Assembly: GCF_001661265.1 (NCBI RefSeq)
Contig: NW_017566996.1
Location: 526,874-590,873, forward strand
Length of the DNA stretch: 64,000 nt
Direction: 5' to 3'
DNA from: Saitoella complicata NRRL Y-17804
Lineage: Eukaryota > Ascomycota > Saitoellomycetes > Saitoellales > Saitoellaceae
The number at the start of each line of letters is the position of its first letter. Position 1 is the first letter of the stretch. This document shows positions 1 to 64,000 of this stretch, one piece after another. The notes under the pieces were generated by a model that saw only the letters and a list, made by a program, of their open reading frames with translations, ran no database searches and had not been told where the DNA came from. Made by a program: the position numbers and the translations under genes.

Positions 1-1519
1 AGATTGTCGCGGTAGAGTTCTGTTTGCCGTGAGAGTAAATCGAGGGCGCGTAAGAGTTTCGAGAAATTGTAGTCGCATCCGTCGAACCCTCACTCGATCC
101 AGAGTGGCGTGAATCCGTTGTCGATACACTCTGTTTCGAGGAAGACCGCTTCATGTGGATGCTCGCGGGTGCTCTACTCGTCTCAGGGCTCAACGTACTC
201 CCGCCCCACAGACGCCCGAGGAAGCGCGAAGCTACTGCCTGTAGATCCTGAGTCGCAGTCGATCTCTTTGTGGGTGCTCCGCCGTTGTAATAAGCTTCCT
301 TCAACTGCTTCAAGCCCGCTGTAGTGACGCGGTTCTCCAAACCAATACACGCGTCTGCGATTAGGCCATCGTCGTCAACCTCGTAGGCACGCCACAGTCC
401 GCCGCCCAGCAACATGGTAACGGAGTCGTCAAAACTCAATGTTAGGAGACGCGATGCGTTACGCTTGAGGAGAGCAAGCGCGATACGCATGATCGTCTCA
501 GGCGCACCCTCGGCGAAGATGATATCGTAGATGCGATGAAGCGTTCCGAGTGGGCATGTAACAGCAAACAAACTCAAGAACCACTGCGAAGCATACATCG
601 ACGGCGCAATCCCAAGCCCCTTTAGGTGCGCATTGACCTCAGGCAGCTCAGCCTCGAGCAATCGCTCAAACTGCCACAAGCGGAGTTGCAGACCGGCCAA
701 ATCCTGCGTAAACATCCCACGCATGTCATAGCTCTCCATCAATCTCACCAACACGCAAAACGCCTCCTCTTCCGCCATATTCATCAACAACGGACCCACC
801 ACGAATGCGAGACCCTGGCAGTATCCGACGTCGGCGTCGTAGATGCTGAATGCGTGGAGGACACGTTGGAGCATTTGTTGTCCTTCGCCGCCGGGGACTG
901 AGAAGAGTGGGTTGTTGGGGAAGGTGCGAGAGAGGTCGCGGCTGATTTGGGAAGAGTATGGTGTCGGGTGTTGGGTTAGGGTGGAATAGAGTCCGGTTAG
1001 GTGAGTGAGGCGGGAGGATGAGATAGACTGCCAAACGAGGCCGCGGAGTGGTGGAGGAACCCCGGATCGGAGCTTTTTCGAGACGAGGTTGGGAAGTTTG
1101 GAGGCTGTTGAGGGGTAGTCTGCGACCAATGCGGCGTAGAAGTCGAGGTCGGTCAGTACTGAGGGCGGAGGTGGGAGGAGTGAAGTGCGCAGATTCTCTG
1201 GGTTCTCTGATAGGAGGTTGCGGAGGTATGCGATTGTGATGGAGTGCCGAGGTTTCAAAGCAGATAGTGAAAGACGCTTGGGGTCTTTATGGATGGCCTC
1301 ATTCTCTTTCTCGAGGCGGGCGAGGAGGAAGGCGGTTTCGGCATCCTCGTCAGCTTGTGCAGCATCCTCTTCTTGTTTGTTGAGAGAGTCCCAATTGACG
1401 TCCAGCGAGATTGACAGCATGCTCTCCCTTGAATCCTCCACACCCTGATCCCGCACGGTCATACTAGAATCCACAGAGACGGGTGACATGATTTCTTCCT
1501 TCAATTCGCAATCCGCCAT
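1..1519 (-). CDS. TBC-domain Rab GTPase-activating protein (Gyp5-like), 3' end off the window
   Basis: This gene encodes a Rab GTPase-activating protein, which speeds GTP hydrolysis by a Rab in vesicle traffic. The frame is open without introns from an ATG at 1519 to the left edge, giving 506 visible residues; the C-terminus is missing. After an acidic N-terminus comes a TBC domain at about residues 150-370. It shows RGLVWQ, the arginine finger in ISRDLSRTFP (Arg198) and the glutamine finger in VGYCQG (Gln235), followed by YASQWFL. These are the dual-finger catalytic residues of TBC proteins, so it should be active. The tail beyond about residue 440 is Ser/Thr-rich. The order resembles the Gyp5/Gyl1/EVI5 group, whose coiled coil would lie outside the window. 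It is divergent from topoisomerase II. The subfamily is inferred; the TBC identity is firm. Confidence 0.88.
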   Translation of the reverse strand, partial: MADCELKEEIMSPVSVDSSMTVRDQGVEDSRESMLSISLDVNWDSLNKQEEDAAQADEDAETAFLLARLEKENEAIHKDPKRLSLSALKPRHSITIAYLRNLLSENPENLRTSLLPPPPSVLTDLDFYAALVADYPSTASKLPNLVSKKLRSGVPPPLRGLVWQSISSSRLTHLTGLYSTLTQHPTPYSSQISRDLSRTFPNNPLFSVPGGEGQQMLQRVLHAFSIYDADVGYCQGLAFVVGPLLMNMAEEEAFCVLVRLMESYDMRGMFTQDLAGLQLRLWQFERLLEAELPEVNAHLKGLGIAPSMYASQWFLSLFAVTCPLGTLHRIYDIIFAEGAPETIMRIALALLKRNASRLLTLSFDDSVTMLLGGGLWRAYEVDDDGLIADACIGLENRVTTAGLKQLKEAYYNGGAPTKRSTATQDLQAVASRFLGRLWGGSTLSPETSRAPASIHMKRSSSKQSVSTTDSRHSGSSEGSTDATTISRNSYAPSIYSHGKQNSTATI

Positions 1520-2030
1520 TATAATCAAGCGGTTTCGCAAGAATTCCCGGTTGTATGCTGGGTAAAAAGGAGGAGATCCTTGATCAGCAACAGAGCAGGC
1601 GATACAACGGGACTGTCAACGAATGGATGCGGCCAAGCAGGTGGTCGGTGGTCTCTCGCCTTATGCCTTATGGAATGGTCAACCCCGGTGAACCCTGTTT
1701 GTATGGAGTGGCTCACCAGGGGCTGGCCAGGGGGGCCCTGCAGCCAAGTGCACAAGCGTCGTTGCCAGGAAACAAACAATGCCTAGGAGTGACCGCCGTT
1801 GAGAGAGAAGGCTCTCGTTCATGAGCATTGGCCTGCTACGAAGGGCCCTGCTGACCTCTAGACGGCCACTCCCTTCGACCGCTTCACTGTGAGTCCCAGT
1901 CAAGCATCGGTCACCGCTCTATCGCCGTCCGCCGTTTCGCTAACACGCGTCTAGCTTTCGCCGGACAACAACAGTAACCCGCATACGACCATCCATATCC
2001 AGCTCGTTCGGACCATTACAGCTAAGAGCA
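1520..2030. promoter_or_regulatory. Shared upstream region of the TBC gene and TOP2, with one ACGCGT box
   Basis: This 511-bp gap separates two divergent genes. An ACGCGT hexamer, the MCB box bound by MBF in ascomycetes, lies at 1945-1950, 81 bp before the topoisomerase II start. TOP2 is known to be cell-cycle regulated in yeasts, so this box is a plausible control site, but a single hexamer can occur by chance. I see no coding sequence here. Confidence 0.4.
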
Positions 2031-5000
2031 ATGTCCAGCGACTTTGACATGTCGGATGCCTCCGACTTCGAGCCTGTCGCTCCCATTGTATGTTGTTGCC
2101 ACTGTTGATCTGTTAGCATACACTCCCACTAACGCGCGTCAAACAGAAGGCAGCACCAAAGAAAGCGCCCGTAAAGCGTGTTGCAGCAGTTACGAAGAAG
2201 GCAAAGGTTGTTGAGTCAGAGGAGGAGGAGTCGGCTTCGGAGGTGGACTTTGACGATGACGAGCCAAGTCCGCCACCAAGGAAGACGGCAACGAAGAAGA
2301 CTGCGTTGAAAGAATCAACTGCGGATAATGAGATGGATGTGGACGAAGCGCCATCACCGGCAGCCACGAATGGCAAGAAAAAGACTGCAACAGATACCTA
2401 CCAGAAGCTCTCTCAGCTCGAGCACGTTTTGAAGCGTCCTGACACATATATCGGATCCGTCGAAGCTTCGCAAGAGAAACTTTGGGTATACGACTCGGAA
2501 CAGAACCAGATGGTGAACAAGAACGTCTCGATCGTGCCCGGTCTTTACAAGATCTTTGACGAAATCTTGGTTAACGCTGCTGACAACAAGCAACGTGATC
2601 CCAATATGGACACCCTGAAGGTTACTTTCGACCGCGAGAATAACAGCGTCAGTGTTTACAACAACGGTCGCGGTATCCCCATCGAAATGCACGACAAGGA
2701 AAAGATCTGGATTCCCGAGTTGATTTTTGGTAACCTCTTGACTTCCTCCAACTACGACGACGACCAAAAGAAGGTCACTGGAGGTCGTAACGGTTACGGA
2801 GCCAAGTTGTGTAACATCTTCTCGACCGAGTTCATCGTTGAGACCGCAGACAAGGGCAACAAGAAAAAGTACAAGCAAGTGTTCTCGTCAAACATGAGCA
2901 AGAAGGGTGTCCCTAAGATTACAGAGAACTCCAAGGGTGAAGAGTACACCCGTATTACCTTCAAGCCTGATTTGAAGAAGTTTAGTCTGGAAGAGATGGA
3001 TGCGGATTTGGAAAGCCTGATCAAGCGTCGTGTGTACGATATGGCCGGTACCATGAAGGGTTGCAAAGTCTTCCTCAACAACGAGCGTATCAAGGTCAAG
3101 AACTTCAAGCAGTACGTTGAGATGTACGTCAACTCTGTCGCGCCTGACGCTACGACTGGCAAGCCTCCGCCGATTGTCCACGAGGTTGTTTCCGATCGCT
3201 GGGAGATCGCATTCACAGTCTCAGACGGTTCGTTCAACCAGGTGTCTTTCGTCAACGGTATTGCGACTACCAAAGGTGGTACCCACGTCAACTACATCGC
3301 GGATCAGATTGTTACCAAGATCTCCGACGCTGTCAAGAAGAAGAACAAGGCTGGTGCAAGCGTGAAGCCGCATATGATCAAGAACCACTTGTGGGTGTTC
3401 ATTAACTGTCTCATCGAGAACCCTGCTTTCGACTCTCAGACGAAGGAGAACATGACTTTGAGACAGTCTGCTTTTGGATCAAAGTGTGCTTTGAGTGAAG
3501 ATTTCATCAAGAAGGTCTTGAAGTCTGGTGTACTTGAGAACGTGTTGAACTTTGCCAAGTTCAAGGCTGATCAGGCTATGAAGAAGACTGATGGACACAA
3601 GAGGAGTCGTATCACTGGTTTGCCAAAGTTGGAAGATGCTAACAACGCTGGTACCAAGAACGGTTCGAGGTGTACTTTGATTCTTACTGAAGGAGACTCT
3701 GCCAAGGCGCTTGCTGTTTCGGGTTTGTCCGTCGTTGGTCGTGACAACTTTGGTGTTTTCCCCCTCCGTGGTAAGCTTCTCAACGTGCGGGAAGCAAGTC
3801 ACGCACAGATCATGGCGAACAGTGAGATTCAGGCCATTAAGCAGATCATGGGTTTGCAGCACAACAAGACTTACACCTCCGCTGCGGACTTGCGTTACGG
3901 TCACCTTATGATCATGACTGATCAGGATCACGATGGTTCTCATATCAAGGGTCTTATCATCAACTTCTTGGAGACGTTCTACCCGTCTTTGTTGCAGATT
4001 CCTGGGTTCTTGATTGAATTCATTACTCCCATTGTTAAGTGTACCAAGGGCAAGAAGGAGATTACTTTCTTCACTATCCCCGAGTATGAGTACTGGAAGG
4101 AGGCCAATGAGGAGGGTAAAGGATGGAATATCAAGTACTACAAGGGTCTGGGTACCTCCACTGCTGCCGATGCGAAGAAGTACTTCTCGGACCTTGACCA
4201 GCACTTGAAGTACTTCCATACTACTCAGGATGGTGACAAGGAACTTATTGACATGGCTTTCTCCAAGAAGAAGGCAGATGACCGAAAGGAATGGTTGAGG
4301 CAGTTCAAGCCGGGAACCTACATGGATCATAGTGTCGACAAGATTCCTTTGGCGGATTTCATCAACAAGGAGCTCATTCTCTTCTCCATGGCTGATAACG
4401 TTCGTTCCATCCCTTCCATGGTGGATGGATTGAAGCCTGGTCAGCGTAAGGTCATCTTCGGCACCTTCAAGAGGAAGTTGAAGGGTGAGATCAAGGTTGC
4501 GCAGTTGGCTGGTTATGTTGCTGAACACTCTGCGTACCACCACGGTGAACAGTCTTTGACTCAGACTATCGTCGGATTGGCACAACAGTTCGTTGGAAGC
4601 AACAACATCAACCTTCTCTTGCCTAACGGTCAGTTCGGTACTCGTATGCAGGGTGGTAAGGATGCTGCTTCTGCTCGTTATATTTTCACCGAGTTGAGCC
4701 CGTTGACGAGAAAGTTGTTCCACAATGATGACGACCCATTGTTGACCTACTTGAACGATGATGGTCAGAACATCGAGCCGCAGTTCTATGCGCCTATTTT
4801 GCCGATGGTTTTGGTCAACGGTTCTGAGGGTATTGGTACGGGTTGGAGTTCCTTCATTCCCAACTTTAACCCTGAAGATCTCGTGGCGAACTTGAGGCGC
4901 TTGATGAAGGGTAAAGAGCCTGAGGAGATGCACCCCTGGTACCGTGGCTTCACGGGTTCCATCGAGAAGAAGATCGGCAAGTACGAGCTTAAGGGTACGA

Positions 5001-6709
5001 TTACTCAGCTTGATGACAACACTGTGGAGATTACCGAGTTGCCTATCCGCTACTGGACTCAGAACATGAAGGAGTTCCTTGAGGTTGGTATTGCTGGAAC
5101 CGAAAAGGTACCTGCCTTCATCAAGGATTATTCCGAGTATCACACGGACGGCACCGTGCACTTCATCGTTAAGTTGACCGACAAGGGCATGGCCGAGGCG
5201 CTCAAGGAAGGTTTGGAGGAGAAGTTCAAGCTGACCACCTCTGTCTCTACCAGCAACATGGTGGCCTTCGACACTGAGGGCAGAATTAGGAAATACAACA
5301 ACGTGGACGAGATTCTTAGGGAGTTCTACCACCTGCGTCTCGAGCTTTACCAGAAGCGTAAGGACTACTTGGCTAATGAGCTCATGCGCCAGTTTGAGCG
5401 TCTGTCCAACCAGGCTCGCTTCGTGCAGATGATCTGTGACCATGAACTCATTGTCTCTAACAAGAAGCGCAAGGACCTTGTCGCTGAGTTGAAGGAGAAG
5501 GGTTTCAAATCGTTCCCCAAGAACAAGGAGGCCAAGGAGGCCGGTGAAATGGAGGAGGCTTTGGAGGACGAAACCGCCGATGCTGGAGACAAGGGTTATG
5601 ACTACCTGCTTGGCATGGCTATCTGGTCGTTGACCCGTGAAAAGGTGGCCAAGCTCAACGCCGACAAGGACGCTAAGGAACGTGAGCTCGATGAGCTGCT
5701 CAAGCTTTCTGCAAAGGACATTTGGGAACATGACCTGCAGGCTTTCATGGAGGAGTGGCATGCTACGCTGGAGACGGACGAAAAGCTCATCGCCGACGCT
5801 AAGTCTGGCAAGAAGCCTACCACTGGCAGAAAAGCTGGCACGAAGCTCGAGGCTAGGCCTACGTTGAAGGCGAAGGTCAAGCGGGGTAGTGATGATGACT
5901 CGGATTTTGAAGCCAAGAAGCCCGCTGCAAAGAAGGCGAAGGCATCCACCACTCCGGCAAAGGCTAAGCCCGCGGCCAAGCAGACCAAATTAGCGTTCAC
6001 GAAGACTGAACCATCTTCACCTGATGAAGAGGTGCCTGTCCCAGCCAGAAAGACCGCTGCGTCAACTGCGAAGGCTGCGGCCGCGAAACCAGCTACCAAG
6101 AAGGCTTTGAAGGTCGAGTCCGATGAAAGTGATGAGGAGTTTACTGCACTCAAGGTGGATAAGGCCCCCGAGCCTGCAAAGAAGATGCCCGTGGTGCAGC
6201 CAAAGGCTACCATCATGGACGACAGTGATGACGACTACATGTCGAAGCTTGCCAAGGGTACTGGTGATGCGAAGCCCATGTTCTCGTTCAGTGCGCTTAG
6301 CAAGCCTACAACTAAGCCTGCAGCTGCTAAGAAGCCGTCTCCCATTGTCGACCTCTCTGAGGACGAAGAGGAATCCGCTACTTTGTCTAATGTAATCGAT
6401 GACGAGTCCAGTCCAGAGAAACCAAAGGCTAAAGCCGCTCCGGTCAAGAAGGCAGCTTTATCTGCGGCAGCCTCAAAGAAATCATTGAAGATCTTGTCTG
6501 ATGAGGACGAGTCTGAAGAGGAGGTCATGAAGCCTGCAGCAAAAGCAAAGGCTGCACCGGCTGCGAAGAATGCTGCTCCTGCTCGTTCTGCTCGCGCTGC
6601 AAAGGCTAAGGCTGTCCCGGTCATGATCGACAGTGACTCGGCTAGTGAAAGTGAGGGATCCTTCCAGGAGGAGAGTGAAGGGGAGAGTGATTTCGATGAA
6701 GATGATTGA
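2031..6709 (+). CDS. TOP2: DNA topoisomerase II
   Basis: This is the ATP-dependent type IIA topoisomerase, which passes one duplex through another to decatenate and relax chromosomes in the nucleus. Exons are 2031-2087 and 2147-6709, joined across a 59-nt intron with a CTAAC branch site; the protein is 1539 aa. In order it has an acidic Lys-rich N-terminus, a GHKL ATPase domain from about residue 100, the TOPRIM motifs EGDSAKALA (Glu about 534) and DQDHDGSH (Asp about 611), the breakage-rejoining domain with catalytic Tyr864 in ARYIFTEL, and a long C-terminal tail rich in Lys, Ala and SDEE/SDDD clusters. Such tails carry nuclear localisation and CK2 phosphorylation sites in other fungi. Length and motifs match the family, and no key residue is missing. 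The short first exon is inferred from the splice signals and an upstream in-frame ATG. Confidence 0.97.
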
Positions 6710-6948
6710 AGGAAGAATATCATATAGAGTACGGACAAGCCAAAGCATGACTATTTGTATCGCATGTTAGGTACTCGTGTATCGCGTATAATTCTAATAC
6801 CACATTTTCCCATGGTTCGGCAAGCTGAAATTGCCAGTTCCTTGTCGAAGTTTCCAAATCCAGCAGGCGCGTGTGGCGCAACCGACCCAAAATCATCGGC
6901 GAGTGTAACGAAGACATGCAGAAGCGATAAGTCGCAGAAAAACCAGAA

Positions 6949-7854
6949 ATGTCGTCAAGAGAAGCTCAATTGAAGAAGCTGTTGGAGCTTACATCCTCAT
7001 TATCCGCCAATAATGACGCAGCATCTGCACCGGCAGAGCCAGTCGCACCACGGCAAAGATCGGACTTGAACGCCGATATTCTGAATCAAATCCTCGGTCC
7101 TGATGAGGCAGAACTTATGAAGGAAGCGATGACTGTTATCATGCACCCACAGGCTACTCTGGAAAACAAGGAAATCGCTTTCGATAACCTTGAGATGCTG
7201 ATCGAGAACCTCGACAATGCCAACAATATCAAGAACCTCGGTCTGTGGCCACCATTGCTCTCCAACCTCTCTTCGCCAGAACCATCACTTCGACTTGCAG
7301 CATGTGGTGTTATCGGTACGGCAGTTCAGAACAATGAGAAGTCACAGAACTCGTGTCTGGAACATGATGGCTTGGCTAAGGTGATCGACGTGCTTCAGAA
7401 TGATGATGACAACGGTGTGCGGGTAAAGGCGGTATACGCCGTCAGCAGCATTATCAGAAACAACAACCAGGCGCTGAAGACCTTTGGAGACAACAACGGA
7501 TGGAAAGCGTTGGCTAGCACGTTGGACGGATCAACAAATATGGCGCGCAAGGGTGTTTTCCTGATAAGCGCTTTGTTATTGCAGGACGAGGGCTCCGAGA
7601 TCGCTTTGGAGCAGGTGAAGTCGTTGAGGTTGGCGGACAAGGCAGTTTCGCTTGTGGAGAAGAATGCGGATGACGAAGACATGGTTGAGAAGTTGTTGAT
7701 GTTGGTTAAGGTTGCACTGGAGAAGGATGGCTCCGCACTGGATGCGGCGTCCAAGGAGAAGCTGAGGTCGTTGGTGCCGGGGTTGGAGCAACAGTACGAA
7801 ACTGGATTCTTTACTGAGGGTGAATGGAAGGACTTTAAGGTACTCATTGCTTAG
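6949..7854 (+). CDS. FES1: Hsp70 nucleotide exchange factor Fes1 (HspBP1 family)
   Basis: This gene encodes the cytosolic armadillo-type nucleotide exchange factor that releases ADP from Hsp70 so that clients can be freed or degraded. It is a single exon of 301 aa; the ATG at 6949 follows about 240 bp after TOP2. The N-terminus has the helix LKKLLELTSS. The middle is a run of armadillo-like helices, including ENLDNANNIKNLGLWPPLL, RLAACGVIGTAVQNN and VRVKAVYAVSSIIRNN, which match the HspBP1/Fes1 core closely. It has no signal peptide or membrane segment, so it is the cytosolic form, not Sil1. Length is typical to slightly long. Confidence 0.93.
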   Translation: MSSREAQLKKLLELTSSLSANNDAASAPAEPVAPRQRSDLNADILNQILGPDEAELMKEAMTVIMHPQATLENKEIAFDNLEMLIENLDNANNIKNLGLWPPLLSNLSSPEPSLRLAACGVIGTAVQNNEKSQNSCLEHDGLAKVIDVLQNDDDNGVRVKAVYAVSSIIRNNNQALKTFGDNNGWKALASTLDGSTNMARKGVFLISALLLQDEGSEIALEQVKSLRLADKAVSLVEKNADDEDMVEKLLMLVKVALEKDGSALDAASKEKLRSLVPGLEQQYETGFFTEGEWKDFKVLIA

Positions 7855-8122
7855 GAGGGCGTACGTTATATTGACCGATTACTGATGACAGGTGGCAGCG
7901 ATAGGAAGATGAGAAAGGGCATAACAGACTATACCGGAATTCAATAATCATTTGACATCATCAGTAATCATTGTATGTATCTCGTTTCCCCCGTCAGATA
8001 AGGTTTGTGTGCCGCATATCGATGGAGCTGCGAGTGCACGTGCCTTCGTACATACGAAACGCGACTCCCCGAGAAACCTTGACCAACGTAAACAATCGCT
8101 GAGGGATATCAGAGACGATACA

Positions 8123-8666
8123 ATGCCCAGGATCAAGACACAGAGAACGAAGAAGGCGCCAGAGGGATTCGACGAGATCGAGTCGACGCTGCTGGACTTT
8201 GCGCAGAAGATGAAAGACGCGGAGAATGTGTCGCATGAGGGCAAGCGAAAGAATGAGGCCTTGTGGGCGATTTTCCAGGTATGCTGCATCTATAACGACT
8301 GTCAGAACCACTGCTAATGCTCTAGCAGATCTCACATCAGCGATCACGGTATATCTATGAGCTGTACTACAAGCGAGAGGCGATCTCAAGAGAACTGTAC
8401 GATTGGCTTCTGAAGCAGAACTACGCTGATGCGAACCTGATAGCGAAGGTATGCATATGTCTGCTATACTATTTGTGCGCTAGCTGACCTTTGTATAGTG
8501 GAAGAAGCAGGGTTACGAGAAGCTGTGTTGTCTGCGATGCATACAGATGAAGGAGCAAAACTTCGGTACGACTTGTATTTGTCGCGTGCCGAAGGCGAAG
8601 TTGTCAAAAGGTGCACCAGTGGAATGCCTTCATTGTGGGTGCAGAGGTTGCGCATCCAGCGACTGA
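8123..8666 (+). CDS. BUD31: Bud31/G10 splicing factor
   Basis: Bud31 is a small zinc-binding subunit of the spliceosome (NTC-related, SF3b-associated). Exons are 8123-8278, 8329-8448 and 8499-8666, with two 50-nt introns, giving 147 aa. The protein starts [16 protein letters not shown] and continues through [30 protein letters not shown] and a C-terminal cysteine-rich zinc region ([31 protein letters not shown]). The family is normally 144-157 aa, so it is complete. It lies 268 bp after FES1 on the same strand and converges on the forkhead gene. Confidence 0.96.
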
Positions 8667-9077
8667 GCCTTGAATTGGGTATGGAGTGAAGGATTGGGTC
8701 ATATGGGTTCGCAACGGCAACAGCATCGTGAGGATCGATTTGTGGATTAGCATGGAACCCGCCCCGCTGGATTCGGCAAGCTTAAGACGAAGATGTGCAC
8801 GGGTACGTTGGGACGTACACTGAAAGCGATTGGGCAAAAGAATGACGGAAGAAAAGCTTGTCATTTCGTCTCATATCAAGACCAACTAGCTATCAGGACA
8901 AGCAAAGGCTTAGAAGCTGAAAAGGGTATTCCATCTGTCAAACAAAAATAACTCCACGCCCGCCTGTCTCGGGCTAATTATACCTGTGAACCAAACCGTA
9001 AACCTGACCAAAAAGAATAAAGACCACTGACACCCCTTGTCGGTATAATTGCATCGTCCATCGTCTTCTCCAGATTC
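8667..9077. other. Convergent 3' regions of BUD31 and the forkhead gene
   Basis: This 411-bp gap lies between two convergent genes. I see no open frame with family resemblance and no RNA gene in it. It probably holds the two 3' untranslated regions and terminators. Confidence 0.5.
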
Positions 9078-10937
9078 CTAGAAACCACTGGAGTAACTTC
9101 TCTCCATCATGAATCGCCCATCGTCAGAGCCATGCACAGCCCTCCTCATCACGCTGACGACGTCAACGCCAAACACATCTGTCACATCACCGAACGCTTC
9201 TGATGCGAAGTCGCTCATCCTCAATCCGGATACAAGCCCGCGACGAGCCTCCCTACGCTTGGCCTCACGTTTGTCGGGAGACCCGAAGCAGGCACGGGAG
9301 ATAACATCGTCATCCTCGCAATCCCTGCCAAAGACGGGGTTATTCTCCTTATCCAGAGGCGTCTTCGCCGGTGAAGCAAGTGCGGCAATCTTTTTGGGTG
9401 AAAGACCGTATGATGCCCACGGATCGTCGTATTCGATGTTCAAGCTCCTGGCCGGGCTAGTGAGCAACCTGTGAACAGCCTGACGATGTTGCCTGAGTGT
9501 GGTAGCGGGCGACACACTGCCAGGAACATTGGTGTTCTTGAAAGCAGGCGCCGGTGTCTCCGGAGGCAACAAAGTAACGTTGTTGTTCAAAGGAGCCAGA
9601 TATGGCGACGACGAAGGAGGGGGCGATACGAGGTCACCGGCAGCAGACTGGTGAACACTTTCGTACTTGGCAATAGAATTGCCGCCCAAGTACTGCGTCC
9701 GCTTGAAGGTAGAAGCATAACTTCCATAGTCGTACTCCTCCTCATCGGTGTGCTCATCATCCTCGTCCTCCCTAACAAAGGTTGTAGTGACCTTCCTCTT
9801 CAAATTGGTCGGAGGAGGAGTAGGCTCACCGTACATCTGGTACTGATAGAGCTTCGGGGTAAGAGCAGAGGGATCAGTCGGGAAGAAATGCTTCTTCAGG
9901 ACACCAGTATCGGCCATGGCCATAGGCGGTGCAGTAGGTGTCATCATGACTTGTTTGGGCATCTTGGCAGCCTGCCCAGGAATGCCCTTCCTGGTCCTGA
10001 CCTTCATGAACTGGAATTCGCAACCGGGCTCGATTGTCCAGTAATTTCCCTTCCCAGGCTGGTCCTTTGGCCTCTCCTGCTTGACGAAAGCCTTGTTCAA
10101 GGAAAGATTGTGACGAATGGAGTTTTGCCATCCGGAATCGGAGTCGCGGTAGTACTTGAATGTGGATGAAATCCAGTTGTAGATTTCAGCAAGAGTAAGG
10201 CGACGGTTAGGAGCGCGAAGAATGGCCATGCCGATCAGAGTAGCGTAGCTGTACCCAGGCTTCTCTCCGTCATCCTCGACAGCAGGCATCTCGCTCGGGT
10301 CAGGGATCGCGGAGCTAGCGTCGACACGAGCATCTACTAAAGGTGCAGAGTCTTGAAGGTTCTTCTTCGCGCTCCTAGAGTATGCATTGCGTACGGGCTT
10401 GGATGTGGGTGTGATGAACTGCGGAGGAGGCATCATCAAGGCTTGTCCAGGACCCATAGGTCTCATAGCAGGCGTCTTTGGCGCGAAGAACTTGGTCGGA
10501 GAGCTAGGCGGTCCCATGGCAGCCGCTTCACCGAAAGTAGGAGGAAGAGGAAGCTGCCTCTGCTGGTGCACTTCCGGCGGAGAGCTAGACATGAGAGGAT
10601 GTGGCACCTGGTGCATCACCGGTGCAGAGAATGCGGGTACGCGCTGCTTCTTTTCGGGAGAGATCTTCGCATGATGCTCGACCTTTGGCGGCGGAAGAGG
10701 ACATGCACGGAAGTCGCGTGCAGAAAAGACTGATCTCAGAAGAGGAACGGCGCCCGAAGAGATGGAACGGCGGAATGTCTTCGATGGAGAGATCGATGTA
10801 GGCTGAGGAGGAGGTGCCAGTGCCACTGGAGCTGGCTGCATGACCGTGGAGAACTGGTATCGCTGAGGAGGTGAGGACGTTGCAGGTGAATGCGAGTGAT
10901 GGTATGTTGGTGGGTAGTTGTTCGCGTGAGAGACCAT
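9078..10937 (-). CDS. Forkhead transcription factor (Hcm1/Sep1-like)
   Basis: This gene encodes a forkhead (winged-helix) DNA-binding regulator. It is a single exon of 619 aa. The Pro-rich N-terminus is followed by a complete forkhead domain at residues 226-312: [20 protein letters not shown], the recognition helix [17 protein letters not shown] and wing motif GKGNYWTI. The invariant Asn-Ser-Ile-Arg-His contacts are all present. The C-terminal half is low complexity, with a conserved-looking patch around [20 protein letters not shown] and many SP/TP sites that could be CDK targets. The lack of an FHA domain argues for the Hcm1/Sep1 group over the Fkh1/Fkh2 group. The five MCB boxes in its upstream region fit G1/S control, which is known for yeast HCM1. 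Subgroup assignment is inferred. Confidence 0.9.
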
Positions 10938-12724
10938 CTTAATTGGCTATGTCGATTCTTGTCGTGATTGTAGCAGGTGTAGAAAGCTCAGAGAGCGTGT
11001 TTATGGACTCGATCCGGGACTGTATGCTACGCAAAAGGTCGTAGGCCGTTATAACTAACGTCTTCAAGGTTGCCCTTTTCGTGACAGACGTGACAGAGAA
11101 GTGACAGAAGTGCTCTGCGAGGACGTTGATCCGTAGACGAGATGACTGAGTGGGAGTAGAGGATGTCAATGAATGGTGAGCAGAGAAGGAGTCGTGAAGA
11201 GATCAGGTGGGTGAGGCGAAGAAGAAGTACGACGGCAGCGATTCCCGATATGCGAAGAACAAAGAAGACTTCTGCCTGAGGGGGTTAACTGCAGACGATA
11301 ACGGCTATCGAGCACGATGGCTGAGGGGCGTTACTTGAGGCGGAGGTGGTCGAGCTGAAAACAGACGTCCCAGGAGACGATCTGCGCGACCGTTACGTGT
11401 GAGCCGAGGAATGTATGGAGTAGAGTTTGTCGCGACGACGAGAGAGCCGGGTGGAAACGCGGCGCAATTGAAGGAAGAGAACGATTGATCGAACAGGGAA
11501 ACAGACGAATGACTTCGAGCAGATATACACGGACGGTGCTCAATTACCAGGCCTACCTTCTTTTTCTCTCGCAGTCCTTTGTCGTGGGGACGCAAGGGAG
11601 ACGCGTCTTGACGCGTGCCTTGACTCCTGGGTTTCCCCAAGAATGCACCGTCCCGTAAATTCAAGGTTTCTAACCGACACAAGGGCCGCAGGAAATAAAT
11701 GGCAAGACGAACATAGGAAGACGGGCTTACGTGTATGCGAGCATGTGGGCCGCACGAGGCAGGGTGATCTGGAAATGTTCTGATTTGTACGAAACGCGAC
11801 GTCGACGCGGTTCCGCGTTGATTCACGGCGACACGCGTAGATAAGCTCTACCGACGCCGGCATGGCAACGACAAGACTCGATATATACGAGGCTTTCGTA
11901 TGTACAAGTCAGTTGGTCTCTCTGTTGGTAACTATCAGTGGGACTTCCAACTTGCGGTTGTCATGATCGTGCGTGGACATGCACGCGTGTGAACTTTACT
12001 AATACTTGTAATCCGCTCGGCTAAAATACTTAGAACAATGGAAAGCCATCGAGTTTGGTTACTCTCGTGCATGCTTACATATGAGAGTGGCGAGGTCTCC
12101 ACCCCAATCAGCCGTAAAGTGTATCCTTGCCTGCTGCCCGCACCGACCTCATCTTGTCGAATGCACCCAACGCAAGACGTCTGAAGGTCGGGCCAGAAGG
12201 CATCCCGGGTCCTATCTCATCATCCACAACACTGTTCCCACGAGTCCAACAACGATCCTGCCACAGATTTGTCCTATATTGGCAATAACAGTGTCGACAC
12301 CCGAAAGGTCCCATAATTCAGGGTTTGGTAGGAAGGACTGCACCTCGCCAGACGCTGTACTTACAGCAAATCGAGACATCGAGTCATGTATGGGGATAGG
12401 CTTGAGGTGAATACGGCAGAACCGCGGCCAGAAGCCGTCTCGTGTTTGTAAGCTGCTGGGCCTGAAAGCAGCAAAGCAGCAGCGGCTAACGATTGTTTTA
12501 TTCCCTGGAGGACTTTTAATTTACGCGTCAGTTGAGCGTGTGTACACCCCGCGACAGATTCGCTTGGAACAGCACGAACTTTATAACAATGTTGATGCAT
12601 TCTATCAATACTTTTGCGTCATTCTCATAATCGTACAAAGCCTCAATCTCCTCATGGCGACGTCCCTATCGTACTATACCGACTCTAACACTATGAATGC
12701 CCCAGCACTAACAATCCAATCACC
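10938..12724. other. 1.8-kb upstream region of the forkhead gene
   Basis: This is the second-longest gene-free stretch of the window. Its open frames (for example 11305-11826 on the - strand) are short, Arg/Ser/Pro-rich and unlike any family, so I do not call them. The region carries five ACGCGT boxes (separate entry). A long untranslated leader, a spliced non-coding exon or a non-coding RNA are all possible. Confidence 0.45.
11601..12528. promoter_or_regulatory. Cluster of five ACGCGT (MCB) boxes upstream of the forkhead gene
   Basis: ACGCGT occurs at 11601, 11611, 11833, 11983 and 12523, that is 0.66-1.6 kb upstream of the forkhead start. One hexamer per about 4 kb is expected, so five in 930 bp is a clear excess. 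The first two are 10 bp apart, about one helical turn. ACGCGT is the established binding site of MBF, which drives G1/S genes in ascomycetes. Use here is inferred. Confidence 0.55.
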
Positions 12725-13954
12725 TCAATGCTCTTTTGGAAGTCCCTCCATAATGTGCCTGTCCCTGCTCAAATTATAAAAGTAATCACTCCCGTAACCC
12801 TCCATATGCACACCCGCCAACTCGCCACCAAAGTACCTACTCGTTAAGCGTGCAATCGGCATACCGTGTCCATAGCTCTCGTAGGGAACCTGTGCGTAGT
12901 CGACGAAAGAAGAAATCTGTGTTTTGGGGTCTGGTGAGTTGCCGTTTATTTCGGAAGCGAAGGACGGCGTTGTGTTTCCGGTTGGTGGGGGGCGGGAGTG
13001 GTAGTAAGACCAGATTCTTTCGCAGGTTGAGAGAGGGAAGCCGCCGCCTTGGTCGGAGATTTTGATGGAGACGTCTTGTTCTCCTTCGGCGATGATGATT
13101 CGGATTTCGGGGAGTGTTCGGTCTCGTGATAAGTGTGAGGCTTTTGAAGCGTGGTGGTTGTGTGTTCGTGCGATGGAGTGCTTGAGCACTTCGAAGAGGA
13201 TGCGGTGGAGGTGTTCTTCGACATAGATCGTCTGAGAAACCTTTGGTGCCTTGAATATGTTGATCTTGGGCGCCGGAGACGAGGTGAAGTAGGCGGAGGT
13301 AACCCTTATGGCGTCTGCACTGGCCCGCTCAGCGACCTTGGCGGGATCAATGGCCTTGACTACCCTCGTTTCATCACCTCGTACCAACGCAAGATGTTCT
13401 GCAATGAAGAGCCTGCTCCCCATGTTGAGAGTGTAAAAGTCATCAAAGAACTTGTTCGTCCGCTCGTCATCCATCTGTTCCGGTGTTGCGCCCCGGTCGA
13501 GCGCTTCATTGACAGAGCGTCCTACACCTAGCAAAGCGGATTGATGCTCAGACATGAACTCGTGCAGCCATTCTCCAAATTGTTTGGCCCTTTCCGGTGT
13601 ATCCGGTGGTGGTCTTGAGGTAAGCAAATCAATGATCCGATGGTAGCGCTGTTGTTGCCATTGGATGGTAGGAGTATCACCAAGACCGTACGGTGCTTGC
13701 TCCTCGATGTTCTTCAACACTAGCGCCCAGCGTGTTGCCAACTCTGTGTAGAGGAAGGATGATGGACGGATCAAAGCCTCGTGCTTGTTATGGGCCTTCG
13801 CGACATGATTGGAAGAGGACCAGATCTGATGAAGGTTGACGAGGGTTGCCTTAGTTGACTGCAGCCTCTTCAAGATCTTCACTGGATCAGGCATGTTCTT
13901 CAGTCTGCAATATTTTTCTGGTCTTCTCTGATCCGAGGAGGAGCGATGCCGCAC
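12725..13954 (-). CDS. Mitochondrial pyruvate (or branched-chain 2-oxoacid) dehydrogenase kinase-like protein
   Basis: The family phosphorylates the E1 subunit of 2-oxoacid dehydrogenase complexes in the mitochondrial matrix and switches them off. It is a single exon of 409 aa from the ATG at 13954; a second ATG at 13894 would give 389 aa. The first 20 residues are basic and could be a targeting peptide. The N-terminal helical domain is followed by the GHKL ATPase with HLHRILFEVLKHSIARTH, the G1 box DQGGGF and the G2 box SYGHGMPIARLTSRYFGGEL. The N-box asparagine that normally binds magnesium (ELxKN) is His in EVLKHS, and GYGLP has become GHGMP. It may be a divergent fungal paralogue, or weakly active. 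It is divergent from WPL1 over 130 bp. Confidence 0.85.
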   Translation of the reverse strand: MRHRSSSDQRRPEKYCRLKNMPDPVKILKRLQSTKATLVNLHQIWSSSNHVAKAHNKHEALIRPSSFLYTELATRWALVLKNIEEQAPYGLGDTPTIQWQQQRYHRIIDLLTSRPPPDTPERAKQFGEWLHEFMSEHQSALLGVGRSVNEALDRGATPEQMDDERTNKFFDDFYTLNMGSRLFIAEHLALVRGDETRVVKAIDPAKVAERASADAIRVTSAYFTSSPAPKINIFKAPKVSQTIYVEEHLHRILFEVLKHSIARTHNHHASKASHLSRDRTLPEIRIIIAEGEQDVSIKISDQGGGFPLSTCERIWSYYHSRPPPTGNTTPSFASEINGNSPDPKTQISSFVDYAQVPYESYGHGMPIARLTSRYFGGELAGVHMEGYGSDYFYNLSRDRHIMEGLPKEH

Positions 13955-14084
13955 GGACCGTCTGCTGCTGGTTCACGCAGGTGACGTTGGTGGGGGACAT
14001 CGGCCGCACCCTGCAGAGGACTGCACCGCGTAAACCCCGGGGAAGAGACCTGCAAACACCCGTGCAGCCATCACTGACAAAATA

Positions 14085-16823
14085 ATGGAGAGTTCAGCGG
14101 ATAGGAGACGTCCAGTGATGACTTATGGGGTTAGGAAACGTTCTACGCCGGTCGAATATGAGGACTGGGGCTTTGACGACGAGGATCTGCCCGTTTCAAC
14201 CGTAAAGGAGCCGCATACATCCACTCCGAATGAGCATACACCTGTCGAAAGTGCTTCAAAGAAGTCGACTCCGGCAACTTCTGGTACCAGTTCACCGAAG
14301 CGCACTACACTGAAGGCCAAGTCTGCAGCACAGAAGAAGGTGGACGTGTTTGATTTGCCGAGCGACGATGAGGAAGCGAGGTATATGCGCCTCGAGGTAC
14401 CAAGCGGACTGAAGAGAAAGGCGCCTGCAACTCCCATGAAGGCTTTAGTACCGGTCAAGCGGGTCAAGTCGCCAGTACATCGTACAGAGCCAGCACGACC
14501 GAAAGAGTCGACGCCTTCGCCACGGAAATCGACACGTTCGCAGGCTACGAAGCCTGTAACGCCAACAGAGACCCCGCCTAAGAAGGTAAATGCTGGGTAC
14601 AAGGAACGTGTTGCAGCGAAACAGTCGGCGAGCCCGAAGGTCACCAAATCCAGCGAAACTGCGATGGGTGCCGCTGCCGACTCTGCCAAACCTGCACCAG
14701 CTCTCCGATCCGCCATGAAACCTCCCGCACCACTAAGATCATTGAAGTCTATGCCAGTTGTGCCGACGCTAGTGACGACATCGCCATCTCCAACAGGGGC
14801 TGTTGCCCTTCCGACGCGGCAGAGAGTGACGATAAATCCAGATCCGACTGCCGTCTATTCTCAACCGCAGCCTTCGACACCAGAGCGCCCAAGGTTGCAA
14901 AAGTCATGTTCTGACGTTAGTCCTGCACGAGAACGAGTGGTTTCTGTACCGAAGTTGTCCTCGAAGGAAGCTGCGGCGTGGGATCTGTTCGGATCACCTG
15001 AAGAGGTAAAGAAAAGTCCGGTGAAGGGCACGGAGAGTCCTCGGAGTGGAAGGAAGATGATTGGTGTGCTTGGTCGAAACCCTAACTCTGCCTCAAGGGT
15101 GTCACTGTTTCGCACTATGTCAGATGTTCCGGATGGTCTTCGCGAGGATCAAGGTGGGGAGGACCTTAGCAAGGTGGTTCACCAGGAGGAACAGCCCAGT
15201 CATTCCTTGGGCGGAGAAGTGGTCACTGCAGAATCACAGGACCGGCTACCTGACCGCCGTGTGACTTATGCTCGACAACGATCATATCGCGCAGAGGAAC
15301 CTGCTTTGGGTGTTGATCCATTGGAAGCCCTCCTGGCAACACCCTTGTTTGCACCACCTAAACGGCCTGCCGAGGAAGAGTCACTGAGTGAGGATGGGGA
15401 GGGTGAAAGCCAAGTGAAGAGCGTTCATGAGTTGCGTGAGGCTGGCGAAAACAAGCGTTTTGCGGATGAGGTTGAGTATATGCTTGAAGGCACCGGGGCT
15501 GGTAATCCGGCAAAGGTTAGGAGAGCTGGTTTAATCGAGGTTGGTGGCAAGTTATGTGAGTCGAGTTTCTTGTTGCGGTTCAAACGAGGCGGTTTTGTTG
15601 ATCGACTCCTAAAAGGCGTCGGGATGGAAGAGGATGTTGTGGTTGGATTTGTTCTTGGTCTGACTGCTGCGTTGGTCTTTCAAGATGAGAGTGCTGCGCA
15701 GACGATTCTTGAGTCATGCGCATCTTGTATTCCTTTTCTGTTGAGCTTGTTGAACGAGGCTCGCGATATCGCTGTCATCGCAAAGAATAGGAAGCTGGGT
15801 TTGAGTAAGATTATGCAGGAGAATGTTCAGGAGTTAAGGGACAAGGTGAAGGAAAGCGATCTGTGTCGAGCTATGACGGCACAAACTGTGGTGTCGCCGC
15901 GTCTTATGGGACTCGTCGCACTAAACTCGTTGTCGGTGCTGCGTGCGAGGGTCAACCCGACTCCTCGCGAACTCATCATTCAGGCTGATGGCGTTGAGAA
16001 ACTAATGGGCATTCTCGGCGACAATGGCCTTGATCTGCATTCTGAGCCTGTTTTGGACGTTGTCGAAATGTCACTGAAGATATTTGAACTTTGTGTCGAT
16101 GGAATCGTTGTCCCGGTGGGTGTGAAGCATGTGGAGAGTTTGGGAAGGTTGCTGAACCGCATCATTGCGGTGGAAGAGAAGTTGGAGGATCCGCTGTTGA
16201 GGAAGCAAGCGGAGCTGATAACGTTGTCGCTCCTTCGAACTCTTATCAGCATCTCGAATGGTCCTGCTGTTTGTGATGCCATGGTGATGACCTGTATCGT
16301 TTCTAACCTGTTGCGGTTCGTTTGTGTGCCTGGGATACTGTCAGATGGTATCAAGTACGAGGACGGTACTACTGAGGATGCAAAATATGATAAACTCCTG
16401 TTCGGTCTTGGTTTGATGAACAGGTTAGCGGAGGAGAGTGCCGTTCTGAAGGATAAGATTGGACAAGCTGATGGATTCACCTTTGCTGGTCGAAGTGGTC
16501 TTGAAGGTCTTGCCGATCAGTTCAAGGATATGCACGCAGTGTTTGATGGCAAAGGAAATCTCGGAGAGTTCGAAGTCGAGCATGTTCATGCGTACGGATA
16601 TCTCGCGACGCTCTTGGCGCACCTCGTCCAAAAAAGTCAAGAAACATTGCATGCTGGCAACCTCGCCATCCTACGTCACCTCCTGCCCGGAAATGATTTG
16701 CGTGCTATTACATCAGCCCTGACCATGTTCACCGGTGTTCTCACGAATGAGGAACAACGGAATCAGAGTTTACTTGCGAATATTGGACATATATGTGCTG
16801 TTTTGAAGGCGTTGGACAAATAG
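14085..16823 (+). CDS. WPL1: Wapl cohesin-release factor
   Basis: Wapl opens the cohesin ring and so sets cohesin residence time on chromatin. This is a single exon of 912 aa. The N-terminal half is disordered, rich in Ser, Pro, Lys and TP sites, and begins with MTYGVRKRSTPVEYEDWGFD. The C-terminal WAPL domain starts near residue 445 with SVHELREAGENKRFADEVEY, followed by VRRAGLIEVGGKLCESSF, FVLGLTAALVFQDE, and LGLSKIMQENVQELRDKVKE. Those are recognisable landmarks of the helical-repeat WAPL fold. Length is usual for filamentous or early-diverging ascomycetes. It ends convergently with MHF1. Confidence 0.92.
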   Translation: MESSADRRRPVMTYGVRKRSTPVEYEDWGFDDEDLPVSTVKEPHTSTPNEHTPVESASKKSTPATSGTSSPKRTTLKAKSAAQKKVDVFDLPSDDEEARYMRLEVPSGLKRKAPATPMKALVPVKRVKSPVHRTEPARPKESTPSPRKSTRSQATKPVTPTETPPKKVNAGYKERVAAKQSASPKVTKSSETAMGAAADSAKPAPALRSAMKPPAPLRSLKSMPVVPTLVTTSPSPTGAVALPTRQRVTINPDPTAVYSQPQPSTPERPRLQKSCSDVSPARERVVSVPKLSSKEAAAWDLFGSPEEVKKSPVKGTESPRSGRKMIGVLGRNPNSASRVSLFRTMSDVPDGLREDQGGEDLSKVVHQEEQPSHSLGGEVVTAESQDRLPDRRVTYARQRSYRAEEPALGVDPLEALLATPLFAPPKRPAEEESLSEDGEGESQVKSVHELREAGENKRFADEVEYMLEGTGAGNPAKVRRAGLIEVGGKLCESSFLLRFKRGGFVDRLLKGVGMEEDVVVGFVLGLTAALVFQDESAAQTILESCASCIPFLLSLLNEARDIAVIAKNRKLGLSKIMQENVQELRDKVKESDLCRAMTAQTVVSPRLMGLVALNSLSVLRARVNPTPRELIIQADGVEKLMGILGDNGLDLHSEPVLDVVEMSLKIFELCVDGIVVPVGVKHVESLGRLLNRIIAVEEKLEDPLLRKQAELITLSLLRTLISISNGPAVCDAMVMTCIVSNLLRFVCVPGILSDGIKYEDGTTEDAKYDKLLFGLGLMNRLAEESAVLKDKIGQADGFTFAGRSGLEGLADQFKDMHAVFDGKGNLGEFEVEHVHAYGYLATLLAHLVQKSQETLHAGNLAILRHLLPGNDLRAITSALTMFTGVLTNEEQRNQSLLANIGHICAVLKALDK

Positions 16824-17129
16824 GTTATCATCGGTTATGGCGTTTCAGCAGATTTAACTCTAATGTTAGGTATAATGTTATGGTAGCGAGTATCATCTGT
16901 CAATGAATGGATTCAAATAATTCCCGCGGTTCAAGGTTCCCCGTAGTACTGGAGCTGCAACGCACCATGAAAGTGTGGATTACCATATCCCAAAGACATG
17001 CTTCGGTTATTGACATGCGGAACGACATTACAAACTACGGGCCTTGCTCTTGACTGTTCGGCGCATTTATCTGGGTATATTGCATCTTCCGCACATCTAT
17101 CGTACATTCGCCACGGATCCTCTCTATCT
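16824..17129. other. Convergent 3' regions of WPL1 and MHF1
   Basis: This 306-bp gap lies between two convergent genes. No supported gene or RNA is seen; it likely holds both 3' untranslated regions. Confidence 0.5.
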
Positions 17130-17664
17130 TCAAGTCTTCTTCTTCCCAACGCCAAGCCTCTTTTTGGGTGCCGGTCCAGCACTGCTTGTAGCTGTTCCAC
17201 TACTTCGGTGCTCCACTGGGGCAGCTGCGTTCTCCTTCCTCTTCTTTGCGCCACTTCCAGCCTCTCTCTCAAGATCCTTCTTCATATCTTTCAGCATTTC
17301 GTGAAGAGCGTCGTTCTTTCTCTGTTTCAGGCATGTTAGATCTTGCACACATCAAATCCACGACAGTGCTTAACGTACGGCACACAACAGAACGTCATCA
17401 CATCCAATAGTCCTTCGACCCGCATGTCTAGCAAATGACTCGGCATCTCCAGCAACAAGCTGCGCCTGTTCGAAAACGAGTTGTGCGAGCGCTGCAATGA
17501 ACTGCGGTGTAGTGTTTGCGTCGAGAGTGAGTGCGAGGTGGTCAATCAGTTCGCCGGTGTGAAACCAGACTTCACAGCCCGTTAGCAGTAGTCCAACACA
17601 CCCTTGGAATACACGTACCAGCCGACTTCAATCTGGCATCAGCGGCCTCTGTGTCCTCATCCAT
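17130..17664 (-). CDS. MHF1: Histone-fold protein Mhf1/CENP-S
   Basis: Mhf1/CENP-S pairs with Mhf2/CENP-X in a histone-fold tetramer that supports the FANCM helicase at stalled forks and the constitutive kinetochore network. Exons on the - strand are 17664-17619, 17569-17379 and 17321-17130, with introns of 49 and 57 nt; the protein is 142 aa. The spliced product reads RLKSAVWFHTGELID, then TPQFIAALAQLVFEQ, ESFARHAGRRTIGCDDVLLC and ARKNDALHEMLKDM. Each of these aligns with the conserved CENP-S helices. The C-terminus is Lys-rich. Without splicing the gene is invisible, as it is broken into short frames. The start ATG lies 125 bp from the divergent BUR1 start. Confidence 0.93.
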
Positions 17665-17789
17665 ATTTCCTGTTCGACCTCGAGCGCGTCCTGAGCGCGT
17701 TCATGGTGTTGGGTGTACGGTGGCTGTGCTTGGGGAGCATACGGTAATCCGGCTGCAGCTGTTGTAATACGGTACACCAAGAGACGAAT

Positions 17790-19516
17790 ATGTCGTTGAA
17801 GAGAAGCCCGGACGAGGAGGGCGAGCTGAGGGATGTGAAGAGAGAAAGGATTGACAATGGATCGTCTACAGTCTCGCCGTCGAGGTCGCAATCGGCTGCC
17901 ATGACTGCCAATGACAGTGCCAATGGTGACGGAGCAGCACCGCAGCCGCGCCGGAAGCTAGAGTTCAAGGGTTGTTCCAATGTCGAGCATGAATATGAGT
18001 TTCTGGAGAAGCTCGGTGAGGGGACGTTCGGGTATGTTTGCTGTTTTGCTGGATGGCTAGACAACTAATTGAGCTTGCTGGACAGTGAAGTGCACAAAGC
18101 GAAACGGGCTCGGACAGGCGAATTGGTTGCCCTCAAGAGGATAATCGTGCATCAGCCAGAGAAAGAGGGGGTAAATGCTCTTCCGATTTTTCCACAATTG
18201 CTTCCATTGACAATTAACTGCAGTTTCCGATCACTGCTCTCCGCGAGATCCGCCTTTTGAAAGCCGTCTCTCACCAGCATGTCATCTCACTTATCGACAT
18301 GGCAGTCAAACGTGGCGACCCGAAGAAGGGACGTGGCTCGGAAGCAATCTACATGGTTACACCATACATGGATCATGACCTCGCGGGTCTCCTAGAAAAC
18401 CCCAAGATCCATCTCACTACACCCCAAATCAAACTCTACACCAAGCAGTTGCTGGAAGGCATGCGATACTTGCACGCGAACAAAATCTTGCATCGGGACA
18501 TGAAGGCTGCCAACCTTCTTATCAACAACGAGGGTATTTTGAAAATCGCTGACTTTGGCCTGGCAAGATATTACGATGAAGACCCACCGATCCCTGGTGT
18601 CGGTGGGAGGCCTGGGCCTGCGAAAAGAGACTACACCCCGCTGGTCGTGACACGATGGTATCGTCCGCCTGAGTTGCTACTCGGTGAGCGCAGGTATACT
18701 ACGGCAATTGACATGTGGGGAGTTGGTTGCGTCTTTGCGGAGATGCTGGTCGGCAAGCCTATTCTTCCTGGTCAAAGCGACATTGACCAGGTCGACAAAA
18801 TCTTCCAGCTGTGTGGAACGCCAACAGAGGAGACCATGCCGGGCTGGAGTAAACTTCCCGGCCCTCCTATGGAGAATGGAATTACTTTCAATGCGCCGAA
18901 ATATCCCTCGACCATCAAGCAACGGTATGAGAAGTATGGCGTACTTGCGGTTCAGCTTCTTGAGAATCTATTGAAGCTCAACCCTCAGGAGCGGTACTCT
19001 GCATACGAAGCCTTGGAAGCGTCGTACTTTCACACTCAGCCACTCCCGGCTAAGCCATCAGAGATGCCGAGATTTGAAAGCAGTCATGAGTATGATAAAC
19101 GCAAACGCAAGGAGGAGGAGAGGAGCAGGAGACCCGCAGCGCCAGCAGGTAGTCAAGTTGGAAATCCGGACAGTCATTTTGCAGGGAATGGGAGAGGCCC
19201 GGGCTACAGAGGAGACCGCTGGGATGGAGGCAGGGGGTATGATGACCATCGACGTGGTGGATACAGAGGTGGTTATGGAGGTGGAGGACCTCCTGGGGAT
19301 CGAGATGGTCATGGAGGCGACGGTGGTGGCTATAGAGGTCGCGGTGGATATGGAGGGCGTGGACATGGCGAGCGTGGGGGTTGGCGCGGCGGGAGTAGAC
19401 CGTACGAGGATCGGGATCGGAGAGATGGATATGGACCACCGAGAGGGGGCGGTTACAGAGGTGGATATGGAGGTGGAGGTCCACCGCCGCAGCGTGATGA
19501 CCGGTGGAGGGGGTAG
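17790..19516 (+). CDS. BUR1: Bur1/Cdk9-type cyclin-dependent kinase with RGG tail
   Basis: This is the transcription-elongation CDK that phosphorylates the RNA polymerase II tail and Spt5. Exons are 17790-18031, 18086-18170 and 18224-19516; introns are 54 and 53 nt; the protein is 539 aa. The kinase domain (about residues 65-370) has the glycine loop LGEGTFGEVHKAK, VALKRI, the cyclin-binding helix [28 protein letters not shown], and the T-loop [27 protein letters not shown] points to the Cdk9/Bur1 group, and the inserted basic stretch [14 protein letters not shown] also fits. The last 100 or so residues form an RGG/GYGGGG-rich tail, which suggests RNA binding or condensate formation and is not typical of yeast Bur1. 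It is divergent from MHF1. Confidence 0.93.
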
Positions 19517-19755
19517 TGTTAACGTGGGAGCGCATACTTGAGTTGGGCATCAAGCTGTCACGGACGATGACAGGCGCGGGGTACCCGAATGCATATCTTT
19601 ACAATCAAACTATATCATCCTATCATACGAGTAAAGCAAATACAGGTCGCCCCAATGGTCACCGAACTGAGCTGTAGGGGCACATGCGCGCAGGAGGTGA
19701 CTCCCGAAAAAGTGCAACGTAGACGAAACCATACAAGAAAGTCGCAACCATAAAT

Positions 19756-21442
19756 ATGGCAGCTTCGGTAGCAAACGGCGTTTCAAACGATACCGCTATG
19801 AAGTCCAACTCTGACGCTACGAAGCCCTGGGTTGTTCAGAAGTACGGAGGAACCAGTGTTGGAAAGTTTGCCGACAAGATCGCGGAGGATATCGTACGGT
19901 TTGCAGCAGCCTGATCCGATGCCTTGGAGATACGAAGGCTAACGTTTTATTGATTCAGAGTCTACGTCGATGAATACCGCGTCGCTGTTGTTTGCTCTGC
20001 ACGGAGTACCGCTACCAAGGCTGAGGGTACCACTAACCGGTACGCCTGATCCCTGCTTCCACTACTGTCGCAAGGCATGCTCAAATCATCGCATTCGCTA
20101 ACTGAACACCAGACTTATCCGCGCCGCCGAGGAAGCCTTGACTGAGGGCTCCAAGCTCTACCTCGACATCGTTGAAGCCATCCGCGCAGACCACATCAAG
20201 GCCGCCAAGGAGCTCATCGCGTCGGAAGCTATCATCGCTGAGCTTGAGAAGGAGATTGAGTACGAATGTGAACGTCTCGGATCTTTCCTTTCTGCTGCGC
20301 AGATCATCGAGGAGATCTCGCCCAAGACGAAGGATATCATTATTGGATCAGGAGAGAAGTTGGCATGTAGGGTGATGGCGGCGTTGTTGAGGGATCGTGG
20401 TGTTGATGCGCAATACGTTGGACTGGATCACGTTGTTCCCGCAGACTACCCGGTGAAGGATGGATTGGATCAGGCGTTCTACGACTGCGTCGCAAAGGCC
20501 ATCGCGGCGGAGGTGCAGAAGTGTGGAAGCAAGGTGCCTGTTGTCACTGGATTCTTTGGTGTTGTTCCTGGGTCGCTGTTGGCGAACATTGGTCGTGGAT
20601 ACACTGATTTGTGTGCGGCGTTGTTGGCTGTTGGTCTGGGTGCTGACGAGTTGCAAATCTGGAAGGAGGTTGACGGTATCTTCACCGCTGATCCTCGTAA
20701 GGTTGCGACTGCTCGTTTGTTGCCTACCATCACCCCTGAGGAGGCTTCCGAGTTGACTTTCTACGGATCCGAGGTCATCCACCCGTTGACGCAGCACCAG
20801 GTCATGCACGCTCGCATCCCCATCCGCATCAAGAACGTCGAGAACCCCAAGGGTGACGGTACTATCATCTTCCCTTCGAACCTGCAACCCCGGGCGCAAG
20901 GTGGCGATGCTACCCCTCCCCACCCACCAAAGAATGTGCCTGAGAGCTTGTACCAGAAAGCTCTCGGTCAGCCCCGCATGCCTACTGCCATCACTACCAA
21001 GGAGAACATCGTGGTCATCTCAGTGCACTCCAACCGCAAGTCCCTTTCGCATGGATTCTACCGTGAGTTGTTTGGTGTTTTGGACAAGTACAGGTTGGCT
21101 GTCGACTTGATCGCCACCTCTGAAGTTCACGTGTCTCTTGCTGTCCACAGCGAGGCTAGACATCACCAGCTTCGTCTCGGTGAGGCCATCAAGGAGCTTC
21201 AGCGCATTGGTCAGGTTGACGTTTTGAAGGGAATGATCATCTTGTCTGTTATCGGTATTCAGATGAAGAACATGGTTGGTATTGCGGGTCGTGTGTTTGG
21301 AACTCTGGCGCAGAACAACATCAACATTGAGATGATTTCTCAGGGTGCAAGTGAGATCAACATTTCGTGTGTTATTGCAGCTCAGGATCAGTTGAAGGCG
21401 TTGAACGTGCTGCATCATCATTTGTTGTCGTTGGCGCAATAA
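19756..21442 (+). CDS. HOM3: Aspartate kinase
   Basis: Aspartokinase phosphorylates L-aspartate, the first step to threonine, methionine and isoleucine. Exons are 19756-19898, 19959-20039 and 20113-21442, giving 517 aa, close to yeast Hom3 (527). Motifs in order are VVQKYGGTSVGKF, AVVCSARS, GEKLACRVMAALL, VVTGFFG and GLGADELQIWKEVDGIFTAD, then FYGSEVIHPLT and two ACT regulatory domains (IVVISVHSNRKSLSHGFYRE and MKNMVGIAGRVFGTLAQNNI). The ACT pair is the site of threonine feedback in this family. Intron 1 starts GTTTGC, a weak donor; it was chosen because it alone restores the reading DIVRVYVDEYRVAVV. Convergent with DSS4, 79 bp apart. Confidence 0.95.
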
Positions 21443-21521
21443 AAAGAGAACGAGGGGACACTTTACGATAGACACTGTACGCAGTCTTTTTGATATATTT
21501 TTGGAAAACACCCATATTTCT

Positions 21522-21995
21522 TCATGCGTTCTCAATCCTGTATCCGACCATCTCCACTGCTAGTAGGTACTCGTTCGCAGCTCTATCAGCATAACCTAAC
21601 GGGCCTTTGTCGCAGTCTGCACATGCCAGGTATTTCAAGTTCGGTCGTGCCGGATCATCCTTGGAGAATCCGAGGTTCTCGAATGCGAATGGATCGTTGA
21701 CTTGCCAGAAGTGTGCAGTTGCTTCTGATGGCGCAGATGGTTCTGGTTTATCCCCGTCGCTTACTCGTGATAGCTATGACGATATTTCAGTCTCTAACGT
21801 CCTACGCTGGAGGGTACTACTACGTACAGGTGCTGCATCTCGCTCTACTCTCTTGCCAACTCCGGCCTTGAGGATGATGGACTTTAAGCAGTACGGGCAG
21901 TATACATCGTATGAGTTGACGTCCTCGCCGAGGTTGACGGTGAATGGAGCGACCTTGACGTTGGCCATTGCTGATTCTTTGGTGTTGGTGTTCAT
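21522..21995 (-). CDS. DSS4: Mss4/Dss4 family Rab guanine-nucleotide exchange factor
   Basis: Mss4/Dss4 binds nucleotide-free exocytic Rab GTPases and acts as a weak exchange factor or Rab chaperone. Exons on the - strand are 21995-21828 and 21773-21522 with a 54-nt intron, giving 139 aa (yeast 143, human 123). The spliced protein holds the zinc pair CPYC and CADC, and between them FWQVNDPFAFENLGFSKDD and LKYLACADCDKGPLGYADRA, a close match to the family pattern FEN(I/V)GFS...CADCE.GPIG. The ATG at 21995 and the one at 21968 are both possible starts. The upstream stretch reads CCECTPHATVCAIH in the same frame after a stop, so an extra 5' exon cannot be ruled out. Confidence 0.9.
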
Positions 21996-22694
21996 GTGAA
22001 TCGCGCAGACGGTTGCGTGTGGGGTGCATTCGCAGCAGCTGGTGTCATCTGGACTTGGGAAGAGGAGAAGAGGGTGACCGACCTATGAGCAGCAGCTGTA
22101 TCAACCGGATCACTATCGCATATGCTTACTCTGGATGATCAAAGGGTCCGTTTTCGGCTGAAGGGCCATATCCTGTATGCTCTTTAAAAGATCCGGCCTC
22201 AAATGCGCCATATGCGTTCGTGGGTATACAGGCGGCTCGAACACAGACCGTCGCTATATACCATGTAAGAGATCAATCAATTGTTGAATGACGCCCATTT
22301 CTGGACTCCAATCGGCTTATGCGATCTGTATCGACGGTCAGGTTTCGGCCCGGCGTTCGAATCGGTGCGGTGTCTGCTGATCTCGGGTATACAAGAATGA
22401 ACCATGGGTATGCACACGCGGCTGGCTGCCGCAAAACATCGGTTTATGTAATCCGACATTGCAAACAACCGCAATCATGTTCACGTGTCTTACGTCTTCT
22501 GTCTTGATTGATCCGGCGCAGTACAAGAAAGAGCAATGCGCTGGTTGCTTCCTGCGCTGTACAGTCTGTCGATATACTGGGAGATCAGGTCATTGTAGGT
22601 GCGAGTAATTTGCTGACATTGACTGTCTTCACGCTATTTGTCACCAGTGGTCTCTACCGCAGTTGGACTTGCAGTCCAGCAATCAAAAGCGACC
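21996..22694. other. Divergent upstream region of DSS4 and the forkhead-like gene
   Basis: This 699-bp gap separates two divergent genes. I see only short unsupported frames. A GTTCGAAT string at 22354 resembles a tRNA B box, but its flanks do not form a T-arm. Probably promoter and leader sequence. Confidence 0.45.
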
Positions 22695-24200
22695 ATGTCG
22701 GCTACATCAAGAAGCGGTGACTCGCCGCCGCGGACATCTTTCGAGGAGATTCCAGCATACCCCAGTACCCTGAGTCGCGAATTAAGGCTCAATCTACCTT
22801 CAATTCGCACTCTGCAATTAGACACCCCTCTTCCGGGTGGTGTCCGTCAACAGGCTTCCACGTCAGCTCCGGACATGCCCTGGTCTTCGCCTCTGGAGTT
22901 TGCGCTGCCGCCATTGGAACGAGCGAGAAGCTCATTTGATGAGACTGCAAGTCAGTCAAGGACATATTTCGAGCAACACCCGGGAATGTGTGCGCTTGCG
23001 GAAAGGGGGCGGATGGATCAATCGCTGTACACGAGCAGTGATACCCTTGACGCTCACTTGGATGTATCGACGCGAGGAGCCGCTCGACTACCTCTTACGC
23101 CCGAGTCCGCTCGCTTTAAAGACAGGTACACATATCGAAACGATCTGGGATACCACGTCCCTGCCCGATCTGTTACGGCCTTGAGCATTTCCGAGGTAGG
23201 GGCTTCTCCGCAGAGGACACCCCCAATGTCAGTGCACGGCAGTGCAGTACCACGATTTCCAACACCAGTTGTCTCGGGGCGTTTACGACATGGACCATAT
23301 CCTGCTCCTTTGAGCGCACCTATGTCTACGAGGCAAATGACCGAACCTATCCCGCCTCCGTTGGATGGAGAGGCATCAGCAACATCGTTAAAAGATGCGG
23401 CAACTTTGTTGTTCTTCAAGAAAGAAGGCGTGCGACACCAGAGATTGATCCCTAGGGTCCGGTCTTTGCCGCACCTGAAACGAGAGCTACCCGGCCCGGA
23501 GCCCCACGCTGTGGAGGCTGTTCGTACCCAATCCCGCAATTCGTATACGTCTTCAGATGATAGCAGCGCATATGGAACAGCATCGCAAGATGATGCCTCC
23601 GATTTCAGGAGTCCGGCTGATCTGAGCTCGTTGCTGCTGAATCGGCGACGTCGGAGAAGGCCGCCGAGTACGTTCGGGAACTATACGAACCTCATTGCGC
23701 ATGCTATACTGGATAGTCCGAATAAGCGACTTACTCTAAAGGGTTTATATGTAGAACTTCCGAAGAGATGGCCGGATCTATTCAATGACGGGAAGGGTGA
23801 TAAAGGGTGGCAGGTAAGATAGGATATCTGTCGGCCGGTTGTGTTACTAAATTAGTCAATCCAGAATACCGTCCGGAATACTCTTTCGACGAATTCATGT
23901 TTCATCCGTCATCCCAGAATATCTGGTGAATCGCAAGACGCTTTGGGAAATAATGAAGGTGGTATCGATGAGCAGGCCTCAGCAGCTTTGCAATCAGGTA
24001 GCATGTCTCATCTAGGAAGGGGCGGGCACTGGGTTGTATCAGAGGCAGGTATTGAGCAGTTGAGGGTCTCCGGAAGTATCGAGAACGAGAGACATAGTCG
24101 AGTGCGATATCGTGAGGGAAGCAGGAGCGGTCGGAGTACCAGGAGCCGGAATTCTCCTGCACCGCCGCGGTCCCGAATGGAGGCCGTGATGGCTGAATGA
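22695..24200 (+). CDS. Divergent forkhead-domain protein
   Basis: This gene encodes a protein with a strongly diverged winged-helix forkhead domain near its C-terminus. Exons are 22695-23813 and 23865-24200, with a 51-nt intron (branch TTACTAA) that splits the domain; the protein is 484 aa. The first 320 residues are low-complexity, Ser/Pro-rich. The domain begins near residue 325: GNYTNLIAHAILDSPNKRLT, then LYVELPKRWPDLF, then across the splice WQNTVRNTLSTNSCFIRH, and finally GRGGHWVV. These align with forkhead [17 protein letters not shown] and GKGxYW. The recognition helix has changed His to Asn and Asn to Thr, so DNA specificity may differ or be lost. A C-terminal stretch is Arg/Ser-rich. 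The 5' start is a best guess. Confidence 0.78.
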
Positions 24201-24591
24201 TTTGGGCTGCAGCGTTAGAGTGCGCAGTGACTTGTTACAGCTGAAGCTGCCGCATTTCAATAGTCGGAAAGATGTCGAAATGCTCCTGGTCGTGGTTTTC
24301 CCAGGAGGTAAGCAGCGCGCAGCCAATGAACCTGAAAATGATCAGCATCCCTAAAGAACAAATTTCACGTATTTCCAGCATCATCAAATTAGAACGACAA
24401 GTACAAGTTTCTAAGGATGTCGGTACTGGACTCCGATATCGGCCTTGCGCGTGCAGCCGATTGCCGACTTTGGTACCCCACGAAACTCACCCGACCTGCT
24501 CGCTCGACACCTACCCGACCGCAATTGCACCCGGTCAACACGTATCCCGACTCGATCCATTGACTCTTCACTCTCCAAATAACGGCGTATA
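24201..24591. other. Intergenic region before FUR1
   Basis: This 391-bp gap between two genes on the same strand shows no supported gene or RNA. It likely contains the 3' end of the forkhead-like transcript and the FUR1 promoter. Confidence 0.45.
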
Positions 24592-25500
<909 letters not shown>

Positions 25501-25735
25501 GTCTCATTCGTGACTTGCGATAGGGTACAATAGTCTCATGAAGGTGGTATTTGAGATCCGTTACGTGTCAACAGGCCATTCGGCCCAGCTGCAGTTGCTT
25601 CGAAAGATTATGGTGGTCGTAAGCTCTAACCAACAAACAGTATGATATTTTGGATGATACGACCATTGACAGGCAGGACCTTTCAAGCAGTATCACTACT
25701 AGTCGCAATATATCAACCTATCGTGATGGTGGTGC

Positions 25736-27409
25736 TCATACAATAATGTCCTCTGCGAACGCGGCGTATCTGTTTCCCACGACAAGCTCCTCCATCGCAC
25801 TCCTGTAACCAGCGTCTGCCGACGCACCTGCGAGTACGGATTCCTTCCATAAGACATTCAGCCGGTTCGCAATCCTCTCCGCTGCTTCCCTGGAGCCAGC
25901 CAAGTTGAACGCTCCCGGACCCAGTTGTAAGGCCGCATAACCTCCTACCACGAAGAGTGGGACCTTTTCATTCCATTGCAAGTCATCCGTGATATGAGGA
26001 AACCCACAAACCACGTCCACAGGATGCGACGCTTGCAAGTTCTGAAGAAACGGAAGCGCCTCGATGGACATAGTGGAACCTGTCGCCGACACAATGTAAT
26101 CGACTTGAAGTGACATGTTGCCGGAGTGGTTCGGTAATGCGCATTTACTCGTGAGCTCAAGCTGCCACCTCTTCTGCTCGGGATCCCAAGCAGCAGCTTT
26201 GATCTGCGTCTCTGTCAACATCTCCAACTTCCCGCGTTTAACATGCTCTTTCAAGATCTTGTGGTACGGCGGAGTGATGCTGCCACCGTTCCGTGCGCCG
26301 CGGATCTGCTTGACGCGAGCCTCTGGGTCGTCTTCTTGCCAGAAGGCCATCTTCTGGACGTTTTGGTACTTCCCTAACCAGTCAAGATCCACATCGAATG
26401 GCTTCACCTTGAGATGAGATCGGCAGAGCAGGAACACCTTCTTCACGCCATGTTTGAGAGCCAGATTCACGATCTGCGCTGATGTAAGACCGCCACCGAT
26501 GATGGCCAATGTGCGTACATTCTGCGGGAATGGCCTTGTTACCAAGGCTGAAGAGTGACAGTATCCCTCATGTTGCGGTAAGGGAGCATTCGACTCATGC
26601 TGCATGTGCTTTGTCGTTTTGCTGCGCTTGGGCGTGGGAGTTAGGACGTCGGGGATTGAGGGGATCGCTCCCGCGCCTGTTGCAAGGACGAGGGCCCTCG
26701 AACCAAAACGGACAGTCTGACCAGTTTGTTCGACAGTCAAGGTGAATGCATCATGAGAGAGATGGTCTTCTGATTTGATGTAGACGTGACCATACTGTAC
26801 CTCGGTGACGGCACCTTGTTGTACGAGATTCTCCAAGCGATACCTCGAGATTACATCGTCGCAAAAATCGCGGAAGAGCCTCGTGGATGGAGTAAAATAG
26901 TCTTGTCTGCTTCGCTCGTTTACAGCAACCCCTAGGGATTGGCGTCTGGTAATAGCAGTTTTCCCTTTACTCTTCTGTCGACATTTGCGGCAGTGTTTGC
27001 TCAACTCCTTTCCAACCACCCCGTTGATCTCCACCAACTCGGCTTGACGCCCTTCAGTCTCTGCATAAGCCACGAGTGAATCCAAATCCCTCGGGTCTGG
27101 ATGAAAGAACATGGGCGACCGGAGATGTTTGATGTCGTACGCTTTGAATTGGCGATCCCATTGAGTCATCCATCCACCCAATCGGTCCAATACCAGCACG
27201 CGAGGCGGTGCACAAGCACGACAAGGCACGCTGGAGTATCTGCGAAGCCAGTGCAGACGTTGATGTTCAACATCAGTATAAAGCGAGGACGGTGTTTCTT
27301 CGTAAAGACGCGCTGCCACGGCGAGGGCGTGGGGGCCAGCACCCACAATGATCAGATCATAAAAGTTCTCGGATTCGACAGCTTCGCAGGTGGTATGTGA
27401 GGTAGACAT
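25736..27409 (-). CDS. FAD-dependent oxidoreductase, SidA/lysine-ornithine monooxygenase-like
   Basis: This is a two-dinucleotide-fold flavoprotein of 557 aa in a single exon. The FAD fold lies at the N-terminus (DLIIVGAGPHALAVAARL). The probable NAD(P)H fold lies in the middle (LAIIGGGLTSAQIVNLAL), and an ATG motif (VLATGAG) and VSATGS mark the linking strands. The layout resembles N-hydroxylating monooxygenases of the SidA/PvdA group and related oxidoreductases. No residues prove substrate, so I do not name one. Two cysteine pairs, CRAC near residue 60 and CRKC in a basic insert near residue 140, are unusual for the group. It borders the motif-rich gene-poor block. No biosynthetic partners (NRPS or transporter) are adjacent. 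Confidence 0.75.
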   Translation of the reverse strand: MSTSHTTCEAVESENFYDLIIVGAGPHALAVAARLYEETPSSLYTDVEHQRLHWLRRYSSVPCRACAPPRVLVLDRLGGWMTQWDRQFKAYDIKHLRSPMFFHPDPRDLDSLVAYAETEGRQAELVEINGVVGKELSKHCRKCRQKSKGKTAITRRQSLGVAVNERSRQDYFTPSTRLFRDFCDDVISRYRLENLVQQGAVTEVQYGHVYIKSEDHLSHDAFTLTVEQTGQTVRFGSRALVLATGAGAIPSIPDVLTPTPKRSKTTKHMQHESNAPLPQHEGYCHSSALVTRPFPQNVRTLAIIGGGLTSAQIVNLALKHGVKKVFLLCRSHLKVKPFDVDLDWLGKYQNVQKMAFWQEDDPEARVKQIRGARNGGSITPPYHKILKEHVKRGKLEMLTETQIKAAAWDPEQKRWQLELTSKCALPNHSGNMSLQVDYIVSATGSTMSIEALPFLQNLQASHPVDVVCGFPHITDDLQWNEKVPLFVVGGYAALQLGPGAFNLAGSREAAERIANRLNVLWKESVLAGASADAGYRSAMEELVVGNRYAAFAEDIIV

Positions 27410-27751
27410 GTTGGAGTATTGGCAATATCGTTACTTTGCAGAAGGACGTCGAATATAGGCAATTCGGTCGGGACCTTGCTGGTACCCAGTGTAGGACTCG
27501 AGGCATCAGACGTCAGGGCGTGAGAACCCTGGTGGTTAATCGATTATCGCTTGAGAAAGGCACCAACCAGCTACTGCTATTGTGAAGCAGGGAAAACATA
27601 CAAGCTCATTATCAGCATGCTTATGATCTTGTTCAAGGATTTGGCGAACTTCTAGGCCTAGGCCTCTGACGTCTAAAAATTGCCTCTTCCGGGAACCGGA
27701 AACTGCGCTAAGGTCGACGTTACAAGATCCGCTTAGACTAGGCTCGAATAG

Positions 27752-28099
27752 GCAGTTTCGTACGAGCACTTTGCAAAAATACTGTCAGCAGCGAGAGGTG
27801 GTGATGGCAGGCGATACTATCAACCTTCTACCCATTACAATCAAACCCACTCCAACCATCTTCACTATCTCCCCACCGCTCCCGCCACCATCGACGCTAT
27901 TATCGCCCAAGCTAAGGAGCAGGCCCTCACTCAACCGAAGAGGAAGTCCCTTGGGAGGACTCATTCGGTGCCACTGAGAACTGCGCATCCGGCCTCCGCT
28001 CCCCCTCACGTGCCACGTGCACCCGTGACAGTGGGTACAGGTTTGGTCGCTCCTCGACTACCAGCCATCGCTCCACAGAGGTTGAGGATGAGCAAATAG
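27752..28099 (+). other. ATG-less open frame, possible exon or gene relic
   Basis: A 115-codon frame with no ATG until four codons before its stop has amino-acid composition like coding sequence. It includes PTAPATIDAIIAQAKEQA and a basic patch PKRKSLGRTHSVPLR, then a Pro/Ala-rich end. It could be the last exon of a gene whose start I could not find, or a decayed remnant. I recognise no family. Confidence 0.25.
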
Positions 28100-31000
28100 C
28101 CGTGCTGCGTCTCTCGATAATTCCTGTCCCGCTCCTGTCAACCTGGAGCGCAAACAGAAGATTGTAAAGTTAACATGACATGTAGACCACGGGGAGATCA
28201 TGTCATCAGTTGTGTAAGTAGATTACACAATGAATACACGACGTGTAATCAGAGTACATGACAAATGGCGTCATGTAATTTGCAGACTGATTCCAGCCCC
28301 ACGGACTCGGCGCTGGTGTATATTCCACGAGCACGTGTTAACCTCGTGTGGACGACATGATGCGCTTGTGCAATGATCATGTAGTTTCTCCCGCCGCATC
28401 ACGCGAGCTGCGCAGTACTTGTGTCCTATAATGAGGAGGGTTGGCAAAAGCTCGTTTGGAAGGAAGCCTCACCTGGTCTTGCTCTTTGCTGCTGATAGAC
28501 AGGAAATTACGCTTAGCCCCACAAATATGGCGGGAAAATGCAGGCTGTTAGGGCATGAGATCATCAGGTTGAAATATCGTAATTCTCCAATGTTCGCATC
28601 AGGTTTTTTGATCATACCACTACAGCAGGAGGTCCCTCTGGGTTAAATCCATGAAACGTACAGTTGTGTGTAACAAGCCTTCAATTTTTCAAGGCATATA
28701 GGTGTTATTTTCGCAATTTTCTCAAGTATTTTGCGGCGACACTTGCTATGGCAGTGCTCCATGATTTCATGAGGAATTGCAATCCATGATCATGTCAAAA
28801 TTGTCATGCACTATTTTGTCTAGGAACTCTGCCAGAATAGTAATGCACGATGAAGTGCGTAACACAGTACTAGTGTAAACCCAGACGAATCCGCGATTTT
28901 GATGTGGATTTTGCACTTCCTAAGAGAGATCGGGTTTACTGCATGAATTTTTCCCTTTGTAGGGTATGTGCTGGACCGCGGCCGTAATAGAGGATGAGCA
29001 TGAGGTAATGATGCATACATGACACATGCATGATATCAATATCACCTTACGCAGTGAGTCTTACTGATTTCCGAACTTGAGAAGGATCCGTGGAACAAGT
29101 CCTCATAATCCCCTGATGATTGATTTTGATTGGGGGTCAACACTCTGACTCTGGGAAGCACATGAAATTCTCCCGAAAATACTGTAAATGTGTAACTAAA
29201 TAGGGGTAGTCAAGCTTTGGTAAGAGATAATACACTTGAATTATATGTGCTTGTTGTCATACCAACCGCGCTATATCAAACCCAAATCATGATTATCTTT
29301 GTTACCTCAAAGTTGGGTGTATGAAAAATACTCCATCAGAGAATAGTCAAGCATAGCACATGTAGGTGTGGTCAAACTTGAGAAATTATAATCGCCATTA
29401 TCGTCTAATCCTGCTTAAAAACTACTACACTTTTACTACCCCTAATCAAGATTGAATATAGTTTATAGCCCGATACAGAGATGTTAAATTTAGAATATAC
29501 AGCAAATATTATTGCACATGTAAGGAAATAGGCCCCATCCAAACACCATGATCCCGTGAGAATTTCATCATGGATATCTTATGAGCCCAATACCATAGCA
29601 CAGGAATGCCATGAGAGTTGAAGTCATAGGGCTTCATGCCTGACGAGGCAAAAATCATGGATTAAGGGTAAACCATAAAGGATCATGCATCACGAGAGAA
29701 TCATGGATTATGCCGAACTTTTTTCGTGTATTATGCCGGATAGGGTTGTGGATGATGCGGGAAAAAAATGGTAGTTTGGGTCCCGACATCCATGATACGA
29801 TCAAGGAGTAACGTGGACTTCATCATATATGCAGAACCAGATCATGGTTGGGGTGGCGTCATCCAAAACAGAGTACTTTTATTCTACAATCAACAAATCA
29901 TGGATGAAACAACTAGCAATCCATGATTCTTACGAATTCAGGGGCGAGTTTGCTGCGACCTTTCTTGGTTACAGTCCTTGTTCTCATCGAGATCTCGGAT
30001 TGTAATCCAAAGCATCATGCTCAGGCTTAATCCATGATGACTTCAAGCATTGTCCCATATTGTGTCGGAGATTGTAATCCAGGATCTTGTTTGGGTGTTG
30101 GCTCGCATAGTAACGCAGTACTAATCCCAGTCGAAACCACGATAATGGTGTGGATACGCACCTGCCCAAGTCAATTCGGATTTGGTTCCCGATTCTCACA
30201 TTCGCAGGGCATGTTCCATGATATCTCAACTCGCATGCGATTTCCTACGTTATGATCCCACGACAGCTGCAGTAATCCCTTGACGTGGGAAACCCAGGAA
30301 ACGTCACCTAACCGGTCAAGACCGAGAATGCCTAGGTACTGTCTCACTCTGCGATGCTTTCTGTCACAAGGAGTCTAGGGGTACTCTGCCAGCCATCTAT
30401 ATGTCTGCCTGTCAATGATCCAAGCTGGCCTCACACCCGCACCTCAACTATTCTAACAAAAGCTTTGTACATTGCCATTGTCCCAACAAGACGTTTCAGT
30501 CCGCTCACGTCGATTTCATGAAGTCAATCAGTTGTATCCGCTGCAGCTCACGGCTACATGAGCATTAACAACATCAAAATCGCCAAACACACATCCGCCA
30601 CTAGTTATTGTGGAGGACTTAAGGACCGAAGGGGGACCTAACAAAGTCAGAAATCATGAAGTAAACCCGAATTCCTTTAGGCAAAAATTTAATAGACGTC
30701 ATCTCGAATTTGTCTGGGATTACAAACGAATTATGCACTTCATTGCGGATTACTATCCTGGCGGAAATCCTAGACAAAATTGTGGATTACAATTCTTGAC
30801 ATCATCACGGACACAGCCCGGAGAAATCACGGATTATGCCGGGCGCCGTCGCGGACTGAGCTTGGATGAAACCAAATTCGAGGATTGAACAGGATAAAGT
30901 ATAGATTGAGCCCGAAAATATCGTGCAGAGAACTGACTTCTTATTGTGGACTGATATCGATCATGAATTATGCGGAATAAAATCTTGGATTAAGCCAAAC

Positions 31001-32700
31001 TAAGGTGTGATTTAGCAATCGAGGTTTGGGCCCCGAAATCCATGGATTTTCCACGATCGAACATCATGTATTAAACGAGATTTTCTAATCCATGATTCTC
31101 TGGAACGTGTACAATCCACGATAATCCATGCATCGTACCTCTGTGATTTCGTATGGGATCCCTGCCCAGGTAGTAGTAACCCATGACAACGCACGTAATC
31201 CATGTGGATGTCTAAGACCAAACGCGTTCACAGTTTTCTTGTGGGTTTCATGTGCGCCTAACAAAGTTCTGATTCTGTCGGACAAATCGTGCGCGTTTCT
31301 ATGATGAAGTTGGTTAATCCACGGCAAAGAGAGCATGGACTGAACCTGACCTGGTCATTCATGATCCTCACATACGTAGGACACTTTCCCAAACTTGAGA
31401 TTTCTGGGATTCTACCGAAAATTATCTGGGGTTTGCTTGAAAAATTTGCATCCTCTAGTATTTCGACACATGTTTTTGAAGATTATGGCCGACAGCGTCT
31501 TGGCCTGGTCAACCTTCTCTCGAACTTTGCCTGAATTCTTCTGAAACCATGAATGAACCAATGGAAACCTTGCCACCTCACCTGAACATCTTCATCACAC
31601 TCCAGACGTTCGGATTCAAAGCTTCTGTATGGCATTATTCATCATGGGAAAAAGCGTACCAGAAGATTCCAATATCAACCTGCAGCTATCAGACCTTATA
31701 CTCAGCCGATATCTGGCCAACGGGTTAGGGTTTGTCAATTACCATGTCCTTCAACGATGAGGGTCAGAATTTAAAGGCATGCTCGCCTGCGCCGCGCCCA
31801 TGCCCATTCCATGCCTATCTATATTATCTGATATTGCCTGTTTATATAGGTGTACAGCCCACTGCGGGCAGATCGAGAGTTATGAACCATATTCCCACGG
31901 TTAGGTGGTCGGAAGATTCGGTGTTTATCAGTATAACTACACTGGTTCTGTAGCTTCGGGCGATAGCAATAGCAATCTGATGGTAGATTGTGCAAGAACA
32001 TGACATGGAAACCCCAAAACAACAGAGCTTTATACCTTTTTAGGTTTTACTGCACGGCGCTCTGAACGATGTGGAGGATGTCATGAACACCAAAACTGCG
32101 GCAAGCTCCATGTACAGAGAACGCTGCAGCTATATATATACGACGGTATCTTGGAATCATGGGTGACCCCTGTGAAATGTAGACATCTCAATGTGGGTCA
32201 GCTGTACACGCACAGACGACCCCGGGAATGAACACGAACGTGCATCCTTCGCTCCATCTCGGCGAATATTCGGTAATCAGATGCAACGTCCTTCCAGGAT
32301 CTGAACCTTGATGCCATGGAGCGCGTTCGGAAATCGAACTCCGCGCCCATGGCCATGCATGCTCGGCGATGAGCTGGTGAGATACCTGCTCCGGATCAGG
32401 CCCGGCTAAAGAACTCGGAGCCTCCAATCCATAATCATCTCGCTTAAACGGATTTTAACCTTTCCGAACGTCTATTCGCTTCGTCGAGCCATTCCATCAC
32501 TGGCGTTGCATTTTCGGTACTTTCTCGGTCCAAGCTGCGGTTTCGGTCCCAGTACGTAACCGCTAGCCTCCACCGTCACCCCGTATGCCCGCACCTCGTT
32601 TGGCTGCTCTTGATTCAGACTGTTGGACTTATCGTTTCTGTATTATTCAGGATGAGGATTCTCGCTGAGGGCATGGTTGGTTCTCGTTGATCATGGATTA
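28100..32700. repeat. Dispersed 16-bp motif array (AATCATGGATTATGCC and reverse complement)
   Basis: The core ATCATGGATT or its complement AATCCATGAT occurs exactly at 28781, 29654, 29700, 29918, 30029, 31087 and 32690. One-mismatch copies are at 29567, 29897, 30826 and 31113. Longer forms extend to TATGCC or TAAGCC: 29699-29714, 30825-30840, 30981-30996, and inverted at 30024-30039. Copies at 30959 and 30981 are 22 bp apart. AATCCATGGATT at 31037-31048 is a perfect 12-bp palindrome. By chance a 10-mer should occur less than 0.02 times in this span. Copies occur in both orientations and at irregular spacing, so it is not a tandem satellite. Confidence 0.7.
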
Positions 32701-33024
32701 TCATTCCAGATCAACCTTTCACCGCTGTCGCACGATGCTCTTCGCACATCTCCTCTCCGCTCATCTCGGTGATCCGGAGAAGACTGCGTTAGATTGCTGT
32801 GGAGGATGCTGGCGTGAACCAGCGACGCCTCCGCCAACATCATCCCACGCTCTACTGCGACGGATCTCATGAACCGGAATTGCTACCGGCGGGGTTGGAT
32901 GAATACCCCATGGTACGAGCTGAGCCCCACAAGCGGGGGACTAGGACGTCATTCGTAAGGATCGTCAGGACGCATAGGCCTTTTCTCCGGTCCTCAGTCC
33001 TTGAACAGTCTTCGGGGACTGGGG

Positions 33025-33030
33025 TATAAG
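33025..33030 (+). promoter_or_regulatory. TATA-like element of the GH32 gene
   Basis: TATAAG lies 58 bp before the start codon, in a spacing usual for fungal core promoters. No other control element was identified with confidence. Confidence 0.35.
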
Positions 33031-33087
33031 TATGTAGTCAGACCCCCGCCTGTCAAGGGCTTTCTCCATCTGTGATTCCACTCTATT

Positions 33088-35097
33088 ATGGTTTCCGCCG
33101 CCGCACTTGCTGGTGCCCTGCTCCTCGGAGCTGGAGCAGTCAGCGCTCAGAATTACTCCACCGTTAACCTCGCCGACGTCGACATCGCTTCTGCGCCCAA
33201 CAACACTCTCTTCAACCGCTGGAGGCCCTCGTCTCGCTTCTTGGCACCTCACTCATGGATGAACGATCCTTGCGCGCCTTCATACGACCATGCTACTGGT
33301 CTTTATCACATGATGTACCAATGGCACCCCAATCATATACAGTGGGGTAACATTTCTTGGGGACACGCTGTCTCCTATGATCAGGTTACCTGGACCGACG
33401 TTGGTGGCTGGCAAGATAACAAGGCCGAGCCGTTGGCCACTGGGCCCAACGGCACTTCTGACCACCTCGGTGTGTTTTCTGGATCCGCTCAATTCCTTCC
33501 TCGCAACCAGTCTTACGGCTTGGACGGAGTGAACGGCCTCAACATTACGAATGGCAACGCAAGCGAGACCGTCATGGTCGTCTTCTACACTGGTGTTGAC
33601 AAGCTTCCCACCAACTGGGCCAAGACTTACTTGAATGGAACCGAGGCGCAGAGCCTTGCTATCTCCACTGACGGTGGAAAGAGCTTCACCAAGATTGAGG
33701 ATGTCATTCCCCAGCCTCCGCCGCATCTTAACATCACCGGATTCCGCGATCCTATTTTCGGCCAGTGGGCGGAAATGGACGACATTCTCCACGGTGACTC
33801 GTCTCTCGGTAACTACTACGCCATCATGGGTTCCGGTATCAAGGGCGTTGGTCCTAGGCTTCAATTCTACTATGCGCCACCGGACAATTTGACTGACTGG
33901 AATTACCTTGGACCGCTTTTCGCCGTCTCCGCGAACGAGACTTGGAGCGAGACTTACTCTGGTTCATTCGGGTACAACTTTGAGGTTGCCGGAGCATTCT
34001 CTCTCACTGAGCTCGAGAAGTTCGGCGGTGACAACGAGACCAAGCACCATTACGTTGTTGCTGGTGCCGAAGGTGGCAACACCACTCTGCACCCATCTAA
34101 CCAGTGGGCGCTGTGGAGTGAAGTTCAAATGACCCGTTCCGAGAACGGATCTGCCCAGACCAACATACTCTCCACTGGTGTTCTTGACTGGGGTTTGGCT
34201 TACGCGTGGAACACCTTCTATGACGCCCCCAAGGACCGTCGTATTGCTTACGGGTGGATCAAGGAGGAGGACATCTTGCGCGGACAAACTGCAATGGGTT
34301 GGCAGGGAGCCTTCGCACTCCCTCGTCACCTGTACACGCAAGTGTACGAGAACCTCAGGAACACCGACGGCATTCTTTCTCAACGTGGTTCATGGAGAGC
34401 GCTTCGCCGTGCTGATGGCAAGTGGTCTATGACGACACTTGGTATGCAGCCAGCTGAGGACGTTGTTGCTTCCTTGAGGGAGACAGCGGAGGTGACTACC
34501 TTTGCCAACAAGACCGTCCAGGCTAAGAACGGCACCGAGAAGTACTCTGGTCTCGGTATCAACAGCACTTCGCTCAACATTCACGCTGAGATTGAGCTCA
34601 GCGGAACAGCACCCGTCGGCTTTGTCGTCAGACGCAGCCCTGACGGTGACGAACAGACCTTGATCAAGTACGACCCCGTCGCTCAGCAGCTCTCCATCGT
34701 CCGCGAGAACTCTACCCTCCTCAACGCAACTTATGTGGAAACCTACACGCACGTTGCTCCCTTGTTCTTGTTGGACACCTACAAGACCTCGAATACTACG
34801 AACATGGAGGTTGAGCGGGAGTCTCTCAAGTTGGACATCTTTGTCGACAACTCCGTCTTGGAAGTGTTTGGAAACAACCGTGTCGCCATCTCATCTCGTA
34901 TCTACCCGGCGAGAATTGATTCTACTGGCCTTGGATGGTGGGTAGGATCTGGCGAGGGCAGCGTTGCGCTGAAGAACGTTACTGTCTGGGACGGATTGAA
35001 GAACGCATTCCCTGAGCGTCCTGCCAACTCGAGCACGCATTTGGTGTGGGACTCGGCCGACGTTACTCACAACGGGTTGTACTGGGCAGGAAACTAG
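33088..35097 (+). CDS. Secreted GH32 glycosidase (invertase/fructanase type)
   Basis: GH32 enzymes cleave or transfer beta-fructofuranosyl units from sucrose, inulin or levan. It is a single exon of 669 aa with a signal peptide of about 20 residues (hydrophobic run LAGALLLGAGAVSA). The five-bladed propeller carries the nucleophile Asp60 in WMNDPC, the transition-state Asp221 in FRDP, and Glu299 in NFEVAGAFSL. The last motif normally reads ECPG; here it is EVAG, so the acid/base Glu is kept but the Cys-Pro is lost. A C-terminal beta-sandwich ends with FVDNSVLEVFGNN and NVTVWDG. There are many N-glycosylation sequons, as expected for a secreted protein. Substrate (sucrose or fructan, hydrolase or transferase) cannot be decided from sequence. 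Confidence 0.9.
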   Translation: MVSAAALAGALLLGAGAVSAQNYSTVNLADVDIASAPNNTLFNRWRPSSRFLAPHSWMNDPCAPSYDHATGLYHMMYQWHPNHIQWGNISWGHAVSYDQVTWTDVGGWQDNKAEPLATGPNGTSDHLGVFSGSAQFLPRNQSYGLDGVNGLNITNGNASETVMVVFYTGVDKLPTNWAKTYLNGTEAQSLAISTDGGKSFTKIEDVIPQPPPHLNITGFRDPIFGQWAEMDDILHGDSSLGNYYAIMGSGIKGVGPRLQFYYAPPDNLTDWNYLGPLFAVSANETWSETYSGSFGYNFEVAGAFSLTELEKFGGDNETKHHYVVAGAEGGNTTLHPSNQWALWSEVQMTRSENGSAQTNILSTGVLDWGLAYAWNTFYDAPKDRRIAYGWIKEEDILRGQTAMGWQGAFALPRHLYTQVYENLRNTDGILSQRGSWRALRRADGKWSMTTLGMQPAEDVVASLRETAEVTTFANKTVQAKNGTEKYSGLGINSTSLNIHAEIELSGTAPVGFVVRRSPDGDEQTLIKYDPVAQQLSIVRENSTLLNATYVETYTHVAPLFLLDTYKTSNTTNMEVERESLKLDIFVDNSVLEVFGNNRVAISSRIYPARIDSTGLGWWVGSGEGSVALKNVTVWDGLKNAFPERPANSSTHLVWDSADVTHNGLYWAGN

Positions 35098-35236
35098 AAA
35101 CGACATTTCTTTGAGAGCAATAAATTAGGATAGCTTCTTTGTAAAACTTGATATCTACATACGTGAGGGTACGTCATGACCCGTGCAAAACACAACTCCA
35201 ATTCAAACACTACACCATACATCCAAGTCCATCACA

Positions 35237-36133
35237 ATGTCCAGCTCAAGGGAAGAAGCAGTCAAGCACCCTATGTCCACCACAATCAGCGACTGCTGTG
35301 CGTCCGGTCACTTGCACGAGGGCGAGCCAAACGGCAGGGAGGAGAAGGTGAACGGCTTGGACTGTTACATCTCCGAGCCAGAGGATGGCGACAGGAAGCT
35401 TGTCGTCCTCTTCGTCACCGATATCTTTGGCTACAAGTTGAAGAACTCGAAGCTGTTGGCAGACGAGTACGCCAAAGCCGGTTACTATGTCTACATGCCC
35501 GATTTCCACCAAGGAGACTCTCTTCCCGAGTCTCTTCTGAACAAGATTGCCCCATCTGAGGCTGCGGAGCCTAAGAGTTTCTTCACCAAAATGTGAGTGC
35601 CCGTACAGTTTTTAATGGCGACGAATCTAATGTTTCTTCGTGACAGTACCGATACCGCGTCTGCCATTGTTCAGTTCGGTCCTTGGCTCTTCCGTCACAG
35701 GGACGGTGTCACAAAGCCCTTGATTGAGAGTTTCATCAGCTACATCAAGAACAACACAGAGCACCAGAAGATTGCACTTGTTGGTTTCTGCTGGGGAGGA
35801 CGTCATGCCATCGTCTTTGCTCAGAACCCGCCCATCACTTGCTCTGTGGCTTGTCACCCGTCAAACGTCTCGCTCCCGTCCGAGGTTTACCCAGTTTCTG
35901 CTCCCACTGCCATCTATGCTGGTTCAGAAGATTCTATGTTTCCCCCGTCTTCATGCGACACCGCCAAGGAAGTGTTTGAGAAGCTCGGAATCCAATATGA
36001 CATTCGAGTCTTTGAAGGCCAGACCCATGGCTTTGCTGTTCGCGGTGACTTGACGAAGGAGGCCATCAAGAATGCGAAGGAGGAGTGTACAAAGGCAACC
36101 ATCGCCTGGTTTGACAAGTTTATGAAGAGGTAG
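35237..36133 (+). CDS. Dienelactone hydrolase family protein
   Basis: This family of small alpha/beta hydrolases has a Cys-Asp-His triad. Exons are 35237-35592 and 35647-36133 with a 54-nt intron, giving 280 aa. The product shows the N-terminal CCASGHLHEGEPNG, VVLFVTDIFGY, the nucleophile elbow GFCWGGRHA (Cys), AGSEDSMFPP (Asp) and THGFAVRGD (His). The CCxSGxLHxG start is common in fungal cytosolic members such as yeast AIM2. No signal peptide is present. Natural substrate is unknown; lactones or other small esters are plausible. It lies 139 bp after the GH32 gene but need not be functionally linked. Confidence 0.92.
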
Positions 36134-36700
36134 AGTGACGATAGTGATGCGGTGAGATGACAGAACAGGCAGTGCGAACGGGTTTAATGGTAGTTATGGG
36201 GTACGGCGTAGGTCTTGCTTCTTGGATAGTCGATCATGGAGATTTATACCTTGAAGATTCCGTCCAATCGCATGTATTGCCAAAGCTCGACTCGAGAGCG
36301 AGACTGCACCCGGTACCGGTTGGAACGGGATGCCGTGGGCTCCGGACCTCACAGAACAATTGAATCGAAATGACTTTATTTTAAACCATCATCCTTATAA
36401 AAGGAATTAGATTAAAGAAAGGTAGGATCCTAAGGATCAAGTAACGCAAGACATGCGAAAGATAATTTTTAAATAAAGATATCTCTTGACTCGTCCCATC
36501 AAGCGTTTCTGGTTCAATTATTTCGTCCGACGTTCCTCCCAACCCACGGGCATTGAGCGGCGCCTGAGCGAATGACGCTACGTCCGACTCCCTGGCGCTT
36601 CCCATCCAACAACCTCTCCACCACCAACACCTCTCGTCCTTTCTACCGTAAAGGCTTCTCCTACAATCAACTTCTCTTATAGACAAACAACATAAACACA
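36134..36700. other. Actin upstream region
   Basis: This 567-bp gap lies between the hydrolase 3' end and the actin start. The last 170 bp include pyrimidine-rich tracts (for example CTCTCCACCACC and TCTCTTATAG) typical of highly expressed fungal genes. I see no gene or RNA here. Confidence 0.5.
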
Positions 36701-38223
<1,523 letters not shown>

Positions 38224-38488
38224 GCGTCTTGTTCGGTGTTTGGCGGTCATGGTTAGGATTAGTATACGTATGTGCTCAAGATAGGTGGGGGTGCAGGGAT
38301 GGAAATGGAGGTGTTTTATTATCGCTGTAAAAGAGTGTTTTATCCAGAATTCAAGCTTTCTCGTTTTTATTCATTCCATACATAATGCCTTAGGATTCGT
38401 AAGTTGACTTCTCACGGCGACGCGATAGTTGAAGCTTGTTGACGCATGACGACAAACATCACCACTTTAACAAGAGAACAACGTCAGA

Positions 38489-39430
38489 ATGGCCAGTACA
38501 CCTGATCAGACGATTCGTCAAAGACAGCAGCCAGCTGCTTCAACGGTGAATGAGACTCCGCGTTCCCCTTTCAGCAGGCAGCAGGAGCGCGAAACGCGTC
38601 CTTCCAGTTCCGCTGGTAAAGGCTTCAATTTGGTGGAACTGTTCCGTTGGATCTCATTTCTTCTCGTGATCAACTTTGTTCTATCGTATTTCGTGACTGA
38701 GTCTTGGCTGTGGGGACACAAGGGAAAATGGACCAACATCAACAGATACAAGATGATGTTTGTGAGTGCACCCACGTTCCGGATCCTCGTTGAACATACT
38801 TTTGTCGACGTCCTGGCTGACAATTCCGAACCAGAAAACGCCTTTGAACCTTACCGAGCAGCAGCTGGCGCTATACGATGGCGCAGATCTGTCCTTGCCT
38901 ATTTACGTCGCTATCAAGTAGGCCAACTCGCATACCGCGTTTCACTCGAGACATCCTAACGGAGACCTTATAGTGGGAGCGTATTTGATGTGTCTGCAAA
39001 CCCAAGAATCTATGGAAAGGGTATGTGGTGCTGTATTCATGACTGTACGAACTGACGTTGACACACTTCATCTGCAGGCGGAGCTTACAACTTCTTCACC
39101 GTATGGTTTACTCCTCTACAGCAATACGAACTCAGATTGACAGAATGAGTAGGGCAAAGACTGCGCTAGAGCGTACATCACCGGTTGCTTCTCGCAAGAC
39201 CAGACTCATGACTTGCGTGGAATTCCCGAAGAGAGGCAGGAGGTAGGCTACCCCATTGACACGGAAAGTGTACCAAGCTGACAGAACATCGAAAGGAGCT
39301 CAAAGGTTGGCTCAAGTTCTACAACGAGCATCCTGTCTACTACAAGGTTGGACACGTCAACCATCCCAAGATCGACCCAGCGTCCCCCATTCCTCCCGAG
39401 TGCAGGCCCGAGAAGCCTATGGGAGTATAG
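38489..39430 (+). CDS. Membrane-anchored cytochrome b5-like heme/steroid-binding (MAPR-type) protein
   Basis: This gene encodes a cytochrome b5-fold protein with an N-terminal membrane anchor. Six exons were built by hand: 38489-38761, 38835-38917, 38974-39020, 39078-39100, 39153-39242 and 39296-39430, giving 216 aa. Residues 1-45 are disordered and about 48-70 form a hydrophobic membrane helix (WISFLLVINFVLSYFV). The heme-binding fold follows: LNLTEQQLALYDG, LPIYVAINGSVFDVS, RIYGKGGAYNFFTGKD and THDLRGIPEER. The Tyr residues around YGKGGAY are the usual MAPR heme ligands. It is distinct from the shorter Dap1 gene at 53519-54085. Two introns need the second AG after the branch site. Confidence 0.85.
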
Positions 39431-39603
39431 TAGGGAAGATGGATAACAATTTCGATAATACATTCCTTCCTATCTGCCTTAAGAATGTCAGCGTGTGTAT
39501 ATCACTGCCTGCTGGTGTACCCCATAGTTCCCAGGCCGTCCCCAGATTCAGCGGAGACGACCAAACCAATTGCAACTCAACAACAACGAACAGAACCAAA
39601 AGG

Positions 39604-40908
39604 ATGACAGACGTACCAGATAGAGAACTACAAGCACCCTTTCTTCCACCAGACAAGGTCTACTCTATCCAGATCGGAAGCGAAGTCTTCCGCATAAGCG
39701 GTGCTGCGCTCTGCTCAGATGCTCCATCCTACTTTACGTGCTACTTTGAGAACAACGAGGACAAGACCCTCATTCTCGATCGCGATCCGGAGGTCTTCCA
39801 GGACATCGTGCGATATCTTCGCGGTTACTATGTAACACCAAAGTCCGAAGAGCACTTCATCTATCTCTGTTCTGATGCGATGTACTACAAGCTCTCGCGA
39901 CTGCAACAACGGCTCTTTCAGGAGTACCACATCGATGTAGGAGGTCGATCTTTTCGCATCGAGAAGGACATCTTCAACGAAGTCCAGTATCCAGCTGGCG
40001 ATGGAAACAACTTCTTCACGCTCGGGTTCGCCTCGCTTTTCAACCATCCCAATCCCCAGGCTTTGCTGAGCACGCATGAAGAGATGTATGGTGATCACCG
40101 TCCTCCAGAAGTACCACCTTCACGGTTACCGAGGTCGTCTGCCTTGTTTCAGGATATTCTGGCATATTTGCAGAATTACGAGGTGGAAATTCGCTCTGAA
40201 ACGCACCGACAAAATCTCATGAAGGATGCACGATTCTACGGTTTACGTGCGTTGGTGGAGAAGATTGCACCGGGACGGAATGAATTCAATGGTTGGGAAG
40301 AGGGTGAAGCACCAAACAGCACGGAGGTCGAGGACGTCGTGCTACCGGTCGAAGGTGTTAAAGGACCGGGACTTTCGGTGGACGCGTCCAAAGGGCAAAT
40401 TTGGTATAAGCGACCGTATATTGATACGGAAGCTGCTGGAAGACAACTGATCCTTCAGGTCAAGAACTTTGTTCTGAACGACTTGCATTTCAGTGCAAGT
40501 TCAACAGAACCCAAGGTACTACGATGTTCCGGTCATAAATACCTTGCGAAGAAGTTGAAACATCTGCTCGGCCCTTTACAAATACCAAAAGAGGACAGCT
40601 CCATTGCAATTGAAATAGGTGACGATGCCGCGGTCACTCTTGACGGTCACGATCTTGAGCTCGATGATATTGCGTTGCAAAACAAAGTCAGAGATGATGA
40701 AGAACCAGCAGCGAAACGGATCAAAACGGAAGCGGCCAGTGGCACAACATCGGGGCCGGTGAAGTTCAGAAGGTGGGTCGTCACAAAGGCCCTGCTGAGA
40801 CCTTGCGTACGGGAAGAAAGCGGCAAGCAGATGTTGTGGCTGTGTGTCGTCAAGATGGAAGCGACGAGTAACCAGAAGGAGACGAACAAGGCCCGTGAAT
40901 GGATTTGA
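39604..40908 (+). CDS. BTB/T1-domain protein, Whi2/KCTD-like
   Basis: This single-exon gene encodes 434 aa and begins 173 bp after the previous stop. Two BTB (potassium-channel tetramerisation type) modules are visible. The first starts YSIQIGSEVFRISGAALCSD and continues PSYFTCYFENN, DPEVFQDIVRYLRGYYV; the second starts YHIDVGGRSFRIEKDIF and continues ALFQDILAYLQNYEV. The pattern DPxVFxDIVxYLxGY is typical of fungal Whi2-related proteins, which work with phosphatases in stress signalling and low-amino-acid sensing. The C-terminal region has KRIKTE, a possible nuclear signal, and a second folded part. An in-frame ATG at 39438 is a possible alternative start. The exact paralogue is inferred. 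Confidence 0.8.
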   Translation: MTDVPDRELQAPFLPPDKVYSIQIGSEVFRISGAALCSDAPSYFTCYFENNEDKTLILDRDPEVFQDIVRYLRGYYVTPKSEEHFIYLCSDAMYYKLSRLQQRLFQEYHIDVGGRSFRIEKDIFNEVQYPAGDGNNFFTLGFASLFNHPNPQALLSTHEEMYGDHRPPEVPPSRLPRSSALFQDILAYLQNYEVEIRSETHRQNLMKDARFYGLRALVEKIAPGRNEFNGWEEGEAPNSTEVEDVVLPVEGVKGPGLSVDASKGQIWYKRPYIDTEAAGRQLILQVKNFVLNDLHFSASSTEPKVLRCSGHKYLAKKLKHLLGPLQIPKEDSSIAIEIGDDAAVTLDGHDLELDDIALQNKVRDDEEPAAKRIKTEAASGTTSGPVKFRRWVVTKALLRPCVREESGKQMLWLCVVKMEATSNQKETNKAREWI

Positions 40909-41146
40909 TCTGACGTGATACGGCCGACGTGAGGATTGGATGCCCCAGCGCGTAGAACTGCCAGGCGTTTCCCTACAATTCCAATCATGAATTCCACTTC
41001 AAATCACACTTCATACCCTTCCAAATAAGATGTAAAGGTGTAGCAGGCCTGCATCACCCCTCGTCAACGCCTGCATGTCGCGTCGAGCTCGAGCTTGTAC
41101 GAGCAAGTCCACAGAAAATCATCAAGGTTTTGAAGAGGAATCAACC

Positions 41147-42052
41147 ATGTCGAAGCAAGCATTTATCGAGGAGTTCGACGACGATACAGAGTTCGACATC
41201 CCCGCTGCGCCCGTGCGCTCTTTCCCTAATCCTACTCTGACGCCGGCATCGTCACTGCAACCAAACTCACCTGCAATCTCATCACCCGCTTTCGCACCAC
41301 CGCCGAATCCCTCGACACGTCAACAGTCAGTCATTGGACCGGACGGCGTGCAGTATGTACAGGACGACTCGCACTTCAAATCATGGACGTGTGTTTACCC
41401 ATGCTACTTTGACAAGAACCGATCGCACAAGGAAGGACGTCGCGTGAATAAGGAGCTGGCTGTTGAGAACCCGCTGGCAAAGGACTTGGCAGATGCGCTG
41501 AAATCAATTGGATTCAGCTGCGTTTTGGAGCCTCAGAAGACTCACCCACAAGATTGGGCCAACCCAGGCCGTGTACGATTACAATTCAAGGAGAGTGATG
41601 GGTCGTTCGCGCATCCCATCGTCAAGAACAAAGCAGATCTTTACGTCGCCATCTCTCATTATCTCAAGCACAACCCCACGACACCACAGTCTGCACTTCG
41701 CCTGCCCATCCCAGGCCTTCCCAGCGACAAACCACCTCCACCACCTGCCGTACCCAAAGGCAAACACTGGAAGATCAACACCGTCGTACCACTCCATTCG
41801 CCCGCATTGACCGGTGGTGGTGTATCAGAAAACCCCTTGGGCGATATGCAGTCGATGATGCGCAACATGGGCGGGCCTGGAGCATTGCCAAGTATGGGCG
41901 GAGCGGGGGGTATGCCTGACATGAGTTCGCTGATGAAAATGATGGGTAACATGGGAGGTATGGGTGGATTAGGTGGCGGTATGGAAGAAGGGGCACCTGC
42001 TGGAGGATCGATGCCAAAACCGAAGACGAAGGTGATCCGGGGAAGAAGATAG
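41147..42052 (+). CDS. SEC65: Signal recognition particle 19-kDa subunit (Sec65)
   Basis: SRP19/Sec65 binds helices 6 and 8 of SRP RNA and lets SRP54 load. It is a single exon; the ATG at 41147 gives 301 aa, while an upstream in-frame ATG at 41075 would add 24 residues and is less likely. The SRP19 fold spans FKSWTCVYPCYFDKNRSHKE, RRVNKELAVENPLAKDLADA, LEPQKTHPQDWANPGRVRLQ and KADLYVAISHYLKHNP. The C-terminus is a Gly/Met-rich tail (MMRNMGGPG, SLMKMMGNMGGMGG) ending in KTKVIRGRR. Such tails occur in fungal Sec65. It converges on SAP18 with only 52 bp between stops. Confidence 0.93.
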   Translation: MSKQAFIEEFDDDTEFDIPAAPVRSFPNPTLTPASSLQPNSPAISSPAFAPPPNPSTRQQSVIGPDGVQYVQDDSHFKSWTCVYPCYFDKNRSHKEGRRVNKELAVENPLAKDLADALKSIGFSCVLEPQKTHPQDWANPGRVRLQFKESDGSFAHPIVKNKADLYVAISHYLKHNPTTPQSALRLPIPGLPSDKPPPPPAVPKGKHWKINTVVPLHSPALTGGGVSENPLGDMQSMMRNMGGPGALPSMGGAGGMPDMSSLMKMMGNMGGMGGLGGGMEEGAPAGGSMPKPKTKVIRGRR

Positions 42053-42104
42053 TAGCCGTGGGTATGCATTGATGTAGGATATTGTGCTGGATGGAAGGTA
42101 AAAT

Positions 42105-42789
42105 TCACCACCGTCCTCTTCCTCCCCTTCCCATGTCTCCTCTGCCGTAGCTCGTATCTCGATCGTCGCCGCGTTTCCATTCCCCTCTTGGTGGTCCACC
42201 AGCACCTCCATTGAAACCTCCTCTTCCTCCTCGGAAAGACGGCCCTCCGCCTCGGCCACCTGCGAAAGACATACCGCGCGCCTCAGGAAGTCCATGATGC
42301 CCTGCTGAGAAGACAGCAACATCGATCCAATCTCCAACCACAAACCGTGCTTCATCTAATGTCATGGCGGCCGATCCGGTCTTCTCTCCGCCAACTTGTA
42401 CAGTACCCAGTTCCTTCACTTGGAACCTGCCACGCACCGTATCTGCATATATCAGTCTGAAAGCACATCGTGTGCCAGGCTGTGCCACGGTAGGGTGTGA
42501 TTGTGCAAGAACAGTGGTCAGTTCGTAGAGCGTAGCATCTTTCCTGCCTCAGAGATCAGCCCATGTGCTCACATAGACGTGGAAGGAAGTGTACCAGGTG
42601 TGTGTCTCTACTTCGTCCGCCGTTGGCTGAGAATATGCCTGGAAGTCATTAATGCTGAAGGCCTACGGTCAGCTCTGCCTGCTTGGCCGATATGGCAACA
42701 TAGACTCACGGATGAAAGCCTCCCTGGCGATGAAACAATCGTAATAGAAAGGGGGTACTCTTCTGACGGTCGAGTTCTGCTCCAGTCAT
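42105..42789 (-). CDS. SAP18: SAP18 (Sin3-associated/ASAP complex subunit) with RGG tail
   Basis: SAP18 is a ubiquitin-fold adaptor linking splicing and transcriptional repression complexes. Exons on the - strand are 42789-42710, 42654-42595 and 42543-42105 with introns of 55 and 51 nt, giving 192 aa. The spliced protein reads STPFLLRLFHRQGGFHP, THTWKDATLYELTTVL, TRCAFRLIYADTVRGRFQVK and MTLDEARFVVGDWIDVAVF, matching the SAP18 fold. The last 60 residues are an RGG/RGRW-rich tail (for example GRGGGPSFRGGRGGF). The start is 85 bp from PRP18, so the two spliceosome-linked genes share a promoter. Intron 1 takes the third AG after its branch site. Confidence 0.9.
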
Positions 42790-42874
42790 GGTCGAATTGG
42801 TGGTTACGTCGTTGCTGATCTCGCGTATCTTCGTTACATTCCGTTCTCGGAAAACAACCAACACCGCACCAACA

Positions 42875-44015
42875 ATGGATTTCCTTCAGGCAGAGATTGA
42901 GAAGAAGAGAAAGCAGCTCGCATCGTCCGCTGGAGCCTCAGATGAAGGACCCCAGCCCAAAAAGTACTTCAGACGCGGTGATCTGGAGAAGGAGAGGGAG
43001 CGCAAGTATCTCGAAGAGCAAGCCCAACTTGAGAAGGAGAGAGAGGAGAAGAAGAGAAAGCGCATTGAAGAAGCTGCCGAAAGCGAGAGAAAGGCCGAGG
43101 AGGCGAGAAAGCAGAGGGCTCAGGAGAAATATGAGGTGTCTATCGTGTTTATCAACGGCGGAAAGGCACACAGCTAATCGTTACGTACAGAGTGCGAACC
43201 CGGAAATCTTCAGCATCACGGAAGAAGAAGTCGCAAAGAGACTTCGCGAGAAATATCAACCCGTTCGTCTGTTTGCAGAATCCGACCATGAGAGGAAGGT
43301 TCGCCTGCGAGCATTGGAGCTTATTGAGGAGCGAAACGAAAGGCACAGGAATGAACTCGCAAGAATCTTGAAGGATATGGGATGTGATGTGGATTTGGAA
43401 GCCTTGAAGAAAAGAGCAACCGAGCTTGATGCACGAGATGCTGCCGCGAAGGCGGTCGAAAAGCAGGAGCAGGCGGTAGAACAAAGCATGGCGGAAGAGG
43501 ATCCTATGATCGATTTGGGGGACATCAAGGGCAACCCAGCAAAAGTCTACAGACAGCTTCACACTTACTTCCGTATCCTTGTCGGAGAATGGCGGTGCGC
43601 GATGGATGAACGACCAGAGGATATCCAACGCAGTCGTCAAGGTATACTTGCCGCTGAAACACAAAGACAGAGTGCCGAATTCCTTGAACCGTTCTTCACA
43701 CTCCTGAAGCAGGCGAGCTTGAAGGAAGACATGTTTCCGCGTGTCGCCGAAATCGCATATTACGCTCAGCAACGGGAATACATGAAAGCGAACGACGCGT
43801 ACTTGAAATTGAGCATTGGCAATGCTGCATGGCCAATCGGTGTTACCATGGTCGGTATCCACGAGAGAAGTGCTAGGCAGCGGCTGCACTCACCAAGTGG
43901 TGCCCACGTATTGAACGACGAGGCCACCAGGAAATGGTTACAGGCTATCAAACGTTGCCTGACGTTCGCACAGACAAAGTATCCGCCTAGCGACCCCTCG
44001 AAACTTATGGGATGA
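42875..44015 (+). CDS. PRP18: Pre-mRNA splicing factor Prp18
   Basis: Prp18 acts with Slu7 in the second catalytic step of splicing. Exons are 42875-43135 and 43191-44015 with a 55-nt intron, giving 361 aa. The N-terminus is a charged coiled coil with MDFLQAEIEKKRKQL and the PKKYFRRGDLEKERE region. The middle has the SFM-like motif EVAKRLREKYQPVRLFAESD. The C-terminal five-helix Prp18 domain includes VYRQLHTYFRILVGEWRCAM, AFMKANDAYLKLSIGNAAWP-type helix residues and RSARQRLHSPSGAHVLNDE. The last is the conserved Prp18 loop. Length and order are usual. It shares an 85-bp intergenic region with SAP18 on the other strand. Confidence 0.96.
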
Positions 44016-44200
44016 TGCAAGGATTTTTTATGGATTTCTTCTTCGGCACGGAGGCGTTTCTCTATTTTTCTGGCAAAATACCTGAATTATTTCATTCAAG
44101 CACAGGTGCTGGCCGTGGGGTGACTCGAAGCTCGAGGTCGAGCGCGTAGGCACTGACGAGTGAGCAGCACCCACCTCTCAAACAGTAGACAAATTAAGCC

Positions 44201-45078
44201 ATGACTTTGAAGGATAATTGGTAAACTTCCCTTAGCTGCCGACGTATATCTACGGAACAGAGAGCTAATCGCCTGAATGAAGGAATGCAGATGCGTATTC
44301 TTCGAACGCAGGATTCGTTCCCGTACTCTCGTCCGCAGTTGTCGGATTGCTTGATCCGCAGCCGGAAGACCATATCTTAGACCTTGGATGCGGTGATGGT
44401 GTTTTGTCATGTACGTTACAAGACCGATGTGCACGTCTTGTTGGCGTTGACCCGAGCCATAAGCTTATCACTCGTGCTAAGGAACTTGGTTTGAAGGAGA
44501 CCAAAGTTGCTGCCGCTCAGGACCTTGTCGACATCGAGGAGCTACAGAGGGGGACGTTTGACAAGGTCTTTAGTAATGCGGCCCTACACTGGGTATTTGG
44601 AGGCGATCCAAGTCAGCGTGATGGCGTGGTAAACGGCGTGCGGAATGCCTTGAAACCTGGAGGGCTCTTCGTTGCAGAGTGCGGCGGGTTTGGCAATTGT
44701 GCCGAAGTCCACTCGGCCTTGATCAGCGCCATGGTTCACGTTTGCGGTGTTACTTATGAGGAAGCGCAAGGCCTTTCGCCGTGGTGGTTCGCAACCGAAC
44801 AAGGAATGTCAAGCTTGTTGAAAAGAAATGGATTCAAGGTTACGCATACAAGTTTGACGCATAGACCTACTGAACTGCCAAAGGATAAGACCGCGAAAGC
44901 CTGGGTGGAAACATTCGGATTTCCTTGGCTCGATGCAGCAGACAAGAAAGGACCAAGCTACAGGCATAAAATTCTCGAAGAAGTTGAGGAAGCCTTAAGG
45001 GCAGTTGCTAGGCGAGAAGAAGATGGGGTATGGATTGTGAACTACATACGATTGAGGTTTGTTGCGGTAAAGGTATAA
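44201..45078 (+). CDS. Class I SAM-dependent methyltransferase
   Basis: This Rossmann-fold methyltransferase has exons 44201-44220 and 44283-45078, joined across a 62-nt intron, giving 271 aa. The tiny first exon codes only MTLKDN plus part of a Trp; splicing restores the start WNADAYSSNAGFVP, a pattern seen in trans-aconitate methyltransferase-like proteins. Motif I is ILDLGCGDGVLSCTL, followed by an acidic VGVDPS and FDKVFSNAALHWVF. The C-terminal lid is typical in size. It has no targeting signal. The substrate is unknown; tam-like enzymes act on small carboxylic acids. It converges on the kinase gene with 24 bp between stops. Confidence 0.85.
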
Positions 45079-45102
45079 ATTTGGTATCTCATATCTTACG
45101 TC

Positions 45103-46137
45103 TTAACACTGGGCCAGAGCCTTATCCACCATTTCAAGGACTTGTGTTGCATTGGGCCTGTCATTTGGTTCCACTTGCAAGCATTTCCGGATTATGTCGT
45201 TTGTTCCATCCGAATAATTACCATCTTCCGGTATCTTGTATTGACCATTCAGGACGGCCAGGGCTGGAGAACCTTCACCCGTATCAAACGGACTCCGTCC
45301 GTATAGAGTGGCGTACAGCGTGCAACCTAAACTCCAGATGTCGACAGCCTCCGTCAACGTTGTACCAGTAGGGACATCGAAGATTTCTGGAGCCCGGAAG
45401 TGCATACTGCAATGGACCTCGGCATCATCCTGCACTTCAATGGCTTCTGCACGGCTTCGTACTTCCCGGCGTGCGCGTCGCATCGAACCAAAGTCCATAA
45501 GGATAGGTGTAACACCATCATCACCGATCATGATGTTCCCGGGTTTGATGTCGCGATGCGCATATGCCACAGCTCCGCGGCCCGACCCAGCGTTATTACT
45601 TCCACGCATCATCGCTGTCGACTCCTGAGCATCGTCGTCTTCATCATCGTCCATTCGTGGCCGAACGACTGTTGGTGTTTGTCGGCCGCCGTGAACGACT
45701 TGTAGTGCTTTGCAAACTCCGCGGAAGAGCTTCAACACGTCGCGCTCCGATGACGTTGTTCGGTTCACGACATTGGAGTTGATCACGTCCTGCAGATTTC
45801 CTCGTCGATAGTACGGCAATAGTATCAGCACAGTCTTCCCGCCGTCCCGCTCCTGCACAGTGGCTGAATCCACGCACTTCATGATATTCGGATGGTCGAA
45901 CATCTTGTAGGCATCCCGTTCTCGAAGCGCATCCTCCGTACCGAATGGGCACCTGATCTTCTTCAACGCATACTGCGCTCCTGATCCTCCGACCTCCTCC
46001 ACCAGGTAGACGAAAGCGAAGCCTCCTTCACCGAGCAGCCGGAGCTCCTTTACCCGCCGACTGTTGATCCTGATTTCTGCTGCCGGGAAACACGACGACG
46101 TGAGCGAAGCCAACAGGTCGATCACGTACTGAGCCAT
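45103..46137 (-). CDS. ENV7: Env7/STK16-family protein kinase
   Basis: This serine/threonine kinase of the NAK/STK16 branch acts at vacuole or Golgi membranes in other fungi. It is a single exon of 344 aa. The kinase has LLGEGGFAFVYLVEE, the lysine in YALKKIRCP, AHRDIKPGNIMI, and DFGSMRRARREV, the last typical of STK16/Env7. The cysteine near the N-terminus (SSCFPA) could be palmitoylated as in Env7. An acidic insert (MDDDEDDDAQE) lies between the small- and large-lobe motifs. All catalytic residues are present. The start is 178 bp from the large secreted-protein gene upstream, on the same strand. Confidence 0.88.
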   Translation of the reverse strand: MAQYVIDLLASLTSSCFPAAEIRINSRRVKELRLLGEGGFAFVYLVEEVGGSGAQYALKKIRCPFGTEDALRERDAYKMFDHPNIMKCVDSATVQERDGGKTVLILLPYYRRGNLQDVINSNVVNRTTSSERDVLKLFRGVCKALQVVHGGRQTPTVVRPRMDDDEDDDAQESTAMMRGSNNAGSGRGAVAYAHRDIKPGNIMIGDDGVTPILMDFGSMRRARREVRSRAEAIEVQDDAEVHCSMHFRAPEIFDVPTGTTLTEAVDIWSLGCTLYATLYGRSPFDTGEGSPALAVLNGQYKIPEDGNYSDGTNDIIRKCLQVEPNDRPNATQVLEMVDKALAQC

Positions 46138-46315
46138 TTGATCGAGATAATACGGTGTTGTTTGTTTGGTGGTGACGGTGCTTGGCCGTATCGATTAGGG
46201 AAGGGTCCCCGCGATTTATTTGAATAAGTATATTGTATTTAAAGTGACCACATAAAGTTGAAGGGGACGAGAATAGAAGAACATCTACGAAAGAAACACC
46301 CGAGAAGATCTCCGC

Positions 46316-49294
46316 TTAAACACGAAGCCTGTAGTTGGCGTTACGCCTGAGCTTCATCGACGCCGTTCCGTTGGTCCAGACAGGTGAAGCAGACACCGTA
46401 GGGACGGCAGAGGTGGCGACAGAAGAGGACGAAGAAACGACGGCGAACGAAGTAGCAGATGCGGAGGCAGACTCACTGCTGACAGCAGCAGAGGAAGAAG
46501 CAGCCTCTGAGGTGGCGATTGCGGACGAGGAAGAGCTGACGGTGTCATCAGCGGCCACGACCGACAAGGCAATGGAAGAGCACCTGGGAACGGAGCCATC
46601 AACACCAGAGGAGTAGATGGTACCGTCACAGTTGTAGAAGGAAACTGCAGAGTAACCCTCAGGAGTGAAGGTCAGAGAACCATTAACCTGGGACCAAGTG
46701 GCGGTGAAGTAGTCAGCAGCGCGCCTCTTGACAGCAACACCCGCAGAGGTGAAAGAGAGAGCGTCGGAAGTGGACGACACTTGAACCATCTCACCGTCGG
46801 TATTGACCATGGCACCACCATCCTGGATGGACAGAGACGCGGGAGTGCTGCCGGAAGAACAGACAACCAAAGTGCTGTACTCATCCTCGCAGAGGTAATT
46901 GCTTCCAGCCTGAACGTAGAAGGTGCTCAAGGTGGGGGAAGGCGTAGACGTAGCTTCCACAGAGGAAGAAGTTTCCTGAGCAGCCGTGGACGAAGTTTCA
47001 GCGATGGTTGAAGTACCGTTGTTAGCCTCAACAGAAGAAGTGGAGGGAAGTCTGGAGACTTCAGCAGGGGTGGCAGCAGCAGTAGTAGCAGCAGCGGTGG
47101 TCGTGTTCTGTGCAACAGACAAAGAGGTCAAAGGAGTGACACGAGCAGGTCCGGAAACACCAGCAGAGGTGGCGTTCTGAGCAATGACAGACGAGGTGGA
47201 CAGAGTAGTCTGAGCAGCAGCGGCGGTAGTGGTACTGTTGAAAGCAACGACGGAAGAGGAGGAAGTCGTCATAGCAGCAGTAGTAGCGACAGTGGTGTTG
47301 TTACCGACAACGGAAGCGGTAGCAGCAGCAGAGGTGATCGTAACGGAGGAGGAAATGCTGCTGGCAGACGCAACAGCCTCGACAGGCGAGACAGCCATCA
47401 AGACGATAGCAGTGCATCCTACCTCCTGAGAAGAAGCAACCAAGCTATTGTCGCAAACAGACCACAAAGCGGCTTCGTTCGTAGCATCATAGTAACACTC
47501 AATCAAACCAGAGTCCTCAACAACCCAGGTGCAGACGTCAGAAGCACGCTTCTTCATGGCACCAGCGGAAGAAACAAAGTAAACATAGCCAGGCTCACCG
47601 GATTCAACCTCGAGGGTAGCGTTGGGCGAGGACATGACACCATCAGAGGACAAAGAGAACACAGGGGAAGCAACGGAAGCATCCGCAGCAGACTCGAACG
47701 CGGCCAGCGAGTTAGAGTCCGCAACGAGGACGTTCTTGTTGCCGTCAGCATCAAAGTAGGCGATAGAGAAACCAGAAGTAGCAGTAGGCTGAGCGGCAGC
47801 GAGAGCAGCAGCGGTGGAAGCAGCTACAGTCTGGTTCACCGTAGCGGTACTGACGAAAGTGTAGGTGAAGGTCGTACCATCAGCGGTAACGGTGCTCGTG
47901 ACGGTCGTGGGCTCGGCAGAGGCAGTCACAGTGACGGGGGAAGCAATAACCTCCGTGGAAGTGACGGTAGCAGTGACCGAGGTGGTAAGAGTAGTGGTAC
48001 CCTCAGTGATTGTAACCGGCAACAGCGTCTCAACAACGACGATGGTCTCAGTGGGAGCCGGAGAAGCGGCAGCCGTGATAGTGGAGACATAAGTCTGGTA
48101 GATGGTCGTAGCATAGTTGTTGATAATGTAGATGGTCGTACCAACGTTGCTCAAAGTCGTGGTGGTAGCTTCGACGGCGGCGACAGCGGTGGAAGCAGAC
48201 GCGGCAAGGTGAACAGCAGAACCAGTCGCTGTGGTGGTAGGTTCCAAAACGGACGTAATCGTGGTGGTGTAGGTAACCGTCTTGGTCACGTACGAGGTGG
48301 AAGACCACGAAAGGGTCGTAGGAACAGCAGTCACGGCGATGGTAGTGCTGTCGATAACAACAATGGTAGGCTGAGTCAACTCAGTCGAACGAGGAACCAT
48401 GACAGTTTCCGTTGTCGTGCTGGTAGCAGCAGCGGCAACGACGACCTTGGTGACAGTAACACGGGAAACCTGGGCTGAAGTGGTGGTGAAGGGCACCACA
48501 TCGATGGTTTCGTAGATGGTAGAGGTCTTGGCGTCAGCGGTAACAATCTTGGTCAAGACAGTCGGAGTAGCGTACGTGACGGGAACGTCAGATGTAGTAG
48601 CGGTCACGTAAACGAAAGTCGAGAGCGTAGTGTAGGCCGTACGGGTGATGGTAGACGTCGAGTCGACCTCGGCAGAGCTGGAAACGGAGGTAGCGGACGC
48701 AGACTCGGTAAAGCCAGCGTTCAACGCAGCACCGTTGATAGAGACGGCAGTGGAGGAGACGACATCGGAGGTTGCAATCTGGACAGGGTCCACGGCGACA
48801 CCGTTATCAACGGTGGAGGTAGACGACGACCCACCAATAGTCTGAACGTAGGTGTAGGTGGTAGCTGAAGCGGACTCACCCATACCCACGGTGTAGGTAA
48901 GAGTCTTGGTGATGTAGCTGACGCTGTCATCGGCGGCAACAGTGGCAGCAGCGTCTACAGCCGCAGCCACAGCCGCAGTAGATGAAGACTCGTCGATGTC
49001 GTACGAGGTGACAGTGGTCCAAGGCGTGTTGGTCAACGTCAAGGTCGTAGTGCTGGAGGACTGGTAGGTGGTCGTAGTGTTGCTCCACTTGTAAGCCGGA
49101 ACAGTGGTGTTGGAGGCCGCAATAGTAGCATTGACGGTAGAGTTTCCGTAGGGAGCACCGGCAGCGAGAGACGGCAAAGCGGTCTGGTTGTTGGTAGCCG
49201 TTGCATCGAGGATGACACCGGTGGAGTTGCTGTACTGAGCATTGCCGGCTGCGAACAGCGCGGACAACGCGGCCAAAGACTGGATCAACCTCAT
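46316..49294 (-). CDS. Large Ser/Thr-rich secreted or cell-wall protein with two related modules
   Basis: This single-exon gene encodes 992 aa. The N-terminal MRLIQSLAALSALFAAGNAQ is a signal peptide. Most of the protein is Ser/Thr/Val/Ala-rich and predicted to be heavily O-glycosylated. Two folded-looking modules are embedded: about residues 513-640 and about 770-925. Both contain a dibasic site near their middle (AMKKRASD and VAVKRRAAD), cysteines, and endings GCTAIVL and RCSSIAL. The dibasic sites resemble Kex2 cleavage sites, and a third (LRRNANYRLRV) lies at the very end. No hydrophobic GPI signal is present at the C-terminus. I do not recognise a named family with certainty; cell-wall or extracellular-matrix protein is the likely role. 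Confidence 0.75.
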   Translation of the reverse strand: MRLIQSLAALSALFAAGNAQYSNSTGVILDATATNNQTALPSLAAGAPYGNSTVNATIAASNTTVPAYKWSNTTTTYQSSSTTTLTLTNTPWTTVTSYDIDESSSTAAVAAAVDAAATVAADDSVSYITKTLTYTVGMGESASATTYTYVQTIGGSSSTSTVDNGVAVDPVQIATSDVVSSTAVSINGAALNAGFTESASATSVSSSAEVDSTSTITRTAYTTLSTFVYVTATTSDVPVTYATPTVLTKIVTADAKTSTIYETIDVVPFTTTSAQVSRVTVTKVVVAAAATSTTTETVMVPRSTELTQPTIVVIDSTTIAVTAVPTTLSWSSTSYVTKTVTYTTTITSVLEPTTTATGSAVHLAASASTAVAAVEATTTTLSNVGTTIYIINNYATTIYQTYVSTITAAASPAPTETIVVVETLLPVTITEGTTTLTTSVTATVTSTEVIASPVTVTASAEPTTVTSTVTADGTTFTYTFVSTATVNQTVAASTAAALAAAQPTATSGFSIAYFDADGNKNVLVADSNSLAAFESAADASVASPVFSLSSDGVMSSPNATLEVESGEPGYVYFVSSAGAMKKRASDVCTWVVEDSGLIECYYDATNEAALWSVCDNSLVASSQEVGCTAIVLMAVSPVEAVASASSISSSVTITSAAATASVVGNNTTVATTAAMTTSSSSVVAFNSTTTAAAAQTTLSTSSVIAQNATSAGVSGPARVTPLTSLSVAQNTTTAAATTAAATPAEVSRLPSTSSVEANNGTSTIAETSSTAAQETSSSVEATSTPSPTLSTFYVQAGSNYLCEDEYSTLVVCSSGSTPASLSIQDGGAMVNTDGEMVQVSSTSDALSFTSAGVAVKRRAADYFTATWSQVNGSLTFTPEGYSAVSFYNCDGTIYSSGVDGSVPRCSSIALSVVAADDTVSSSSSAIATSEAASSSAAVSSESASASATSFAVVSSSSSVATSAVPTVSASPVWTNGTASMKLRRNANYRLRV

Positions 49295-50008
49295 CTTGGC
49301 TAAGAGTTACTCGATTCGACTAGCGAAAGCAAGGTGTCCTCGGGGGTGTGCGATATAGGAAAACTCGTCAAGAGCTTCTTCGTAATTGAGAGTCGACCAG
49401 CGACTGAGAGTGAAGTGAAAGAGTTAAAAGAAACCGAAGTTCTTGAACGAAATGACCGTTGGTAACGAACGCAACGTTATTTACCCCGAATCAACCGGAA
49501 GTATGTGGTAAGGGAAAAGATAGGCCACGGCGGGTATGATGGCCCTATATAGTACTTAGCAGCATGGCGAGTATACAACGGTGCTTGGCGCAGCAGCAGA
49601 CAAGACCGCCTCTTTGACCTGTGCAATGGACATTCCTCGACTATTGTGTTTGGCCGGTTTGTTGTTGTATTACTGCTTTTGAGTTTGGGCCTCCTAAATC
49701 TGCGGCGCTGGGGCAGATGGGGCCAGCTGGAGGAGGAAACGCGCGAATGGGCGGTGCTGCCCCGGCGAACGTAGACCGGCGTATATATGTACGATGGATT
49801 GGGATGTATCTGGGGCGTGTTTCCATGTGTTTTACACAGAGATCTACAGGCAGGGTCATTACGGTGATCGTTACGGGAGGCATGGGAACGGGACGTGCAC
49901 AGGGTATGAGAAAGTTGAAAAAACTCCATTGTAACCCAACAGAAAGCACCGGTGCTAAACATGACGAGCACATGACGTTTCCTCCCCAAATCCCCTTTAT
50001 TCCTACAT
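49295..50008. other. Upstream region of the secreted-protein gene
   Basis: This 714-bp gap holds the promoter of the secreted-protein gene and the 3' region of RPS25. The frames seen (for example 49621-50028) are short and unlike known families. No RNA gene was recognised. Confidence 0.45.
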
Positions 50009-50645
50009 TTACTCGGCAGCGGCGATAGCCCTGGTGTAGATCTGCTGAGCGTGGTGGGTGTCAACCTTCTTGATAACACCCTGCTCCTCGAGCTCCTTCA
50101 AAGCACGACGGGCGAGGGAACCGTTGATCTTGAGACGGTCGACGAGGACAGAGATGGAAACGAGACGGTAAGAGCCGACCTCCTTGAAGAGCTTGTCGTA
50201 GGTGGCCTGGTCTGTTTGAGCAATCGCGTCAGCATTGTACTCTTTCTCACACAGAACTCGAATTGTACTGACCAAGCATGACCTTGTTCTGGGCCTTGTC
50301 CTTGACCTTTCCCTTGGACCACTTCTTCTTCTTGGCAGCTTTGCCTCCTGCGGCTTGGACGGCGGCGGACTTGGCCTGTCATGACGTTATTAGTTGACCG
50401 TTCAACGTGCACATTCGTAGACGCTGTTCGACAAGGAGACGTGCTGGAGAGACCGAATCAACGAGACAGGACGTCGAAGGTTTGTCGCAGGCCGTTCCAA
50501 TTGCTCCCACCGGCGCATCCGTCCGACATCGTCAACCCATCCATCTCCACCCGCGTCGAAAACACCGCCCAAACACAGTCGATCTCGTTGATCCGGCGAA
50601 ACCCAGAACGTCTCCAGCGTCAAAGCAGCAAAATCGACTCACCAT
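50009..50645 (-). CDS. RPS25: 40S ribosomal protein S25 (eS25)
   Basis: eS25 is a small-subunit ribosomal protein, also needed for some internal initiation. Exons on the - strand are 50645-50643 (only the ATG), 50375-50273 and 50211-50009, with introns of 267 and 61 nt; the product is 102 aa (family about 105-108). The Lys-rich N-terminus [20 protein letters not shown] is followed by [20 protein letters not shown], then [40 protein letters not shown] and QIYTRA, all as in eS25. Isolating the start codon in its own exon is common in fungal ribosomal protein genes. The second intron begins GTCAGT. It is divergent from TRZ1. Confidence 0.95.
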
Positions 50646-50980
50646 TTTGTTGAATCTGTCGCTGACAAAGTTTCGCTGCCCGCCGCGGTGTAGACGGCCT
50701 TTTCACGAAATCGCGCATGGCCACACTCGCCACACAGAACACCAAAGTAACGGCGACCGGTGAAACGAGATGGGAAGGGCTCTGATGTTTTCTTTCTTTA
50801 ATACTCGAAGTAATTATTGCTCTATTGTCCAGTCAAGCCATGCATTTCAGCTGTCACCGTCCATGCATGTCTACGTTACCGTCTGGGGAAATAATTGTCT
50901 ACCGGCATAGGGCAACCGAGTTCGAGAAGCTGGGCGAGTTCCTCGATCCGAAGTCAGTGCGCCGTGTAGCGATCATCGCC
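50646..50980. promoter_or_regulatory. Shared upstream region of RPS25 and TRZ1
   Basis: This 335-bp gap separates two divergent genes. It includes in-frame ATGs for TRZ1 at 50840 and 50864, so part could be coding in a longer isoform. No specific protein-binding site can be supported. Confidence 0.4.
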
Positions 50981-53323
50981 ATGGCTTTCCTCGGCTGGGG
51001 CATCCTTGTAAGGCGCCCCGGCGTGCTCTTCGCCCGAGCAAGGGCTTTCCACTCGTCTCGCCCTGCCGCATTGCAGTCAGAGCTTCGAGTTCTCGCAGCG
51101 GAATCGCCAGACGCAAAGCCGGCACTCATCTTGCAATGTAGTACACGACAATACATATTCAACTGCGGCGAAGGTACTTCACGTTCAACAGTGGGGAAAA
51201 CAATTAGCTTGACGACGGCGAATAATCTCTTTTTCACCCACGCAGGATGGGACCGAGTGGGAGGATTACCCGGGTTCCTGATGACCATTACAGAGGCAGG
51301 AAATAAGGAGATTACCTTGCACGGCCCCAAAAATCTGACGCACGTCCTGGCAGCAACTCGCGGATTCGTTTTCAGGACGGGTTCGAACGTGCAGGTCAAT
51401 GAATACAATGATGACCAACCAGAGCCGTTTTCGGACCAATTTGTCAAGATTACGCCCGTGGTTATCCACCCTGAAAATGACGGAGCAAGTACAGGGTCTC
51501 ACGATTGTTCCGCCGGTACGTCACGCAGGCTTAGGGTGAACGCGACGGAGGTCGTGCGGAATATGTTCCCCCCGAGTAAGATATGGGTGGAAAAGGGACC
51601 CGATGTAGATCCAACTTACAAAGGCAACACACGGAATCGAGATCTTGAACAAACGTCAAAAGATCATTCCCGTGTTGCGTATGTCATTGAACACCATGAT
51701 ATACCGGGCAAGTTTGACGGAGAGTTGGCCGATAGCTTGGGTGTGCCAGGCAAAATTCGCAGAGACCTGTTACGGGGAGAAAGTATCACATTCATCAGCA
51801 CGGTTACAAACGAATCTGTTACGGTGCATCCACACCAGGTCGTGGGACCCCCGCGCAAGGGTCAAATTATTGTGATTCTTGACGTCCCTTCGATCAAGTA
51901 CTTTTCCTCGCTGATGTCTAGTCCCGAGCTTGCTTCACTGAAGGAGAAGAAAGAGAACGTTGCATGCGTTGTGCATCTTTTGGGCTCAAAAGAAGTTTTG
52001 ACAAATCCCGAGTATATTGCTTGGGTCCGCAACACCTATGGGCCGGAGACTCAGCACCTCGTTTCCTGCCCCGACTACCCCACCAACTGCGTCAACTTTT
52101 TCGCAGCGACAGCGGCTTCGGTGAGGAATTCTGTAATCGACCAGAATATTTTCCCTGTGCCGTGGTATGACGATACTCCACCAAAGCCCATCTCTTGGGA
52201 AGGCTGTAAAACGGAAACTTTAGTGTCTGACCAAGTCTACCGTATTTATCCCATACCCGAATGGGACTTCAACAAATATCCCTATTTCCGACGCATTCCA
52301 CCGCGGGGACGTCAGGGCAACCTTGAGAAGGCCCGAAGGCTGTACGAAGACTTGGTCGCCAGGGAACAAACCCGAATGCAAGCCGACCATGACAAGGAGC
52401 CCGGCACGGATGTCGAAATTGTCACTCTTGGTACAGGAAGTCAAAAGCCGGCGTTAACTCGAAACGTATCAGCTACTTTGATCACGAGCGAGCAGGGCAA
52501 TTACTTGCTTGATTGTGGCGAGGGAACCCTGGGTCAGCTTACGCGTTTATACGGACCTGAAGAACTCCGGAAAATCCTACGTGAGCTACGATTTATTTTT
52601 ATATCCCACGAACACGGCGACCACCAGCTTGGTTTGATCGGTCTGCTGAGGGCGGTCCACGCTGTCAAGGACCGCAACGATCCTAATCGGCTGCTGTTGA
52701 TTACTCCACCACAGCATCTCCGGTGGCTCCGCGAGATTTCACAAGTTAGCGAATTTGGACTGAGCAGGTTCGACTTGGCAACGTGTCATGAGTTTTTACC
52801 GAATGAAACATCTAAACCTAAGTCGTTCAGTGGTACAAAAGCTCTTGCACTGGTTGAGACCTGCTATGCACGGCACTCCTATTCGTCGTTCTGTATCGCT
52901 TTGACGCATCCTTCTGGGTGGAAGATTGCGTATTCTGGCGATACACGTCCTTCAGACAACCTTGTTAGAATCGGACGGAATGCGACAGTCCTACTCCATG
53001 AGGCAACATTTGATGACTCCAGAAAGGCGGAGGCCGCCATGAAGAAGCACTCAACGACGTCAGAGGCCATCATGGTTGGCAAGGACATGAATGCCCGGTT
53101 TACCATTCTCACGCATTTCTCGCAACGCTACCCGATATTTCCGCAGTCTACCAAGTTAGCGAATGTGGGCATTGCGCATGATCTAATGAAGGTCAGGTTG
53201 ACAGAGCTTTGGAAACTGCCGCACGTTGGAAGAGCTATGATGAAGCTTGGGTTTGTGTCACCGCACGAGGAAGGAGAAGAAGAGGAAGCCAGAAAAGCCT
53301 TTGCGGAGGAGGCAAGAGACTAA
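50981..53323 (+). CDS. TRZ1: tRNase Z, long form (ELAC2/Trz1)
   Basis: tRNase Z removes the 3' trailer from pre-tRNAs in nucleus and mitochondria. The ATG at 50981 gives 780 aa in a single exon; ATGs at 50840 and 50864 would lengthen the N-terminus. The chosen start yields a mitochondrial-type leader (MAFLGWGILVRRPGVLFARA). The N-terminal half is the degenerate metallo-beta-lactamase copy (LFFTHAGWDRVGGLPGFLMT). The C-terminal half is catalytic, with VEIVTLGTGSQKPALTRNVS, LLDCGEGTLGQL, the zinc motif SHEHGDHQLG (His543, His545, Asp547, His548) and FTILTHFSQRYP. Length is typical. The alternative starts could give nuclear and mitochondrial forms, as in yeast; that is inference. Confidence 0.94.
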   Translation: MAFLGWGILVRRPGVLFARARAFHSSRPAALQSELRVLAAESPDAKPALILQCSTRQYIFNCGEGTSRSTVGKTISLTTANNLFFTHAGWDRVGGLPGFLMTITEAGNKEITLHGPKNLTHVLAATRGFVFRTGSNVQVNEYNDDQPEPFSDQFVKITPVVIHPENDGASTGSHDCSAGTSRRLRVNATEVVRNMFPPSKIWVEKGPDVDPTYKGNTRNRDLEQTSKDHSRVAYVIEHHDIPGKFDGELADSLGVPGKIRRDLLRGESITFISTVTNESVTVHPHQVVGPPRKGQIIVILDVPSIKYFSSLMSSPELASLKEKKENVACVVHLLGSKEVLTNPEYIAWVRNTYGPETQHLVSCPDYPTNCVNFFAATAASVRNSVIDQNIFPVPWYDDTPPKPISWEGCKTETLVSDQVYRIYPIPEWDFNKYPYFRRIPPRGRQGNLEKARRLYEDLVAREQTRMQADHDKEPGTDVEIVTLGTGSQKPALTRNVSATLITSEQGNYLLDCGEGTLGQLTRLYGPEELRKILRELRFIFISHEHGDHQLGLIGLLRAVHAVKDRNDPNRLLLITPPQHLRWLREISQVSEFGLSRFDLATCHEFLPNETSKPKSFSGTKALALVETCYARHSYSSFCIALTHPSGWKIAYSGDTRPSDNLVRIGRNATVLLHEATFDDSRKAEAAMKKHSTTSEAIMVGKDMNARFTILTHFSQRYPIFPQSTKLANVGIAHDLMKVRLTELWKLPHVGRAMMKLGFVSPHEEGEEEEARKAFAEEARD

Positions 53324-53518
53324 ATAGGAAGATGAAACTCCCCACCGTCAACGCATCTTGAGCAGAACGCTTCGATGATGCAATACCGCTATTGCAATGG
53401 GCCGAGGCAACAGTAAAATTCAGCCGCCATCAAACGCTCAGACGTGATGCCAGCTCTTGCAAAAATAGACGAGGGTTAAAAATACACTGGACTCGAACGC
53501 TCCTTCTCAGATGGAACC

Positions 53519-54085
53519 TTATTCTTTCGCAAGGCCGGCCTTTTGCGTAGGCTTCTGTCCCTCTTCCACCAGTGCACCAACGACCTGGTACTTGTTCTTG
53601 AAGTGTGCTTCCCAGTCAATCAATGCAGTTTCCTCCTCTTCCGTCAGATCCTCCAGCTTGTCGATGGGCTCCTCCATGGGTGTGAGCATATCTGGGAATC
53701 TTCCGTCAGCACAGTAAATATATTATTGCTCTGGGGAACACGTACCTTCTTCAAAGCTCCCCTTTGCCAACCCTCTACTTGCGTCCCTCCCGGCAAAGTT
53801 CCCATAAGGTCCTTGAGGTCCGTAGAACTGCTTCCCAATGCTGACATCAAATACATTCCCCCTGATGGCCATGAGAATCTTCTTGTCTTCAACGCCATTG
53901 AACTTCTTAAGCTCCTTGGGCGTATAGTAAGTGAACACTTCGGGTGTGACAGGCGCCGGCGGAAGAGGAGCCTTGCGAGGACGGAGCTGGTAGTAGGCAA
54001 GCGCGAAAGCAAGGAGGAGGAGGAAGACGTTTCGAGGATTCGCACCGAAAGCAGGCGCAACTTCTGGCTGTGGTACTGATTCCAT
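53519..54085 (-). CDS. DAP1: Dap1 heme-binding MAPR protein
   Basis: Dap1 binds heme and activates the sterol cytochromes P450 Erg11 and Erg5. Exons on the - strand are 54085-53746 and 53691-53519 with a 54-nt intron, giving 170 aa. An N-terminal membrane segment ([16 protein letters not shown]) is followed by [49 protein letters not shown] and, after the splice, [18 protein letters not shown] and [13 protein letters not shown]. The [20 protein letters not shown] stretch is a diagnostic Dap1/PGRMC signature, with the heme Tyr in YGPQGPY. Length is typical. It converges on TRZ1. Confidence 0.94.
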
Positions 54086-54389
54086 TTTGCGAAATGGTGG
54101 TGATGGTCGATGCTGGTCGTTGACGCCTGTTGGACCCGGACAGACCGAATTCGGAAATCGGTTCAACGTTACATCCCGCCCCACGACCGACGACTCTTCC
54201 CCCGGAGGTTTATATGAGATTAGGGGACGTCCAAATGTTTGGTAAAGGACTAGGGAATATCGCAGAGTACATCAGTTTTACAGCACGCTCCATTGGGAAC
54301 ATCTTGAAATCCAGAGGAATGAGGTTGTAAAAGTACACAGTCGTATCCATAATCATACACACCGAGCTTCCAACGTCGTTCAAAACGCC
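54086..54389. other. Gap between DAP1 and the OSGIN-like gene
   Basis: This 304-bp gap contains no supported gene. It is likely the DAP1 promoter plus the 3' end of the OSGIN-like transcript. Confidence 0.45.
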
Positions 54390-55996
54390 TTAGATATGTC
54401 CCTCAGGGTGCTTCGTCAACTCCTTTGCCACCGATATAACTCCGCCCAAACCGTATCGTACCAGAGAATCACCAGCCAACGCCCCACAAACCCAAACGCC
54501 ATTTGCCAATTCCCATCCCCTTTCCAAAATCTCTTGCTTGAAACCATCCCGTCCAATCCACCCCTCCGGATCTATTACTCCCATTTCATCCCGCAATGAC
54601 GGCGAAAGCCAATTCATCTTTATTCTCCGGCCGGTGAAAGGTTTGATCGCCTCCACAAGTCTCGTAGTATGTTGTCCATTCTGCAATCGTATCGTACATC
54701 CCAATCCTTCATTCACCTCTTTCACAAGAAGAACTTCGCCGTTTGCAATTCCTTCATAGGGTCCAGTAGCACCATGTCCCGTAGCAAAGTATTTCATATG
54801 CTGATATAGACGCGAGTATTCGGGATATGCTTCTGGATGGCACGCTTTTAACGGACTCGGCCTGTTGAGTGGATCCCAATAGTACATATGGACCAACGGC
54901 CGATTTAGGGGCAGGGTGGTGATATAATCCGCTGCAGAGAATCCCGACCCGATTACCAGGACTGGCAACGGAGGTAAGGTTGGAGTCGGAGGCAGAGTAA
55001 GCGCAACGCCGCTGTCGGAAGAAGTGTCCGGGGGATATTCGTCTGCAGGGCCATACGAGGCGGAAGCCAGTTCGGAGAGGATGGCAGAATCATATAGAGT
55101 ACGACCACGGGGTCTATCAGCGTCATTATCGACGTACGGCGCAACGGTATCCGGTGGTGGACAGGGATGTGAAAAGAGACCCGACGCTAGCACTATATGT
55201 TGACACCGGATCAGATCCACCTTCTCTCCGCATTGTACAGATACCAAGAAGCCAGCACCATCATCCCGGACGATGTTGGTCACAGTAAGCCTGGAAAAGA
55301 CGTTCTCTTCAATACCAACTTTCTGCGGATACATCGAATAGTACCGTGCCACATCGCTCCTTCGTGGTCGCATGAAGCGCGGCATCTCAGCTTCGATATG
55401 CGTTTCGTAAAAGTGACGAAAAGAAAATCCGGGCAGCGAGAGTGTCTCTGCATAACTCAGCGTGTGCGCATCATCACCCTTCTCCTCATACCCGTCCAAT
55501 ACGTCACTCCACTGGCCCCCTGGTAGTGTACTGCATCCAACGACGACATGATCCATCTTGTATCCTGGATCGTACTGATATCGTACCCGCGTGCCGGTTG
55601 CAACGGGATCAAAGTCGATGTCGACATTCGGCTGACTCAGGGCGTCCACGAGGACGTTGGCCTTGTGGGCCGTCGATGAATACGAGATACTCGAACCGAA
55701 ATGGGCCGTTAACGCGGGGAGATCATCCATTGCGTCGTACAGAGGTTGATCCTTGGATGCATCGAGCTTCGTGTGTAGCAGGCGATCAGGATGAGGTCCA
55801 TTCGTGTCTGGGTCATAGTACGGTAAGTTTCCGTTCAGAAGAAACGACAGGTAGAGCGCCGATGGTCCCGAGCCTGTAGTGACGATGTCAGTACACGGTG
55901 GTCAGATGTGAAAGACCGCGAAACAGTCTCACCGACGACGAGGGTGTGGACAGAGGCCGGTAGCCGGCGAAAGGAACAGTCATGATCTGGAGGCAT
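54390..55996 (-). CDS. OSGIN-like FAD-dependent oxidoreductase
   Basis: This flavoprotein has exons 55996-55933 and 55873-54390 on the - strand, a 59-nt intron, and 515 aa. Splicing completes the FAD-binding start TLVVGSGPSALYLSFLLNG. The second dinucleotide fold is VLVIGSGFSAADYITTL. Further landmarks are HIVLASGLFSHPCPPPD, PEYSRLYQHMKYF and a C-terminal GVWVCGALAGDSLVRYGLGG, which resembles the OSGIN/oxidative-stress growth inhibitor group of class B monooxygenases. The substrate is unknown. It is divergent from the QDR-like transporter across 463 bp, so co-regulation is possible. Confidence 0.82.
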
Positions 55997-56459
55997 AACA
56001 GTCGTAAGAGAACAGAATGGATGCGAATCTACTCCATGGTCTGGTCTTTTTTTTATTCTGATCTGGTGGTTTCGTACGAAATCGAGTGGTAAGATCCGCA
56101 ACCCGCGCTGCACTCCGCACAAAACCTCTCCCGCTTGTGCGATTTTGCGCAGGCCAGGCTGATATCGCGGGAGTTGATTGATTTTGCGTTCAAGGAAACA
56201 ATTCTAGATATTCATAAGAGGGTATCGTTCACGGTGATGTCGACATGTCGGTGTTGTCGCGGAGCTCGAGCTTGGGAGGATACGTGCAACGTTAACGTTG
56301 ACAGCTGCCTTGTCGTAATGGGTGGAAATATATATAAGCGACAAGCCGATATCGGGCTGAAAACCGCACCGACGAGAAACCGCTCCATGACCGTCAACGT
56401 GCTCTTATAAGAGAACTCGACCACTCGAAGACGATGAGAGTAACTGTACGGCTCCCATC
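55997..56459. promoter_or_regulatory. Shared upstream region of the OSGIN-like and MFS genes, with palindrome and TATA
   Basis: CAACGTTAACGTTG at 56287-56300 is a perfect 14-bp palindrome. TATATATAAG at 56328-56337 lies 27 bp further and 123 bp before the MFS start. A palindrome just upstream of a TATA box is the layout expected for an operator or dimeric-activator site. Which factor binds is unknown. Confidence 0.45.
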
Positions 56460-57992
56460 ATGGCTGCCCCATGCAAAGCAGCGGCTGTCGACCTCGAAGA
56501 AAAGGCACAGTTAAGCCAAGAGACCGCTATCGATATCGTCAAACCGCATTCCGTATTCAGCGATCGTGCAAAGAAAGCAATCATCTTCACAGCCTCCATG
56601 GGCGCATTCTTCTCGCCGTTGTCAGCAAACATATACATGCCAGCTCTGACGACCATCGCAAATGATCTGAACATCAGTAACAGTCAAATCAACCTGACCG
56701 TAACGACCTACCTCATCTTCCAGGGTATTGCACCTTCGTTCATCGGTAACTTTTCGGACACTACTGGAAGGAGGCCTGCCTATATCGTTTGTTTTACAAT
56801 CTACATTATCGCCAACATCGCACTTGCGCTCAACAATTCTTATGCCGGTCTACTTGCCCTGCGCTGCTTACAGTCTTCCGGATCGTCTGGTACTGTAGCT
56901 CTGGCCACTGCCGTCGTGGCCGACGTTTTGACGTCTTCCGAGAGAGGAACGTACGTGGGCTACGCAAGCATGCCATCTATCCTCGGACCAGCTCTCAGTC
57001 CCATTCTCGGAGGCGTGATCAGCGCCAAGCTCGGCTGGCACTGGATCTTTTGGTTTTTGCTCATTTTCACTGCGGCCTATCTCGTCCCGTTCTTGATGTT
57101 CTTCCCTGAGACGTGTAGGAAGGTCGTGGATGATGGGAGTGTGTTGCCGCCACCATCGAGCTGGAGCTTGCTGAACGTCATGGAACAGCGGAAAGCGAGA
57201 AGGGAGAGTACGAACGCGGCCGTGCTGAAAGCTCGGATCCGAAAGCCGAGTTTGCCCAATCCATTGGCCACGCTTGTTATTGTCACAGATAAAGAAGCGG
57301 CACTTCTTCTCATCTCAAACGGACTACTTTACGCATGCTATTCCGCCATTAACGTCAGCACAACAAGCCAGTTTGAGAAAATTTACGGATTTAACAGCAT
57401 ACAAATCTCTCTCATGTACCTCCCCATCTGCGGCGGCTCCATCCTTTCAGTCATTACTACTGGCCGATTTCTGAACTGGAACTACAGAAGACACGCCCAA
57501 CGCTTGGGAATTACAATTGATCACAAGCGCCAGCAAGACTTGACAAACTTTCCTATCGAGCGGGCACGCTTGGAGGTGGCCATGCCTGTTCTCTATCTTG
57601 CTGCGGTGACCATTATCGCCTACGGCTGGGTCATGAGTGCGCATGTCAACATTGCCGGTCCGTGCATTCTTCTCTTCCTCATCGGTTACGCTCTCATCGC
57701 CGGGAACAACTGTACGAGTATCCTCATGGTGGATTATTATCGCCATAAACCAGCAACGGCTACGGCGGCTAATAACCTGGTGAGATGTTTGATGGGGGCA
57801 GCAGCCACGGCGGTCATCAACCCCATGATTGAAGCGATGGGTATTGGATGGGCAATCACCATGATCGGATTACTCTGGATTGCAGTCACACCGCTGTTGT
57901 GGATGTTGATGAGGTGGGGTCCGAGATGGCGGGAGGAGAAGACGGAGAAGCCGAGGCGTAGGAACGACAGCGAAGGGGAAGACAAGAAATGA
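56460..57992 (+). CDS. MFS transporter, DHA1 drug:H+ antiporter (QDR-like)
   Basis: This is a 510-aa single-exon membrane protein with about 12 hydrophobic segments. Residues 1-35 are a cytosolic tail; the first helix follows (FTASMGAFFSPLSANIYMPA). Motif A is present as GNFSDTTGRRPAYI, and GPALSPILGGVI is a motif-C-like region of antiporters. The central loop is charged (residues about 225-270). LGWHWIFWFLL matches the yeast Qdr and fungal DHA1 group, which exports drugs, polyamines or organic acids. No substrate can be assigned. The C-terminal tail is basic. It lies in the subtelomeric stress-type cluster. Confidence 0.88.
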   Translation: MAAPCKAAAVDLEEKAQLSQETAIDIVKPHSVFSDRAKKAIIFTASMGAFFSPLSANIYMPALTTIANDLNISNSQINLTVTTYLIFQGIAPSFIGNFSDTTGRRPAYIVCFTIYIIANIALALNNSYAGLLALRCLQSSGSSGTVALATAVVADVLTSSERGTYVGYASMPSILGPALSPILGGVISAKLGWHWIFWFLLIFTAAYLVPFLMFFPETCRKVVDDGSVLPPPSSWSLLNVMEQRKARRESTNAAVLKARIRKPSLPNPLATLVIVTDKEAALLLISNGLLYACYSAINVSTTSQFEKIYGFNSIQISLMYLPICGGSILSVITTGRFLNWNYRRHAQRLGITIDHKRQQDLTNFPIERARLEVAMPVLYLAAVTIIAYGWVMSAHVNIAGPCILLFLIGYALIAGNNCTSILMVDYYRHKPATATAANNLVRCLMGAAATAVINPMIEAMGIGWAITMIGLLWIAVTPLLWMLMRWGPRWREEKTEKPRRRNDSEGEDKK

Positions 57993-58456
57993 TATGTGAG
58001 CTGCATTGCAATAACTGAACATGACGACGAGAACTGACAAATGCACGACAAGCAAGCGCTACAATGGTGGCGGTAGCTGCGTCACCGTTACGTCTATTTC
58101 TGTGTACGCTGCACCTCGTAAGTCGCAATAGCTGTAGATGAGTACATGCCATAGCTGCGACGTTCCGTCGGGCCTGCAGAAGAGAGCTATATACCGGTAG
58201 ATCAAATAATCTTTATCGTTCCAAAATATGATCAAAATAAATTTGGTAATGCAGCGGAGGTACTACGTAGACCTGCCTCGTCCTTTCAGGGTTAGGTTGA
58301 CTAGCGCACGTATCCGTATTCGGGCCACCACAGAGGTCACACGGCCGATACGTCGATACGTCGGTAATTCAAAAACCGTGGAGAGTTCGCCTGTCATATA
58401 AAAGGCATGTCCTTCCCAGTCATTCAGTCGGCGGGCATCATCTTGCCACAGCCAGC
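57993..58456. promoter_or_regulatory. RTA1-family gene promoter: CCG-N14-CGG and TATA
   Basis: CCG and CGG half-sites at 58345 and 58362 are separated by 14 bp containing a repeated GATACGTC. Inverted CGG half-sites are the usual targets of Zn2Cys6 dimers, and two such regulators lie downstream. TATAAAA at 58397-58403 is 54 bp before the start codon of the RTA1-family gene. Confidence 0.45.
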
Positions 58457-59352
58457 ATGGACGTCACGATTCATACTGCTGCGAATGGCTCAGTCATCGA
58501 CATCGAATACTATCAGTATGAGCCTTCAGCAGGCGCAGCATGGACATTCGTGGTACTCTTTGGGCTCGCTACTGTTTTCCATGTTGTTTTGTTGTTTATC
58601 ATTCGCGCCTGGTACTTCATTCCTCTCATTATCGGAGGCGTATGTGAGTGATCCACCACCATCCTCTCCCAAAACCCCTTTTCACGCGAAGTCCAGGTGA
58701 AACCTTTGGATATTTCGGACGGGCTTGGTCGCATCGTGAACCAAACTCGATCAAACCATGGGTCACGCAAGAACTCCTCATCCTCTGCGCTCCTCCTCTC
58801 GTAGCCGCAACTGTTTACATGATCTTGAGCCGACTTGTGCGCGCTCTCCAAGCCGAACCCCATTCTATGATCCGACCTGCACGAATTACGTTCATATTTG
58901 TCTTTAACGATGTCGTTACATTACTTACACAAATTGCCGGCGCAGGCGTCCAAGTCACCGGAGATCAACACGTTATGAACATCGGGAAAAAAGCGGTGAT
59001 AGCTGGACTGATGATCGGCATATTTGTCTTTGCCCTCTTCATCTTGCTGACGAGCAAGGTTCATGTCCGGTTGAAAAAGCATTCTACACCCGTCCTGAAG
59101 CAGAATCCGCATTTACGATGGAAGCGATACATGTGGATGCTGTACATTGTAAGTGTCGCGATCATGGCCCGAAATGTGGTTCGAATTGTCCATTTCGCAG
59201 AGGGCAGTGAAGGTTGGGTTTCGAGACATGAGGCAATGATCTATGTATTCGATGCGTTCTTGATGTTCCTGGTCCTGGCAGTTCTAATTGTTCTTCACCC
59301 TCAAGTCATAATTAGGAGGACTCGTCGTTTAGCTGAAGAAGTGGAGCGGTAG
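58457..59352 (+). CDS. RTA1-family 7-transmembrane protein (lipid-translocating exporter type)
   Basis: Exons are 58457-58643 and 58697-59352 with a 53-nt intron, giving 280 aa. Splicing restores GGVCETFGYFGRAWS, the hallmark of the family after TM2 (ExxGYxxR). Hydrophobic segments are visible at AAWTFVVLFGLATVFHVVLL, FIPLIIGGVC, LLILCAPPLVAATVYMIL, ITFIFVFNDVVTLLTQIAG, MIGIFVFALFILLTS and later, matching a 7-TM protein. GAGVQ and FRxxE-like positions are also typical. RTA1/RSB1 members are linked to resistance to lipophilic compounds and sphingoid bases. It converges on the Upc2-like gene, 154 bp away. Confidence 0.87.
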
Positions 59353-59506
59353 GAATTCTCTGGCGATACAGCCGCGTTGGGTGTCGTCGAGGCGGACAAC
59401 ATACCCCTCACAGAGAATGAGAGTCAGGGAGACCGTTCAAAGTTTAGGTAGATACTAAAACATGACTCTACCTTCATATCGAGCAATGCAACGTTCACGT
59501 CGTTAA

Positions 59507-60814
59507 CTATCCTACCTCCTCAATTGGCCACTCTATAGAAGCGCGGTCTTCTTCGCACAAGCACTCATACACTTCGCTCAGGATATGCTCAGCCCAGCCA
59601 GCGAAAATCCAAACCTCGCCAAGTTCATGCTTCATCAAGACCAGAAAATGTGCTAAAACTACTAGAGGTGCTACTTGCCGCTCTTCCAACGCCTGGGAGA
59701 ACTCCGGCGGGAGGCTGTACGTCCACTTGAAAAGAATATGTGCAAAACGATTGTTGTTATCCGTGCCAGCAATGCCATCGCAGATGGCAGTGAATGATTC
59801 GGTTAGACTGTCAACCGCGCTGAGATATACAGAGAGAGACGGGTCGTGGGTAGCTCGGGAGATCACAAATTCTCGGAGCAGCTCCATTTTCTCTCGATAC
59901 GGTAGCGAATTCATCTCCTCGGGCTCCTTTGGTGTCAAAGCCTCGCCCTGAACTATTGGCGCAAGGAGACCCGAGTGAAACTGATCCTCTTTGAACTCGA
60001 TAACTGACCGCACTCCTCGTAGTAGCGTAAGCCAAGACACATGCTCTGCCTCACCAAAAAAGAGGTAATCTCCTGGACGAGGTCCCCTGGCAAAGGATAT
60101 GAAACACAGAAGGACCGAGGAAACCCAGACAGCGTCGCAATTATCAGCTGTGAGGTTTGATAGTGAAAGCATCACTGATTGCAAGCCGGACGTGTGACGG
60201 TGGTCGGCTTGTGCGGTATACGATTTACATCGATCGGGATGTAAATGAGCAAGGTGTAAAGCGGAAAGAGCGAGAATAAGATGCAGTAAGAACGGCGAGT
60301 TATGACCCATTTTGGGTACGTCAATTTTCCAGAATCTTGATCTGCCATCCTTCCCGCTGAAAGTGAGAGCGGTTGAGGTGATGAAGTGGTGCTGCAGCTG
60401 GAGGTCGGAGAAGGAGAAGCCTGGAATACCGAGGACTTCCGCCGGGGCCGAAGTACAAGATGGGCATGTTTGTACTCTCGCGTATGGGATCGTAGACCTC
60501 TGGAACGGATATAAGATGATCCTGCGACCTGGTTGGCTATTGTCTGATCCGGTACGAGGTAGACCCACGGCAGTCGCAGGCGACTCGACGCTGGCGGAAG
60601 CCGTGACAGTGTAGTCGCAAGTAATCATGTGATTGTAGCAGTTTGCGCATTCCGGTTTTGTTTCGTCACACTGTTCAGCGTCGAATCAGCAAGATGGTCT
60701 CGCAGCTCGTCGTATGGGATCAACCTTGATGTGCCGTCTCTTACAGTTGATACAACCCAACCGCGACTTGCGATGCGACCGTCGTCCAGCGACGATGTTG
60801 AATCGTTTCTCCAT
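59507..60814 (-). CDS. Zn2Cys6 transcription factor, Upc2/Ecm22-like
   Basis: Exons on the - strand are 60814-60725 and 60670-59507; the 54-nt intron splits the zinc cluster and the product is 417 aa. The spliced cluster reads HRKSRLGCINCKRRHIKCDE, then PECANCYNHMITCDY, giving the six cysteines with C-x2-C-x6-C-x6-C-x2-C-x6-C spacing. It is very close to the Upc2 pattern (KSRxGCxNCKRRRVKCDExKPxCxNC). The C-terminal domain includes LQLQHHFITSTALTFS and GHNSPFLLHLILALSALHLA, as in the Upc2 ligand domain. Upc2 senses sterol and drives ergosterol and drug-resistance genes. Ligand here is unknown. The intron donor is the unusual GTTGAT. Confidence 0.85.
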
Positions 60815-61010
60815 AGCTTCCAAACAGTAAGTTGTCTGTTACCCACATATTGGCCGAGCTGCCCAGGTATTCAGAGTTCTCGATACCGGTAGACGTCGGT
60901 CCGATCTCGGCGCGAAACTCCGAGTGAGCGCCGACGTTGACCGAAGAAACCTGAACACCAACAGATCAAATCCATAGGTTTCGTTTGAATACGATGACTG
61001 GTTGAAAGAA
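60815..61010. promoter_or_regulatory. Shared 196-bp promoter of two Zn2Cys6 regulator genes
   Basis: The two regulators are transcribed away from each other across this gap, so they share upstream sequence. Direct inspection shows no clear TATA box or paired CGG sites. Cross-regulation is a possibility but is not shown by sequence. Confidence 0.4.
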
Positions 61011-63078
61011 ATGGCATGCTCCAATTGCAGGCAATCGAAGGTTCGAGTGCGCTTTACCGATCTGTTATACCGTTTTCTGACGATCGTCTGTCGAAGGTGC
61101 GGTGTGATTCTGCCGGTGATGGCAAGTCCTGCTCGAGATGCAACCGTCTCCAATCGAAATGCGAAACGGTAGCCGGTTTCAGGAGAGTGAGCCGGGTTCA
61201 GAAAGTTGCCGAGTTGGAACGTCAAGTGCAGCATCTGGCAACCATTGTAGCGCAGCAGCACAGTGAACGCACGACAACACCGGCGGCCGCGGACAGGCCG
61301 ACATCGCTGCCGGCCCCAACGCCCCAGCTGTTATCAGCAACTTCCGTACGGTCAGAACCACCCAACGGGCCTTCACCGCAATCGCTTTTGACCTCGCTTC
61401 CGGCGCCCGCAATAGCACGGTCCATCGAAGGGATCGAAATCAGCTCCGAGCGTATTCATTCGTTCTTCCAGACGTATGATGCTCTCTCTGTGGATACTCT
61501 ATGGGCTACGTACTGAGCGCTCTGCAGGTTCTTCACGTTCTACCATCCCTTTCTCCCCTTTCTTGATCCGTCGTTCTCCGCGGACGCCTACTATGCATTG
61601 TCGCAACCTCTGTTCTGGGCAATTATTGCCGTCGCAGCTCAACGAGACCAGACTACGCCCTCCATCATCACCTCAATCGCACCGCATGTGGTCAACCTCG
61701 CATGGAATACATGTATGAGCCCTTCTCCGCCGACATGCGCCAATATCCAGGCTTTGCTGTTGTTGAATCTCTGGCCATACTGGCCGTACAGACCGTGGAA
61801 GGAACATGCCTATCTGTTTGCGAATGTAGCTATCAACTGTGCCATACGAATTGGACTTCACCGACCAGGCAATCCGGGAGACTTTAGAAGGATGGGGAAT
61901 GAGGTGATCGGTGGGGCAGATTTCGGTGAAAGGTTACGGACATGGGTGGCATGTAACATTGTCGGTGAACTGTATGTCTTTGGAGAGATCGCAAGTCCCT
62001 TCGCTAACCCACTCTCAGCGTCGCGTCTGATCTCGGCCATCCTCCCTTGACATCCCTTTTCGATTGGACAGTTCAACGTGTCTGTACGCCTGCTTCGCCT
62101 GAAGCGTCACTCATTCCTAGAGATATAAGGCACATGCTCTTGATTATGCGTTTCAGTAACCGCGTATCAAAGACAATGTTCAGCAACCTTGCGGATCCTT
62201 TCGGTTTTCCTTGCGAAACCGAATGGCCGGCGTTGATGAACCTACTCGAAGACGAAGCGCATAATCTGGAGGCAACATTGAAGGAGGAACCTCTTTCGCA
62301 TTGGACAAGGATCATCTTTCATAGCGCGCGATTGTATCTTCATGCGTTCAGCCTTCTTTCTCCTCCATCCTCGCCTCGCAGGACCGAGGCTCTGTTGAAA
62401 GCTCATGCCGCAGCAGCACAGTATATCTCCACAGGTATCACTATGACTACGGATAGCAATCCGATGATAGAGCCTATGCTCTGTGCGCCGATGACAGTTC
62501 TCCGACGTGCGTCCGTCGCATCCTGTATATTGCTGCGTGTTCATTCTTCAAAGCTCGAAAGATACGTCGATGCCACGGCAGGTGAACTCTTCAACACTGC
62601 GTCGCAGATCGTCCGTCGATGTTCGTTTAAGTCGGGAGACGATCTGACCCGCCATGTGGATATGGTTGCACAACTCTGGCGGAAGCGTATTCCGTCGTCC
62701 ACCGAAGCCAATGGCGAGAGCCCAGTGGGGAGAAGACTTGCGCAGTACGATGACGAAGACATCGTAATGAGAGTCAGGGGAAGAGGAGCAGTTAGTGTGA
62801 TGTTCGATTGCCTCGCCTTGTGGAGGGACGATATCAGGGAACAGCAGCGGACGTCTGAAGTTGCGCAGCTGCCTACGGAGCCGCGTGAAGACTATATAGC
62901 CACAGGAGCGTCGACGTCGGACATGGAGACTGCGGAGCAGCTTTTATCGATGGGTAGCACGGCAGCACATGCAAATACGGTTGGGATGGTAGGTATGGAT
63001 GATTGGCTATGGGATCTGGATTTCGACTTTGGTTTCGGAGATTTTACGAATATGGCGCACAATGGAGGATCGCTTTGA
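61011..63078 (+). CDS. Zn2Cys6 fungal-type transcription factor
   Basis: Exons are 61011-61040, 61097-61473, 61528-61971 and 62019-63078, with introns of 56, 54 and 47 nt; the product is 636 aa. The N-terminal cluster reads CSNCRQSK across the splice to VRCDSAGDGKSCSRCNRLQS, giving six cysteines. A coiled coil follows (VAELERQVQHLATIVAQQHS). The fungal-specific regulatory domain starts near RIHSFFQTFFTFYHPFLPFL and includes PLFWAIIAVAAQRD, AINCAIRIGLHRPG and a conserved VASDLGHPPLTS. The acidic C-terminus is probably an activation region. No target is known. It ends only about 0.8 kb from the telomere repeats. Confidence 0.88.
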
Positions 63079-63881
63079 CAGAAGGAGGGGTCAGCATATC
63101 AATACAGTGTTGAGGGTGACGGTAGTATCTACATGAGTTCGTAGGCATTGGCAGAAGATGGCGACGATTCCGCATACGTCACATGTTGGAGTGCACAAAC
63201 GCATTGCGAGCAATTGAGGATGCGAACGCCGTACGAGCGAAACACAGTACGTCTTACCAAGATGCACCCCCATTTTGACGTTCTTTCGGTGCCCAATCCG
63301 GTAATTTAGCCCTGCCCGCGCGTGCGGCGAACGTGGAAACCGACCTGAAAACGCCCATTAAAAAAGGTGAAATCAGTAAAATTGACCCGGCAAATCTGTT
63401 CTTTTATATTTCAGGTTTATTCCTTTCATCTTTGAGCCCCCTCACACCTCAATTACGTGAGATATCCCCTACTCTAAGTCGACGTAGGGGTAGCACGAGC
63501 GCTCGCTGCCAGCCGGGCCTCTCCACCCTCCCCGGCCCACACCCCACCCAGACTGTTCTTGAAACCCGGGGAAGAGAATGTCGAGATTTGTTCATTACCA
63601 TTCACGTACACACCTGCAATATCTCCCATGTTTTTTACCCTCTCGTCCTCAATCTTTTCCCTCCCGTCTTCACCCTTTTCCCAGAGTTGTGTACCTGAAT
63701 GTGCCGCCGTCGGCGCTTTCATTCATTACCTTTCCATTTCCGGCGTTTGTAAACAAAGAGCATGTCACCCGACAACGTCGCAACAACCCATTTCATCGCG
63801 TCTCCCTTCTTGTGCTACTATTCATGTACACACCTGCAATATCTCCCATGTTTTTTACCCTCCTGTCTTCAACCTTTTCCC
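63079..63881. other. Subtelomeric spacer
   Basis: The 803-bp stretch between the last gene and the telomere repeats has only short, unsupported frames (for example 63333-63698). Pyrimidine-rich tracts (CCCTCCCGTCTTCACCC) are frequent on the + strand. A direct repeat is described separately. There is no trace of a telomeric helicase gene, which many ascomycete subtelomeres carry. Confidence 0.55.
63601..63881 (+). repeat. Direct repeat of a 61-bp element, second copy abutting the telomere
   Basis: Positions 63601-63661 and 63821-63881 are near-identical and exactly 220 bp apart. Both contain ACACACCTGCAATATC followed by TCCCATGTTTTTTACCC, with about five substitutions over 61 bp. The second copy ends directly against the first telomere repeat. 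It may be a subtelomeric repeat unit or a telomere-healing scar. Confidence 0.7.
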
Positions 63882-64000
63882 TAGGGTTAGGGTTAGGGTT
63901 AGGGTTAGGGTTAGGGTTAGGGTTAGGGTTAGGGTTAGGGTTAGGGTTAGGGTTAGGGTTAGGGTTAGGGTTAGGGTTAGGGTTAGGGTTAGGGTTAGGG
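63882..64000 (+). repeat. Telomere repeats (TTAGGG)n
   Basis: About 20 perfect tandem TTAGGG units end at the right edge of the window, with the G-rich strand on + and the first unit partial (TAGGG). It marks the chromosome end; length beyond the window is unknown. Confidence 0.98.

What the first reader, a model, noticed from the sequence alone, without database searches (positions are those of the whole stretch)
28100..32700. Gene-poor, AT-rich block with a dispersed 16-bp motif in both orientations
In a genome with gaps of 50-500 bp, this 4-5 kb block has no recognised gene and carries seven exact copies of ATCATGGATT (three + and four -) plus at least four one-mismatch copies, many extended to AATCATGGATTATGCC or TAAGCC. 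The expected number of a given 10-mer is below 0.02. I noticed no exact copy elsewhere in the window. Spacing is irregular and orientation mixed, so it is not a simple satellite. Possibilities include a regional centromere or heterochromatin nucleation site, a replication-origin cluster, a binding array for a dedicated protein, or a decayed mobile element. It lies about 31-36 kb from the telomere.
Basis: partly seen in the sequence, partly recalled or inferred. Interest (0 to 1): 0.8.

Follow-up and report, generated by a model that had tools for sequence, protein, structure and literature searches.

The report
Candidate centromere of a yeast chromosome
This gene-free stretch looks like the centromere of a small yeast chromosome: it is packed with a short, nearly mirror-symmetric DNA word, and similar patches occur on nearly every large piece of the genome, mostly one on each, in a yeast group where few centromeres have been described.

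Summary
Seven exact ATCATGGATT (3+, 4-) and 11 one-mismatch copies lie in 28.6-32.7 kb; no exact copy lies elsewhere in the window. The block is the window's longest ORF-free stretch (5.6 kb).

The genome matches Saitoella complicata, Taphrinomycotina (exact 26-base primer hit). It holds 198 exact copies; 157 lie in 37 patches. Patches occur on 32 of 34 contigs: one on each of C6-C32, two on each of C1-C5. In 200,000 random placements at most 29 contigs were hit. The window's contig C5 is two chromosomes joined at an N-gap followed by a telomere; split there, each has one patch.

Patches are AT-richer, share repeats found mostly there, and carry dense arrays (641 sites in 33 read pieces) of a degenerate dyad, AATCATGGATTACGCC, in both orientations.

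Best reading (0.85): these are the centromeres, short regional ones built on a motif array, resembling those of Malassezia. Against it: C1-C4 keep two patches each, and contigs lacking a telomere might pair up. CENP-A binding is untested. The motif binder is unknown; none of seven readable homeodomains has lysine 50.

The parts
27431..33075 (.). ORF-free intergenic block that holds the candidate centromere
   Evidence: longest stretch with no stop-to-stop frame >=120 codons (5645 bp; next 633 bp)
28641..31188 (.). dense array of the degenerate dyad motif AATCATGGATTACGCC, both orientations (candidate centromere core)
   Evidence: 23 of the 26 block sites (score >=9) lie here; matrix trained without this locus
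28781..28790 (-). exact ATCATGGATT
29654..29663 (+). exact ATCATGGATT
29700..29709 (+). exact ATCATGGATT, extended AATCATGGATTATGCC
29918..29927 (-). exact ATCATGGATT
30029..30038 (-). exact ATCATGGATT
31087..31096 (-). exact ATCATGGATT
32690..32699 (+). exact ATCATGGATT, outlier at the edge of the block
28597..28966 (.). repeat 'D', shared at about 67-86% with patches of many other contigs
28783..28960 (+). left arm of an imperfect inverted repeat (73%) around a 1.7-kb centre
   Evidence: sub-arms also
30641..30811 (-). right arm of the same inverted repeat; a copy of part of repeat D
29201..29444 (.). repeat shared with the patches on C4 (403 kb), C20 and C21 (76-83%)
31017..31108 (.). short motif-bearing repeat shared with many patches
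25736..27409 (-). flanking gene: lysine/ornithine N-monooxygenase-like protein
   Evidence: PF13434
33088..35097 (+). flanking gene: GH32 (invertase-like) protein
   Evidence: PF00251, PF08244
63885..64000 (+). TTAGGG telomere, right end of this chromosome

Best explanation
The block is the centromere of a small chromosome (about 176 kb, C5:414903-590873) of Saitoella complicata. It is a short regional centromere with a motif-dense core of about 2.5 kb. A sequence-specific protein, not yet known, binds the many near-palindromic sites AATC-ATG-GATT and helps to place or keep CENP-A nucleosomes there, on which the kinetochore forms. Shown here: the array, its AT-richness, the lack of long open frames, the close to one-per-contig distribution, and repeats found mostly or only in the patches. 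Inferred: CENP-A binding, the DNA-binding protein, and exchange of repeats between centromeres as the reason patches share DNA. The confidence below is for the patches being centromeres; the protein-binding step alone I put at about 0.5.
For: All 198 exact 10-mers were placed; 157 fall in 37 patches on 32 of 34 contigs. C6-C32 (27 contigs, 174-571 kb) have exactly one each; 37 random loci hit a mean of 21 contigs and at most 29 (200,000 simulations). 22 of 34 contigs have telomeres at both ends: 18 carry one patch, 4 carry two, none carries zero. Contig C5, with two, is a join: 66 N followed directly by a left telomere at 414903, between its two patches. Patch cores (33 pieces) have 43.7% GC against 51.9%, and GGATTA occurs 378 times against 22.8 expected from the window background; the dyad AATC-N3-GATT occurs 117 times in the cores, at most 20 times at any other spacing from 0 to 12, and 0 times in 58 kb of background. 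Repeat B has 17 matches, the query's own place included, all in patches; 49 of 53 matches of the window block outside its own place are within 5 kb of a patch, 3.2% of the genome. In alignments between patches GGATTA columns are 85.3% identical against 74.3% elsewhere, and whole hexamers are kept 0.41 against 0.22 for permuted words. A mobile-looking element prefers patches (47 of 65 matches), as Ty5-like elements do at some yeast centromeres (PMC12711049, passages).
Against: C1, C2, C3 and C4 carry two patches each. C1, C2 and C4 have telomeres at both ends; C1-C4 show no internal telomere array of 60 bp and no internal copy of one subtelomeric repeat. Twelve contigs have a telomere at one end only (right end of C34 not read), and 10 of these carry a patch: if they are halves that belong together, more chromosomes have two patches. 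The 57 telomeres seen (56 contig ends, one internal) ask for at least 29 chromosomes, fewer than 37. No ChIP, Hi-C or expression data could be used. The word-conservation test counts related alignments repeatedly; 2 of 83 control words scored higher, and in a first version that included element A at least 10 of 86 did. Two pairs of exact copies (C3:344.6 kb, C21:59.5 kb) were left out of the 37, and three single copies (C10, C31, C32) added, after the fact.
Confidence: 0.85

Rival explanations
1. Graveyard of an old satellite-like or mobile repeat that settles at or near the centromeres. The motif is only a leftover of the repeat unit and has no job; the CENP-A domain is set epigenetically, in the patch or beside it. 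(Overlaps with the best reading as to place, not as to mechanism.)
For: Patches share long repeats. Element A, with sharp ends, gathers at patches but also occurs elsewhere. Motif spacings of 22, 25 and 12 bp recur, as if parts of the array arose by copying. At least 10 of 86 permuted words were kept better than GGATTA when element A was included.
Against: In the reference patch on C29 none of the five exact motif sites lies in element A. Without A, motif columns are kept better than their surroundings in patch-to-patch alignments. Patches such as the window's share little long sequence with the rest, yet carry the array.
Confidence: 0.25
2. A once-per-chromosome site of another kind: a meiotic pairing centre, a nuclear-envelope anchor or a heterochromatin nucleation site, with the centromere elsewhere.
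For: Distribution and short-motif arrays would look alike; worm pairing centres are also arrays of short protein-binding motifs (recalled).
Against: AT-richer, gene-poor, repeat-sharing loci of a few kb match known yeast centromeres. No other once-per-chromosome feature was seen, but none was sought genome-wide.
Confidence: 0.08
3. Cluster of replication origins or a transcription-factor array for neighbouring genes.
For: AT-richer intergenic DNA with many binding-site-like words.
Against: 37 sites in 14.1 Mb, one on each of 27 contigs that span a 3.3-fold range in length, are too few and too regular for origins (judged from general knowledge). In the window the flanks are ordinary genes.
Confidence: 0.03

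Closest known systems
Short regional centromeres of Malassezia (12-bp AT-rich motif)
   Same: 3-5 kb kinetochore-bound regions in M. sympodialis, one per chromosome, GC trough, enriched short motif without orientation bias (PMC7025860, passages read).
   Different: Different phylum; AT-rich 12-bp motif with 7-13 matches per 500 bp; no direct or inverted repeats reported there, whereas Saitoella patches share long repeats. M. sympodialis centromeres were mapped experimentally; these were not.
Motif centromeres of budding yeasts (H. uvarum 21 bp; W. anomalus 21 bp; S. quercuum 17 bp)
   Same: A short motif marks the centromeres, in H. uvarum with a short inverted repeat (AACGCA twice, 5 nt apart); in W. 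anomalus Ty5-like elements lie next to the array (PMC12711049, passages read).
   Different: One or few copies, or in W. anomalus 5-9 tandem copies almost all on one strand; here 9-32 scattered degenerate sites per 2.5 kb in both orientations.
Schizosaccharomyces pombe regional centromeres
   Same: Same subphylum; shared centromeric repeats and, in the window, an imperfect inverted repeat around a centre.
   Different: S. pombe centromeres are tens of kb with long inverted repeats (recalled); inverted pairs here are short (60-270 bp), diverged, and found in 15 of 33 patch pieces.
Pneumocystis centromeres
   Same: Same subphylum, short (<10 kb), one per chromosome.
   Different: Span active genes, with no conserved motif or repeats (PMC10327204, passages including the abstract).

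Membership tests
centromere | binds CENP-A / kinetochore proteins | not testable with these tools
   no ChIP data held
centromere | one per chromosome | tested here: inconclusive
   18 of 22 two-telomere contigs have one patch, 4 have two, 0 have none; C5 is a join of two; C1, C2, C4 unresolved; 10 of 12 one-telomere contigs carry a patch and could pair up
short regional centromere (fungal) | few-kb, AT-richer, gene-poor locus | tested here: met
   window 27431-33075 without frames of 120 codons; cores 43.7% vs 51.9% GC
motif-bearing short regional centromere (Malassezia type) | a short motif whose density peak along the chromosome is the centromere locus | tested here: met
   window: 26 sites in the block vs 9 in the rest, held-out matrix; genome: 157 of 198 exact copies in 37 patches. 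That the loci are centromeres is the inference
motif-bearing short regional centromere (Malassezia type) | the Malassezia 12-bp motif itself | not tested
   the motif letters were not compared
S. pombe-type centromere | long inverted repeats flanking a central core on each chromosome | tested here: not met
   inverted pairs of 60-270 bp in 15 of 33 patch pieces, none that long in the other 18 (about half of the pieces are only 3-5 kb, so longer flanks were not seen)
transposable element | coding remnants, or copies spread through the genome | tested here: not met
   8 of 17 block ORFs tested, no Pfam match; 49 of 53 block matches at patches. Element A may be mobile but has no match in the window block

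The most novel reading that the evidence does not exclude
Saitoella complicata has genetically encoded regional centromeres: a dedicated DNA-binding protein reads an array of near-palindromic AATCATGGATTA sites and directs CENP-A there on some 29-37 tiny chromosomes, seven of them nearly telocentric (patch within 1.4-8 kb of a telomere), with centromere-only repeats exchanged among chromosomes. It would be a sequence-guided centromere in a subphylum whose described centromeres lack such a motif (Pneumocystis) or are regarded as largely epigenetic (S. pombe, recalled).
Probability: 0.45. Interest if true: 0.85.

Novelty: new variant of a known kind. Interest (0 to 1): 0.75.

Why it matters
In the papers I met (listings, passages) only Schizosaccharomyces and Pneumocystis centromeres are described in Taphrinomycotina, and the Pneumocystis authors say that more species of the subphylum must be characterised to infer the ancestral state. 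Here a culturable soil yeast offers about 37 candidate centromeres with one shared motif, so the question whether DNA sequence or epigenetic memory sets a regional centromere becomes directly testable. It also points to a karyotype of some 29-37 small chromosomes.

Tried and rejected
Homeodomain binder: GGATTA/TAATCC is the site type of lysine-50 homeodomains (recalled), so the 8 homeodomain matches that the genome search returned were read. Position 50 (counted by the WFxN signature, recalled) is Q in four, I in one, T in one and E in one; the eighth is cut, perhaps by an intron. None of the seven readable ones has lysine. This does not exclude other binders.

GC-skew switch at the patches: left exceeded right in 12 of 16 loci, with a true sign change in 5 of 16; too weak to use.

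Chromosome fusion or joins on C1-C4: searched by internal telomere arrays (the listing of the first 100 places covers C1-C4 and part of C5) and by one subtelomeric stretch (7 other places, all at contig ends). Not demonstrated.

Consistent inverted-repeat architecture: rejected, short and in 15 of 33 patch pieces. Simple satellite: no tandem array in the window block. The first conservation test included element A and gave 0.408 against 0.294, with at least 10 of 86 control words higher; it was repeated without A.

Patches without letters: C3:110 kb, C10, C14, C15 and C31 (5 of 37) were placed by match coordinates only; many others were read over 3-5 kb only. The patch on C32 rests on one exact copy plus 13 matrix sites per 2.5 kb, that on C31 on one exact copy plus a 79% copy of repeat B, that on C10 on one exact copy plus an 85% copy of B.

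Full report
What was reported and what is there. This holds: seven exact ATCATGGATT, 3 plus and 4 minus, all in the block, and 11 of the window's 17 one-mismatch copies there too; 24 matches in all against a shuffle mean of 4.8. GC falls to 40-47%. The stretch 27431-33075 has no open frame of 120 codons, while the next such gap in the window is 633 bp. No tandem array, no Rfam match, no tRNA, no Pfam match in the 8 of 17 block ORFs tested. The neighbours are an ornithine/lysine monooxygenase-like gene and a GH32 gene.

Organism. The genome is 14,122,262 bp in 34 contigs. A 26-base primer printed for Saitoella complicata (PMC6605012, first of two parts read) matches once, exactly, with no hit of the reversed control; the published draft is 14.1 Mb (PMC4447899, whole text). 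I take it as S. complicata.

Assembly. Sixty-base contig ends and longer end pieces show TTAGGG telomeres at both ends of 22 contigs and at one end of 12 (right end of C34 not read). C17 begins in what I recognise from recall as the 18S-ITS border of rDNA. The genome is nearly complete, with small chromosomes; 57 telomeres seen (one of them internal) ask for at least 29.

Genome-wide motif. All 198 exact copies were placed by three complementary searches, 69+56+73; the reversed word occurs 6 times. Joining copies within 5 kb gives 36 groups of two or more. I dropped two pairs without any other mark (C3:344.6 kb, C21:59.5 kb) and added three single copies that lie with other patch features (C10 and C31 by repeat B; C32 by matrix sites). 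That makes 37 patches with 157 copies. The other 41 copies compare with 27 expected for any 10-mer under equal base use and 6 for the reversed word. C6-C32 have exactly one patch each, C1-C5 two each, C33 (127 kb) and C34 (21 kb) none. Among 22 two-telomere contigs, 18 have one, 4 have two, none has zero. In 200,000 random placements of 37 loci the most contigs ever hit was 29, against 32 seen.

The window's own contig explains one exception. C5 has an internal telomere at 414903. Its letters show ordinary sequence, 66 N, then the telomere in left-end orientation. C5 is therefore two chromosomes; each has one patch, and the window's chromosome is about 176 kb with its patch about 33 kb from the right telomere. 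For C1-C4 I found no such trace. They remain two-patch contigs. The 12 one-telomere contigs are a further doubt: 10 of them carry a patch, so if they are halves that belong together, more chromosomes have two.

Anatomy. In 33 core pieces (86 kb) GC is 43.7% against 51.9% in 58 kb of window background, and GGATTA is 16 times over-represented. The half-sites AATC and GATT stand three bases apart 117 times and at most 20 times at any other distance up to 12. The consensus is AATCATGGATTACGCC. A matrix trained without the window's patch finds 26 sites in the block and 9 in the other 59 kb. The 33 pieces of 32 patches whose letters I hold have 9-32 sites per 2.5 kb, though all but the window's also trained the matrix; three isolated copies (C1:237 kb, C1:265 kb, C18:340 kb) have one each. 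With a cut-off of 10 there are 641 sites in 33 pieces, 331 plus and 310 minus, median gap 49 bp, with preferred spacings of 22, 25 and 12 bp.

Shared DNA. Patches share repeats. Repeat B (650 bp) has 17 genome matches, its own place included, all in patches. The window block has 53 matches outside its own place, 49 within 5 kb of a patch; patches with 5 kb either side are 3.2% of the genome. Element A (1.2 kb, sharp ends) has 65 matches (40 of 43 candidates scored, so a lower bound), 47 at patches, and looks mobile. In 838 patch-to-patch alignments without A, counted in both directions, GGATTA is kept better than its surroundings (85.3% against 74.3% of columns; whole word 0.41 against 0.22 for permutations; 2 of 83 words higher). 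With A included the contrast was weaker (0.41 against 0.29, at least 10 of 86 words higher). The alignments are not independent.

Reading. A gene-poor, AT-richer, repeat-sharing patch, close to one per chromosome, with a dense motif array, is what a short regional centromere looks like. The nearest described case is Malassezia, where M. sympodialis centromeres were mapped experimentally (PMC7025860, passages). In budding yeasts short motifs with few or tandem copies mark centromeres, and Ty5-like elements may lie beside them (PMC12711049, passages). Within Taphrinomycotina, Pneumocystis centromeres are genic without motif (PMC10327204, passages including the abstract). I saw no paper on Saitoella centromeres in the listings, which show only part of the papers found (for example 25 of 45). 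How it works beyond this is inferred: a protein binds the dyads and favours CENP-A there. The one candidate class tested, K50 homeodomains, was not found among seven readable ones.

Limits. No protein-binding data; no letters for 5 of 37 patches (C3:110 kb, C10, C14, C15, C31); the two-patch contigs C1-C4 are unresolved; Taphrina genomes are reported to undergo end-to-end fusions (PMC7036362, passages), so real two-patch chromosomes are possible.

Noticed in passing
G000:C5:414660-415060 (L119): Scaffold join: non-telomeric sequence, 66 N, then a left telomere; contig C5 is two chromosomes.
   Followed up: yes
L019 (C4:401884-404895), local 2025-2738: A 20-N gap flanked by a 347-bp perfect direct repeat inside the second C4 patch, probably an assembly duplicate.
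   Followed up: no
L053:6198-7422 and 64 other matches: 1.2-kb element A with sharp ends, matches 70-97% alike, 47 of 65 at patches; fragments of about 190 bp occur alone. Possibly a mobile element that targets centromeres; its coding capacity was not tested.
   Followed up: partly
C1:279211-281252: Copies of element A and of window-block repeats with no motif cluster; perhaps a dead centromere on the largest contig.
   Followed up: no
C10, C12, C19, C22, C24, C26, C30: Patches within about 1.4-8 kb of a telomere: nearly telocentric chromosomes if these are centromeres.
   Followed up: partly
window 63253-63542: About 290-bp subtelomeric repeat shared, in whole or part, with seven other contig ends.
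   Followed up: no
C26 start and C29 end (L084, L114): The two telomere-less ends share the same sequence in the same relation to the end, as if both stop in one repeat (compared by eye).
   Followed up: no
C17 left end (L075): Contig begins at what looks like the 18S/ITS1 border of rDNA (recognised from recall); the rDNA array may be terminal or join two contigs.
   Followed up: no
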